From Erythrobasidium yunnanense (taxonomy: Eukaryota > Basidiomycota > Cystobasidiomycetes > Erythrobasidiales > Erythrobasidiaceae), in the NCBI GenBank assembly GCA_001600175.1, contig BCJC01000003.1, positions 744,001-808,000 of the forward strand: a DNA stretch of 64,000 bases. Reading direction: 5' to 3'. Position 1 is the first letter of the stretch. Each line of letters opens with the position of its first letter. Below are positions 1 to 64,000 of the stretch, in pieces. The translations under genes were made by a program, and so were the position numbers. The notes below the pieces were generated by a model. That model was not told where the DNA came from and made no database searches. It saw only the letters and a program-made list of their open reading frames with translations.

Positions 1-802
1 CTCGGATCTTGCCGGTAAGCTAAAGTCACCAGCGAGCGTTGCAGGGTCTAATGGAAGGCTTGCCTAGATAAAACGTCCTCTATGTATGCACACTTTAGCG
101 AAGCTGCTTGCCCAGCCGCTGGACCAACTCCCAACGATGTCAGGGAAGGAAAAACCAAAACTGGTCCGTTTTGCAAGCACACACAGCAGCGCGACAAGCG
201 AAGGGTCGGAAGAAATGTCCACACCTGCAACATCTGTGGACAGCCACAATCAGGGCGAAGCCAGGTCTGGCCTGCAGGATGCACCGGTCATAGCAGAAAG
301 CCATAGCGCGCCGGCCAAAAGAAAGATTCTTCTGGTCGAGGATAATATCGTCAATTCAAAATTAGGGCAGCGTATGCTGACTGCATTGGGCTACGAGACG
401 ATCCTAGCCTATAACGGGCTAGAAGCCTTCGAAGCTGTAAAGTCATGGCATGATCAGATCTATGCAGTTTTGATGGACTTGCAGGTATGACTTCTTGCAT
501 TCAGCCCCGGCTGCAAACTGACATCAACCCACAGATGCCTGTTATGAGCGGAGATCAGAGCACCGCGCTCATTCGGAAATACGAAGAAGAACATGGGCTC
601 CGTCGACTTGCAATTATCGCTCTCAGTGCGAATGTCAACACAGCGAGTAGCAGCAAGCTTTTGGACGCGGGGGCGGACGGTTTCGCAGGCAAGCCGATTT
701 CGATGAAAGGACTGGAAGAAGGCGAGTTCTATCCTAAGCATCGTGCACAGCAAGCTAATCAGGTCGATTGCAGCCATCAACCGTTTTGCAGGCAGCATAT
801 AG
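1..802 (+). CDS. Response-regulator receiver domain, 3' end of a probable hybrid histidine kinase (partial)
   Basis: The 5' end lies outside the window. Proposed exons are 1-14, 99-484, 535-725 and 763-802; the joins are in frame. The protein has a linker and then a complete receiver (REC) domain, starting at ILLVEDNIVN with the acidic pair E-D. The phospho-acceptor Asp is in LMDLQMPVMSG, whose codons are split by the intron at 485-534. The conserved Thr/Ser position falls in IIALSAN, and the Lys in GKPIS. Such domains take a phosphate from a histidine kinase or a phosphotransfer protein in fungal two-component signalling. A lone C-terminal REC after a long linker fits a hybrid kinase, but the kinase part is not seen. 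The last intron (726-762, 37 bases) is short. If it is not removed, the frame runs to 864 with an unlikely tail; splicing gives the plausible end AAINRFAGSI. Confidence 0.75.
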
Positions 803-1133
803 GGTATTTTCGATTCACAAGGGATTCTTGTCATGCAGGGACGCGGGTCGCATCACGGGCATAAGTCATATGTATCAGAGCTCACTCATCATTACAGCAA
901 CATGCAGCATCTATCATTTCGGGCAGTGAAACGGGCTTGCAGAGACCTTGTTTGGCCAATCTTAGAACGCGTCTCTTCCGCACGCCACGCTCACCTGCCT
1001 ATGGAACCTTTGAGAACAGGGCAATATCCGCAGCCTCCGAAATGGCTTGTCACTTGTGCAGCATTCACCCCTCTGTTCTGTCACATACAAACCCTACACC
1101 CGCAAGATCATTCACCCTGTCCCAGACATCTTC
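803..1133. other. Intergenic region
   Basis: This is the 3' flank of the receiver-domain gene and the promoter of the first small secreted protein gene. I see no further gene, repeat or strong TATA box. Confidence 0.5.
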
Positions 1134-1871
1134 ATGAGGGTTCAGCTACCAGTCATCTTCTCCGCGCTGTGTTCGCTAGGGGCTGCACTCGCTGCAGACT
1201 TCCAGCCTAACGATGACGAAGGACTTGTTCTTATCGGATACAAGGATAAGATCTTCACTGCAGAGCCGTGAGTCTTTCAAAACAGTGCTTCGCGCAGGTG
1301 ACTGAGTGAGCATGTGAAGACGAGATCCATGTCCTCAAGATGCCCTCAGGTCCCAAGGAGGGAACGCTACTCACAGGCGGAATCAAGGCCGATGTCTATC
1401 AGACAAACTTAGTAGTAGATAACGGTACAAGATTCTACTTCATCGACGTGCCACAAAGCGGCCAGCATGATTGGACTCATAGCTACGCCTGTAAGCTGCG
1501 TTAGCGCATTGATCACCACCCAGAATCACCGTTGACCTTTATCCCGGCTTCGCTGAAGACTACCAGAAGAATGGCGCTGCTTCGAACATATACATGAAAC
1601 ACGACGTCAAGGTAAGGGCGCTGACCGCTTCATGGCAATCTAGCTGATCGTAGTCTGTTCGCAGAGAATCACTTTCACAGACACCTCGTACACATGTCAG
1701 GCAGGCTGCGGTACAGCGGTATGTGCTTCATATACTGCCATTCTAGAGGCACACTGACTGGTTCCTAATGACTTGCCGCGACAGTGCACAGCTTATGCGG
1801 ATTTCAATTCAGTCGCGCGCGTCATAGCAACCTACGCCACGCAGGGAAGCGAGACTACATGGTCTACTTGA
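1134..1871 (+). CDS. Small secreted cysteine protein, family 1 copy A (possibly damaged)
   Basis: Exon 1 (1134-1267) encodes a signal peptide (MRVQLPVIFSALCSLGAALA) and the family motif DFQPNDDEGLVLIGYKDK. Later exons match the two neighbouring paralogs in sequence and intron position: about 1320-1490, 1559-1611, 1665-1718 and 1785-1871, ending in YTCQAGCGTA and then CTAYADFNS. The first intron is the problem. The donor at 1268 is conserved, but I find no acceptor that joins exon 1 in frame to the exon 2 reading frame (CEDEIH, then WTHSYAYY). Either a non-canonical splice is used or this copy is broken. The function is unknown. The size, signal peptide and paired cysteines resemble secreted effector-like fungal proteins, which is inference. 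Confidence 0.6.
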
Positions 1872-2273
1872 TCACCACTTGATGCCAGATCGATGGATAT
1901 GAAGCTGCGGCTCACCGTTACTGCCGTACATCTGTATCTAAATCCTGCCACATGCCTAACTTTCGTCTTTGATGAGCTCAATTCCCTCAACTAAAGTATA
2001 TCGCCGGTACACTGCCAAAGTCTCCTGATCTGCACAAGCCTATGCAGCTTTCCCTTCTATGATAGCGCAATTAGGGTAGACGGGGCAGAATCATCGCTTG
2101 ATATCCACTCAGGTATCGCTTAGTACCCATTCCGGCCGTCATCCTTTCCCGCTCAGCCACTCTGAGACATCCGCCCATCGCGACTCCGACCGTCACCCTC
2201 TGCTTCCCCTCAGGCTGGTCCTAAATACAAATATTCACAGCTCAAATACACATCAAGAAATCCAAGCGCGACT
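1872..2273. other. Intergenic region
   Basis: This is the spacer between copies A and B of the secreted family. It is AT-richer just before the B start, as expected for a promoter and leader. No gene or repeat was recognised. Confidence 0.45.
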
Positions 2274-3005
2274 ATGCACTATCTTACAGCCGCCGCAATC
2301 ACTTTCGCTTGTGTCTCACAACTAGTCGGCGCTGATTTTGTACCGAACGATGATGAAGGTTTGGTCATCATGCAGTATCAGGACAAGTTCTACACTGCCG
2401 CACCGTGAGTACACCACCAGCTGAGACATCAATCGCGCTGATAGTGGCCTGCAGATACCAGCCCTGTCCAGAGAAGCACAGCGAATACAACAGTGATCTT
2501 CTCGGAACAGCTGCTATGGGAGCGGGGCGCGAGTTCGGCACATATGTCATTCCTCCTGACAATCCGGGCGGTGGCCCTTTAAGCATAGTTGTGCCGGAGA
2601 GTTTGAACTGGTCAGAAAGCTTTGCATGTGAGTATTCCGTCCCTGCGCATTGCGCATGCACAGCTGACATAGACGCGGCGCCCTAGATTATCGAGTAAAG
2701 TCAGATCCTCCCGCTACCTATCGAGTGTACGGTGTCAAGGTCAGAAGTCTCTGACGACCAGTGTCGATCAAGCTGATTCTGTACATATTTTAGCGCACTT
2801 CCTTTCCCGACAGTGCCTATACTTGTCAGCCCGGATGTACCACAGTCGTGAGTGCTTTAACTTCGGACAGCCGAGTCCGCTCAGTAGTTTGGACTTATTC
2901 TATGACGTTCAGTGCGCCAAGAAAGCCGACTTCAATTCACAGGCCAAAGTGGTAGCCACGTATGCTAAAGGCTGGACTTTGAAGAAGTGGGGCGAGAAGA
3001 GCTGA
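2274..3005 (+). CDS. Small secreted cysteine protein, family 1 copy B
   Basis: There are five exons: 2274-2404, 2455-2627, 2687-2739, 2794-2847 and 2913-3005, with all joins in frame. The product is about 167 residues. A signal peptide (MHYLTAAAITFACVSQLVGA) is followed by DFVPNDDEGLVIMQYQDK, a PYQPCPE motif, SFAYY, YTCQPGCTTV and CAKKADFNSQAKVV. Four cysteines lie in the mature chain. The four introns sit at the same codons and phases as in copies A and C, so the three genes arose by tandem duplication of an intron-bearing ancestor. No known domain is recognised. The protein is probably exported. A role in host or microbe interaction is only a guess from size, secretion and clustering. Confidence 0.85.
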
Positions 3006-3355
3006 AGGATATGAGACTTCTGCTTCTTATCCGCGCGTCCGCTCGTTGAATTGTAGCTGCAAGCCATGGCAAGACGTCTAGCTTCCGCATTCTCGCCTCT
3101 TCTATGTGCCCTAAACAACGAGCCCGCAACCCCCGATGGCATCAACCAACGGATCACGAGCGCAGATTGTGGCCGAATATGGCTTGGTACACCGACACCG
3201 ATCATTCACATCGCTTCTCATCCATCTCGGCTGGCTCCCTTTCCTTCGTCATAGTCTCTCCTGAAGAAGAGTTTCCTACTTGCTCTTACTGCTGATGACT
3301 GGCTGCTTCTGCAAGAACTGAGCACATACCTTCAAGCGTATCGCAATCCGTGATC
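3006..3355. other. Intergenic region
   Basis: This is the spacer between copies B and C. It holds short spurious reading frames only; no gene or repeat was recognised. Confidence 0.45.
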
Positions 3356-4095
3356 ATGCACTATCTTGCTGCCGTTATTCTCGTCCTGGCGTGTGCTGCG
3401 CATATCGCCAGGTGCGACTTCATCCCAGAACCTTCTGAAAGCTTGGTTGTCATTCAGTACAAGGACAAATTCTATACGGCCGCGCCGTGAGTGTCAGCCA
3501 TCGGTGACCTCGTAGCGTGCTGAGGCGGTAAGCTCAGGTACGACGGTTGCCCGGACATACACAGTCAGGAGCCAAGTGACCTCCTTGGCTTAAGGCCAAT
3601 GGGCTCTGGTATCAAGCTAATGACTGTCATCGCTCCTCCTGGCGGTCCAGATACCCAAGTCTTGACTGTTGATATTCAGCGCCTACGCACCAGGTGGGAC
3701 TGGGAACAAAGCTATGCGTGTGAGTGATGTCGTGAAGATGCGGTACCAGCTCTGACACCAGTATTCGCCTGTTTCAAGATTACCAGGACGACTCTGATCC
3801 TTCAAACGAATACCGGCTCTACTGGGCCAACGTAAGATGTGTGCCTTTGGGACACATCGATCAAATCATTAATGCTGTTTTACCCATCTAGCGGATTGAA
3901 TTCCCAGACAATGGCTACACATGCCAGCCCAAATGCACCACAGCAGTAAGTCAGTCTCTCGAGTATCGGGGACTCTGCTCATCAGGATGCGCGACTATCC
4001 CTTAGTGCTCCAAGCAAGCCGAATTTAATTCTGAAGCAAAAGTCGTCGCTGCCATCGGGAAGAAATGGATACAGAGAAAATGGGGTGAGGTGTAG
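3356..4095 (+). CDS. Small secreted cysteine protein, family 1 copy C
   Basis: There are five exons: 3356-3486, 3538-3719, 3779-3831, 3892-3945 and 4006-4095. The signal peptide is MHYLAAVILVLACAAHIARC, followed by DFIPEPSESLVVIQYKDK. Conserved family blocks follow: PYDGCPDIH, SYAYYQDD, YTCQPKCTTA and CSKQAEFNSEAKVVAA. It shares with copy B the MHYL start, the cysteine positions, the aromatic YY after exon 2 and a basic Trp-containing tail (KKW/RKW). The middle of the chain is the most variable part. The gene ends 171 bases before the convergent YTA12-type gene. The product is a secreted protein of unknown function. Confidence 0.85.
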
Positions 4096-4266
4096 GCCCA
4101 CGTTGTTACCTAAAGCGATCGTTTGCAAGAATAACCCCCAGCGTTGGTTGACCAATGGGAACTAGAGGCGAAGTGCGATCGATATTTTACATCACGTATA
4201 TATACACATAGACTCTCCACGAATATAACACGAGAATATCGAACGAGCTCATTATAATGCGATGAT

Positions 4267-7200
4267 CTATAGAGACGGTTGAGAAGGTCGTGCAGCAGCG
4301 AGGGGTCCTTCTTCGATACCGCCCGGTAGGGGAGCATCTCGTCCATGCTCACCACCAGCTGAGCCGAAAGGTTTCGACCACCCTAACTGTTTAGCAGTCT
4401 CTTGATCCTGCTCGATAAAAGGCCTCTCCCCTAATAGACGGACCATATCTTCTCTGTTGATAATTTCCTTCTCGAGTAGTAGCTTGGCGACCTTTTCGAC
4501 AGCCTCTTTCTTCTCTGTCAAGAGCTCCGTCGTCCGCTTATGCGCTTCCTGGATCAGCCGCCTGACCTCTTCGTCGATGAGCTGACCAGTCTTCTCGCTA
4601 AATGGCTTCTGGAAGCTTCCATCATCTTGCTTGTAGCTCACGGGCCCTATCGCCGAGCTCATGCCGTAAGAAGCGACTATTTGCTGGCAGATGTTCGATA
4701 TCTTCTGCAGATCATCTATGTATCGTCGTCAGCCAATGCGCGAAACCTTCAGAGGTCATAACTGACCTTGAGCACCCGTCGTTATCCGCTTGAAGAAGAT
4801 TTCTTCAGACACTCGCCCGCCAAGCGTCATGGCGACACGGTCCATGAGTGCCTCCGTCGTGTACAGGAAGCGTTCCTTGGGCACATATTGCGCATATCCA
4901 AGGGTACCAACACCTCGCGGAACGATGGAGACTTTTAGTCTGTGGAATTATATACTTAGCTCTGCAGACCTTTGATATACGCAGACAACTTACAAAGGAT
5001 CAGCATGCTCGAGGAACCAACCGCAGACAGCATGTCCGGCTTCGTGATACGCGACCGTCGTTTTCTCCTCTGGACTAAGGACTCTGCTTTTCCTTTCAAG
5101 ACCAGCGATGACGCGCTCGATAGCAGCTTCGAAGTGTCCTTCCGTGACGTAGTCTGCTCCCTTTCTTGCTGCAATCAGAGCAGCTTCATTACACACATTT
5201 GCGATGTCTGCACCAGAGAACCCGGGCGTATGTACTGCTAGCTTCTTGGCCAGATGTGCCATCATGGGTGAGACATCGACATCGTCTGGATTTTCAATGT
5301 CTTCTTGGCCGGCCTCGTCGGATGTCGTAGCTGATTGTTTTGATGGAGAAGCAGTGGAAGGAAGCGGTTGGGGATTGAAAGGCTGCGGCTGAGCTGAGGC
5401 TTCGGTTGCTCTCGATAGATGCGCATCTTTGAGTAGGTGGCTATTATTCAGATCGACCACTACCTCTCCGACTCCTGCTGAAGAACCAGGCTCTTGTACA
5501 GAAGATGCAGACTGAGTAGCCGGCATTGCATCAGCTGCAGGCGCCGCGCTGCCTGAACCAAGTGATTCGCTATCGTCATCTGCCGTCTTCTTGTTCTCCT
5601 GCGTCTTCTTTGCCTCCTTCATACTCAGCACGAGCGGCCGCAGGTGTACCTTGAAGATCTGTCTTCGCCCACCGACATCCGGGTTACCGACTGCGATGTT
5701 CCTGTCGAATCGACCAGGTCGCAGCAGAGCGTTATCCAGTACATCTACTCGATTCGTGCCTGCCAGAACGACGACTTGTTCCTTCGTGCCGAATCCGTCC
5801 ATCTCGACTAGCAGCTGATTGAGCGTACTCTCTCGCTCGTCGTTCCCTCCGAACTGGCCGCCTTTGCCTCTTGCTTTACCGATAGCGTCGATCTCATCGA
5901 TGAAGATGATAGAAGGTGCGTTCTTCTTTGCCGTAGCGAATAGATCACGAACTCGGGAAGAACCGACACCAACGAACATCTCGACGAACTCTGACCCAGA
6001 TACAGAAAGGAAGGGAACACCCGCCTCACCAGCTGTAGCTTTTGCAAGTAGGGTTTTACCGGTTCCAGGAGGACCAGAGATGATGGCGCCACGAGGGATC
6101 TTGGCTCCTAGACGTTGGTACTTCTTAGGCTCTTGAAGGAACTTGACAAACTCCATGATCTCTTCCTTTGCTTCATCCATACCTGCGACATCCTTGAAGC
6201 GGACTTTGACATCGGTCTCTTGCTGCATACGCGCAAAGGAGAACTCAGCAATTGGAAACATATTATGAGTGACTGCTGCGACTCACGTTGAACATCCGCG
6301 CCTTGGACTTGCCAACGCCAAAGATGCCTCCTGGTCCTCCGCCAATTCCGCCAGAAGCTCCACCTCCCGCTCTCCTTGATAGGTAGTACAGAAGACCAAC
6401 GATCATAAAGGTAGGTGCGAAGCTGAGAAGAGTGTTTGAGATGCTAGTTTCATCTTTATACGCAACAGGCACTCTTTCCGCGCTCGGGATGCTCAATTCA
6501 GCTTGCGCATCCTCGAGCTTCTTCTCGAATGCTTCGACTGAACCAATGGAGAAGTAGTAGCTAGATCTTCCATCCGCAGCTGGACTCTGTGGGTAGAGTA
6601 CGCCTGTCGCATTGCTGTGTAGATGGACCCGGACTTTGGATCGATTAACGACCGTGAGCTTGTCTACCAGTCCCTTATCCAGGAAGGCAGTCCTGAACTC
6701 TTGCCATGTAATCTCGCGCGCCGACGATTCGGAGGTCGATAGGTAGAGGAAGAGAAGGAGTGATCCGACGGGTACGATGTACGATCCTAGGCTGTTGGGC
6801 AGCTGTGGCCCGCCGGAGCTACCTCCACTTGATCCACCTGATGATCCTTCCTTGCTCTTATCGGTGTGGCTCTCTTTATCCTTTCCTGAGTTCTCGCCGA
6901 GGCTGAACGGGAAAGCGTCCTTGCCTAGCTTTCTGGGCGAGTTTGCGCCAGACAGCTTGTTGCCAGCTGTATTGCTAGGTCCTCCTTTACGTACAGCTCC
7001 TTTAAAGAAGTCTTCCAAGCCAGGAAAGGGCGACGATGATGACGGTTTGCCAGGCTGCGAGGAGTCAGCATCATCCCGCTCATTCTGGACTTTCTTGTCT
7101 TCTGTCGATTCCTTGCCCTTGTTGTTGTTGTTGTTACTGCTGCTTTCTGTAGCGTAACTTCTTGCGAGCTGCTTCCTGCTGCCGCTGCTGCTCGATGATG

Positions 7201-7309
7201 GCCAGCTCGAGGTCGATGCCACTGGCCCAAGTCGATGAGGTCGAGCCAGCGTCGCTCGAAGCGCTGAGGCCGACGACGATGCAGGCGTAAGTACTATAGC
7301 TCTTCGCAT
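4267..7309 (-). CDS. YTA12: Mitochondrial m-AAA protease subunit, Yta12 type
   Basis: This is an ATP-dependent zinc metalloprotease of the mitochondrial inner membrane, which degrades or processes matrix-side membrane proteins as a hexamer with Afg3. Exons, in transcript order, are 7309-6287, 6222-4994, 4939-4767 and 4715-4267 (957 residues). A basic, Ser-rich targeting sequence and an Asn run come first. Two membrane helices follow at about residues 175-192 and 292-310, flanking the intermembrane domain ([17 protein letters not shown]). The AAA module has Walker A GPPGTGKT near 391, Walker B FIDEIDA near 448 and RPGRFDR; the protease site is HEAGH near 734. [20 protein letters not shown] and SVSGSEF favour Yta12 over Afg3. 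An unusual low-complexity insertion of about 100 residues (about 541-660) lies between the AAA core and the lid helices, just before [19 protein letters not shown]. Confidence 0.95.
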
Positions 7310-7736
7310 CGATGTATGTTCTGGCTATGATTTGGGATTGAAGCAAGAGCCGAGCTGCTGTCGTAAGCAATTCAAGTGGAATGATCAACTTGGAAAGCGG
7401 CGATAATCACGTATCGACTTGCGATTGTCTTTGGATTTCAGATAAGAGAGTATTGTAATTCAGATAGCAATGAGGTGCGCAGTAGCTCGCCAGATCTCAG
7501 TGTCTTCAATATCCGAATGCCGATGAAAGGCATTCATGATGTATATTATGGGACTACCTCCCTGCTCAGTCTTCAATGTACTACAGCTACATACGACGCT
7601 GATCTTATATACGCTGGCCTCGGACTTGGAGCTGGATCGGCTTATCACTATCGGTGATCCGCTTTCGTTGTGTACCATTCTATTCCATGAACTCTGCACT
7701 GACACTTCTGCACCCCCGATTATCTTGAAGATGGTC
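7310..7736. other. Intergenic region between two minus-strand mitochondrial genes
   Basis: This is the promoter of the m-AAA gene and the 3' flank of the small upstream gene. No coding sequence or repeat was recognised. Confidence 0.45.
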
Positions 7737-8419
7737 TTAGTTGGTCTTTGCGCGTTTGACGTCCTGCCAGTCAGGTCGAGCTAGAGGCTTTCCAGACTCA
7801 TCTGGTGTTTCTGGAAGTCGCCGGATCTGCAAGAAGATACATATAGCCTCAGCGGGTCTCCTTTTGGTTGAGGACGGCGAAGGAGGGACTTACATCGTTA
7901 TCGGTGAAGACTGCCAATTAAGCATAGCGTCAGCTTCATGGTTTGGGAGAAACGAAGAGGAAGCGAGACGGACGATGCTTGCTGATGGAGTATAGACCTC
8001 CAGAGACGGCCTTGAAGCGTTTTAACGTTAGCTAAGGTTGGATCCAGTCTCGGCCTGACTGACCAGGACAACGATGGCGTAGAGAGGGAAGAGCTCGGCA
8101 GAGAGCAGGGCGCTTCCCTAAAGCATAGAATCCAGAAGTGTATGCAGTGAGCATAGGTCCTGCGGCGATCATATTGGAAGGGAGATGCTGACCTTGGGCT
8201 AGAACGACAAGATTGTTCCAAGCAGGTATAGTACAGGAGTGGGCTTCATCAGGCATATGAACAGTACGTTCTCGAGTTGGCAGGCTGGCCAACCTTTGGA
8301 GTTTCAGCTTCGGCTCTTGCAACTCGAGACGTCTGGAAGCTGCGAGCGAAGGTAGGCGCAGAGGGCAAAGGTCGGGCGCGAGCTTGCATAGAGGAGCGTG
8401 TGAGAAGTCTGAAGGTCAT
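7737..8419 (-). CDS. Small mitochondrial membrane protein, possibly NDUFA4/B12D-like
   Basis: Proposed exons, in transcript order, are 8419-8268, 8112-8064, 8010-7974, 7910-7894 and 7826-7737, giving 114 residues in a consistent frame. The N-terminus (MTFRLLTRSSMQARARPLPS, then FARSFQTSRVARA) looks like a cleavable matrix-targeting signal. A single hydrophobic segment follows (AELFPLYAIVVLAVSGGLYS), then a polar tail with RRLPETPDESGKPLARPDW. The PL-x-A-I-V and G-G-x-Y pattern resembles the NDUFA4/B12D family of small respiratory-chain proteins. The tail lacks the family's usual Asp-Val-x-Trp motif, so the family is uncertain. Intron 1 (155 bases) is long for this genome and may hide a further exon. 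The 17-base exon 7894-7910 is very short. Confidence 0.55.
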
Positions 8420-8930
8420 GGCTGAGCGACCGTGTAATGGTTCGTCGAGTTGAAGACAGAAGAGCAGGCTGAGACTGCCCCTAGTCGTCATCTCCGGCTT
8501 ATCACCTTCAAGGCACGCCGAGCAAGCTGAGAGCGCAAGGAAAGTATCGCAACAGCCTTGCATCTCTCGTATTACCCTAAGCTAAGCGAAAGACCAGCTA
8601 TCTATAACACCCGTGTGTAAAGACAACGAAAGCACGAAATAAGATAATAACGGAAGAAACGAGTGTGGGAGTGATAGAGTAGTCTATGTAATCAACAGAA
8701 GAGGCACATAGTCAGGCGGCACTGCTACTACTGATGAATGAGGCTAATACTTCTAGGAGATAAAAACGAATGGAAACGAAGTAGCGCGTCTTGATCGAGG
8801 CATTTCAGCACGGCCATGCCATCAGAGAACGGAAGTGTGATATATGATAAGGTATACATATAGCTTGGATTGTATATATTCCGCACGAATCGGCCCAGTC
8901 TTTGTGCAGATCAGATCCCCCAGGCTATAA
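8420..8930. other. Intergenic region
   Basis: This holds the 3' flank of the kinase gene and the promoter of the small mitochondrial gene, both on the minus strand. It is A-rich around 8600-8800. No gene was recognised. Confidence 0.45.
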
Positions 8931-11900
8931 TCACGAGTGATGCGAGTGATGCTGTTGATGATACATATTATGAGACACAAAGTTCGAGTGTCCAGATATT
9001 GTGGAGTTGTTCGAGTTCTGCGACTGCGACGTCCGAGGCAGAGAGCCCGCCGGCGAGCCAGGGAATGAGAACTCTTTCGGCGGAGGATGGTCGAAGGATG
9101 AAATACCGGGAAGGATGATACTGTGCTGCTGATGGCTATGTCCGCCTGTTCCAGGTGCTGACCCTGGATGTTTGGCGAATTGACCATGAGAAGGCATGTG
9201 TGGTGTAGGGTGGTTGTAGTAAGGACTGGAAGGATGTTGCGAATCACCTCCTGCAGACGTAGGAGACGTAGAACCTGCTCCTGATGCAGATCTAGAGTCC
9301 GACTCAGCAGCTGTAAGGCCTTGGAATCTGCCTACAAGCCCAAACTCCAGACTACTAGAATTAGAGCCTGATGTACCCAGATCTCGCCTAGACGAGTATG
9401 AATGACCGCTGTTCTGCGATCCGACGGAAAGATGGCTCTGTCCGCCAAACGAAGCGACAGACGGCGATCTCCGCAGAGGCGCCAGTAAACCACCAGTAAC
9501 GACAGTCCGTCCAGGTCTCGAAGCACCAGGATCGCTGTCGAATGTATTTGTGGTGCTGACTGTACTGGCTGTAGCATGTGAAGAGATACTGAACCGCCTC
9601 TCTGACCGTGTCTCGCTGGATGACATCGAGTGAACATCGTCATCATCGTCCCGCCGCCGTGCTTTGAACCGCATGTCGGACGAATATGGCTGGTGAGCAG
9701 GGTACTGCTGGTTCCGAGGTCTATAAAAACTACTCTCGTCAGCTTGACCTTCATTGCACAAATTCGATGGAATTGCTCACCCTCCATCTTCCTGTATTTG
9801 CGGCATCCTGCTGTTAAGGATGATTTGCTGTTTCCTTGCCGCCGCCTCAAGCAACATTCTCTGCTTCTCTTTATCCTGTTCTCTCTGTAGCTGAGCCGCC
9901 TGCTGCTGAGCCTTCGACATGATACCTGGCATCTGGTGTTGTCCAACATTATGGAGCGGATCAGCAGCCTGTGCGAGTGCTTGTCGTTTCTGCATGACTG
10001 CTCTTGCTCGATCCCTCGCTGCGCGCTGAGCTGCTTCTCTCTTGGCTTTCTCCGCTTCTTTCGCCAACCGTTCGGCTTCTTTCTTTGCTTTCTTCGGGTC
10101 GAGAGGAATGCTTGGCGAAGAAGTAGCAGCGGCTGGTACTTCGACACTCCGCTCTGAAGGACTCCGCTTGAGCGAAGTCGTTCCAGACCGAATGGAAGCG
10201 GAAGAAGCGACGACTGCTGCAGCTGCAGCAGCTGCATTCGCATTGATGACAGCTTGTTGTTGTTGCTGTTGCTGAGCTGCAAAACTTGGTGGCACAACCA
10301 GGGGCTGTTGTTGCGGATGGCTATAGGCAGGTTGTTGATGCGACGAACTGCCAGAGTTAAGGATACTGCTCATCCATCCTCTCTTGCCAGACTTGGTTGA
10401 AGTCGTGGTTGTAGCATTGTTCGAAGATGAAGAAGCTGCGGCTTTGAGGCTTTCTGTGCTTCCTGAATTGCTGACGTGCGCATTCTGCGAGCGCTGTAAT
10501 GCTTCCCTCTCGAAGTCCACCGAGAAATTATCCGAATCGTTCCTCTGTCTTCTCATTCCCTGTACATAAGGGTTTGGCGCATGATGCAGAGAAGGCGGCT
10601 GTGAATGCGACTGAGGTTGCAACTGAGATTGCGATATAGAGAATTTCGGACTTGGGGGAGCTTCTCCATAACTTGCAGGGAAAGAAAGAATCGAAGCTGC
10701 TCGTGTAGGAGCAATACCTTCGAAGATCGACCCGTCGTAGAATGTAGATGCTCCACCTGCAGAACCGCGTCGCCCTCCTTGTCCGAGACCGGAATAGATG
10801 GAAGGGTTGTAGTATGAGCCAGAATGGACGGAAGAGGCATAGCCGTTCGCGCCTTGGCGTAAGGGATGTTGTTGTCGAGAAGGCTGGGAGAGATGGTGAT
10901 GATAATGCGAAGAAGGTAGAGGTGGAGGCAGTGATGAAGAAGGCGAGTCTGAGGGTCCTTGACCAAACGAATATACGGAACTCGGCACAGGACTTGGGGG
11001 AGCTTGAGCATGCGCTTGTTGCTGCTGTGCTTGCTGTTCCTGACCGTATTGCCCGCCGAGATACTGCGATTGTGTCTGATGAATCGACGGGAGATGCGGC
11101 GATAAAGAAGTCTCATCCTCCATATTGACATCACTGACCGATTCCGGATATCCCATATTGGGACTCGACAGATTGCTCGTCGTTGAGCCTCCCATATGTA
11201 CTTGTACCCCCGCGAGCGCCGAGCTATCCGACATGACTGAGTGCGCGATAGAGTGCCTATCGCGCGCTTGAGAGGCGGAAGCATAGTACTCGGACTGTGA
11301 ATGAGAAGAAGGAGCAGGAGAACCTGGAATGCCGTTTCCATTTGCGTGGGCGTAGTGTGAGGAGTGAGGCAAGGGAAGACCGCCTGAAGTAGGCTCGAAA
11401 GGCACTTTCCCATTTTGCGAAGAATGAGAATGCGAGGGCGGGACTTCTCTCGAGACTGCAGAATTGGGCGTAGGTAGTGTATACGGCTGCTGCTGTTGGA
11501 TCTGGACCTTCGGTGGCTGCACTTGCTGAGCCTGCTGCTGCGCTTGTGCTTGTGCGCGTAAGAGATGATTCGGCAATGCCGGTACGAGCGTTGGCTTGAG
11601 TCTACTCGCGACTTTCGAGAAGTACGCATGATTGAGACAATCGATAGTCGTGAGGCGCGTTTTCGGCTCGTACCGCATGAGGTCTTCCATTATTTCCACT
11701 AGCTGATGCGGGACTTGATTCATGTCGTAGAGAGACGAGAACTCCATCGGCATGATTTTAGGAAAAGAAAACCCGACGTGTTTAGCCATTTTTATGCCTC
11801 GTTCCCAGGTCCCTCCTCCCCTTATCCGCCTTGTGCTACTGCTAGAGGACGAACTGCGGAAATGCGGCTCGTACATCCCATATTCCGAAGATGGGTCGCC

Positions 11901-13213
11901 CAGCACTTCGCAGATCTTATATACCTGATCCACCTCTGACTGGCCAGGGAAGAGTGGTTTCAAGTTAACCATTTCGCTGAGTATAGTTCCTACAGCCCAC
12001 ATATCCACTGGGTTTGAGTAATCCCTCGAACGTAGAAGAACTTCTGGGGCTCTATACCACCTCGTAGACACATATTCCGTAAAAGGTGGTTTTGATCTCG
12101 TTTCCCTCGCTAGACCGAAATCTGCGATTTTAACAATAGCAACGACGTCTTTCTCGGGATTCGCGGCTTTCAAAGAGACGTATTTCGTGTCGCTCATTAA
12201 GTGGGGCGCGATATAGCAGGGATAGTCCGCTAAGCCAGTAGTGGTGATGAGGAGGTTTTCAGGCTTCATGTCTCGATGGAAATAACCGGATGTGTGTATA
12301 TGGTCTAATCCTAAGAGGATCTGATGGAATAGATCGGCGACCAACCCAGCTGCTAAAGGACGCCCTTTACGGGATTTCGTGAGTTGGTACAGGTTGCCTT
12401 CCATGCATTCGAAGACGAAGTAGAGCTCGCGAGAAGAAGGGAGGAGGAACGCATCGTATAGAGGAATGATATTGGGATGTAGAGGTATCGAGCGAAGGGA
12501 CTGCAGCGAAGAAGCGGAGACTTTCCGATTAGCTGCTACTTCCAGAGAAATGCGGTGGGAAGAGGGCGCACCTTGAGCTCCTTCAACTTCATACACTCGT
12601 CCCATCCTCCTTCGAATGCTTTCTTCATCCGCTTGAGCGCGACGAGGCGTTTGCCCTTATATTCCGGTCTTGAAGACGGACCAGGCGGGCCCGTCCCTTT
12701 GGGCAAGCTGCGAATCGCACATTCATACGATACATCAGCATACTCTTTCCTTTCTCTCCGCCTTGGAGACACAAAGAATGGTGAAAGTGTGTAGACTCAC
12801 GACAACGGCGAATGCCAATCTGCCAACCAGACAGTTCCGAAACTCCCATCTCCTACTTCTTTCAATACAGTATAGCTCCTTGCTCCTACTGCTGGCAATG
12901 GAGCAGCAGGCGGCGGCCCTCTTTCATATACGATATCTCCATTTCGGATGAAGCTCGTGCTTGTGCTTGTGCTCGTCGACGGGCCGGGGCTGCTTGAAGT
13001 CGATGCTGTGGGTGATATATGAGGAGTCGAGTTATGATTCTGCGACTGCTGCGATTGGTATTGCTGAGAATGTTGATCAGACCCAGATCCGTTTGACAGG
13101 TGATACTGCGAGCTCGACGACTTTAAGGAAGTCGGTGTGCTCATTGCTATGACTGGTTGTACTATGTCGATATGTGGTGGATGTGCTGCTCCTGCTGTAA
13201 GGACGAGGCTCAT
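8931..13213 (-). CDS. Protein kinase of the Ime2/Crk1/MAK (RCK) family with a very long C-terminal tail
   Basis: Exons, in transcript order, are 13213-12801, 12707-12572, 12500-9781 and 9720-8931 (1352 residues). A Ser/Gln-rich leader precedes the kinase domain, which starts near residue 114 with the glycine loop EVGDGSFGTVW, split soon after by intron 1. Then come VALKRMKKAF (catalytic Lys), FHRDMKPENLL, IADFGLARE, the dual-phosphorylation loop TEY in FTEYVSTRWYRAPEV, and VDMWAVG. The TEY motif plus a spacer between PENLL and DFG place it with fungal Ime2/Crk1 kinases, which act in meiosis, morphogenesis and mating. The rest, about 900 residues, is low-complexity sequence rich in Gln, Ser, Pro and His, with poly-Q and poly-A runs and a basic coiled segment (KKAKKEAERLAKEAEKAKRE). 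A second start at 13144 (MSTPTSLK) is possible. Confidence 0.92.
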
Positions 13214-14346
13214 CTGTGCTTGCTAGCGTATCTGTATCGCTAAATTGACCACGCGAGCGCCGTCCAGCCCGGTCCCGAGGTGTATCGAAGGTCGCTAGGG
13301 ATGATGCAGCATCCAGTATTACACTATCTTGCAGTATTGTATGTATATGTTGGTGTAAAGCTGAGCACTGCTCCCTCTCGCTCTGTCGACTCGAATGATG
13401 GGTCCGTCGCTAGTGTGGACGCTAAAGCTGGCTGGTGTGGTTTGAACGGGGATCGTCGATTGATGGATGATTGATACGTTGTACTGTATGTATGAGGTTG
13501 GAATGAGTGTAACAATCTCCTTGAATCCCTTGAATCTATCTCTCCCTTCCTGACCGACCTCGAGAATGGGCTGCGTCCTGATCTTGAAAATGGGCTGTGG
13601 TCTCGACCCTTACGAGGGCGATTTAGCTTTGCCCAGTTACCAGCGAGGTTGGATGCAGGATGCAAGCTGTGATATCTTGCTACTATTATTCGCTGTTCTA
13701 TAGCAACCTTGTGCTGTTTTCCCTCCTTCCCTCGCAAGACTAGCGTTGATCTGTCGCTCGCGTGGGAGCGAGAATAATGCAATTGGATCAGGTCAAGGTT
13801 CCTCAAGAAGGCTGATGAAGCAGCATCAGAGTAGTAATTATTGTGTTGGTAAGAGACAATACACTACACAACAACGAAGCAGCGAGCGAGGTTGTTCAGT
13901 AGTCAAACCAGCCCAGTCCAGGTTGATTTCCATCGATCTCAAGCTAGCCCGTCTTTAGACTGGATCGACCCTGCATCTAAGGGAGTGTGTGGTTCATCTA
14001 TACGTATAACATTACACCATCCTATGCTTTGTACACCTCCGCCTTCACCTACCCTGTCTTACAGCCTGACTTCAATCACCCGCGAAAGATTGCTCTTTGG
14101 ATCCAATCTGATTGGAGACAATGGTTTCGATGATTGCTTGTAGCTGTTGTGTTGTCCTCCTTGCTGTAAATACTTCAACGTGAATGGATAACTCGCCGTC
14201 CTGTACTCGCGACGACTCTCTTCCGGTTATCTCGAAAGCGAAGAGATCCTCTCAAAACTCAACAAACAACAAACTCGAAAAAGAAGATCAACAATTCCTT
14301 GAATCTGGACAGCATTCTCTTCAATTACCATTGAGATAGTTATACG
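13214..14346. promoter_or_regulatory. Shared divergent promoter region, kinase (-) and elongase (+)
   Basis: These 1.1 kb separate two divergent starts. The last 150 bases before 14347 form an A/C-rich stretch (around 14250-14310) typical of a fungal 5' leader. A 160-codon minus-strand reading frame (13324-13806) has an Arg/Ser-rich composition and no recognisable domain; I treat it as leader or chance. A short imperfect direct repeat (GAATGGGCTG and AAATGGGCTG) lies near 13560-13600. Confidence 0.5.
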
Positions 14347-15855
14347 ATGAGCCAGCTGCTGTCGAGCATCCGCGACACGCTCCAGTCCAGCGGAGCATTG
14401 AGCACTTCGTCGTATGCAGGAGGGAAGCTGGATCTACATAGCCATATAGCAACAGCCATCAATAAACTACCACTCCAGTATCAACCCCCAGTATGGACAT
14501 ACAGGTGGTATCCTGGGATAAGCCCAATGTCGACAGGTGAGCGAGCGAGGAGCTAGAGCGACCTAAAAAAAATCGCAGACTCGCGCAAACTCGTAGAAGA
14601 TGGTAAGAGAAGGGAAAGCTGACGGTGTGCATTGTGTTATACTCTATGTGCGATGAATAGACGCCCAGGTCGCGGTCGCCGTGGTCATCTATCTCTCGAC
14701 AATCTTTGGAACGAGAGAACTCATGAAGGACAGGCCGGCGTTCAGTGGGTCGCACTCATCTTCCATCCATCGTTACATCAGTACTGATGTATCCACTGTG
14801 TGCACCTCTAGAATTCGCGCGACTCTTCCAAATCCATAACCTCCTTCTGTCATCTGCATCCGGTCTTCTACTCGTGCTCATGCTCCAAGAAGTGAGTCGC
14901 ACAACATCCTTTCATTGTTCTGCAACACCTTAGCTAAAGTAACGCGTCTATCTGCAGATCGTTCCCATCATCTACAAGCACGGCCTGTTCTATGCGATCT
15001 GCAACATCAAGTCCTGGACACCTCGCATGGAGACGTACTATATCATCAACTACTTTTTCAAATACTGGGAATTACTCGACACTATGTTTCTAGTCGTCAA
15101 GAAGAAGCCCCTTGCATTCTTACACGTCTACCACCACGCCGCTACCGCTGTCCTCTGCTACACCCAACTCAACGGAAAGACGTCCATTTCCTGGATTGTC
15201 ATTACGCTGAATCTGTTTGTGCATGTTATTATGTACTACTACTACTGGGCGACTGCGGCGGGGTACAAGATCTGGTGGAAGAGATACGTAACAGTCCTCC
15301 AGATCTCACAGTTCGTTATCGATCTAGGAATGGTGTATTTCGGCAGTGCGTCTCTTCTCCATTATCCCCCTCTCTCCCTCGCTCTCTCTTCACCATACTT
15401 ACTAATATTCCCATTGTGATTTTAGCATACTCCCACTTCGCATACAAGTTCGCCTCCTCCTTCCTACCATACAAAGGCGACTGTGCAGGCACAGAATATG
15501 CGGCTTTACAAGGATGCGCAATCCTCTCTTCATACTTGGTCCTCTTTATTTCCTTCTATAGGAAAACATACAAGAAGGCGAGCGCAAAGAGGGATATCCA
15601 GAAAGCCATGAAGAATGGGAATGGGGTAGCCAAGCCGAATGGAAAGGCGGTTAATGGAAGATCGAGGAGCGAGAGCTTGTCGAAAGCTGCGATCGTTGCG
15701 GACAGCCTGTTCGATGGTGAGTTTCCGCTGCTACGACGATAGGTAGTGGGAAAGGTGGCTGAATCTATCTTTTTGTGATATGTACAGAAACCTGCGGACC
15801 TGCTGGCGTCAATAAATCGACTGCTCCGAGCGGATTCAACACACCTACGATCTAA
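14347..15855 (+). CDS. ELO: ELO-family very-long-chain fatty acid elongase
   Basis: This is the condensing enzyme (3-ketoacyl-CoA synthase) of fatty acid elongation in the endoplasmic reticulum membrane, needed for sphingolipid acyl chains. Seven exons: 14347-14536, 14579-14602, 14661-14744, 14812-14891, 14958-15345, 15426-15716 and 15788-15855 (374 residues). The family signature HVYHH in FLHVYHHAATAVLCY is present, preceded by KYWELLDTMFLVVKKK and followed by the Tyr/His-rich helix LNLFVHVIMYYYYW. Several hydrophobic helices span the middle. The C-terminus is Lys-rich (KKASAKRDIQKAMK), then a Ser-rich tail. The 24-base exon 2 is small. Sequence alone does not tell an Elo2-like from an Elo3-like substrate range. 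Confidence 0.95.
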
Positions 15856-17483
15856 GCGACGAAAGTCAACAGACCAGACGCGACATTGGGGGAGATGCTA
15901 GCTTGTTCACGCATTCCTCGTTTAATTGGCGAGCGTCCTATCCCAGCAAAGCAGTCTGCTTCTTAAGCAGGTCTTTCTCGTCACATCCCCAAAAAAAGGC
16001 ATACATAACCTCCCTTATATCCCCTTTCCCTTCCTTTCCCTTCCTTCTCCACTACAAGGAATGATGTCGCAGAGCTTTCGTGATTCTGTGCTGTTCGATT
16101 CTTCCCAAAAGGATACCCCTTCTTACCTTCTTCATTTCTCCCTCTATTCCTCTACATCCCCCAACATTACAATAGTTCTCTTTTACGTATCCTTCATATA
16201 CCCAAAGATCTTAATGGCATGATTCGGCATCTTATTATCTCCTCCTTATCCTTTCTGCACGCTTCCATCCTTACCTGGCCTTGTCCTTATCCGGCTTTAG
16301 GCTTCTCTCGATATCTTCCGACTTCGTGTTTCGAATCAGTAGAAAAGCAGAGTATACTCCCCACATTCGATGAACAGCGTTTGTCTTCCCCTCGGTGTCC
16401 ACTGTATATAAATCTTCGGCTTCTTAGTCTCTCTTCCTTTGATAGCCTACATCAGAGAAAAGCGAGGAATATACAGGAATGCCAAATACACATATACAAG
16501 GAACCGCTTGCTATATCTCGCTCAATCATTGCTCCAGTCTAGAGCATAAAACGCCCTTGATTCGCTTCCCATAGCTCGAACGCGCGCAGAAACGCGCAAG
16601 ATGAGATAGCAGGATGCGCCCTCGACCTTCGCACTAACTATGCGCAGGGAATCAGGCTGCGGCACCCCCGAAACCCGGTCCTCAAGTTGATCTCGCTTCG
16701 TGTCCCTTTTTGGTGTCCCTTGACGCACGACCGTACATTTCATTGTGCGAATGGCAAGAGCAGCATAATACACGCATTCTACAATACTGCAGGACATCTT
16801 GGGAGCAGAAGAAGAAGGAAATCGCGTACCTCGTCTGCTTCAGCCAAGCCAACATCTGCGATTGCTCAAACGGCTGGCGCGACTGACCATTCGTCTATAT
16901 ACTCTCAGGATCCACCGTCCTCATTCCTGGTGGTCTCCTACGAAGCGAATGCTCATCCGCTTCGGCCAGACCTACCTCCCACTGTTTGTAGCATGCCAGT
17001 ATGGGCCAGCAACGACGAAAACCAATGCAATCTCAAAAGATATCCCTGTCTCCATGATGCAACCCTGGAACAACAAGCCACTCGTTGCGACTGCGAACGG
17101 TACTCCCACTAGCCGACACGGGGAGAACGCGCTGTGCAGCTCCGGTTCGCATACCTAAGACCGACCAGCAGCATCTGACAGCCCTTCTGCTTCCACCTAC
17201 GCGCGGTGTGCAGGCCAATTGCGCGAAGTGTGCCAACGGAAAACACCGCCTGAACAACTAGGCCGATTTTCAGCGAAAAAGCGAAAGCTTTGCTCGCTTG
17301 TGCAACGCATCTGCTAACCAAAGCGGACGGAAAGCATAGCTGGCTCTGCTGCAGCAAAAGCTAGCAGCTTGTTCAGCTTGCGCATCTCTGCTCTCTCCTT
17401 TACACCTCGAGCCTTCGACATACAAGGTAATCTAGTTGCTCTCCGCCGCAGCGAAGATCACTGAGCATTACTTCAGCTAGACC
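15856..17483. other. Long intergenic region with pyrimidine-rich tracts
   Basis: These 1.6 kb hold the 3' flank of the elongase and the promoter of the first Ser/Arg-rich gene. Pyrimidine-rich stretches lie at about 16010-16060 and 16100-16170. Overlapping open frames at 16687-17158 in two phases show no domain or supporting splice pattern. I cannot support a gene here. Confidence 0.4.
17387..17420 (+). promoter_or_regulatory. Shared promoter motif of the tandem Ser/Arg-rich family, copy 1
   Basis: TCTGCTCTCTCCTTTACAC lies about 95 bases before the start at 17484. Near-identical strings precede the next two genes at 18563 and 19622. The spacing suggests a common element near the transcription start, such as a pyrimidine-rich initiator. 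Confidence 0.5.
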
Positions 17484-18227
17484 ATGCCCTACAACGATCC
17501 TTACGGCTACGGCGGAAACACTGCTTACGCGCCTCCTCCTCCCATGGGCAGACATGGCGGCGTATATCCACCCCAGCCTGACATTTACGGAGGTGGACGC
17601 TATGACGACATGGCCATGTCACGCCACGGTCGAGACCACGACCACGGCAGTCGCAGCCGCAGTCGCAACAAGCATTCCGGCAGTCGTCACAGCTCGAGAC
17701 ACCGTGGACGTAGAGACGAGTCGAGTGACGAGAGCAGTCAATCTAGCTCTGGATCCTCTGTCGACAGTGCTTCGACTGGCGCGACCTCGATGTCCTCGTA
17801 CCTTCCTTCCCTTCGCGGATCTCGCAAGTCTAGAAGCAGACACGACAAACGCTCTAAGAAATCAAGCAGATCGAGCCACTACAGCGAGTCAGAGAGCGAA
17901 AGCCCCTCCGAATCCGAGTACAGTGAATCCGAGGATGAAGATCGCAAGCGCAAAGCCAGATCACAGGCAATGAAGGGCAGCGGACACAGCGGTCGGAGAA
18001 ACCCATTGGATAACGTCACCGGAGGAGCTCGTCTCCTTCACGGTGCTTACGATGCCATTAGGGGCGCCCGCGGCAAAAGGCCAAATCGTGCATCACCTTT
18101 TGTGGATCTCGCAACTGCTCTCGGCGGCTTTCTGAACAACGCTGTAGGCCGTTCAGGCGCTGGTATGAAGAAGAGAAAGCCCAAAAAAGTAAAAGGGCGA
18201 GATGGACGCGAAAGGTCCAGACGTTGA
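17484..18227 (+). CDS. Tandem family 2, copy 1: basic Ser/Arg/His-rich protein with Gly-rich C-terminal segment
   Basis: A single uninterrupted reading frame of 247 residues, in a region where almost every other gene has introns. The N-terminus is Tyr/Pro/Gly-rich (MPYNDPYGYGG). Long Ser/Arg/His tracts (SRSRSRNKHSGSRHSSRHRG) and acidic Ser repeats (SESESESPSESEYSESEDED) follow. The only non-repetitive part is a Gly/Ala-rich segment (NVTGGARLLHGAYDAIRGAR, then FVDLATALGGFLNNAVG) before a Lys/Arg tail. It resembles copies 2 and 3 in order of parts and shares their promoter motif. No catalytic domain is seen. Composition suggests a disordered protein that may bind nucleic acid or phase-separate (inference). 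Confidence 0.8.
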   Translation: MPYNDPYGYGGNTAYAPPPPMGRHGGVYPPQPDIYGGGRYDDMAMSRHGRDHDHGSRSRSRNKHSGSRHSSRHRGRRDESSDESSQSSSGSSVDSASTGATSMSSYLPSLRGSRKSRSRHDKRSKKSSRSSHYSESESESPSESEYSESEDEDRKRKARSQAMKGSGHSGRRNPLDNVTGGARLLHGAYDAIRGARGKRPNRASPFVDLATALGGFLNNAVGRSGAGMKKRKPKKVKGRDGRERSRR

Positions 18228-18642
18228 TCGAACGTTCCTGCCTTCGTCAGTATGCATGTTGTGCTAACCATCTCTACCTCAATTATCTCAATATGGATAT
18301 GGCCAGCCACAATCGTATTTGCTTCTCTCTTCACATCGCTAAACTTCAACTGATCCTGGGCGGGCCCGACACGCCTTCATTACCTGCCCACATCCGCTCA
18401 CAGCTAGCCTTCTGACCTCTGCCAAATTCGCTCGATGCTAAGAAGAAAATTTCGACCGCTTGCCTGCTTCAAAGGGATCGCCACCGGTTGGACAGTAAGC
18501 CGCAAGGCACAGCAGGAACTCGACTAGCTGGCTTGCTCGCTCTGCTTGCAGACGAGGGCAGCTCTGCTCTCTCCTTTGCTCTAACACCCGAACAGAAAGC
18601 CGCCTGCTTGGCCCGCCGACTTTCGTAGCCAGGACCTACACA
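18228..18642. other. Intergenic region between family 2 copies 1 and 2
   Basis: It carries CTCGATGCTAAG near 18431, then GAAAATTTCGAC, then the pyrimidine motif at 18563. The same three elements in the same order precede copy 3. No gene was recognised. Confidence 0.5.
18563..18591 (+). promoter_or_regulatory. Shared promoter motif of the tandem Ser/Arg-rich family, copy 2
   Basis: TCTGCTCTCTCCTTTGCT is followed by AACACCCGA, about 80 bases before the start at 18643. It matches the elements before 17484 and 19733. Confidence 0.55.
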
Positions 18643-19338
18643 ATGCCATCCAAGTCTGCCGTACGCTATCGACACGATGACGACGGGATCTCCCTCGAAG
18701 GAAAGGGGAGGAAGCACAAAGCTCATGCTTCCTGGCACAAGAGCAAGGGAGGCAGCTCTCACTCCCACTCCCGCTCCGGATCCAAGAAAAGCTCTCACAA
18801 GCATGGCAGTCACAAGTCCAAGCATTACTACTCTGACTCTGACTCTAGTTCCGCTTCCAGCGAGAGTACATTCTTAGATCCCTCCGACTCTGAATGGGGT
18901 TATAGTTCCGATGATACCGCCGTCACATCGAGATCAGCCAAGTCCAAATCAACCGGAATCATGACCATACTCAGAGGCAAGCGGGATGACGACGACGATG
19001 CCTCGAGCACATACAGTCGAAGACACAAGCCCAAAAAGTCAAGTACCGCACACAGACCTAGCAAATATCGCCCTGGAACAAGAGGTATTCGCGATAGGCT
19101 CACTGTTCGTGAAGGTGCCGGTATGTTAGCATTCATGTATGGGGCATTCCAGCATCTCAAGGATCGGTACAATGGCGAGCATACCTCCAAGCTCCATCAC
19201 GCAATGATGCATGCAGGAGTCTGGCATGGTGTGAAGGGGCATGATAGGCGCATGATAAAAGGCGTCAAGAAAGGTCTTAGAGAGCCCTATGAGAAGAAGC
19301 CTCATCGTAGGTCTCGAAGAAGCCACAAAGATGACTAG
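18643..19338 (+). CDS. Tandem family 2, copy 2: basic Ser/His/Lys-rich protein
   Basis: A single-exon gene of 231 residues. It starts MPSKSAVRYRHDDDG, then has Ser/His/Lys repeats (SHSHSRSGSKKSSHKHGSHK), an acidic Ser block (YYSDSDSSSASSEST) and Arg/Lys-rich linkers. The non-repetitive C-terminal part is VREGAGMLAFMYGAFQHLKD, followed by a His-rich stretch and the basic tail EKKPHRRSRRSHKDD. It has the same plan as its neighbours: disordered basic and acidic tracts, a short Gly/Ala hydrophobic segment, a basic end. Sequence divergence among the three is high, so the duplications are old or fast-evolving. Function unknown. Confidence 0.8.
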   Translation: MPSKSAVRYRHDDDGISLEGKGRKHKAHASWHKSKGGSSHSHSRSGSKKSSHKHGSHKSKHYYSDSDSSSASSESTFLDPSDSEWGYSSDDTAVTSRSAKSKSTGIMTILRGKRDDDDDASSTYSRRHKPKKSSTAHRPSKYRPGTRGIRDRLTVREGAGMLAFMYGAFQHLKDRYNGEHTSKLHHAMMHAGVWHGVKGHDRRMIKGVKKGLREPYEKKPHRRSRRSHKDD

Positions 19339-19732
19339 GTTGGATTGGACGAGGCTCTAAAGTGTCGTATATACATTACTTTCACTCTGCCTTGTACGAC
19401 TGGCGCTCTCGAGACTCAGTATGCAATTCCCTTTCCCGGGAAGCTTGAATTCTTGCGTACTCTTGAGGGGCCTACCCGTTGACGCATCGACCACTCGATG
19501 CTGAGCCGAGAAAGCGCAACTGAAAATTTGACAGCTCTGTCGGACCCGCAAGGCGGCTGTCCACCTGGTCTTACGGACACGCGGCAGTGCCTCCTGGTGC
19601 GGGAGGACCCAGCAGAGTAGGTTCTGCCCCTCTCCTTTGCTTCCTACACACCCGAAGTGGATCTCCAAGAAGTGCCGACTTCCTTTGACGCTCCAAGAGT
19701 CAACCTTCATCCGAACACAGAAGCGCAGCAGC
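19339..19732. other. Intergenic region between family 2 copies 2 and 3
   Basis: It carries CTCGATGCTGAG (19494-19505), then GAAAATTTGAC, then the pyrimidine motif at 19622. These parallel the spacer before copy 2. No gene was recognised. Confidence 0.5.
19622..19655 (+). promoter_or_regulatory. Shared promoter motif of the tandem Ser/Arg-rich family, copy 3
   Basis: TTCTGCCCCTCTCCTTTGCT is followed by ACACACCCGA, about 110 bases before the start at 19733. An upstream in-frame ATG at 19637 lies inside this motif, which is why I prefer the start at 19733. Confidence 0.55.
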
Positions 19733-20386
19733 ATGGGCAGAAGCGGAAGCGGAGATGTCGTCATCAAAGAGAGTACCAGGACCATAGTCCCTGGGGGCAG
19801 CGAACGGTCCAGACATTCCTCACATCGTCACCATAGATCGCATCGCCATGGCTCGCGTAGCAGCAGGGGCAGCCACAGCTACAAGGTTATACCGATCGAT
19901 AGCTCCTCCGCCTCCTCTTCATCGTACAGTAGCTCCGACTATGATTCGGGGTACGAGAGTGATCTGAGGCACAGAGAGCGCAAGGAGCGCAAACTTGAGC
20001 GCGAGCTGGCTCTGGCGCGCCGAGAACGTCACAAGGCTAGAAAAGAACGCAAGCGTAGACACAGAGCCAGCAGGGACTCCGACAAGGAGGAGGAGGAGGA
20101 GACGAGCGTAATCAAACGCAAGAACAGGGTCGGTCTGACAGAAGGTCTCTTCGGTGCAGGTGCTGGAACTGCCGGTCTCGTATTCTTCGCTCGGAACCTT
20201 GCAAGGATCATGAAGCATGGCTATGGTCCCATGGACAAGAGAGGTCCGCTCTTCATGGGTGGAGGAGGTATATTGGGCATCCACGCGCGCCATAGACACA
20301 ACAAGGCCAAGCCGGAGGAAGAAGAGCAGGTTGTCAGACGCAAGAAGGAGACCAAAAGGTCCAGCAGAAGGAAGCATTCTGATTGA
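19733..20386 (+). CDS. Tandem family 2, copy 3: basic Ser/Arg/His-rich protein
   Basis: A single-exon gene of 217 residues starting MGRSGSGDVVIKES. It has His/Arg/Ser repeats (RHSSHRHHRSHRHGSRSSRG), a Ser/Tyr block (SSSASSSSYSSSDYDSGY) and a charged helix-like stretch (RERKERKLERELALARRER). A Gly/Ala-rich hydrophobic segment follows (GLTEGLFGAGAGTAGLVFFA), then GGGGILGIHARHRHN and a Lys/Arg tail. The hydrophobic segment is the strongest of the three copies and could associate with membrane, but it is short. The downstream neighbour is VPS13, 259 bases away, with no obvious link. Confidence 0.8.
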   Translation: MGRSGSGDVVIKESTRTIVPGGSERSRHSSHRHHRSHRHGSRSSRGSHSYKVIPIDSSSASSSSYSSSDYDSGYESDLRHRERKERKLERELALARRERHKARKERKRRHRASRDSDKEEEEETSVIKRKNRVGLTEGLFGAGAGTAGLVFFARNLARIMKHGYGPMDKRGPLFMGGGGILGIHARHRHNKAKPEEEEQVVRRKKETKRSSRRKHSD

Positions 20387-20645
20387 GGCTATGGACAGCT
20401 GTTGCGACTTTCTTCTCTCGAGGCTTACAGTCAAGCCCTAAAAACGATTTCGTGTATCAGAGATCACCCAGTAAATGTCATCTTTCCAGTCTTGATACAG
20501 TCGTTCTGGGCGCTTGTGGTGTTGCGGAGCAGCTTTGCATGTGTTCTTGGCCAGATTGCCCTCTCGTTCAGCCAATACGTCCAGACAGCAGACATCAAGA
20601 CCAAGTCGACATAGGTATTTGCGACGTACACGCTGAACGCGCGCT

Positions 20646-23600
20646 ATGGTGTAGGTCTCTTGCAGGGCTTGCGCAACAGCAAGTAGGGTCTTGACGATTG
20701 TGACGCACACGCAGCCTCGAGGGCGTCGTAGCTGGCCTACTGAACCGTTTCCTCAAGACTTATGTCGAGAACTTGAACACCAGCCAGCTCAATATCGGTA
20801 TCTTCAGCGGTGATGTGCGACTCAAGAATTTGAAGCTCCGCAAAGAGGCTCTCGACAAGTTTCGGCTGCCGGTCGACGTCAAAGAAGGCTATCTGGGCGA
20901 CCTTACTCTGAGTATACCATGGAGTAACGTGTGTTGCAATGCTCAACCTCGTATGCTTCGGCACTTCTGACAGCTGGCGGTCGCGTTGCTTCTATTCATG
21001 CAGCTCAAGGGCAAGCCTGTCAAGATCCTCATCGAGAATGTCTATCTACTCGCTACGCCTGCGTCTCCAGATGCTCACTATGATCCAGAGGAGGAAGCTC
21101 AGCGAGCGCAGGCTGCAAAGATGGAGAAGCTCGAATCGGCCGAGCTACTGACGACGAAACCGTCAGCCGGACTCTCCGCTGAAGACGAAGCCAAGAACGA
21201 GTCTTTCGCAGCATCTCTTACCAATCGTATTGTAGACAACGTTCAGATCACGGTCAAGAATGTCCACTTGCGCTATGAAGACGATGTGAGCGTACCCGGA
21301 CATCCATTCGCAATCGGTATCACGCTGGCCGGCTTCAGCGCAATGTCGACAGACAAGCATTGGCAGCCAACATATATACACAATTCGAAGGAGGGGATAC
21401 ATAAGCTCGCCAACCTCGACTCGCTCGCTATCTATTTCGACTCTGATGCAGACTCGCTGGCAGGATATCCAGCCGACAGTGCTATCAAGCAGTTCAACAG
21501 CCTCATTGCGAAAGCCGATGCCAAAGAATCCGAGATCGTCGACCATCAGTACATCCTGCGACCCGTTTCAGGCGAAGGGCGATTAGTTCTCAATCATCAC
21601 GCCAACAAGGAAACGCCAAAGACAGATGCACAGCTTCTGTTCAAAGAGATTGCATTCGCTCTAGATGAACATCAGTACAAAGATGCCCTAAGCATGCTCG
21701 ACCTGTTCCATTTCTACACTCGCAAGAATCAGTACCGCAAGTACAGACCTGAGCAGAAGCAGTTAGAGCAGAACAGGAGCCGGGCCCTTCTACAATTCGC
21801 TCAGAAAGCTATCCTGCAGGAAGTCAAGGAGCGTCACCGAAAATGGACGTGGGATTACTTCAAAGAGCGACGGGATGACCGCAAGTTATACGTCTACTGC
21901 TTCAAGCTGAATGCAAGAGGTGAAAGCACACCAGATGTGAGTGTTTCCGCTATTTGCACCCTTACATCAGCTTACATGCCATACATAGGACAAGGCAAGA
22001 CTGGATGAGCTCGAACAGAAGCTAGCATACCAGGATCTTCGCTTCTATCGCTCGATAGCGCGCTCGGAGCTGCGCAAAGAACGGGTCAACGCAAGGCAGA
22101 CGGCACAACAGAAGGACTTGCAAGCTGGAGCGAAAGGCAAAGGGACCAGCGGGACAACAAGCAGCTCAGGCTGGCTCGGCTGGGTGTGGGGCGGGACTAA
22201 GACGCAAGCGCACAAGGAGGACGATCAGCCTCAGGATTTGTTAAGTGACGAGCAACGAAAGGAGCTTTACGATGCTATAGACTGGAACGACAAAGAAGCT
22301 ATTGCTGCAGACATTGATTTTCCCAAAGAAGCATTGAAACTCCGAGTCAATGCCAAGCTGGATACCGGATCGTTCGCTCTACGGAAAGACCCTCATGGCA
22401 AGGTCGTGGACATGCTCAAGGTGGTCTTCGATGATTTCTCAGCCGATGTGGTGCAGAGGCCGGACAACCTTGAGGCAGAATTAGCCCTAGGAGGCATGTC
22501 TGTGTATGATGGCACGAAGCCGGACACACTTCACAAGCAGATTGTGCGCGTGAAGCAGGCCGAAGGAGACAGCTCCGCAGCTGGAGATGGCTATATAGTC
22601 AACCCAGAGGCCAGGCCAACCGAGGGAGCGCGTACTGCTACGCAGGACTCGCCTGTGGCCGACAAGAAAGCGGAGGACCCGTTCTTCTACGTCAAATTCG
22701 AGCAGAACCCTCTGGATGAGCGCGCAGACACAGGTCTCATCGTCAAGATGAGGTATATGGAAGTGGTCTATCACAAGGGCTACGTCGAAGCCATCTTAGC
22801 CTTTTTCAAGCCGCCTGCAAGCCAGCTAGAATCTGTCAATGCCCTCGTCGATGCCGCCAGCGGTACTTTGGAGAACATTCGCAAGGAGACGAGAGCAGGT
22901 CTTGAATTCGCTCTACAGCAGCACAAGACAGTAGATTTGCGCGTAGACATGAATGCACCCATTATCATTATTCCAGAAGATGTCACCAAGTCAAGCTGTC
23001 AACATATCGTCTTGGATGCGGGTCACATCTCGGTAGAGAGTGAACTCGTAGACAAGAAAGCTGTAGCCGACATCAGGAACAAGGAGAACCAGCATTACGA
23101 TGACGCAGACTTTGAGCGCCTCGAGTCCCTTATGTACGATCGCTACCACATCAAGCTGGAATCCGCGCAGCTTCTTATGGCCAACACCCTTGATGCATGT
23201 ATGGACGCACTCGCCGCCGAGTCCACCCCGCAAGTACATATACTTGAGAGAATCAATATCGCCTTCCTCGCCGAGACCTGCATTGTGGCCAAGGCACCCA
23301 ATCTCACCAGATTCCGGATTACTGGAGATCTTCCTGACCTGCATGTACACTTCAGCGACCGGAAGTACAAGAATCTCATGCGAATGATCGATATCGCGCT
23401 ACCGAAGTTCGGGGAGGATGCAATCACTGCCTCAAACGCTGCAATTAGCGCAGCGGATGTTGAAGGCCAACAAGCACCTAAGAAAGACACGTCTGTGAGC
23501 GGCAATCAGACTTTCAAGCAAGCTCCGCTATACCTGGACGAGGACGATGCATTGAGTCTAGGCGAAGAGACCGATGTCGAGTACGAGGATGATGAGACCA

Positions 23601-26600
23601 AGAAGGATGATAGCGTCGACGGGTTCGCCGATGGTGGTGACAAGGACAAGGAAGCAGGAGAAGATCAGTTTTATGATCCTGGTGAAATTGTCGAGAGCGT
23701 AAGCTCATTGGCTATGATGCACAGTAGCGGCCAAACACTGACGGATCCCTCAATAGAACGCTAACTTCCGTCAGAAGTCCTTCGAATTCTCGTTTACAGT
23801 CTCGAAGCTTCAAGCATCCATATACCGATCGGATCCATCGATTGATAAGCCAGACAAGCTGCTCGTCGAAACAATACTAAATACTTTTCGTTTCGGCTTC
23901 GCGTTGCGACCTTACGACATGCAAGTTGGTATAACCCTTGCCTCCTTCTCCATCGAAGACAAGATGGTGGAATCTACTTCCCAATTTCCACAGCTCGTGT
24001 CTTCGGAAGCGGACTCGACTGCTGGCAAAGAAGCAGGCAGGGATCTGGTATCTATCAAGTATGCAAAGGTTCAGCCAGATTCTCCCGAATTTATGACAGT
24101 TCACGAAGGCAACAACCAAGTAAGTACATGGTTTATGCTTGAGTGTCTCGCACGCCAACTAAGCAGGTTTTATGCAACAGAGCGTGGAAGTCGAGATGTC
24201 CACGATCAGCTTGGTGGTTACTCGTGCTAGCATCGTGAGTCTGAATTACCCATAAAAATGATTTTGCTGACCCGCAATGCAGCTCATGCTCTTTGACTGG
24301 ATCATGACGACCTTCACAGGCGGTCCTGAGCAGAGTCAGGTCGCTCCTGTCGAGCAGTCTGCCTCTGATAAGGGAATAGTCGGCTCTCAAAACGCAACTT
24401 CAGCCGAGACGGCTGTAGAAAAGCTGCGAGTCAAAGTCAGACTGAGCGAGGTTCGCGCTATCCTGAACGACGATGGTACTCGACTGGCAACTCTGTCATT
24501 GCAAGCAGCAGATGTCAGTGTCCTTTTAAGAGGACCAAGTATGCGAGTGAACGCCAGACTTGGCAACCTCTCTTTGAGCGACGACTATAACGGGGATCAA
24601 GACACCAAGTACAAGCAATTGTTGACGATTGAGGGGGACAACCTGGCAGATTTCCAGTATGAGAGATATGATGCTCACGACACAGCAACATACCCAGGCT
24701 ACGATTCCATGGTATACCTTCGAAGTGGTTCTTTCCGCTTCACCTTCGTGCAGGGACCAATGCACCGCATCTTAAGATTCCTAACCAAGTTTGGGCGGAT
24801 GAAGGCTGTTTACGATGCAACAACGAATGCAGCCGCACAACAAGCTACGGAGCTCACCAATCAAGTTAGCAAGATGCACTACGACATACTGGTACATACG
24901 CCTATTCTTGTCTTTCCCCATACGCAAAGTGAAGGTGAAAGCCTCATAGCCAATCTAGGTGAAATGAGCGTGAACAACACCTTCGCGGATGAGGGGCCTG
25001 CTACCTTGACCAAGATCACAGCGAGCCTTAGCAAGATACGCCTTTCCTCCAGCAATGACAAAGGCGAGACGATCCAGATGCTTCGCAATGTGGATCTCAA
25101 GTTCGACATCACTATGGCAGAAGGCCAGGAGAGGAAGGCTTCCACCAGAACCAGACCAGATACAGAGGTGCGTGAGTCTTCAGAGGGGCGTCCACAAGGT
25201 ATTCATCGGTTGCTTCTTTCAGATCGTTGGGCACATGTCGGACGTACGCATGCATTTGACCGCCAATCAATACGCCTTCTTGCTCGATTTATCGCGTACC
25301 ATTCCAAATACTTTCGCAACCACCGAGGAAGAACAGGAAGAGGATGGTCAGCTCGATGCGCAAGCTACAGCCAACAACACTCCAGCTCGCGTCAAGTCGC
25401 CTAGCCCGGTGGAGGGTGCCCTCGGTTCTAAAGAATCAGAAACTGTTGACCTGTTCCCAGAGCTTGCCAAAGTGGCTTTCAACGAACAGGGAGAGAAGGT
25501 TGTTCTTTACAGCAAATTAGAGTTCGCTTTCACAGTCAAAACGATCTATCTAGAGTTGTACACCAAGGAAGCTCAACAGCAAGAAGCCCTTAAGCAATGC
25601 AGTCTAGCCTGCTTCTCCCTCAACGATGTGGACGTCAAGCACAAAATGGTTTCTAATAGCTCGATGGAAGCTGAAGTGCTGCTCCGATCCTTCGTAAGTA
25701 GGATTGCCTGAGCGATGCAAAGTGATTAGCTGAACTGTCGCAACCAGACTGTACACGACACCCGACCATCTATAGAGACGAAATTCCGGGAGATCCTGCC
25801 GGCGTCTCGCGAGAAGGGCTATCAGTTAATGATCAGCTACGCTGTGACCGGTGGGAGTGAAAGCAGCTCGGTGGCCAATGTCACTGTCGATACGCCATCT
25901 GTAATCTTTTCGCTCGACCCGCTATTCGCAATGCTGGACTTCGCAAGCGCGCCCTTCAAGAATAACGCCCCGACTGAACCAGATGACAAGGAGGCAGAAG
26001 AAACCGAAAAGGAGAAAGATACCGCAACTACTTCCTCTCCCTCGCAAGGTCTGGCCTTCCGTGTCAATGTAGTCCAGGCGTCTGTCAAACTTCTGGCCGA
26101 TCCCACCCGATCGGATAGCGAAGCCATCGTATTATCTATACGTCAAGTACAACTAGCACAACAAGGTACTATGGTCTTGAGTGTGGATCACATGGGCATC
26201 TTCCTCTGTAAAATGGACAAGCAAAGGGAGACAATCCGAATCCTAGACGATTTTGACCTCAATCTGTCGATGGACAACCGTGCAGACAATGGTTCCCAGA
26301 ACTCAAGCATCGAATTAGACCTGCAGGCACTGGTATTGCGCCTTTCCATGCGCGATATCACATTGGCTACAAATATATTCTCGCGAGCCATTGAGTTGTC
26401 GGGTGCTTCAAAGAAAGACAACGAAGATGATCAGACGCTTGCTGCCGAGCGGCCTAGGCGACCTGTCGAGTCCAAGAAAGCTAGCCAGCCAAGCACGAAT
26501 GCTCGCCGACGAGTTTCTGCACCACAACCACCTAAAGCAGAGCTTCTTGCCACCCGAGAATCAGTATGTGGTTCCTTCATAATTCTACAGCGCTCCGACT

Positions 26601-29600
26601 GATATTACGCCTTCAGTTGAGAGCTACATTTGGGGGCTTCCGCCTCGTTCTGATATCCGACCTGCACGAGCTGCCTGTCCTCGACTTGAAGGCACCTAAG
26701 TTTAGTGCTCGGGTCCAGGACTGGTCTGCAGATGTAAGTCGGCTTACACCCATATCCGTATTAGCTAAAGCTTCAAGCACAGATGCGTGCCAATGTTAAT
26801 ATCACCCCGGTCATCAATTACTACAACCTGACCAATTCCAGATGGGAAGCCCTCATGGACCCTTGGGAGTTCAGTATTCAGGTATACCAGCCATTTCCTT
26901 CACTCGGTTTCCAATCTTGCTAACTCGCTGGTTAGGCCAACAAGACGGCTGCTACTCAGGCGATGGCCATCGCTCTATCCTCGAAGCGCAGGCTTGAAGT
27001 CAATATCACACATACGTTCATTGAGCTGGCCATGAACTCGATGTCTCTTTGGAGTCAGCAAGGGGAAGAGATTCTGAAGACCAGTCGTGGCTCAAATGCT
27101 CCCTTCCTCATCCGAAACCGCACTGGCTATAAGTTGTCGATTTGGGCGGAGTCTGATGATATGACTCGCAACGCTCCAGCATCACAAATGCTTGCGGACG
27201 GGGACGACCTTCCCTGGAGAATGGACGATTGGAAGACTATGCGAGAGGCAGCGACTACAGCTGTTGTCCACAACTCGGTTGGCATATCTTTGCAAGGGAC
27301 ATCTTGGGAGCGGGTCAAGCATATTTCCGTCGAGAGGGAGGGCGAGCAAGTCTACAGACTGAAGCCGAAGATCGATCAGACGACACACAGGATGCTCTGC
27401 GAAGTCAAGCTCGTCAACAACGTCAAAGTTGTGACATTTAGATCCACCTTCAAGATCGAAAACTTGACTATGGTGCCTAGCGAAATGATCATTGTGGACG
27501 CGAACGGGAAGAAAGCTTCTGCTGTTTTCAAGCTACGTAAGCTTAATAGCCACAAGACCCTCCTGTATCGACATGATCTAATAGTCCTCGACAGCGCCTG
27601 GCGGGGAATGCTCAGTCCCTATTGAATCGGCATACAATCAGCGGATTAAGCTTAGGCCAGATCGTGAGAGCATTCGATAGAGACGCACTTGTCGATATAC
27701 TGACTATAAATCGATAGCTGGCTTCGGTCATGCTTGGTCCACCGACTCTTATCATTGGCAAGACCTCATCAAGAGACCACGTAGGGTGATCTCCTGCAAG
27801 TCCAACGAAAAGGAAGCTTCCTTCAGATTCCAAGCATTCTCGGAGTTTGATAAAGCTGATCCTATACTCAAGTAAGAAGATGTTTGGTATCCCGCGCAAG
27901 AACGAGGCTGACTAGTCGCGACTGCCATAGGTCCTATCCACGCTTGACACTACGACTGCGGCCTCCCATCGAGGTTGAAAACCTTCTACCTTACGACATA
28001 CGTTTCCGCATTTACGATAAGAACCGCGAACATAACTGGTCCAGCTTCCTCCGCAAGGGTGGCGTCAGCCCGCTGCACATGGCAGATCTGAATCACCTCT
28101 TGCTGCTGAGCGTTGAGATCCAAGATTCCCGTATGTTTGCGATACCAGCAGTCGGCCTATAAAGCAATGGCTGACATATTCGTTCTAATCAGCCTTCAAA
28201 CGAAGCGAATTTGCCATTATCAATACCGATAACCCCGACGACCTCGCTATCGAAGATGAGATGCTCATGGAAGACAACGATGGCCTCAAGGTAGCTTTGC
28301 GCTTGCACTACGAACGTTACCCAGCTTCTGGCGGAGCCTTCAAGGTTCAGATTTATGCTCCTTATGTCATCTACAACAAGACAGGGTTAGAACTGGCCTT
28401 GAAGTCGAAGGCACCCTTCTCGAGTGCGAAGAACGTTGCTGGTCAGAGTCTCTTCTCAAGTGGGTCATCTGTTGCCCGATTCCTTGGCTCTCCTGACAAT
28501 AACGCACCTGAAGGTTCTCACCAAAGGGCGGAACCTTTGCCGTTGGTATTCTCATTCCCTTCCCGTGATGCACGAAACCGGGTGCAGTTACGCCTAGCAA
28601 GTTCAGCATGGTCACAGGTAAGGCGGTTGAACTCTCCAGCCGATATCAAGCTGATGCAGAGTCCACTCAGCCGCTGAGCCTCGAGACGATCGGTACCGAA
28701 AGCGAAGTGGTTGTCTCTTCTCAGAGTGGCCAGGAACAAGTCCATGTCGGCATGAAGGTTACAGAGGGTGTCGGCAATGTGAGTCGTAGCGAACTGTTGT
28801 TACGCAAGCAGAAAGACTCATACCGGACTCTGCGCAGTACAAGATCATCAAGGTCATTACCTTCTACCCAAGATTTGTGATAGCTAACAACACAAAGGAC
28901 GATATATGCGTGCGGCCTTCCGGATCGACATATACCCTCACTTTGGCGGCAGGTGAGAAACAGCCCATACATTGGTGGCGTCAGAATAGCCCCCTGCACA
29001 TGGTGGTCTCCTATCCGAGCATCAACAAGTGGTAAGATATCCGCACTGCCTGAATGAGCCCCGGCTGAGGAGTCAGCTTCAGGTCACCACCGTTCAGTAT
29101 CTGCGAGATAGGTGAAATCCATGCTCGACTTCAAGATGAAAATGCTCGGGAGCATCTGATCCGTGCCGACGTTGCTCTAAGTGGGCCGGTCATCTTTGTC
29201 AGGCTCGATCATGAAGAGAGAGGGTATCCGATACTCATCGAGAATGCATCTGACTTCAGCTTCACAATTAGTCAAGCGGTAAGTGGGCATATTCATGCCT
29301 CAAGCTATCGCTGATAGTTTCATTTTCTATGCAGACATCGCAGCAGGGCTCGAATCGCTCGCAACCGGAGAAGCAATATCATATGGCGGCGCATTCGAAT
29401 CTACCTTACGCATGGGATTATCCCGCGCAGAATGAGAAGATCATGCGATTGACCAACGGAAACAAAGAGAGGCTCCTCAACGTGATGGAAATAGGCAGTC
29501 TTGTGCCCTTCAAGTTCAATGTCAGTTCGGACACCACTGTATCGTCATCATGCACAGCTGAGCAGGTATCGCAGAACGGCAATACTCGTCAAACTGTGTC

Positions 29601-31765
29601 CATCGACATCCTGGCAGAAGGGCACAGACAGACAGTCCGAATCACTAATTACGACGAGTCGCTGTCCCTCTTCAAGCTACAGCGACGTGATACAAGCCTT
29701 TCCATGGGCAGGACATCCAGCTCCAGTTCGAGGGAAGCAGAATTTGAAGCCAAAGAACAAAAGACTCCCGTAACCTTCAGCTTAAGTCTGTCGCTCGAGG
29801 GTATAGGTATTTCGATCATCAATCGGAACATGGCAGAGCTTGTCTATGCGTCCTTCCGGGGCATTCGCCTCAATTACGCAGATTCCGCGGACAACCAGTC
29901 TGTTCGCTTCAGTATCAAATGGATACAGATCGATAACCAGCTGTTCGGCGGAATTTTCCCTCTTCTCCTGTATCCTTCCGTCATTCCGCGAGACGGGAAG
30001 GAGCTTGAAGTACACCCTAATCTTCAGGTAGCCGTCACGCTGCTAAAGAGCCAGGGTGAGAAGCCCTCCAGCTTGATCAGCGAAACTACCGCTAATACCA
30101 CAACAGCGCACGGCGTGCTATACTTCAAATACGCAAGCATTCTCCTTCAGGAGATGACTGTCGAGGTCGACGAGGACTTCCTATTCGCCCTACTCGACTT
30201 TACCAAGCTTCGAGGGACTACTGGCGATGCTCCACCTCCTTCGTTACTGAGCGAAGATGAGAACAAGCCTTTGCCTGATGAGCCGGTAGCTGTACAGAGC
30301 ACGGACGTATACTTCGAGTCTCTGGAACTCCAGCCTGTCCAGCTCGACCTTTCCTTCATGCGTACGGAAACGCTAAACAGCGATTCAGAGTGAGATCACG
30401 ACCTTAATCGAAATTGCTTACATGAAGCTGACCTATTCTCTGCAGTATCTTCCAAAGCAACCGTAACGCTGTTGCCTATTTCTTGAATGCGGTAACGATG
30501 GCTTTGGGCAACGTCAACGATGCGCCTATCCGTCTGAACGCTCTCATAGTTACAGACGTGAGGTGTTCTTACGCTGTTTTAGCGCAGCGTATCATGCTGC
30601 ACTACCAGCAAGAATTCGTCAACCAGCTCTATCGCGTCTTGGGCTCGGCCGATTTCCTCGGTAACCCGATTGGTCTCTTCAGCAACGTCTCTTCCGGAGT
30701 GGCGGATCTCTTCTACGAGCCTACTGAGGGCGTTGTAGAATTCCGAGACTTTGGAGCAGGCCTTGCTCGGGGTGCTGGAAGCTTTGTCAAGAAGACGGTA
30801 TTTGGCGTGACAGACAGTATGACCAAAGTCACAGGCAGTATCGGCAAAGGTCTCTCTGCAGCTACGCTTGACAAGCAGTTCCAAAGCCAGCGAAGGATGC
30901 GACAGTATCGAAACAAACCACGACATGCTCTATACGGAGTCGCGGCCGGTGCGGGTTCTCTCGTATCTAGCGTTGCAAGCGGCTTCGAAGGTTTGGCAAG
31001 AAAGCCAATCGAGGGAGCGGAAGCAGGAGGTGCCGCCGGCTTCATCAAAGGTATCGGAAAAGGGGTCGTTGGCTTTGCGACAAAGCCTGTCGTCGGAATG
31101 TTTGATCTGGCCAGCAATGTGACGGAAGGTAGGCGAATGCCGTTCAAGTGCTCCGTAAACCCAAAGCTGACGATGTTCTCTCTCGTGCAGGTATAAGAAA
31201 CACGACAACCGTCTTCGACCAAAGCTCGATCGACAAAGTAAGACTGCCGCGAATCATACCGCATGACAGGGTTTTGAGGGTAAGATCGCCTCCAGTCGAT
31301 TGGGGTGATGCGTTAGCTGATACATATGTCGATCCAGCCTTTCAATGAACGAGAAGCGCTTGGCCAGTTCTGGCTCAAGAATTTGGAGAATGGACGATTC
31401 TTTAACGATCATTACATAGCACATCTTGCAATCAGTGGAGACAACGCCAACGATCTTATCGTGCTTCTCACTACAGACGCAGTCATCTTGGCCCGCGTCA
31501 CGAAACTGAAAGTGATGTGGCACGTACCGCTCAGCGACTTGCAGAGCATTAGCTTGGAGCCGAATGGCATTTCTCTGAGCTTGAGGGGAGGGGCACGAGG
31601 ACCTTTCCTTGCTCTTCCAGACCAGGAGAGCAGGCTGTGGTTCTTCTCGCATGTAGAACGGTAAATTTCGTCAACGCGATGTTGACACCGAGCATCCCGC
31701 TGATATGCATCTCTACGCATTGCAGGGTAGTAACTTCGCATAATCTGCAAAGGAGATTCGAGTAG
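20646..31765 (+). CDS. VPS13: VPS13 lipid-transfer protein
   Basis: A bridge-like protein that moves lipids between organelles at contact sites (endosome, mitochondrion, ER, prospore membrane). I rebuilt 24 exons: 20646-20650, 20715-20928, 21004-21936, 21989-23698, 23775-24119, 24181-24234, 24283-25167, 25223-25693, 25748-26563, 26617-26733, 26783-26881, 26936-27536, 27595-27663, 27718-27871, 27931-28130, 28193-28617, 28671-28778, 28838-29031, 29083-29278, 29335-30389, 30446-31128, 31191-31279, 31338-31660 and 31726-31765, giving 3261 residues. The chorein N-terminus reads [20 protein letters not shown], then [17 protein letters not shown]. The adaptor-binding repeats include [16 protein letters not shown] and [10 protein letters not shown]. 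The C-terminal part has [20 protein letters not shown], the ATG2-like helices and a final PH-like domain. Exon 1 holds only ATGGT. Confidence 0.96.
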
Positions 31766-31976
31766 TCATATTTTAGCATCCCATAAAGTCAGTCCAGTTG
31801 AACTTGTCGTAAATATCGCTAGCATAGTAGAATGAGCTGGAAGGCACAGCTGTAATAGATATAACAGGGGTCCGCCCTTCGAATAACACGAAACGGCCAA
31901 AGTAGCCAAAGAATAGGAAAATACGATCTGAGAAGAAAGAATCGAAAGTCTGATTGAAGGCTTGAGGTCAAAGTCA

Positions 31977-33703
31977 CTAGTCGTCGTCATCGTCTCTTGC
32001 ATTGGACAAGGTAGGCTCTGTCTTGCCGCCATTGACACCCCTCAGTATTTCCTTCTTGATCTGGGCCGAACTCTTCACACCACCCTCGCTCGACCCCGGG
32101 TGCTCCTTGTAGAAGTCCTTCACAAAGTCCGCAATACCGGTCTCTCCTATCTCCTTGTAGGCACGAGCTCCCCATCGCCATTCCTCGTCTGTTGAGCCAA
32201 GTGAAGGCTGATTGTCTTCATTCTGGCGCTGCGTAGCTCGCTGAGTCGCTTGAGTAGCTTTGACGCGCTGCGTACCGCCTGTCTGGGTAGATTGTGTCTT
32301 GTTGCTACTTGCAGCTAGCTTGGTCTTCTCCAGGTAATTCTGCTTGATGAGCAAGGAGAGGAAAGTGTTTAACGTCTGCTTTTCAGGACGTAATGCTGTA
32401 GGATTGAGCGGTAAAGGCGTTTCCAGACGCAGATTGATGTTCTTGAGATGCGTGAGAAGTTGTTCTGAAATACTGAGTCTCAGCCTGGGTCGATTCGTCA
32501 CTGTAAGCTGAAATGCCTTACCATCGGTGAGAACGCGCTCGTTGACGAGGATGAGACTGAGTATGACATATAGTATACCCATAAGGGTACGCTGTTCTGG
32601 CCCAGTCTTCCAGTCAAAGATAGCATCGTCTCCCTGCTTCCATTCCTGCAGTTTAACGGAAGCTGCGTCTCCCAATGACCCAGCTACGTCCACCTCTCGG
32701 CGGACGAGAGTATCATTCTCGAGATTTGTATCCGGAGCTATAGCGGCTCGTAGAAGCTTGTCATCGAGCGTTGTTCGCAGACAGAATGCTTTCGCACTAC
32801 CCTTCTTTGGCTTGTCACTGTCCTTCTTGGCTTTCGGCTTCTTCTTCTTCTTGCGCCCACCCTCTTCACCCTCATCTCCAGATGCTTCATCATCATCCTC
32901 GGCCTCATCGTTGGCCTGAGTTGCATTCTTCTTCTTCGATTTCTCTGCTGGCTCTTCAGTATTCTGAGGGAACAGCTCAGCAAGCTCCATCCCAAAGTTG
33001 TTCTGAAGTAGTATATTAGCCTTGCTGAAGACTTGAGCGAAAGCACGCGTGTTGCCGGCCAGAACTGATGTCTCACGTTAGTTAGCTACGTAGCTTCAGT
33101 CGCCAATGCACACACCTTTCTTGTTGATCTCATCACGCTTGAGGAGCCTCTTGCTAGCCTCGTTGCAGATAGCAAGCCTGACCAGCTCACGGGCTTTCTC
33201 GGTCACGTCCTGTTTTTTCCAGGCAGAAAAACGCGTGTTTCAGCTGGCGAAACATGACATTCTCATATTGATGACTGTAGTATGCACCTTGTCGCTCATC
33301 TTGGCCTTTCCCTTGCGAGTTGCGCCTCCATTCTCGTCGCCTTCATTTTCCTCGTCGCTCTCGTTGTTTCGCCGAGCGTCCTTGTCTTTGCTACTCTTCT
33401 TCTTTCCCTTGTCTTTGCTGCTGCTTGATTTGCCCTTTTCTTTGCGTTTTGCAGCAATGTTAGCTTCAGCTCGTTCCAGCTCGTCGGGCTGCTCTTCTTC
33501 TTCTTCGACCGGCTCGTCGTCTTCTTCTTCCTGGACATTTGATACGCAGAGATAGTGATAGGTAGTGCCAGCGTCAGCCTTTCTCCCTCCTCAGCGGATT
33601 CAGTCGCAGCCAATTCTCACGTCGCGTCGTCGTCGAGGCTGCCAAATGGCGACTCAGCGCTATCCACGCTACTCTATATCGACGGCTCATCACAGCTCAC
33701 CAT
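31977..33703 (-). CDS. NSE3: NSE3/MAGE-domain subunit of the SMC5/6 complex
   Basis: Exons, in transcript order, are 33703-33701, 33638-33621, 33530-33288, 33209-33116 and 33064-31977 (481 residues). The N-terminus is a highly charged, disordered region (MPRRRRDEEEDDEPVEEEEE). The MAGE homology domain begins at KARELVRLAICNEASKRLLK and continues NKKVLAGNTRAFAQVFSKAN and NNFGMELAELFP. After a Lys/acidic insertion it has GILYVILSLILVNERVL and, near the end, EWRWGARAYKEIGE. NSE3 pairs with NSE1 and NSE4 as the kite subunits of SMC5/6 in DNA repair and chromosome segregation. The first coding exon is the ATG alone. That is inferred from a strong donor (GTGAGC) directly after it and the lack of another usable start. 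The gene converges on VPS13 with 211 bases between stops. Confidence 0.85.
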
Positions 33704-34219
33704 GGTCGGATGTCTAGCTGTCTTTCTCTGCGATAATTGGACGTGCTTTCAGATCAAGCGAAAGCGAAGAATGCAAAGTCGCCGGCAGCTGCAAAGCCTG
33801 TATCACTCTGACATCTTACATACATGTCATGCAAGAAACAAGGTTTATTCAAAGCCTTGGGCTCTGCATGCTACGTCTACTGCAAAGACTGGATCGCACG
33901 CCCGCCATGAATAAAGATAGACGCCATCCAAGACTACAAATTGGACAATGAGGCACCTAGCTGACAAGGGAACATCGCTTACTGTTCCCCTTGACCAGAT
34001 TGGCCGGACGCCAGCATGTCAACCGGTCGAAACCTTTCTTCCTATGATAGATCGCTTGCGATACGGCTGCTGCAGGACACCTGCAACTTTGATGTCATCC
34101 GTTACTGTCCTCTTTCTGCTCATTCCCACAACTACATCTAGCAAGACTCTGGTAGTCTGACACCCACTGCTCGACGCATCTACCTCTCCGCGGAACACAC
34201 ATACGCCATACTGCTCGCG
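33704..34219. promoter_or_regulatory. Divergent promoter region, NSE3 (-) and secreted protein (+)
   Basis: These 516 bases separate two divergent starts. No gene or repeat was recognised. A weak tRNA B-box-like string near 34020 has no matching A box or acceptor stem. Confidence 0.4.
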
Positions 34220-34976
34220 ATGCTCTCTCGGTCTCCAGCTCTCGTCGTCTTCACAGCTGCGCTGGCCGGCACGCTGACTCTGGCGAGACCTCTCATAGCT
34301 CGCGAGCCGTCTTTGGGCTCCGCTCCTGCTGCACTCGCAGCCCGCTCTGTGCAGGGCCCGTCGCCCGATGTCACTATAGAGGTCTCGCATCAAGTGGCTA
34401 CTCTGCCCGGGATGGATTACGATCTTTTTCCTGTCATATACCTTCCCGAGGATCCTAATAATGCTGACAAGGCAATCAAACTAGACGAAGCAGCCGGATT
34501 GAGTGAGTTACTGTATATGCATCTTCCGCAAGCGACCGCTGTCTCACGCCTATATCTATAGAGCATGTCCTCTTTCCAAACGCCGGAGGCTACACAAGTT
34601 TCGTACAGTTCGATGCGGACAAATCAACGAAAGGTCAGATGCTGGCGTACAACAAGGATAAGACCGCCATCGTCACCACCGACTACTCCAAATTTGACGC
34701 ATTCTCAACGCCTGGGTCATGGGACATCCAGTGCGGACCACCACCTATGTCGACATCGGCCCAAGGTACATCGCAACTCTGCGCTCTGTACTTCTCTGGC
34801 GAAGACAGGAAGTGTCTCAAGAAGGTCAATGGTGCTTTTGTCGTCGATCTTGCCTGCGATAAAGCCAAGGTCAATGCTAACCAAGTCCGTTCATACAGTC
34901 ATTTCAAGGGAGCATAGTATTGTACTGACTATCTTAGAAGCTCTGGGAGCTGCTAGGGACACCCCGATCTAGCTGA
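34220..34976 (+). CDS. Secreted protein, family 3 copy 1
   Basis: The signal peptide is MLSRSPALVVFTAALAGTLT, followed by ARPLIAREPSLG. The conserved core is YDLFPVIYLPEDPNNADKAI, and the C-terminal core is LCALYFSGEDRKCLKKVNGA, then FVVDLACDKAK. Exons are 34220-34502 and from 34562. Two ends are possible. Read through, exon 2 ends at 34917 (212 residues). If an intron 34887-34937 is removed, at the same position as in the next paralog, it ends at 34976 with KLWELLGTPRSS. The second matches the paralog's gene structure. No known domain is seen. It is a probable exported protein with three or four cysteines and unknown role. Confidence 0.8.
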
Positions 34977-35513
34977 CTTTGGCATGCAGACGTAAGCCAG
35001 GACTATGCATCAAGGATCTCATGCCAACTTGCAGGTCAAATAGTTGGAAGGACAAGCGAACTGATGCGGCTTCTCATATGCTTCTGTTGTCTGATCTGTC
35101 CTTCGCAAATACTCTGGTCCACCTCTCAATGTCCACAAAAATAGGATAGCGCCATGAGCACTCCAGGACGTTTCCGACCAACAAGCCATTCCGCCAATAG
35201 CCTCCTACCATGCGTGTCTCCAGAAAACTCAATTCACGACTGCCACGATCGCAACATGCTGCCATCTTCACCTTCCCTTAGTCGAGCCGACCGCAAGCAT
35301 CACGATCCCTTGTCAAGCGGAAGGGACCCTTTCTGATGACCGACCTTTGTGAAAGTAGCTGACCGTGCTTTATGCAAGCCGCTCCACCTCGTCTTGTTTC
35401 AACGCTAACGCATTACAGCTCATTCACAAACGCAAGACTCTGGCAGTCATCACATTCGTTTAAACAAGCTACACTTCTGCACGTACATCTATAGCTGAAT
35501 AATCATCATCACA
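34977..35513. other. Intergenic region between family 3 copies
   Basis: This is the 3' flank of copy 1 and the promoter of copy 2. No gene or repeat was recognised. Confidence 0.45.
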
Positions 35514-36264
35514 ATGCTCTCCCGCAACCTAGCTACCGCCATCCTTGCTCTGTCCGCAGCGGCAGTACCTGCTTTGGCTAGACCTCAGCTGGCTCGCGAG
35601 CCCTCTCTAGGATACGCGGCTCCCAAGATGGTCAGACGTGCCGAGCCTACAGCTCCCAGCCTGGTCGTCAGTCTTGCTCTTTCAGTCAAGCCCGAGATTT
35701 CGGCTACGATAAAGTATGACCTCTTCCCTGTCTGGTACCTTGCTGATGATCCCAGCAATGTCGACAAGAAGATTACTGTTAACGACGCGTCTGGGTATCG
35801 TAAGTGTCTACTGAGAGCGTAGTGAGAAAGCGCTTAGTACCTTCACAGTCGGCGTCAACATCACCGCCGACACATCTTCTGCCGGCCTCTTCCAGCTCCA
35901 GCTGCCCTCTGAAGGGACTGATAAGGCAGCAGTCCTAGCTTACGACGAGACTAAGGGATCACTTACGGTCGTTCCAGCGTCAACCATCACTTCTCCGCTA
36001 CCCTGGAAGATCCTTTGCAGCGCTACGAAGGGAACCAAAGGAAGTGCTGATTCATACGTATGTGCGATCTACTTCGCCAATGAAGCAGCTCGATGCGCTG
36101 TCAAAGCTACTGGCGGGTTCGCTATCGATGCTACTTGCGACGCCGCTAAGGCGAAGGCACCTCAGGTAGGCGATATTTGCGGCTGTGTGCGTGAAGAAAT
36201 GCTGATGTCGGGTCTGTAGCTCCGGGAGATCCGCCCTGCTGGACCAATAACCACGACTGTTTAG
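35514..36264 (+). CDS. Secreted protein, family 3 copy 2
   Basis: There are three exons, 35514-35799, 35849-36165 and 36220-36264 (215 residues). The signal peptide is MLSRNLATAILALSAAAVPA, followed by LARPQLAREPSLG. The family core is YDLFPVWYLADDPSNVDKKI, later VCAIYFANEAARCAVKATGG and FAIDATCDAAKAKAPQ. Introns 1 and 2 fall at the same codons as in copy 1, which shows tandem duplication. The strictly conserved REPSLG just after the signal peptide could be part of a processed propeptide. Function unknown; no similarity to the family at 1.1-4.1 kb is visible apart from secretion. Confidence 0.85.
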
Positions 36265-36416
36265 GCACGCTACTCACCTTCACGCGGCAGAGCATTGTAG
36301 AGCCTCGCAGTGGGCATGAAGCGATGTACTGTAGCTGCTCTTCAATGCGTTGTACGCAATTTGACCTTGCTTATCGTTGCCTCTTGCCTATCGCGTAATT
36401 TGTTCAATCGAACAAC

Positions 36417-38391
36417 ATGGGAGCAGCTCAATCCACCTCATCAGCATCACCTCGCAAGCCAGCGACGCCTGTATCTGCTACTTCTCTGCTTGAGAAACAG
36501 CTATCGAGCCTGGCTATTCGCGAGGATGATAAGGCTGGACAGCGCAAGACGATCCAGCGCGGTTCCGGCAATGCGACCGTCACTCTGGACGACATCGACG
36601 TCTACGAGAAGCAGTACCAGTCTGAACCTGCGCGCAAGGCTCTGGGAACTATCCTCAGGTGCGTTATCATGTCGGGCCTGCCCATAACCGGACAAGGGGC
36701 TGACCTGGCGATACTTTGCACGTACGCAGCAAGCAGGACATCTTAGCGAATCTCACTTCGAGAGATGCAGAGATACTGGACACGCAGGTCTTTAACATCA
36801 AGCTCACGACTCAAATTACGCGTATGTTTGGACAGGTCCGGCCTGGGCAATATGGACGTGTCAACTGATTAGACCTTGTTTTCACTAGCTGTCACTAATC
36901 AGAAGCAATCTGGAAGATGCTGGCTATTCGCTGCCCTGAACATGGCTCGCATTGCGTTCGGTCAGTATCCAAACCTGGCCTAAAGTGAGGTCGCTCAACT
37001 AAGACCCGCTTCACAGCCAAGAAGTACAATGTCGAGGCATTTGAGTTCTCTCAAGCTTATCCGTTCTTCTGGGATCACCTCGAGAAATCCAACTTCTTCC
37101 TCGAGAGCATCATCGATCTAGCTGAGGAAAAGATGGACTCTCGCATGATGGAGCACTTTATGGGAGATCCTGTTGGAGGTAAGCTATCGTACTAGCCGTT
37201 TATGAGGGACGTACTGACCTTGCGAGATTCAGACGGTGGTGAATGGGCGTTCGCGATCGATCTCTTCGAAAGATATGGTCTTGTCCCTCAGCCTATCTGT
37301 CCAGAGAGCTTCAGTTCCAGCAACTCAGCGAAGATGGATGAGCTTATCAACACCAAGCTCCGAGAGTACAGCTTGGAGCTGCGCAAGCTCTACGCGCACA
37401 CCAAGGAGACTGTTCTCGCCCAGACCCAGCTGTCTCAAGCTAGTGCTGAAGCCGCTGCAGTATCTGCATGCCGTGTCCGCAAGACCGAGCAGCTTGGCGA
37501 GATCTACACGGTCCTATCAATGTGCTTGGGCACTCCTCCTTCGCCAAACAAGCAGTTCAAGTATGAGTTCTACGACAAGAAGGGGCAGTACCATGTATTG
37601 GAGACTACTCCTCTGGAGCTCTACAAGTCCCTAGAGCCCGTCTTTAAGCCTGCAGACAATGTCTCTCTGGTCAATGAGCCCAATCACGAGCTTGGGAAGC
37701 TTTACGTTATGGAGCGAGGCCACAACGTCTATGGTGGCCGCGACCTACTCTACGTCAACACGGAGGTTGAGCATCTCGAGCAAGCTGTCGTGAAGATGCT
37801 CAAGGCCGATGAACCCGTCTGGTACGTGTTTGTCTGCCGCGACACATTGATTAAGCTAAATAAAAAGTTTACTCTAGGTTCGCATGCGACTCTAGGTCTC
37901 TTCTCGACAGAGACAGAGGCATTTGGGATACCAACCTTCGTGACTACGAAGGCACCTTCGGCTTCAAGCTGGGAATGAACAAGGGCGAGCGCCTCACTAC
38001 TGGAGCCAGCTTCCCTTCCCATGCCATGATGATCTCAGGCGTTCATGTAGAGAACGGCAAACCTGTTCGATACCGTATCGAGAACAGCTGGGGTTCCGAC
38101 TATGGCTCGAAAGGCAGGTCCACCTGTAGCGTCGTATTTGACTGAATTCTGACGCTTCCAATCATAGGCTACTTTGTCTGCACCGCTGACTGGTTCAAGG
38201 AGTATGTATATGAGGTTGTCGTGCCCAGAAAGCATACTCCGGCCGAGCTTCTCAAGATCCTTGATGCCGGTAATGCAAAGCCGCTCCCTCCTTGGGTAAG
38301 TCTGAGACACTCCGAGGGAGTGTGTCATGATTAACGCGGTAACCCTCAGGCCACTATGCGAAAGCGTCCTTCGAAGGGCATATGCATGTAA
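36417..38391 (+). CDS. BLH1: Bleomycin hydrolase-type cysteine aminopeptidase (C1B)
   Basis: This is a papain-fold aminopeptidase that forms a hexameric barrel, trims peptides, inactivates bleomycin and hydrolyses homocysteine thiolactone. Eight exons: 36417-36658, 36730-36821, 36889-36960, 37017-37178, 37233-37821, 37878-38113, 38168-38295 and 38350-38391 (520 residues). The catalytic Cys is near residue 122 in NQKQSGRCWLFAALN, the His is in FPSHAMMISGVH and the Asn is in RIENSWGSDYG, so the triad is complete. ERGHNVYGGRDLLYVN and PVWFACDSR are typical of the family. The N-terminus MGAAQS fits an N-myristoylation signal. Intron 6 (38114-38167) has a GC donor (GCAGGT); a GT donor nearby would break the frame. 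Confidence 0.95.
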
Positions 38392-38588
38392 AGTCCGGGC
38401 TGCGTGGCGTTGGCTCGGCTTCTGTTCTTGCGCGTTGTCATCAGTCTGCGTATTTGAGTATGTGCTACGTGTATCTATGCGATATCTTGTGTTGTTCATA
38501 CATCTTTGTAGCCTTTCATGGCAGTCCCTGGAATGCTCTTTATCTTCACGTCGATTGTCTCTCTCTTTCCGTTGCGTGACCGTTCAAG

Positions 38589-39823
38589 ATGGCCGACGAT
38601 GCACCTTCAGCGAGCAGCGGGCAGCCTCAGCGTCCAGTTCAATGCAAGATTGTCCTACTAGGTGAGGACATCAGCCCAAGGGATCATTTGAGTTGGCTGG
38701 CGACTGATGAGGGGACCCTTTGAAATCATTTAAACACTTTGGCGTGATGAATAGGCGAAGTAAGCCAGCTTCATGAGATCTACAGACCTATACCCACCAG
38801 CTAACGTGTCCTTGTTCATCCACTCCGCCCAGAGCTCGGTCGGCAAGTCGTCCATTGTGCTGCGCTTTGTCCAGAACGATTTCCAGGAGTTCAAGGAGCC
38901 TACAAGTGCGCGACAATCCATAATCAAGATATTATCATCAAGAATGACTGCTGACACGCTTGTGCGAACCACAGTCGGGGCCGCCTTTCTTACTCAGAAA
39001 TGCAGACTCGAGGACAAGGTCATCAAGTTTGAGATCTGGGATACTGCAGGCCAAGAGCGCTTCCATAGGTACATATAGCTGCGAAGAGCTACTGGCCATT
39101 GCGAACGATCGAAGTAGCTGATATGCTGCTCTTCCCGGATCGACCTCAGCTTGGCGCCAATGTACTATCGCAACGCAGCAGCAGCAATCGTCGCATACGA
39201 TGTAACGAAGGCAGTACGCTCACGCTCAGTATGCGCGTACTGAGATGCCTAATGCTGACTCAATTGGCAGTCCTCGCTGGAGAAGGCAAAGAGCTGGGTC
39301 AAAGAGCTTCAACGACAAGCAAATTCCAACATTGTCATCGCTTTCGTCGGGAACAAGGTCGATCTCGTTCAAGGCAACGCAGCAGCTTCATCCTCTACCT
39401 CTTCGAATGGCGACGAAGACAACGATGATTCCGAGGCAGACGATGCTACCGCTACGCCTGACGATGGCACCGACAGTGATGCGAACAGCGCTGCTAGCAA
39501 GAGACAGGTCTCACGCCAGGAAGCGGAAGCATATGCGAAAGAGGCTGGATTGCTGTTCGGCGAGACATCCGCAAAGACCGGAGAGGGCGTAGTCGAGATC
39601 TTTACTGAGATCGGTCAGCAACAAGCATATCTTACGGCTGTACAAGCGCATACTGACTCCCCTGATTATAACAGCCAAAGCAATCCCAATTGATCAGATC
39701 CTGGCGAACGCTAGAACTTCGCAAGGTGGAAGAGCAGGAGCTGCTAGTCGGGCTGCCGATCAAGCAAACCGTGTAGACTTGACGAGTGGTCCTGGTGGAA
39801 AGCAGGAGGGATGCGCCTGCTAG
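38589..39823 (+). CDS. RAB5: Rab5-family GTPase (Vps21/Ypt51 type)
   Basis: This is a small GTPase of early endosomes controlling fusion and endocytic traffic. Exons are 38589-38661, 38755-38759, 38833-38905, 38975-39068, 39150-39213, 39271-39613 and 39675-39823 (266 residues). Exon 2 is only GCGAA. It completes the P-loop GESSVGKSS, and skipping it would break the frame. Other motifs are the effector loop [36 protein letters not shown] (a Rab5 signature), GNKVDL and [10 protein letters not shown]. The C-terminal -CAC fits double geranylgeranylation. An acidic Ser/Asp-rich insertion of about 43 residues (about 137-179) lies between NKVDL and [12 protein letters not shown], which makes the protein longer than a usual Rab5 (about 210-220). 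Confidence 0.95.
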
Positions 39824-40201
39824 TCGACTTTCGTTGGCCTACCTGATACAGTGAGTATGTGACTGTGGTGTTCTGACTTGTTATTGGTAAGTATAGCGAG
39901 TATCACAATTCGGGAGGTTTATAGCTTACAAGCCTTTGCTGCAGATGTACCCATTCCGACATGATTTACTGTTCAAACAAGACGTTGTACAGGGCCTCCA
40001 CATTTCTGATCATTGACTGATACATGCTTCCACTACCTTAGACTCCTTCTCTCTGCATCTCTCTTGCATATTCGGCTTACAGAATAATCCTTTGATCGGG
40101 AGCTGACCGCTCTTTGCTGACACCTTTCACAGTGCCTCTTGGCTCTGCTTGACATCACGCAGATCAATGCATTTGGACATCCTGCGAGTAACAACGACTA
40201 T
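39824..40201. other. Intergenic region
   Basis: This is the RAB5 3' flank and the promoter of the next gene. A TTTCACAG at about 40126 could be the acceptor of a 5' leader intron. Nothing else was recognised. Confidence 0.4.
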
Positions 40202-42142
40202 ATGGGCAACATCATAAGCAATCTATGCTCGACACAACCTCGACAACCGCAGGGGCGCGGCGGCTATCCTCCAGACATGGGTGGGCGAGGGAGGCCACCT
40301 GGTGGAGAGGATGATTATGGAGATGAAGACTTGATGGAGCCTGTACCGCCGCCTCCTAGCCCTCAGTGGAAGCTGCCTCAGTTCCCGGCTCCTGCACTGC
40401 CTCCGCTTACTAGAAGTCACAAGATCATCATCGCTTGTAGTCGATATATCGAAGACGAAGAAGAGAAAGCACGAACGAAGCGGCATGTCCTTAATGGACA
40501 AGGAGATGCACTCAGCATAGTCTTCGGTGGGCATGAAATGTCGCTCTATGGATAACTTGTCTTAGCTGACACCTCCGCTGGACTAGACGACCCCGACGCC
40601 CTCGATATGTTCATACCCGAAGTCAAAAAGCTATTCAGCCTAGCGCTCAGCCTGACGAGTCTGGAACTCCACACGGCTGCCTTGGAACACGAAACGCAAT
40701 TCCTGCAATCTTTCCTGGATACTATACCCAGTCACACCGAGATGCGTGCTTTTTCACTCATCACTGCTCGAGACGCTTCTGTGCCCTTTTCAGCTGTCAG
40801 CGGACTGCTCTATCGGAATCCTGGCATGCAAGCCTTGCGGTGCGTCCAAGGTGCCGTCATTGGCTTGATTTGCGCTGAAATACAATGTAGACTTTGGGGG
40901 CCTGATATGACGCTGTCTGGTACGAATCAGTACTATCCGACATGCAAGCTGTTACGGGTCGATTTCTCGCACTGCAAGATGTTCCCGCAGCACGTCGACA
41001 ACTTGCTAGGAGGCTCAAAAGACAGCTTACTATGCCTGAAGTTCGAAAAGAACGTTGGACTGTCTGGCACGTCCATCGCGAAAGCGGTCAATAATTATGG
41101 ACAGAATGTCCAGATGCTCAGCATACTCCTGCCAGCCGAGAGCGAGAGCGAAATGGATCAGACTGGTAGGCTGACAGGTCGAGCAACTTGCTGGATAGAC
41201 TGACGAGCTTCGACAGCATCATATCTTGTGGCGGATACTGGTTCCAGATTTCCAGACTCACTGAAATTCCTACATTGCGCAGGCCTAGCAGCCTCCGACA
41301 ATCTCTTCTCTGTCCAGCCGAGCATGGAAGGCGTGAAGCGCGGACAACCTCCCAAAACGCATCTGAGCGCGCTCGTTGCACTTCGGTTGGACAACTGCCC
41401 CAGAGTGTCAGTCAATGGCATCTTTGCAGCTATAAGACAGAAGAGTCTGCCGCAGCTTGTGAGACTGCATGCTTTCTGGACAGACAACGAAGAGGCGGCG
41501 ACAGATGTCGAGCTTTGGCGGAGCTATGCTGCTTCAGAAGAGATCCGGTGAGTTGATAGCTGTATTATATCGAGTCATAGGCTGAAGAGATCCTCCTACT
41601 CAGCATCGATGTGCAGGATGGCTTAGTGCACGTCTCGGCTCTCAAGGTAAATTGGCTCGCTGCAGGTACCTTGGTGATGGCTGACCCTAAAACACTCTCA
41701 GGAAGCCGCATCACCACCTCCTCCAGATCCGCGTGACCCTTCAAGAACGCTGGTCATGCCACTACGGCCACGAGCTGTCGCGGATGCTACGCCTAGGGTA
41801 CTAGTCCCAGCCAATCAGCTTTTGCGGGGTTATCCACAGATGGTCGCGCCAGGTATGGTGATGCCAGGCATGGTCGCACCTACACAGCAACAGCCCGCTC
41901 GAGCGAAAGCAGCTTCTCCGATCAAGACAAGAAGAAAACGAAAAGCTCGGCATCGTAGACGCAGATCACACAGTGACAGTGATGACAGCTATTCCAGCAG
42001 CGAAGATGACTCGGACTACAGCTCGGATGGCTCCAGCGATTCGGACTCGGATGATTCCGATGCATATTCTCGAAGCGGAGGCAAAAGAAACAACAGGCGT
42101 CGCTCGTGTGATCATCGCTCAGGTCGCAGACGCCGGCGGTAG
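40202..42142 (+). CDS. Leu-rich protein with myristoylation-like start and Arg/Ser/Asp-rich tail
   Basis: There are six exons: 40202-40526, 40587-40839, 40891-41165, 41217-41547, 41604-41646 and 41702-42142 (555 residues, consistent frame). The start MGNIISNLC fits N-myristoylation plus a palmitoylatable Cys. A Pro/Gly-rich acidic segment follows. Leu-rich stretches come next (LTSLELHTAAL, CKLLRVDFSHCKMF, LLCLKFEKNVGLSG, LSALVALRLDNCPRVSVNGI); their spacing suggests degenerate leucine-rich repeats of the RNI/F-box-associated sort. The tail is strongly basic and acidic (RRKRKARHRRRRSHSDSDDS, then SSDGSSDSDSDDSD), similar in composition to family 2 at 17.5-20.4 kb. I do not recognise an orthologue. 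A membrane-anchored LRR scaffold is an inference. Confidence 0.75.
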
Positions 42143-42685
42143 GTAGAGGTGCGGCCAAGCTCTGCATCTTTACGCTCGGTGCGTATTTGCGCACGAGGGA
42201 GGGTGGGCTAAACTGCATCAAGCCGCCTTTGCTGGCTTTGAAGGCGCTCAATACCAAGCTCGCTGCCCTCGTGAGCTTCTACACTACCTCAAGACTCCTG
42301 ATCCTATCGCAGCGAGGATGAGAAATATGCAATTAACGCGTCTCGCAGGGCAGAAGACGAGCCTGGGCGGGCTGCAAAGCCTCTGATTCTGAAGAGGGGA
42401 CATATTCTGCTTAGTATAACTCGTCGGTCCCACGCACCGTACATCCTTACGCAGAAGCCTAACAGAAGCCAACTGGGATCGGCTTTCTGAGGCCAATCGA
42501 GCTTTCCGATGAGCTTGAATGTAGTTTAGACCTTCCATCGTTCTCCCTATGAGCAGAAACATCGTTGGCTGCTGAAGGAAGGGTAGCTGTGCGACTTGGC
42601 GTAATTTTGCGAAACGACGAGCTCTTTCCGAGCAAGACAACATACTAAAGCGGATTTTCTGCAACATCCGAGTGATGTTGAATGT
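42143..42685. other. Intergenic region
   Basis: This is the promoter and leader of the SUMO ligase gene. No other gene or repeat was recognised. Confidence 0.45.
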
Positions 42686-45600
42686 ATGAATAATCAGCGA
42701 CATTCTAGTCGATACGAGGATCAGCGAGCTACTCAGAGTGCGCAACCTCAAAACATCAACAACGCTGGTGGTGCATCTGGCGAGCAACATCAACAAGGAG
42801 GGTTGACGTCGCAGCTTGGATCTCATCAACATCAAGCGGGATATCAACAGCCTTACAATCAGCAGTCAGCAGCATACTACTCGCCGTACCACAATTACCA
42901 TCCCAGATTCCAACAGACGGCTTCTACCTACGATAATACAGCTGGCGCATCTACGAGTACATCCACTTCAGCATCTCCTACTGCATCTGTACTTCCCAAC
43001 AACTCCGGCTATCCAGCACAATCAGGCTCGTCTTTGCCGTATCATTTCGACTATCAGCAATACTCGAATCGCGCAGGCAATCCATATTCCTACCCATCAT
43101 ACCCTTACCATCCGTATCCATCAAGTACATACGCGTATTCCCAACCGCCATACCATTCTCTCCCTCAGTCCAGTTCTGGTTCTCTCGCCACATACAACAA
43201 CCACCCTTACCCTGTCCTCCCGAGCATAGGGTCATCTGGATATAGCTACAACAGATCCTCAGACTATAGCGGACCGTCTTCTAGCCGTGCGACAGACCCC
43301 GAGCAGAAGGACGACAGTTTCTACGAACACCCGACTGCTTCCTGGGAGGACTTTCAGCAGCAGTGGAGGACCTTCATACAAGCAGACGAGTCAGAGCAAT
43401 ACAACCGCTACCTGTGGGGAGAGCTGCCGGAATACGCATCCCAAATAATGGCAGCCAGAAACCCAACGTACGATGATTGCGAGGTAAGGCATATCGCTAT
43501 TGTTAAGGACACGCAACTGATTCTTGTCCACGAATAGGATCTGCTAGAAGGGCTAATAGCGTACAGCCGCCGAGTCACCGTCGACCGTCTGAAGATGATC
43601 ATCGCTGGCATCAATTCGACAAACAAGTATTCTCATGTCAGGGTCACGGGCAAGAAGGATGAACTTGTAGCTCGCGTCAAGGAGGCGCTGCGGTTCTTCA
43701 AGAACAGTAGAGCTCCCGAATATTTCAAGATTGCCATGATGATAGGAGAAGCGCAGTAAGTTTTGCTTATCCGTGTGTAATGATTTGTAATGTAGCTGAT
43801 CATTTTTTACAGAGGATATGTCTACGCGACTTCTGCAACAGCCTCATCGAGCGCATCCAGCTCTTCCCTCGCAGTACCTCCGTCAACAAGCTATGGCGCG
43901 CCTTCCTCCTCGTCCTCCACCAGCACAGCCGTTCCATCCTCTTCAGCGTCCACTTCTACACTTGTGAACGGTAATCGAGGCGCACCAAGTTTCGGCCTAA
44001 CGAGTTCACCTGGGCGAAGCTATTCCGTCGCTTCTGCCTCAACCTCTTCGCATATTCCGCAAACGCAGCAAAGGTCAGGCTCTCTAGCTGTGCCTGCTGC
44101 TGCACGATATCAGCCAGCACAGAAAGCTTCTACGCCTTCGTGGCAGTCTACATCCTACAACTCATCAATGACAAATGGTGCTGCAGCACGGTCGACAGCT
44201 GCTGCATCGATACCTACTTCATGGCCTACTGCTCTTCCTCCTGTCCCTAAGTCAAATTTTGCGGGACAGCCTGCTGTGCCTATCAATTTTAAGCCTAGTC
44301 CTTTCTTCAAGATTCAAATGGCCGTATCACCGGTCGTCGAAATGCGCAGTGAGGACGACCATTTGGGACATAACGTTTCACAGATATCTGACGAGCCCTA
44401 TTTCCTTGCAGAGGCAGCCCAAGGCGACAAGCTGACAGCGACGGCAGCCATCCAACTGACCGACGATCAACGGCAGAAGCTGCTAGCGGCTCGCAACGAT
44501 AGTAAAGCTCCTCAGTACCAACTCCGGTTATATGCGTGTTCCGAAGATCATTACAAGCCCAACACCGGATACGGCTCTTACGGTACCGTAACGAAGAACA
44601 CAAATGTCCCGATCGAGTTTCCTGGAGCATGCGAAGCGAAGACGAATGGGTATGCAGTCGTCGCAAATCTGAAAGGTATCAAGAAGAAGCCTGGCACCGC
44701 ACCTCCCGCCAACGTCGGGTCTGCAACGATACACGGCAAAGAGTCTACAAAAGCAAGCAAGCCCAGCGATTATGCTTTGAGAATAGACTTGCCTAGTCAG
44801 AATAACATCAATCGAGTGGAGCTTAATTACATAAATACGGATAAGTTGCATTACATGATAGTCTATTTCGTAGAGGCGACGGGCATAGATGCGCTCGTGG
44901 AGAGGTTGAAGACACAGAAGGTCAGGACGAAGGAAGATGTCGTCAAGAGCTGTAGGTGAAGCTAACTCCAAGATCTGCACAAAGCTGATTCCTTCTGGCT
45001 TTGGTAGTGCTACGACAAGCCGAAGACCCAGATCTAGTCGCGACGGCATCTTCACTGTCACTAAAGGATCCATTATCGTTCATGAACATGTCTGTCCCGA
45101 TACGAAGTCTGCACTGTGTTCATCTCCAATGCTTCGATGCCAAGATCTACTTGACAATGATGGAGTCTGTACCGACTTGGCTCTGTCCGGTGTGCAATCG
45201 AGCCATGAATCCCGATGATTTGGCATATGATTGGTAGGCTACATATATGTAGGGAAATCTAGCTTAAAATGCTGATGTCAGATGACCAGCTTCACCGAAG
45301 ACATCAAAAAGAAAGTCCCCTCTTCCGTCGATACAGTCATCATCGAAGTAGATGGTACATGGCGTTCTGAAGACAACAAGTACGGCACCGCACCCAAAGT
45401 AGCGGAAGCGAAAGCAGCCAAGTTATTACGTCCCTCGCCGAACCCATCATCTGTCAATGGTACACGAGAAGGTTCTTTCGATGATATGGATCTCGGTACA
45501 CCTTTACCGGACAGGAAGCCGTCTTTCCAAAATGGCGATACAGCTAGAAGTTCGCTCCAACCGCCTGCTGCAACGGGAAGGCATGGAAAGAGCAAGACAC

Positions 45601-45905
45601 CTGCAGAAGTCATTGATCTAGGAGACGATGACGATGACGACGATTACGCAGCATACGTACCTCCTACAAAGTCAAGTCAGGCTGCAAAGTCAGGACTCGG
45701 CAATTCTGGGACAGGAGCAGCTGCAGGGGCATCAAAAGGTGCAGGAGGCGTCATTGATTTGACGTTATCGGACTCGGACAATGACGATGATGGAGATGGT
45801 GGACCTGTACCATATCGAGGTGCAGTCAACGCTGCAGCTGCTCAGAAGCGAAGAGCCGACAGCGACTGGGAGGAGTCCGAGACGAGCAGGACGCGATGGG
45901 CGTGA
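42686..45905 (+). CDS. SIZ1: SUMO E3 ligase of the Siz/PIAS family
   Basis: It promotes SUMO transfer from Ubc9 to nuclear targets. Five exons: 42686-43483, 43538-43755, 43813-44951, 45008-45233 and 45290-45905 (998 residues). A long Gln/Tyr/Ser/Pro-rich N-terminal region comes first. A SAP-like helix pair follows near residue 270-317 (VTVDRLKMIIAGIN, then GKKDELVARVKEAL). The PINIT domain includes FKPSPFFKIQMAVSP and YQLRLYACSEDH. The SP-RING holds RSLHCVHLQCFDAKIYL and WLCPVCNRAM with its zinc-binding Cys/His residues. Two SUMO-interacting motifs close the chain: EVIDLGDDDDDDD and GVIDLTLSDSDNDDD. The last intron uses the acceptor at 45289, because the one at 45281 would create a stop. A PIAS-type N-terminal extension this long is fungal-specific. 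Confidence 0.93.
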
Positions 45906-46585
45906 AGTCTTCACACAAGTAATGTGTTTCCGTCATTCCGTGCCATACACTCAATTATTTAGGTCGACAATCTGTTTTTGTATGAAGTATCCTCGAGGTT
46001 GTTGTTCTTTCGATCGTCGTTGTTGTGCTATGTATGCGAATGCAATGCAGCATGGATGCTACCATGAATATTCTCTCTACTCGTGCGTTCCTATGCCTGT
46101 CCTCGTTCGTTACCGGCACCTCCTTGCTGGGTTGCTGGACTGACCATTCTTATCTTGATCTGATTGTGCCTGTATCTATCTCACAATGTAGTTTCATTGA
46201 AGTATTCAACATTTTCTTGTGTTCCTTTCGGGATTAGCCGGGCAGCCACAGCATGCCTCTCCCCTCTCTGTCCCTTTGAGCTTCTGAATTTTTCCTGCGA
46301 CTGTCTCTTTTCTCTCCATCCTCCCCCCTCAAACCTCTAACTAAAAGTGAGTAGGGAATAGCAAGGAAGCTACTATGCTACAATCTACAATACTGCATCG
46401 TACACACATCCATCCATCTCGCAAGCAGCAGGCCAAGGCAAAGCTTCGGCCTTCCCTTTTTTCAGCAAAGAAAACGGGACAACTCTGCGAGCGAGATGCG
46501 GTGGATGGGGCAGAATGCAGTTTGGAGATAGCATAGTAGTATGTGTATGTTACTGACCAAATCGCCTTGTCCGCCAGCTTCCACC
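45906..46585. promoter_or_regulatory. Promoter region of the ADP/ATP carrier with CT-rich tract and possible leader intron
   Basis: A strongly pyrimidine-rich block at about 46257-46330 precedes the ADP/ATP carrier. Such tracts are common just upstream of highly expressed fungal genes. From about 46530 a GTATGT donor, an ACTGAC branch-like site and a CCGCCAG acceptor (ending near 46576) suggest a 5' leader intron just before the start at 46586. Confidence 0.5.
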
Positions 46586-48022
46586 ATGGCAATGGAAAAG
46601 AAGGGTGTCCAAGGCTTCATGGTCGACTTCCTCATGGGAGGTGGGTAGCTGCAGTACAGTTTTGCATACTGTATACTGATGTATTATCACAGGTGTGTCG
46701 GCCGCCGTCGCAAAGACTGCCGCTGCTCCCATTGAGCGAATCAAGGTGCATAAAATCGGCTAAAAACTGTCAGAGAACGTGAAGCTGAGAGACACAGTAA
46801 CAGCTCCTCGTCCAAAACCAGGGTGAGATGATCAAGTCTGGTCGTCTCGCTACTCCCTACACCGGTATCGTCGACTGCGCTCGACGAACCTACGCCGACG
46901 AGGGAATGGTCTCTTGTGTGTAGAAGCTCTTTCCGGCTTGAAAGGCATTACTAATGAGTTGTTGCAGTCTGGAGAGGAAACACCGCCAACGTCATCCGAT
47001 ACTTCCCTACTCAGGCTCTCAACTTTGCCTTCAAGGACTACTTCAAGTGGGTCTCCGCTCAAGAAAGCTCTTTCAACGTAGAAAAGACTAATCTTCGCCG
47101 CGCAGGTCACTTTTCGGCTACAAGAAGGAGAGAGATGGATACTACTGGTGGCTAGCTGGTAACTTGGCCTCCGGTGGTATGGCTGGTGCCTCTTCCCTCC
47201 TCTTCGTCTACTCGCTCGACTATGCCCGTACCCGTCTCGCCAACGACAACAAGTCTGCCAAGAAGGGAGGCGGTGAGCGTCAATTCAACGGTCTGTTGGA
47301 CGTCTACAAGAAGACCCTCGCTTCCGATGGTATCGCTGGTCGTGAGTAATCCTTCGCCTTATCAGATTGCGAAATTTCGCCACCCCCTAAACTTTGTGCC
47401 TGCTTTTTCCAACAGTCTACCGTGGTTTCTTGCCTTCCGTCGTCGGTATCATCGTATACAGAGGTCTCTACTTCGGAATGTACGACTCGCTCAAGCCCGT
47501 CGTCCTCACTGGTAACCTCCAAGGATCCTTCCTCGCTTCCTTCCTCCTGGGTTGGGGTGTCACCACCGGTGCCGGTATCGCTTCTTACCCTCTGGATACC
47601 ATCAGACGAAGAATGATGATGACTTCCGGAGAGAAGGTGCGTCCTCTGAGCTTGAAGTCAATTCTCGTCTATCTTGTCTGACTTCTTTCTTCCTTCTCTT
47701 CCTTTGTAACAGGTTCACTACAAGGGAATGATTGACTGCGGTTCTCAGATTGTCAAGTCTGAAGGTGTCTCGTCGCTGTTCAAGGGAGTAAGTTGATCGC
47801 AGCTCTCCTCCATCATCTAGACCACGCTGACCTCTGGGAACTCAGGCTGGGGCCAATATTTTACGTGGTGTTGCTGGGGCTGGAGTCCTGTCGCTCTATG
47901 CAAGTTTTTCCAACCGCTATATGTCGTTTAGGACCTTGCTGACCTTCCTTTCTGACCCTCAATTACAGGACAAGATGCAGCAGATCCTCTTCGGAAAGGT
48001 CTACTCCGGTGGTTCCGGTTAA
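46586..48022 (+). CDS. AAC: Mitochondrial ADP/ATP carrier
   Basis: It exchanges cytosolic ADP for matrix ATP across the inner mitochondrial membrane. Nine exons: 46586-46640, 46693-46745, 46804-46915, 46968-47046, 47106-47341, 47416-47636, 47713-47787, 47846-47899 and 47969-48022 (312 residues). Three carrier repeats are present, with the signatures [21 protein letters not shown] and [18 protein letters not shown] is diagnostic for ADP/ATP carriers. [20 protein letters not shown] and [20 protein letters not shown] are near-invariant helices. Intron 8 (47900-47968) has a GC donor (GCAAGT), confirmed by the in-frame junction SLY/DKMQQ. The CT-rich upstream block fits strong expression. Confidence 0.97.
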
Positions 48023-48780
48023 GCGTGCAGATGCTTCTGTCAGGTTTTGGCGGCCAATCGAGCAGATGTGGCTCTGCCAGACTCGAAACCCCCCAAAACA
48101 AGGCCTGGATGTACCCTCGGGGGCCGCATCCGAGTTTTGCATCTTCATAAACCTCCACACAACCTTCCCTTACATATCTTACCTTTCTTTACACCTTCCT
48201 TCCCAGCGATATGGGCAAGATGGCTCGGGACCTTCTTCCGGCTGCCGAGCTCCGCTAAAACGCCCTACATACGCCTTTCTCACACTCTTACTACTTCTTT
48301 ACGATACTACCTTAGAGTTTTTGGTGTCTCATGCTTCTTTCCTTACGGGCAATACAAAAGACTGTCGTTTCCTCCTGGCCGCCTTGCTAAGCCCTAAATT
48401 GCTCATGCGCTGCTTCTTGCTAATCATGTCGACTATCAGAGAAGGTATGGCAGATATTGTCATGAGCTGGCGGCAGCCAGCTCAGATCTGGCCTTCGTAA
48501 ATCTACCGCAGAACCTACAAATGACTGGCATCTAGAGCTCCTGACTGCGATTTAAATTCGTGGCGATGCTTTGAGCGTGTACACAAGGGCGATCAGTCTT
48601 CCTACTTTGTAGCGCTTCTAGCGCGGTACAGAAACGGCCTTAAAACGGCCTCAAAACGCCCTTCGCACGCGCTGAGGCTGCTTTGATTCTGCTTCATACA
48701 AGGGAATGGAGCGATCGGATCATGGTGATCTGTCGTAACCTTCTCATCATCACACGAGTTCTAGATAGTCTACAAATAAT
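48023..48780. other. Convergent 3' flank between the ADP/ATP carrier and UTP4
   Basis: A 758-base region between two converging stops. It contains short direct repeats of the type AAACGGCCTTAAAACGGCCT followed by CAAAACGCCC around 48630-48665, with a related CTAAAACGCCC near 48255. No gene was recognised. Confidence 0.45.
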
Positions 48781-51700
48781 TTACAACGTTCCATACCTAC
48801 GCTCTGCAAATGCGGGTGCCATACCAGCCAACAGATCAAAGTACGGTCTCTCAACAAGGACCAACTCACCATCGCTCGCGAAATCGAAGAGAAGGATTGA
48901 TCCAAACTTGCGCGAGACGAAAGGAGCCACGTGTATCTCTGATTTTACGTTTGAATGCCTTATATCAATGGCAGGATCTTCTTCCTCTGCACTGTCTGCA
49001 AGCTTTCGCTTAGACCGTTGTTCAGCCATCGCAGTTGTGATTGCCAAGCCGTTCATTCGACCATTGATGTGCCAGCTTGGACCGTGGACCATGATTGTAT
49101 CAGTCTTGATAGCCTTAGGATCAAACGCAATGCCAGTGATAGGATCGCGCTCTTGCTTCATAGCGGTATTGAAGCCTTGTTGCAATTGGTAAGCCCAGTT
49201 CGGCACCGTGCGTGTATCGACGTCCAGAAAGGCTATTGTATTATCGACAGCTCCAATAGCGAGAAGAGAAGGATTGAGGGAACTGAAGGCGAGAGCAGCT
49301 GCTGGTGCAGGGAGAGAAGGTAGAGGAGAGTGATGTTGTAGGATATCCAGGTTGAAGACGTGCATCCGCCTAGATAGATCGGCTGTGACGAGCCATTGAC
49401 CATCTACACTCGTGGCACCGCATGCGATAGTAGGTATGCTCTTCTCTTCGGCTTGCTCCTCTTCTTCGTCACTTTCGCTATCGTCTTCTGACTCTTCGTC
49501 CTCTGACATAGTTTCACCGTTGGGCTGCTTGGCTGTCTTTTCCCCAGCTATTGCTCGTCCGCTCGACGACTTCCCACTGCGATGCTGCGAGAAGACTCTG
49601 AGGACGTTTGCAGGCTCGTCTTTCGATTCCGGCAGATCGATAACAGCGACTCTTGCTCCAATTGTAGCAATGATCAAGCGGCTTGAGTCAGGTGAGAAAT
49701 GTAGGACTGAAGCTCCTTCATCGTCCTTGAGCTGCGGATGCGAAGCCAGAGCATCTGATACAGCAGAGTTGCGGTAGGCTTTTAGCACTCCCTGTGACTA
49801 CAAAGCGCTAGCATAAGCCTTCTCAACCCATGGAAACTTGAGTAAGGGCCACTCACGCTCATCTTCAGCTTAAATGTCTTGACTTCGTAAAGGTCGGACA
49901 CCGCAAGCCAGAGTCCATCTGACGAGATAGCAGAAGCAGTGCAGGCAGTGCGAAGCTATAGTTCAATCATATTAGCCAGGCCAAGACAGACGCTACACCC
50001 TCGCTTACCTTAATCTCCATCTCAAGGATCGCTTCCTCTTTCCCAACTTTGTAGATATCCACTCCTCCCGGTCTTACTTTACTGACGAGTTTGGCTTCAG
50101 AAGCCAGGTTGACCGGTGCATTCCGTGCGGGAATATAGCTTGCTCGATTGAGGCTGCTTGAAGAAGGGTCCAGTAGGCGACTTTTGCTACCTGCCATTTG
50201 ACGAACAGCTTGGCCAGACTCTGCTGACATAGTATTATATACTACCGTGAAGTCCAAGCCGCCAGATACAAGTATAGGAAGTTGGCGTTTCTGTACCGCG
50301 ATGCCGGTGCTGGAAGATGGAATAGGGGTGATGTGCGAAATGAGGGAATAAGGAGGGGAGACGCAAAGTGCTCGCACGTCGTGCGAATGATATCGTTTGG
50401 AATTGGCGACTGTCCAGCGTGTCCTATCTCTGTTCCTGTTCTGCTTAGCGGTCGAGTCCTCGATGAGCGTACGCTGTACTTGTACGACATGCTGATCTAC
50501 TCCCGAAGAGAAGATCGTCTTTCCATCTGATCCAACTGTTAAGGCCAGAACATCCGCTCGATGTGGCTTGATATTCTGTATCTGCGTATGTGTTTTGCTG
50601 TCCCAGAAGGCGACTATGCCTAGTGAGTCTCCAGAAACGATACTCCCATCTTGAAGCACCGCAACTGCCCATACTAGCGTCTGTTCACCTTCGATCTTAT
50701 CTGTAGTCATCTTGGCTCTGCACATCCCTGATCTTGCATCCCACACTCTGACGGACGAGTCTGCACACCCCGTAACGAGGACGACGTCCTCGAAATCGAC
50801 AGCTCGCATCTTGCCGTTTGCAGCGGGGACTGGTTCTGTTGGTGCGGCGGCTGTATCGGCTTTCCGAAGCTTCTTTGGCAGACTCAGAGGGCTGCCTTTG
50901 ATTTGCATAGGTCCCCAGGCGATGCTTAATATACGTGTCTTGACCGAAGAAAGCTTGCGAATGTGCTCGAATTCACCGTCCCATAGCGAGGCTATTCGGA
51001 CTGAGCCGTCGTCGCAGCCCAGCGCCAGTAATGTATTTTGAGGATTGGTAGCCATTGACCATATAGCTCCACCTTGCGAAGATAGTGTTCTCTGTAAGAA
51101 CAGCTTTCAGGATGACATTGCAATTCTAGCAAGTAAGGCGGTCGCACCTTGACGTGGCCTAGTCCTTGACCCCATTCCCACTCCCATACATCACTTCCAC
51201 CACCTGCAGAGAAGAGGCGAGGTCTTGCGACTGCAAGCTTTTCGAGCTCACGTGCCTGCTCTTGCTCGTCGAAGAGGTCGAGGTCTGACTCTGAGAGTAG
51301 TGTTTGATGCGTGAACACGAGGTGCTCTACGCGGGAAGGGTATGGAACAGCAAGGGTCTGCCATGACCGCAGTAAATCAGTTTTTTCATGCGACTTTTCG
51401 GTCTGTGTCGATATAATCCTACCTTTTCGAGCACCCATCTCCCAGAGTCTGCCTTTTTCGCAGCTGCGTTGTTGGCTTTGACGTAGTTCTTTGCTGGCTT
51501 CTGCGCCTCGTCTGCGAGCCATGTGTAGATTTCGATATGTCCATTCTGCCTTGCGATGGCCAGGACGCCTCTGGACGAGCTGGCGTAGGGATAGGCAGAA
51601 GTTGGGTTCCAAGTGATGGGAGTCACAGCGATGGCAGTCACAGCAGAAGGATTCCAGTCGACAAAGCGCACTCGATGAAGCAGCCGCGTTCTGGCGCTGC

Positions 51701-51791
51701 GTTCAGAATTCGAAGCTGAAGTGCCAGCAGCTGCGTTGTCGCCAGCAGAAGACGGGCCAGCGACGTCGTCTACATCCATCGTATCGTCCAT
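48781..51791 (-). CDS. UTP4: U3 snoRNP / t-UTP subunit Utp4 (cirhin), WD40 protein
   Basis: A component of the small-subunit processome needed for rDNA transcription and early 18S rRNA processing in the nucleolus. Exons, in transcript order, are 51791-51423, 51357-51148, 51091-50009, 49955-49857 and 49791-48781 (923 residues). WD40-type blades occur throughout: RFVDWNPSAVTAIAV, ALGCDDGSVRIASLWDG, LVTGCADSSVRVWDARSGMC, IVSGDSLGIVAFWDSKT and KTIFSSGVDQHVVQVQ. DVLALTV, followed by HSHDVRALCV, fits Utp4. The C-terminal end (ERPYFDLLAGMAPAFAERRY, then GTL) matches the conserved Utp4 tail. An acidic loop (MSEDEESEDDSESDEEEEQA) interrupts the second propeller. The gene shares a 226-base divergent promoter with the coiled-coil gene. 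Confidence 0.92.
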
Positions 51792-52017
51792 GTCGACAGC
51801 AGCGGGCGTTGTTGGTCAGAAATCCTGAGTGTTCAGAAGCAAGCAGGTCGCGGCCGTGAGTTCGCAGATCCAGAACCAGAAATAGGACGGCTGTATGCAT
51901 ACAGAACAGTAGATGTACAACGCTTCTATAGCGGCTAGAATGTAACAATCAGAAACGCACGCTGTCTTTGAGCGCGCTCTTTTGATCCTGAACAAACACC
52001 TGCTCGAATCGCAAGCC
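51792..52017. promoter_or_regulatory. Compact bidirectional promoter, UTP4 (-) and coiled-coil gene (+)
   Basis: Only 226 bases separate the two divergent starts, so both genes must share this control region. No specific motif was recognised. Confidence 0.55.
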
Positions 52018-55000
52018 ATGAGCGATGCTGGGGCTGATGTGAAGAGTCTGGACGCTGTGGAACATACTACAAAGGCGCAGAACGGCGAAAGCGCGATATT
52101 CCAAGCTGGAACTGAGGACCAAGCTCACCTGGAGCACGAGAATGAGCATGAGCTGGCAGCAGACGATAACGACCTACCCACCAATGGACATGCTCAGGAA
52201 ACGTCAGATTCAAGTACTGGTCTGGCGAACTGGTGCTCGTTTAGCTGGAACTAACGCCGTATTGCACAGGCCATACTGCTGTAGATGAAGATATCCAAGC
52301 TGCTTCCACAGAGGATATCACTACGAATACTGTCAAGGATGCGCAAGAGACGCCCAGCGACGGCAGTAAACCAGACGCATCAGCACTTCCGGCGCGTAAG
52401 GCACCTACCCCTAATGTTGCATCTTCGCAAAAGACAGCCTCAGCATCTTCAGCTTCTGCTCCTCCTACTCCCGCGAAAGGTGCGAAAGCATCAACCACGG
52501 GAGGACCAGCGCCTGGAGCAAGTACGGCAGCAGGCGCGAGCGCGAAACCACCTGTGCGGACGACTATACCACCTCGAACAGGCACATCTTCTGTCAGCGC
52601 AAGAGTAGGAGCCATCAATGCGTCCGCTGCGAACTCGGCAACGACTCGCCCGCTTGCAGCGCGTCCATCAGTCGGAGGTGCTCGTCCGCCTATTGCAGTC
52701 AGTGCAGCCGCTCGCACAGCTAAGCCAGCTGGGAGCGTAACATCTTCTACGACTACGGCTCCTCCTGCGATTGCCGCCAAGGCACGCGTTCCTGCCACGA
52801 CCGCACCTAGCAGACCTGCCGGATCTGTCAGACCGCCTTCTGTTTCTTCTTCAACGACCGTGAAGCCTGCTGCGACTGCTAGAGCAGCAGTATCTAGCTC
52901 AAGAACGCCCGCGACGTCAACCTCTATCGCCGCGCGGGGTCCAACTGCTAGAAATCCCTTGTCTGCTTCGACGGGCAGTACGAAGACAGCTAGTACAGCA
53001 CCGTCGCCTGCAGTAAGAGCTATCGGTGGTGCTGGTGCCGCCGCCAGACCCGGCGCAGCTTCCGAAGCGAATGCGAAGGTAAATACCTTATGCATCGACA
53101 ACAATCCGAATCGGTACTAAGCCCATGATATAGATCAAGGAGCTTGAAGGTGTTCTGGCTGACAAAGAAGTTGCTCTCGAGAATATGAAGACTCGCATTG
53201 GCGAACTTGAGGAAATACAATCGCATCATCAGATGGCCGTCAAGCAGCTAGAAGAGCTTCGAGAAGAGATCGAAATTGCGAAACAGGGTCGCGATACTGC
53301 GACGGACGAGCTGGATGTAGTCACGAAACAGCTGGCGGATATAAGCAGGAAATTGCATGAAGCGGAAGACGAGAAGGCCACTTCAAGCAAAAGAAACGAA
53401 GAGATGGCTTCAGCGGCCGAGAGCTTGCAAAAAGAACTAGAGAGTGCACATACGCAGCTCGCAGAAGCGCAGGGAGCGAGTGCGAAGGCGCAAGCCGAGC
53501 TGGCAGAGAAGCATGATTCTGCGCTGGCCCATCTGCGGACAGAAATGGACAGTGCTCATCAAGCGGCTTTGGACGACCTTCAGACTCAGCTAGAAGAAGC
53601 ACAAGCGCAAGTGAAGGAAGGACGGGCATCTTTAGAACAAGCTCATACAGAAGCGATCGCCGCTCTTAAAGCATCTCACGAAGAAACTCTAGCTTCCAGC
53701 CTACAAGAACACTCCAACAAGCTGTCAAAAGCACTGGCGGACGCTTCTACCAAAGAAAGCGAAGCGCTTGCTGAAGCACAGAAGAAGCACGATTCTTTGG
53801 TTGAGCAGTTAAAGCGGGAACAAGAGGAAAGTCGGAGAGAAGAGCTTGAAAGCATCGATAAAGAGTGGAAAGTATCGGCTTCGGCACAAGCTGAAGAAGC
53901 CAGAGAAGAGGCGAAGAAAGACTATACGAGCAAGATCGCATCCCTCGAGAAAGAGCTTTCGGATGCAAAACAGCAAGCCGAAAAGAAGCAGCAAGCACAC
54001 GCTCAGGAGCTTGATAGTTTGAAACAGCAGATTGAGGTGAGCTGCGACATGCTAGCAATCGCTTCCTTAGCTGACATGAGGAGTTAGTCTGACGGCCAGG
54101 ACCACCAACAGAAGACAGATACTCTCGCCAAGGAGCACGAAGGAAGGTTCAAGGGTGCCTACGAAGCAGCACGCAGAGATGCGGAGCAGGCCTTACATAA
54201 AGAATTGAAAAGCTTGCGGGAGCAATCGACAGCTAGTGTAGATCAAGTATGTACACATGTCCTCGCAAGTCAATTGACGGCTGATTTCGAATGTAGCTGC
54301 GAACAGCACACGAGGCTGAACTGACGAGCGCAAAGAATGCCCACGCAGCCGAGCTAGCGCAAGCCGCCTCAAAGCATACAAACGAGCTCAACTCGCTACG
54401 TATCGACAGCGAAGCTACTCGTGCTGACCTCAACAAGTCCAAAGCTCAAGAAGCTTCCATCTCTGCTGCCCTTAGGGCGAGTGAGGCCTCCCTGGAGGAA
54501 GCTCTCTCGCCGGCTGCCGCGGCTCAAGATGCTCTTCAGACTGCGAATGCTTCGCTCGCAGCTCAAGCAAGCGAAAGTAAAGACAACGATACGTCCGAGT
54601 TCCTGCATGCAGAGCTGGATCGGGCAATGGCGGAAGCCGAAGAGTCCAGAAGCAAGCTTGTCGAAGCGGAGTCTCGGCTCAAAGATACCTACAAACTACA
54701 TAATGAAGAGTTGGAGAAAGTCACCGAAGCTCGATTGACAGCAGAAGCTGAGTTGCGGAAGCAATTGAAAGAGGCTACTGCGTCTGCTCATGCAGAGATC
54801 GAGAAGACGCAGGCGGAGCTCAAGAAGGCGCAGGAGGGTACCCATGACACTCACAAGATGATGGAACAAGTAATAGAACCGCTCAAATCGCAGCTGGAAC
54901 GCGCTTCTGCAGAAATGCAGGCCGTGAAGGCTGATCAAGAGACTAAGCTGCAAGATCTGCATCACGCTCATAACAATACATTGAAGGACGCAGAGATGCG

Positions 55001-55073
55001 ATATGAAGAACAGATACGGCAATTGCAAGAAGCAAACATGAAGTTGCAGACGGAGCTGGCTTCCAGGCAGTGA
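52018..55073 (+). CDS. Long coiled-coil protein with Ala/Ser/Pro/Thr-rich N-terminal region
   Basis: There are five exons: 52018-52213, 52270-53078, 53134-54036, 54088-54246 and 54297-55073 (947 residues). Residues 1-65 are acidic. Residues about 90-335 are low-complexity Ala/Ser/Thr/Pro with scattered Arg (TRPLAARPSVGGARPPI). From about 336 to the end the chain is almost continuous coiled coil (KELEGVLADKEVALENMKTR, later QEANMKLQTELASRQ). A basic Pro/Ser region before a coiled coil is typical of cytoskeletal or septum-associated proteins (CLIP-170- or Tpm-like architecture), but no CAP-Gly or other defining domain is present and I cannot name an orthologue. An upstream in-frame ATG at 51982 is possible; 52018 (MSDAGAD) is preferred. 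Confidence 0.8.
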
Positions 55074-55397
55074 ATCAAGAGAGACGCGTAGTCGGGCAGC
55101 TTTAGTAGTAGTAGCACCAGCAAGTAGTCAGGTATACCTCTCCTTTTAGTCTCTGAATCGTAAAGCAATTTCGTCGGATTTGTCACACCGCCTGGATCCG
55201 GTTGAATCTTGAATCTTGAGAAAACGGCTTTCGCGAGTTCGCACCAAAAACATCAGTACGAATTGTTCCTCGAGCTCGACCACAATCCTTGAAGATACAT
55301 ATCATCTCTGATACGCAAGATCCCTGCTTTCTACACATCCAACAACCTGCCCCTATACCGCTTTCCCAAAGGCACGAGATTCTCTTGAGCAACAACA
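55074..55397. other. Intergenic region
   Basis: This is the 3' flank of the coiled-coil gene and the promoter and leader of YHM2. It is A/C-rich near the start codon. No gene was recognised. Confidence 0.45.
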
Positions 55398-57033
55398 ATG
55401 GCGCCCGCTATGGATGTGAGAGGGCCTGGAGGCAAGAAGCAGATCTCGTATAGCAATATTGCAGTCGGTGAGCTGGCCGCGAAAGCTGTGTGCGATCTCG
55501 CTCAACCAATTCTGACCGGGCCATTCGCGACTTTTAGGAGGTGGGACTACGAGAGTCTTACGCTAAATGTAGCATTACTAATGAGCTCTCATGCGCGTAT
55601 CAAGGTATCATGAAGTAGGTGTAGCGGTACTTGTTATCCTAAACCGTTTGCTGAGCCGGAAATGCAGCATGTTCGAAGTCACAACGCTAGGACAGCCGCT
55701 TGAGGTGAGCGCGCTCGCATAATACCAGACTAAGTGCGTATGCTGATAGTATTTGATATGCAGGTCCTGAAAACGCAGATGGCAGCCAACAGGTACGCCT
55801 TTCCTGCAGGCCTATCCGCTGCCAAGATTGACATGTCGAAACAGATCGCAAACGATGGCACAAGCAGCTGCGACTGTGTGGTCGCGTGGTGGACTAAGCG
55901 GAGGTGCGACTGCTTTCTCAAGATATGAAGCTTGGGTGCTGCTAAAGCTATCTTTTATGTTGCAACAGTGTATCAAGGTCTCATTCCTTGGTGAGGTACG
56001 ACGATACGATAAAGTGGTCATTGTTGACATCCTGTGATGCAGGGCCTGGATCGAAGCATCCACGAAAGGAGCCGTTCTTCTCTTCTGTGCTGCCGAGATT
56101 GAGAATCGAGGTATAGATGCCGGTCTTAGTCCAGGTACTGCAGGGCTGCTAGGTGGAATGGGTGGAGGTATCGCACAAGCATACGCAACTATGGGTTTCT
56201 GCACGAGTGAGTAGCGGAGTTTGGATCTGGTCGCATAGACTGACATGCGGGTATCCAGCTATGAAAACCGCCGAGATTACAAGGCACAAGGCAGTTGTAT
56301 CTGGTGCAGAGAAGCCTCCGTCAACTTGGAAAGGTGAGTCTGTTTGCAATGAAGCTTTTGGTGACTTCGCGCTGAACGGCATTGTGCAATCAGTCTTCGG
56401 TGTAAGCAACTTGCTTTCAGTGCTATGATGTGTAGCTACATACTAATCATATTCTCCCTGCCAGGACATCTACAAGCGCGAGGGTATCAAGGGCATCAAC
56501 AAGGGTGTCAACGCTGTTGCGTAAGTTTAGCAAGCGTATAGATGAAGCAAAACTAACATTCTAAGTAAAGACTACGACAAATGACCAACTGGGGATCTCG
56601 CATAGGTATCGCACGCTTAGCAGAGCAAGGCATCCGACGAGCAAGAGGCGTTGGCGAGAAAGACAAGCTTGGTGCACTAGACAAGATCGCAGCATCTACT
56701 GTCGGAGGTGCTCTAGGAACATGGAACCAGCCTATCGAGGTCGTGCGAGTGGAGATGCAGTCTATGGCCAAGCAGACGTCTGCCAACAGGCCTGCCAAGT
56801 TGACTGTCTTCAACACGCTCGCGTACGTATACAAGGAGGGTGGTATCAAGGCTCTATACCGTGGTGTGACACCGCGAATCGGTCTTGGCATCTGGCAAAC
56901 AGTAAGTCTTGCTCAGGATTTCGTGGCAGCTCAGACTAAGTTTGTCAAATGTTTTCCCCAGGTCTGCATGGTGTCCTTCGCAGACTACGTTAGAGCATGG
57001 GTCGGAAGCTCTCCTCCACCTCAGAAAGTGTAA
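55398..57033 (+). CDS. YHM2: Mitochondrial citrate/2-oxoglutarate carrier, Yhm2 type
   Basis: This inner-membrane carrier exports citrate in exchange for oxoglutarate, supporting cytosolic NADPH; yeast Yhm2 was also reported to bind mitochondrial DNA. Twelve exons: 55398-55467, 55605-55614, 55668-55704, 55764-55792, 55845-55903, 55969-55990, 56043-56206, 56259-56333, 56394-56401, 56465-56520, 56571-56901 and 56962-57033 (310 residues). The junctions rebuild the family sequence: [84 protein letters not shown] and [17 protein letters not shown]. Exons of 10 and 8 bases are required. Exon 2 is the least certain, since the resulting GIMNMF is one residue shorter than in yeast. Confidence 0.93.
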
Positions 57034-57230
57034 GGGTACCTCCAGGTTGCTCGGGCTGCTATATCGCCGCAAAAGTCAAAAGCCTTGGGGCGCCGCAGAT
57101 ATCTTCAGTCCTATTCACCCGCTAGACATAGACATGGTGGTTCCTTCGTTTCCGCAGTTATGGGTTGTAAAAGCCTGCAATGTCAGTGCATGTGCATCTT
57201 CACCTCTTGCCAGATTGTCAACATGAAGAG

Positions 57231-60200
57231 ATGACCACATCTGCTCCAGCTACACCTCAAAGTCTTGATGAGCGGCCCTACTTACGTCTAATCGACGCGC
57301 TCATTTCGTTCCGGAACGAAAAAGACGAAATCATAGGCGTCAAGTTTGCAGCACCTCCAGGTACTGCTGGCTCTTACATCTACACGATGATGACATTCCA
57401 ACTTATGCGAAGAACTTTCCAGACCGAACGCGCTATGGTAATCTGTATGCAAACGCTCCTAATGCAAGATGCCTCGACTCGATCAAGCAGAAGTAGGCTG
57501 AAGGGCTTCGCTGCTTGACTTCTACTGAGCGTTCTGGAAGACTGCTGCAAGGCGACTATGTCCAGGCCGAGCGCATCTATCGGGAGATCCTGCGTGTGTT
57601 TACCGAAAGTCAAGACTGGGTAGACAAAGCAGATCCGCGATGGTCAGATGCTGTTCTGCTGGAGGTCAGTCACAACAGTCCTATCTGTGAAGAATTGAGC
57701 TAATGCACGAAGTTCAGGTCGTTCTGAAGCGGGAATGGAGTCGAGAACCCGATCTACCAGCAATCCCTCAGGTTGAAAAGAATGTAGATCAAATCCTTGC
57801 CAAACCTCCGACAGAAGATCAGATAATTCGCCTGCGCTTTGTTGATCAACTTATAAAGTACGGCACCAAGAAGGGCCCAAACATCGGTTCGCATTTCAGA
57901 TGGTTGCCTTGTAAGGCCCCCCTTCATGATTCAGACGGTCTCGCTTATACTATATGATCATTCCCTAGTGCTCTCCAACCCGGAGGTACACTGTCTGCCT
58001 CGAAACGTCTCCAGCCTCGAGATTATACGCAGCAAGCAAGTCCACCTGATGTCCCTTCATACACATGTGATACTGATCCCTCCGTCCCAGTATAAGGAAG
58101 GGAATCGATAGCGATGATATCGCCATTTATGCCGCTTTGAAAAGGGTCTTTCGTGGCGCAGCTGAAAGTGCAGTTCGAGGAAGCAATAGACATCAAATGG
58201 CCGTTCAGATGGAGGTGCGCTTCACTCGTCTTACTCAGCTGTGGCTCAAGCTGAGATATAGAGAAGTGCGCTCTTGTCTCGCTCTGGTCTGCCAACCCAA
58301 AGTTGCCAACATTACTGCAACCTGCAATTCAGGATATACTGCCGGCTACAGCTGTCCGGGAACAGACTCCTAGCTATCAGCCGGCCAATTCTTCGCAACT
58401 CCCGTATGTGACTATTCCGAATCACGGTGGTCTAGACCATCGCGGACCGGCTCAAGCAGCTGCGACGGCTCATCAGTCAGAAGCTCAAATCTTCGAAATA
58501 CTTGATATACCGACTCAAATACTGTCGCAACTCGCTAGGGCAAGTACGCTTGCTGCCTTCAATACCTGGACTTCTAGCTATCCGCGTTACGGAAAGATAC
58601 TGCAGACAATCAAAGCCGGGGGGCTTCCACCGAAGCCCGCCGCGAACATCGATATCAGTCACACAGGGCTACCTGTCCTGCTGAACTTGCAGATGGACGG
58701 CCTCGAATCAGGCCTCATCTGTAATCCTCGAAGTAATGGTTTTCAAGATTACGATCGGGAAGCGTATTGTACTTCCAGAGTGAATTCCCTGTTGCAATCG
58801 GGTCGAGCGCCTCCGCCAGACTTCACAACGCATGTCAGGCAATTGGCAGTCTACATCGCTGAGCGGCAGGACGAACAGATCAGCATCGAAGTGCGCTCTG
58901 CCCGCGACATGGCGTATGTCGCACTCAGTACAGCTACAAAGGACCTCAACTTGACAATGGACGCGTCATACAATCCCTCTCCGGCCCTGAAAGTAAGGTA
59001 TCGTTACGGACAGTCGTCACTATGCTTTACTGACCGCGCTCAAAACTCCACAGAGGCTGTATCTACAACAAGCACACATGTTCTATTGCTACTTCTTCGA
59101 ACAAGCTCTGCTTCTTCTGAAGTCGAGACACAGCGGTGTGATATCTCTGGTTCACCAAGCACAAGTACGTCCAAGCCAAAGATTTTATCTTCCGTCCCTG
59201 ACGGCCACACAATACAGGCATCAGCTGCCGCAGCATTAGTCGCGCTTCACGTCGCTGCCTTGCAGATCGTGCTCGTCTACACACGAGGAGATGATTTGCA
59301 ATTAACAAGCGCAGTCGAGACCGGTATAACACCAGCGAATCTCATGCACGGCGTGACAAACGTGTCTAAGATACCTTCAGAACCGCAACTACCGAGCGTT
59401 CTGCCTGGCGAGGACAGCTCCTATGCTTGCGTTGCAGTCAGCGATGAAAACAGCAGAGTAGCAAGCCAGATACTGTTGGATTCGCATCAATGGAACAGAC
59501 TGCGGCCAATCTATAGGAACTTCCTCCTCGCCTTCAGCAGAGCGGCTTACAAGAGGAACCCGTATGATCCCGTTCTCAAGACTGTCCTGCTCAGGATTTC
59601 TACCTTCTATCCGGACGATCCTGATCTTCTACTCCTTATGTCTTCGGTCTTCTTGATACACCGAGAGCCGATAGTTACGCTCTTCCTCGCAAAAAACCTC
59701 TTGGACCACCAGCTCACAAACAATGGCAGAACGGCAGAAGCGCTGAACAACATGGCCGCCGCCTATTCTGCGCTTGTAAGCATATCGGTATTGTCTTGAC
59801 ACTCAAGCGTTTTGCTAATAGTCACTCCAGGGTCGACCCGATCTGGCGCAAGACTGCATAGCCCGCACAGAGAACCAGCCAGACAGATGCTGGTCGGCCA
59901 TCAGGATGAACTTACATCTCAGACGCAGGACATCTTCGCAATCAACGTCGGAATCGAGAGTTCTAGCTGGTCTGCAAGCATGCGAGACTGCGGAGCGCAA
60001 CGTCTTCGCTGAGGATGGCTCATCTCCCTCCAATGGCTTCTCTCTCGATGAGCTGTACGAAGTCCAGAGACTTCGCTTACTCAGGGCAAGACTGCTATTG
60101 CAGCACAAAGAGCCACATGAAGCTCTACTGATCTTCCTCGCCGGTCTACAAGTAGGCCTGGCCCTTCCCAACCCGACTTCGGGCAGTGCCCCGCCCGATA

Positions 60201-61101
60201 CGGCACAACCAACCTGTCGCCATCTCTTCGAAGCTCTCTACCTGCATATCTGTTATCGCCGTGTATTACAACAGGGAGCACAGGCAGGAGACCATGTGAA
60301 CAACTTTCGGAACGGCATCAAGAAAGGCACCGGAGGGCAGTACGACCCCCAGGATATACTCCAATTCCCTATGCCTTTTCTGGGCATGTATCCCGATCTT
60401 CTGGCCGCGCTGCCTCTGCCGCCTATGGAGGGCATAGTACCTCCTGTGCTTTTAACAGTGAGGTGAAAGTGCTCGAGCACTGATAGGCATGGTTAACCTT
60501 CTTAACGCAGCCTCAGTCGGTCAGCAAGCTAGCAGCAAGTGTATTCGGAACGGCCTCCCTTCCTTACACCTCTCTCCCTGCTGCTCTTTCGGACACTATC
60601 AGCGACATTATGCGTAGAGTTGCGGACAACAAAATCTGTGCCTTGACCAATCTTCTGGTATTCGGCATCTGCCGCATCATGGAGGTTTACGGGACTCGTG
60701 CGCTTTTCAAACCTCTTTTCATCCCATCGCTGTCCCTAATCTAGCTCGCAGAAACCACACCCGAAGACGAAGCAAGTTACCTCAGCAAGGCGCTCTTCGC
60801 CAACACAGGCTTTCGATTCTGCGCTGGGACCAAGTTGATGCTATATTATCTCTCGTATTCTCTGAAACCTTCAGCAGAAGCGATTGTGAACATGTGCATC
60901 ATCTTTGCCAGCTTGCAGGGAACGACGCTCAGCAAAGTACAGACCAACAATGGGAGTGTCACTATGAAGCCAATTGACTTTGCTGTATTTTGGTCAAAGT
61001 ATGGTGTGGAGAAGAAGCTGCTGAAAGAGGACGATCCTGCAGTATTGGAGATATCGAAGATATGGAAGGGAGAACGCGCAGTAAACACTGTGGCACAGTA
61101 A
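57231..61101 (+). CDS. Unidentified 1063-residue helical-repeat-like protein
   Basis: Rebuilt exons: 57231-57360, 57423-57492, 57541-57664, 57718-57910, 58015-58039, 58091-58214, 58267-58992, 59054-59164, 59218-59775, 59831-60457, 60511-60657 and 60745-61101. All phases agree, total 1063 residues. The chain looks like helical pairs: LLQGDYVQAERIYREILRVF, AALKRVFRGAAESAV, LQQAHMFYCYFFEQALLLLK and AEALNNMAAAYSALGRPDLA. The last is TPR-like. No catalytic motif or signal peptide is visible. Size and TPR-like pieces would fit an Ypp1/TTC7-type scaffold, but no diagnostic sequence supports that. The 58015-58039 exon is the weakest part of the model. Two introns (58993-59053 and 59165-59217, together 114 bases) are hidden by a continuous open frame; removing them gives a much more protein-like sequence. 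Confidence 0.7.
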
Positions 61102-61187
61102 CCTTGCCTAGCAGTCATCAAAGTACGGGAGGAGCAGTCTGTTGTTGTATCGGTACTTAGAACTGTTGACTACTATGCTACACTAGT

Positions 61188-63051
61188 TCATTCCTCTGCG
61201 AGATCCTTAATAGAGGTCAATTTGGGGTATCCAGCCTTGGGCGGGTCTGAGAACTTGGTCTCGACGTAGGTCTTGAGTAGACCCGGTACGCGCTTGTCGA
61301 ACTTGCCGTACAGCTCCGCCATGTCCTCCATCGCAAAGCGATGCCTTTTAGTAGCTGTGTCAGCGCTCATCGCCGTCCAGAAGAATGGTCACTTACGTAA
61401 GAATGAGGCCGACATCGAACTTCTTCGTTCTGATGTAGTCGTTGAGGATCTCCTCCCAGTATCTGTTTAGGACTCAGCGGTGTTCACGTCTGAGACGACA
61501 GAATCGGCTCACCGGTGCACAGGTGCTTGACCGTTACCAATCTGTCGCGATAATTAGCTACAGACTAGCGGTTGCTCTCAAAAGCTACGCACTAGTCTGA
61601 CACCCTTCTCCATCAAAGCTCCTACATTGACCTGGTTGGCTATTGTCGAGTAGGCTGCGATGAGACCACAGCTTCCCATCTTGCGCACGGAGATGAGCAT
61701 CTCGTTGATGGTCTCAGGCACATCGGTCTCTAGCAAGAGCGTCTTCTGGACCTTGTGCAGGAGTGTCTTGGGCTCATGGAAAGTACCACAGTCGAGAGCT
61801 TTGTCGAGTCCGCCTGGAACCATCTCTAGCAGATGTTTGGGGATGTCGCTGACTTCGTTGAAATTGACGACCTCGATACCTAGCTTCTCTTGGGCATACT
61901 TGAGGCGGAAAGGTACGCCATCGATACCGATGACTCGCTTTGCGCCTTTCAGTTGACACCACTTTGCGGCTGCTAGACCGATGGGGCCAAGTCTGGGAAA
62001 CGAATCAGTACAAGACTGAGTGCCCGTGATGTGCGCTTACCCCCAGATACCGACAGTATCGCCCTCAGATACTCCGGTATCAACGACACAATGATAGCTG
62101 CAAATTTGGTCAGCTAGCTCAAGATTAGCAGGGGCATTCTCAATTTACGATGTTGCTAAGGCACAAATCGGGTTAGCTTTGGCAGAATCACAAAGTACAT
62201 GCACTTACGTAGCACATCCGATAGGTAGATAGCCTCCTCATCGCTGACATCGTCGGGAATGGGCAGGCAGTTCACCTCTCCGTGAGGTACCTTGACGTAT
62301 TCAGCTTGACCACCTGGGAAGCCACCCGTGAAGTGGCTGTACCCGACTGTGGATCGAAGTCAGATCTATCCGTCACGCAAAGCTTGGCAACCTACAGAAT
62401 CCAGCATCTCGACCACCATAAGCGGTCTGCATAAGGCTGGAAGGGTTCGTGTTCTCGCAGAAGGAGGAAAGCTTCTTCTCGCAGTAGCGGCAGTGACCGC
62501 ATGCGATCTGGAAACTGACGACTACTCGTTGGCCAGGCTTCAGATTCTTCACATTGGGTCCGACTTTATCGATTTTCTGTCAACGCGTTCGCACGCCTCA
62601 GCTGCAGCATTAAAGCAATCTAGAAGAGGACATACACCACAGAACTCGTGCTGCGAATGAAGGATTAGCCAGTTATATGTCGTTTCGCGTGTCAGGACTC
62701 ACTCCTAGGATATCGCCGCTTTGCAGTGCAACGATTTCGGAATGGTACACTGCAGATCTGATTCAGTAAATATCATTGGGCCTGTCTCAGCTCTGCGTAC
62801 AGTGCAGATCAGATCCTACGAGGCGAGTATGGTCAGAGAAGTCTCCGGATGTTTTATCTTATCTGAAAGCGCGTACCACAGATGGTTGTACCAGTTACTT
62901 TGAGGATAATATCGTCGTCCTGGGTGATATCGGGGATGGGCGCGTCGATAACCTTGACATTTGCGTTTCCGAACCAAGCGAGAGCTCTCATCGTCTCGCC
63001 GCCAGGTCTGTGCTTGTAGCCTGGCTTGACTTCGCTGGGAGCGTCTCCCAT
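61188..63051 (-). CDS. Zinc-dependent medium-chain alcohol/formaldehyde dehydrogenase-like protein
   Basis: An NAD(P)-dependent oxidoreductase of the zinc ADH family. Twelve exons, in transcript order: 63051-62877, 62815-62801, 62749-62703, 62650-62636, 62576-62396, 62346-62209, 62155-62149, 62097-62041, 61992-61593, 61541-61513, 61462-61397 and 61344-61188 (428 residues). The catalytic zinc ligands lie in TICGSDLHLYH and GDILGHEFCGKI. The structural zinc site has four cysteines in CGHCRYCEKKLSSFC. The substrate loop GYSHFTGGFPGGQAEYVKVP resembles glutathione-independent formaldehyde dehydrogenases, and the Rossmann motif is GLGPIGLAAAKW. Exons of 15, 15 and 7 bases are needed to rebuild these motifs. 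The real substrate cannot be told from sequence. A leader intron may precede the start. Confidence 0.9.
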
Positions 63052-63451
63052 GTAGTTCTGGACGGCACTGCACCATTTCCATCAGTATTCAAGTTGTTCC
63101 GAGATATAGCCAAGGGCCCACTTTGCGATAGCTGCAAATCAGGCACCAAAAGTCAGTCTACATTGTCATCCTGATTTAGAGAGAAGCCGGACGCACTTTG
63201 CATGTTTCCTTTGGTCTTGAAAGTGATAGGAAGGAAAGCAAGAAGCACTCCAACTCTGTCAGCTTCGCGAGACTCTGCAGGATCGGCACAACTTCGCCAT
63301 GATGTAATCACATGAACACGTGACTCTCGGCTGAGATGCGTTCAAGCTCGAACAGACAGGAACACGGCAGCGACGAGAGGAGAACGGAAGAGAGCTACTG
63401 GAACAGAGACAGCAAGAGGTACAGAGGTAGCACATAGCCCGCCGAAAGCCG
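63052..63451. promoter_or_regulatory. Promoter and leader of the zinc ADH gene
   Basis: A 400-base region between two minus-strand genes. Just upstream of the ADH start, donor- and acceptor-like strings (reverse complement of about 63130-63205) suggest a 5' leader intron. No gene was recognised. Confidence 0.4.
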
Positions 63452-64000
63452 CTACGCTGCAGCGACCATAAAGCTCTCGAAAAAGTCGCCTATGCTCTCG
63501 CCTTCTTCCATGCCATATACGCCAGCGACGTGCTGGTCTGGTCTGACTATGATCACACATCCTGCAGTAGGATCTATCCCATAGCCCTCGTAGGCTTTCC
63601 CATCGCCATTGTGATAAGAAGGCTCATCGCAGAAGAGAGTATCGAAAGCTATAATCCATATCAGCTGACTGTCGTACAAATTGACCAAAGGATAACATTC
63701 ACCTCTGACCCCATGAGGTTTACGCTCTGGTAGAAGAATAGGCGGTAGCTCTGCCCACCTATCCTGCACGAAGCGGTGAGGCGATGCGAACACTGTCAAA
63801 ATCTGGATTACCGAATCGATGTCCTCGGTGGCTGGTGTGAAGCGCCGAGAAGGTCCATTTGAAGAGCCGAGACAGTTGCACAATACCTGCAGTCTATCAG
63901 CGCAATCGGGTTTCTGCAGGTCTCCCGCGAAGACTAGAGGATCTGGTTAGGGATTTCCGACTGGTATCGCTCGGATAGCTCTTACCGATGATCCTCCACC
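63452..64000 (-). CDS. Phenol 2-monooxygenase-type FAD aromatic hydroxylase, C-terminal part (partial)
   Basis: The gene runs off the window at its 5' side. Visible exons, in transcript order, are 64000-63986, 63933-63703 and 63648-63452. The sequence WRIIVFAGDL, then HRFVQDRWAELPPILLP, then AFDTLFCDEPSYHNGDG and AYEGYGIDPTAGCVIIVRPD matches the C-terminal thioredoxin-like dimerisation domain of phenol hydroxylase and related flavin monooxygenases. It ends IGDFFESFMVAAA. The FAD- and substrate-binding domains lie outside the window. Removing the intron 63649-63702 joins HGVR to AFDTLF, which fits the family better than the read-through frame. The next gene, a zinc dehydrogenase, lies downstream on the same strand. 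A shared aromatic or aldehyde catabolic role is possible but unproven. Confidence 0.85.

Follow-up and report, generated by a model that had tools for sequence, protein, structure and literature searches.

Three open reading frames, lying one after the other between ELO and VPS13 in the analysed DNA (a stretch of 64,000 nucleotides, the window in the following), raise the question of whether neighbouring genes, whose protein sequences have little in common, may nevertheless be recognised as a family from what stands upstream of them. The earlier note had described them as three consecutive single-exon genes, and they were confirmed as same-strand ATG ORFs, adjoining each other:

17484..18227, forward strand: copy 1 ORF, 247 aa, basic, S/R/G-rich
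18643..19338, forward strand: copy 2 ORF, 231 aa, basic, S/K/H-rich
19733..20386, forward strand: copy 3 ORF, 217 aa, basic, R/S/H-rich

Scanning the window for Rfam families and tRNAs gave no matches. The elements found upstream of each copy are the following:

17386..17406, forward strand: copy 1, CTCTGCTCTCTCCTTT, with ACACC directly after
18431..18442, forward strand: copy 2, CTCGATGCTAAG
18445..18452, forward strand: copy 2, GAAAATTT
18500..18508, forward strand: copy 2, CCGCAAGGC
18563..18592, forward strand: copy 2, TCTGCTCTCTCCTTTGCT, then ACACCCGAA
18615..18622, forward strand: copy 2, GCCGACTT
19494..19505, forward strand: copy 3, CTCGATGCTGAG
19522..19529, forward strand: copy 3, GAAAATTT
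19546..19554, forward strand: copy 3, CCGCAAGGC
19623..19656, forward strand: copy 3, TCTGCCCCTCTCCTTTGCT (longer by one base), then ACACCCGAA
19674..19681, forward strand: copy 3, GCCGACTT

CTCGATGCTRAG and GAAAATTT, originally assigned to copies 2 and 3, were indeed seen upstream of those two only. The elements ascribed to all three copies are less uniform. The long CT element is exact in copy 2 only, shows two mismatches in copy 1 and is one base longer in copy 3, so that the 18-mer given in the earlier note fails there even at 2 mismatches; ACACCCGA is exact in copies 2 and 3, whereas copy 1 has ACACCTCGA instead. Two further words, CCGCAAGGC and GCCGACTT, absent from that note, are collinear upstream of copies 2 and 3, and the words common to these two copies reach as far as 239 bases upstream of the ATG.

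The upstream regions were scored for chains of common words in the same order, and the scores were compared with those of 2000 random pieces of the window and of 2000 pieces from outside it. The latter were drawn from 24 loci, many of which had been fetched as matches to these motifs, which makes this control a strict one. For copies 2 and 3, which have six short words in common, the chain score is 19; no window piece exceeds 9 for either copy, and the highest outside pieces stand at 13 and 10. A word of 16 bases links copies 1 and 2, whose chain scores 13. Of the window pieces (at most 12 and 9), 0/2000 reach this value, and of the outside pieces 2/2000 do so, for either copy. The score of 3 obtained for copies 1 and 3 is at chance level, being reached or exceeded by 1373 and 1002 of the 2000 window pieces and reached by 1223 and 1107 of the 2000 outside pieces. 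The proposed tandem family with kept promoter elements is thus supported for the pairs 2-3 and 1-2, which display the features of segmental duplicates (adjacent position, same strand, common flanking non-coding sequence), but not for the pair 1-3.

The stretches between the promoter words are mostly at background, the real score being reached by 386, 44, 254, 201, 499 and 251 of 500 shuffles, which argues for patchy retention, rather than for a recently copied block. On the 3' side, TCAGTATGCA follows copies 1 and 2; among 2000 matched random pieces, 74 and 55 score at least as high as its chain of 4, so that it lends weak support at most. Additional copies were searched for between ELO and copy 1 and past copy 3, where only chains of 2 to 6, in the range of random pieces, were obtained.

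The pattern CTCTCCTTTN{0,14}ACACCYGA has two matches in the whole 20.9-Mb genome, both within the array. Of the 11 CTCGATGCTRAG sites located outside it, none is accompanied by GAAAATTT at up to 80 bases or by CTCTCCTTT at up to 300 bases, and the promoters of copies 2 and 3, used as DNA queries against their own genome, matched only themselves. The motif scan suggested in the earlier note therefore places the ordered module in this array only, and not in unrelated promoters; its confinement suggests that the promoter likeness reflects shared descent, not a regulon. A genome-wide regulon is unsupported, as the module was seen at no second place; judging from the sequence, a putative co-regulation of the three genes is plausible.

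The composition of the three proteins was also analysed. Their pI is 10.6, 10.2 and 10.9 in copies 1, 2 and 3, respectively, with net charges of +23.5 to +25.3, and S, R, H and K together account for 48, 46 and 43% of residues, which puts them first to third of the 46 ATG ORFs with 200 aa or more in the 136,788 bases analysed. The same layout recurs in all, with a Ser-rich block, a hydrophobic/Gly patch within the final 40% of residues and a basic tail. By charge and hydropathy, all are placed on the disordered side of the dividing line, in agreement with the disordered S/R/H-rich chains described beforehand. In copy 1, a PY/G-rich N-terminus is followed by an SR/SE-rich middle, a Gly/Ala patch and the tail KKRKPKKVK; the C-terminal part of copy 3 is likewise a Gly/Ala patch, then a basic tail. 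Relative to ten Pfam-supported window ORFs, taken as whole proteins, the content of copies 1, 2 and 3 is 2.72, 1.91 and 3.10 times for R, 1.68, 3.43 and 2.61 times for H, 1.04, 2.00 and 1.42 times for K, and 2.10, 1.52 and 1.69 times for G. SR/RS dipeptides number 19, 8 and 10, and appear dense by eye in copy 1 only, which is also the only one of the three with K[KR].[KR] nuclear-signal-like matches. AlphaFold2 models have a low mean pLDDT, 56.0 for copy 3 (three-row alignment) and 52.8 for copy 2 (single sequence), with low confidence outside one helix. In copy 3, a charged R/E/K helix is predicted, drawn over residues 73-131 and confident at about 81-110; in copy 2, two helices of low to middling confidence (residues 155-175 and 181-196) are predicted in the C-terminal patch.

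The patch could be taken as an anchor, making the products membrane-associated basic disordered proteins. In 3/3 proteins the hydrophobic peak does fall in the final 40% of the sequence, and the models of copies 2 and 3 place helices there, with low to middling confidence. However, the Kyte-Doolittle mean over 19 residues is at best 0.96, 0.46 and 1.28 in copies 1, 2 and 3, always below 1.6, the usual threshold for a membrane helix, and no signal-peptide-like N-terminus was seen by eye in the three proteins, so that an anchoring role appears unlikely. Effector arrays typically carry secretion signals, of which, again by eye, none was seen here.

Sequence similarity among the copies was evaluated at both the protein and the DNA level. 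The alignment of the proteins of copies 2 and 3 outscores 500/500 whole-sequence shuffles, and its score is reached by 15/500 (local) and 18/500 (global) shuffles preserving local composition; the C-terminal parts of the proteins of copies 1 and 3 are similar at chance level, 517/1000 shuffles reaching their score. The strong divergence previously noticed is thus borne out. Word chains of the coding DNA are no better than local codon shuffles, of which 263, 33 and 287 out of 300 reach the real score. A synonymous-codon score peaks weakly in the true frame of each copy (0.032, 0.029 and 0.058 per codon in copies 1, 2 and 3), one wrong frame of copy 3 scoring 0.030, about as much as the true frames of copies 1 and 2.

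A rival explanation is that the genes are unrelated neighbours, alike by low-complexity composition, with promoter words due to chance or to general core-promoter sequence. The reduction of the protein scores to marginal by local-composition shuffles, the 1-3 promoter chain and the outside pieces matching the 1-2 chain are on the side of this explanation. It is nonetheless rather improbable, because the 2-3 chain lies above every window and outside piece, for either copy, the ordered module is found at no other genomic place, and the adjoining ORFs are the top 3/46 in composition.

Relatives were looked for in several collections. In a large protein set, 745 candidates came up for whole copy 3, but E 0.001 was attained by none of them; for whole copy 1 (3408 candidates) and for residues 140-231 of copy 2 (3 candidates), no candidate attained E 1. 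This set also missed the proteins of the window itself, so that its negatives say little for this lineage. Pfam, at E up to 1, returned a single match, Presenilin to copy 1 (9 bits, E 0.71, cut-off 34.3), and no RRM, linker-histone, histone or protamine match in the three proteins. Among solved structures the best E values were 0.28 for copy 3 and 0.65 for copy 2, deemed to be chance, and copy 1 had no match. Own-genome protein searches returned each gene itself and, for copy 3, one additional 13.1-bit match; their sensitivity is low, since they missed the two sister copies. The view that no such family has been described agrees with these searches, within a protein set whose coverage of the lineage is unproven.

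Lack of introns had been attributed to design or to retro-origin. The former is unsupported: in one survey (PMC5103461), intronless genes average 19.81% in Basidiomycota and 62.93% in Ascomycota, with far lower averages in Tremellomycetes, and three tandem copies derived from a single intronless ancestor represent one event only. Retroposition of the copies from one another is contradicted by the upstream words they share, as 200 bases of upstream sequence would not accompany a retrocopy; copies 2 and 3 were rejected as mutual retrocopies, given promoter words kept up to 239 bases from the ATG. Their single ancestor may itself have arisen by retroposition; no intron-containing parent gene was found by the own-genome protein searches, insensitive even to sister copies.

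The reading we favour, tentatively and at somewhat less than an even chance, is that the array arose by old segmental tandem duplication of a fast-evolving gene, and that its products act as SR-like, nucleic-acid-binding, self-associating disordered proteins. A single-exon ancestor would have been tandemly duplicated long ago, promoter included; the coding sequences would then have drifted nearly to the level of composition, while the short words of the promoters would have been kept in their order. Coding divergence beside fixed promoter words suggests that selection is exerted on the expression programme and on bulk properties, not on residue order; these properties would be the strong positive charge, a Ser-rich phosphorylatable disorder, the Gly/hydrophobic patch and the basic tail. 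The charged part may bind RNA or DNA, with binding possibly tuned by serine phosphorylation, and the C-terminal patch may serve for chain-to-chain association. We infer in this way the transcription and co-expression of the genes, and the nucleic-acid binding, self-association and localisation of the proteins. Less favourable to this reading are the marginal kinship of copies 2 and 3 at the protein level and its absence from the C-terminal parts of copies 1 and 3, the chance-level likeness of promoters 1 and 3, the lack of Pfam domains, the nuclear-signal-like matches confined to copy 1, the small codon signal and the low pLDDT.

SR/RS dipeptides (dense, by eye, in copy 1 only), high Ser and Arg and disorder are shared with SR splicing factors, which have an RRM, whereas the array proteins have none, are short and carry a hydrophobic C-terminal patch. 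The array fits the ordinary pattern of fast-evolving duplicates: same-strand neighbours, kept promoter words and undetected relatives are also found in orphan gene arrays (lineage-restricted tandem duplicates), although here hardly any coding similarity has survived as long as the promoter words. Duplicates encoding disordered proteins are often lost to protein search; in this case the promoter words retain evidence of common descent. If co-expression is true, the array offers a compact test of selection on composition and dosage, versus sequence, in disordered proteins. That it represents an unnamed family, defined by promoter and physical make-up, in which the cis-module would drive a dosage set towards a nuclear/RNP condensate and sequences would be nearly free to drift, seems doubtful, with a small probability.

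A function in septal-pore plugging would relate the proteins to SPA/SPP of filamentous ascomycetes (Pezizomycotina), which form aggregates at the pore after wounding or under stress, and whose disordered regions, according to PMC10023807, are biased to arginine and histidine and show antipathy to lysine and glycine. Disorder and R/H enrichment are common to the array proteins, a likeness drawn from published composition, with R at 1.9-3.1 and H at 1.7-3.4 times the Pfam-supported window ORFs; K and G, at 1.0-2.0 and 1.5-2.1 times, do not appear to be avoided, which points against this function. Both comparisons were made on whole proteins and thus on another yardstick than that of PMC10023807, where disordered regions were set against other disordered sets. 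A HET-domain match is absent, as it is from 14 control genomes. The lineage probably is not Pezizomycotina, and more likely Basidiomycota, a placement by signature rather than by tree: TGTTTGAGTGTCAT, ending a 5.8S fragment (39/876 5.8S candidates scored), is what we take to be a basidiomycete-type signature. Septal plugging is accordingly given a low probability.

Protamine-like or linker-histone-like condensers of chromatin, e.g. of spores, would account for the pI above 10, the net charge and the basic tails, and are equally improbable, in view of the absence of Pfam matches to histones and protamines, of the Ser/Asp/Glu-rich blocks and of the predicted charged R/E helix of copy 3.

The window covers positions 744001-808000 of its contig, in a genome of 20.9 Mb and 10 contigs. 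Between exons of ELO, a fatty-acid elongase, and of VPS13 lie three single-exon ATG ORFs, all on the same strand:

15027-15419: ELO exon, upstream flank of the array
17484-18227, + strand: copy 1, 247 aa
18643-19338, + strand: copy 2, 231 aa
19733-20386, + strand: copy 3, 217 aa
20998-22008: first Pfam-matched ORF of the VPS13 exons, other flank of the array, true start unplaced

Synonymous codon usage was scored after training on three ORFs, two of VPS13 and one of ELO. The annotated frame is narrowly the best for all three copies, with per-codon scores of 0.032, 0.029 and 0.058 for copies 1, 2 and 3, against maxima of 0.019, 0.003 and 0.030 in the other five frames of the same stretch. A chance origin of three predicted ORFs in a row, of this length and of the same make-up, appears unlikely. 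A stretch of about 1.5 kb located 5' of copy 1 (15860-17380) is without a convincing gene, the longest ATG ORF listed being 107 aa, and gives low chains of ordered exact words against the array promoters.

The encoded proteins (P1, P2 and P3) rank as the top three in S+R+H+K content among the 46 ATG ORFs that reach 200 aa, in 136,788 bases comprising the window and 24 loci (13 of 37 loci were excluded, for overlap with the array or with another locus). Their pI values are 10.6, 10.2 and 10.9, they contain no cysteine, and all are classed as disordered by the charge-hydropathy line. When each protein is divided into sixths, a Ser-rich part (peak 39-44% Ser) is followed by a hydrophobic/Gly part, located in the fifth or last sixth, and by a net-positive end, the last sixth carrying a charge of +7 to +10.

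Kinship of the three copies is hardly apparent at the protein level. Of 500 whole-sequence shuffles, the real local and global scores are reached by 2 and 1 for P1-P2, by 5 and 0 for P1-P3, and by none for P2-P3; when the composition of 20-residue windows is preserved, the counts are 51 and 66, 265 and 78, and 15 and 18, respectively. For the C-terminal parts alone, 26 (P1-P2), 517 (P1-P3) and 30 (P2-P3) of 1000 shuffles reach the score. Collinear words in the coding DNA do not exceed the level of local codon shuffles (263/300 for copies 1-2, 33/300 for 1-3, 287/300 for 2-3).

The array is of interest to the specialist for its promoter words, which outlive coding similarity. The upstream regions of copies 2 and 3 (u2 and u3) have in common, in one order, six exact words, each 8 bases or longer, CTCGATGCT, GAAAATTT, CCGCAAGGC, CTCTCCTTTGCT, ACACCCGAA and GCCGACTT, with a chain score of 19. 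The maximum is 9, for either copy, against 2000 random 400-base window pieces outside the array, and 13 and 10 against 2000 pieces from the 24 loci elsewhere in the genome, a strict control, because many of these loci were chosen for matching these motifs. The upstream region of copy 1 (u1) shares CTCTGCTCTCTCCTTT and TAGCTGGCT with u2; the score of 13 is reached by 0/2000 window pieces (maxima 12 and 9) and, for either copy, by 2/2000 outside pieces. The sole word common to u1 and u3 is CTCTCCTTT, and this chain is at chance level (1373 and 1002 of 2000 window pieces, 1223 and 1107 of 2000 outside pieces). The shared promoter elements described in the earlier note are thus supported for u2-u3 and u1-u2, and not for u1-u3.

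Gapped local alignment agrees with the word chains. The scores of 100.5 (u2-u3) and 101.5 (u1-u2) are each reached by 0/400 first-order shuffles and 0/400 window pieces per side, although they exceed the best shuffles (97.5 and 100.5) only slightly, because loose gaps push up all scores; for u1-u3, 12/400 shuffles and 30 and 4 of 400 window pieces reach the score. The six stretches between the words of u2 and u3 are mostly at background (the real score is reached in 386, 44, 254, 201, 499 and 251 of 500 shuffles), and the surviving likeness therefore consists of islands, as would be expected from binding-site constraint rather than from leftovers of recent copying or conversion. A word of 10 bases, TCAGTATGCA, found 3' of the stop codon in copy 1 (18247) and in copy 2 (19416), is at most weak additional support for their kinship, since as good a chain is obtained with 74 and 55 of 2000 matched random pieces.

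The words shared by u2 and u3 extend to 239 bases 5' of the ATG, which therefore argues for segmental tandem duplication; retrocopies of one another would leave no shared upstream words. The retro-origin proposed in the earlier note is thereby set aside for copies from one another; the single ancestor may still be of retro-origin, as own-genome protein searches, which found no intron-bearing parent, did not link the three copies to each other either and are thus insensitive on this point. The lack of introns, which had been considered remarkable, is less odd because intronless genes average 19.81% in Basidiomycota and 62.93% in Ascomycota, according to PMC5103461, which gives far lower figures for Tremellomycetes.

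No sign of a wider regulon was observed. The proposed genome scan with the promoter motif found no second site of the ordered elements outside the array: CTCTCCTTTN{0,14}ACACCYGA has 2 matches, both in the array (reversed control pattern, 0); the looser TCTCTCCTTTN{0,12}ACACC has 5, 2 of them in the array, at copies 1 and 2 (control, 2); CTCGATGCTRAG has 13, 2 in the array (control, 5). The long CT promoter element, an 18-mer, gives 30 matches with up to 2 mismatches (control, 12). At the 11 CTCGATGCTRAG sites beyond the array, the next 80 bases contain no GAAAATTT and the next 300 no CTCTCCTTT; likewise, CTCGATGCT is absent from the 300 bases that precede each of the three CT/ACACC sites beyond it. 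Own-genome searches with the promoters of copies 2 and 3, 300 bases each, returned self-matches only, and are insensitive to patchy likeness, because these two promoters were not linked to each other.

No significant relative of P1, P2 or P3 was found in Pfam, a large protein set or solved structures, and no such family is described in the literature titles and abstract openings searched, in line with the novelty claimed earlier; the array would fit the known class of fast-evolving tandem genes. AlphaFold2 draws a charged R/E/K helix at residues 73-131 of copy 3, with ten-residue means of 90-95 for residues 81-110 and below 60 from 111 on. Confidence is low outside this helix (mean pLDDT 56.0 for copy 3, 52.8 for copy 2), and the copy 2 model is without a long charged helix of this kind. 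By analogy, nucleic-acid binding and condensation would best fit the make-up of the three proteins, a basic, Ser-rich, disordered chain with SR dipeptides and a sticky patch. An identity as septal-plug proteins was seriously considered: these share the R and H bias, according to PMC10023807, where they are also reported to avoid K and G, unlike copies 1-3, which show no such avoidance by a different yardstick, ten Pfam-supported ORFs of the window. Membrane anchoring is conceivable, although the hydrophobic peaks are weak in all three proteins.

Elsewhere in the genome, a partial 5.8S rRNA match (model 40-154, 61.1 bits) was found at L037:1501-1625 (C1:4391638-4391762, - strand), the one match listed from 39 of 876 candidates scored. 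It terminates in TGTTTGAGTGTCAT, a basidiomycete form, and lies directly upstream of a putative intron-rich HSP70 gene, read by eye; no other rRNA family matched in this 3.1-kb locus. The source is taken to be a fungus, probably of the Basidiomycota. A HET-domain search gave 0 matches in the genome, an absence that is not established because the 14 control genomes gave 0 as well. Within the window, each strand has an open frame of 291 aa over almost the same stretch at 52241-53120, included in the segment with the strongest AT skew (52001-54000, 0.266).
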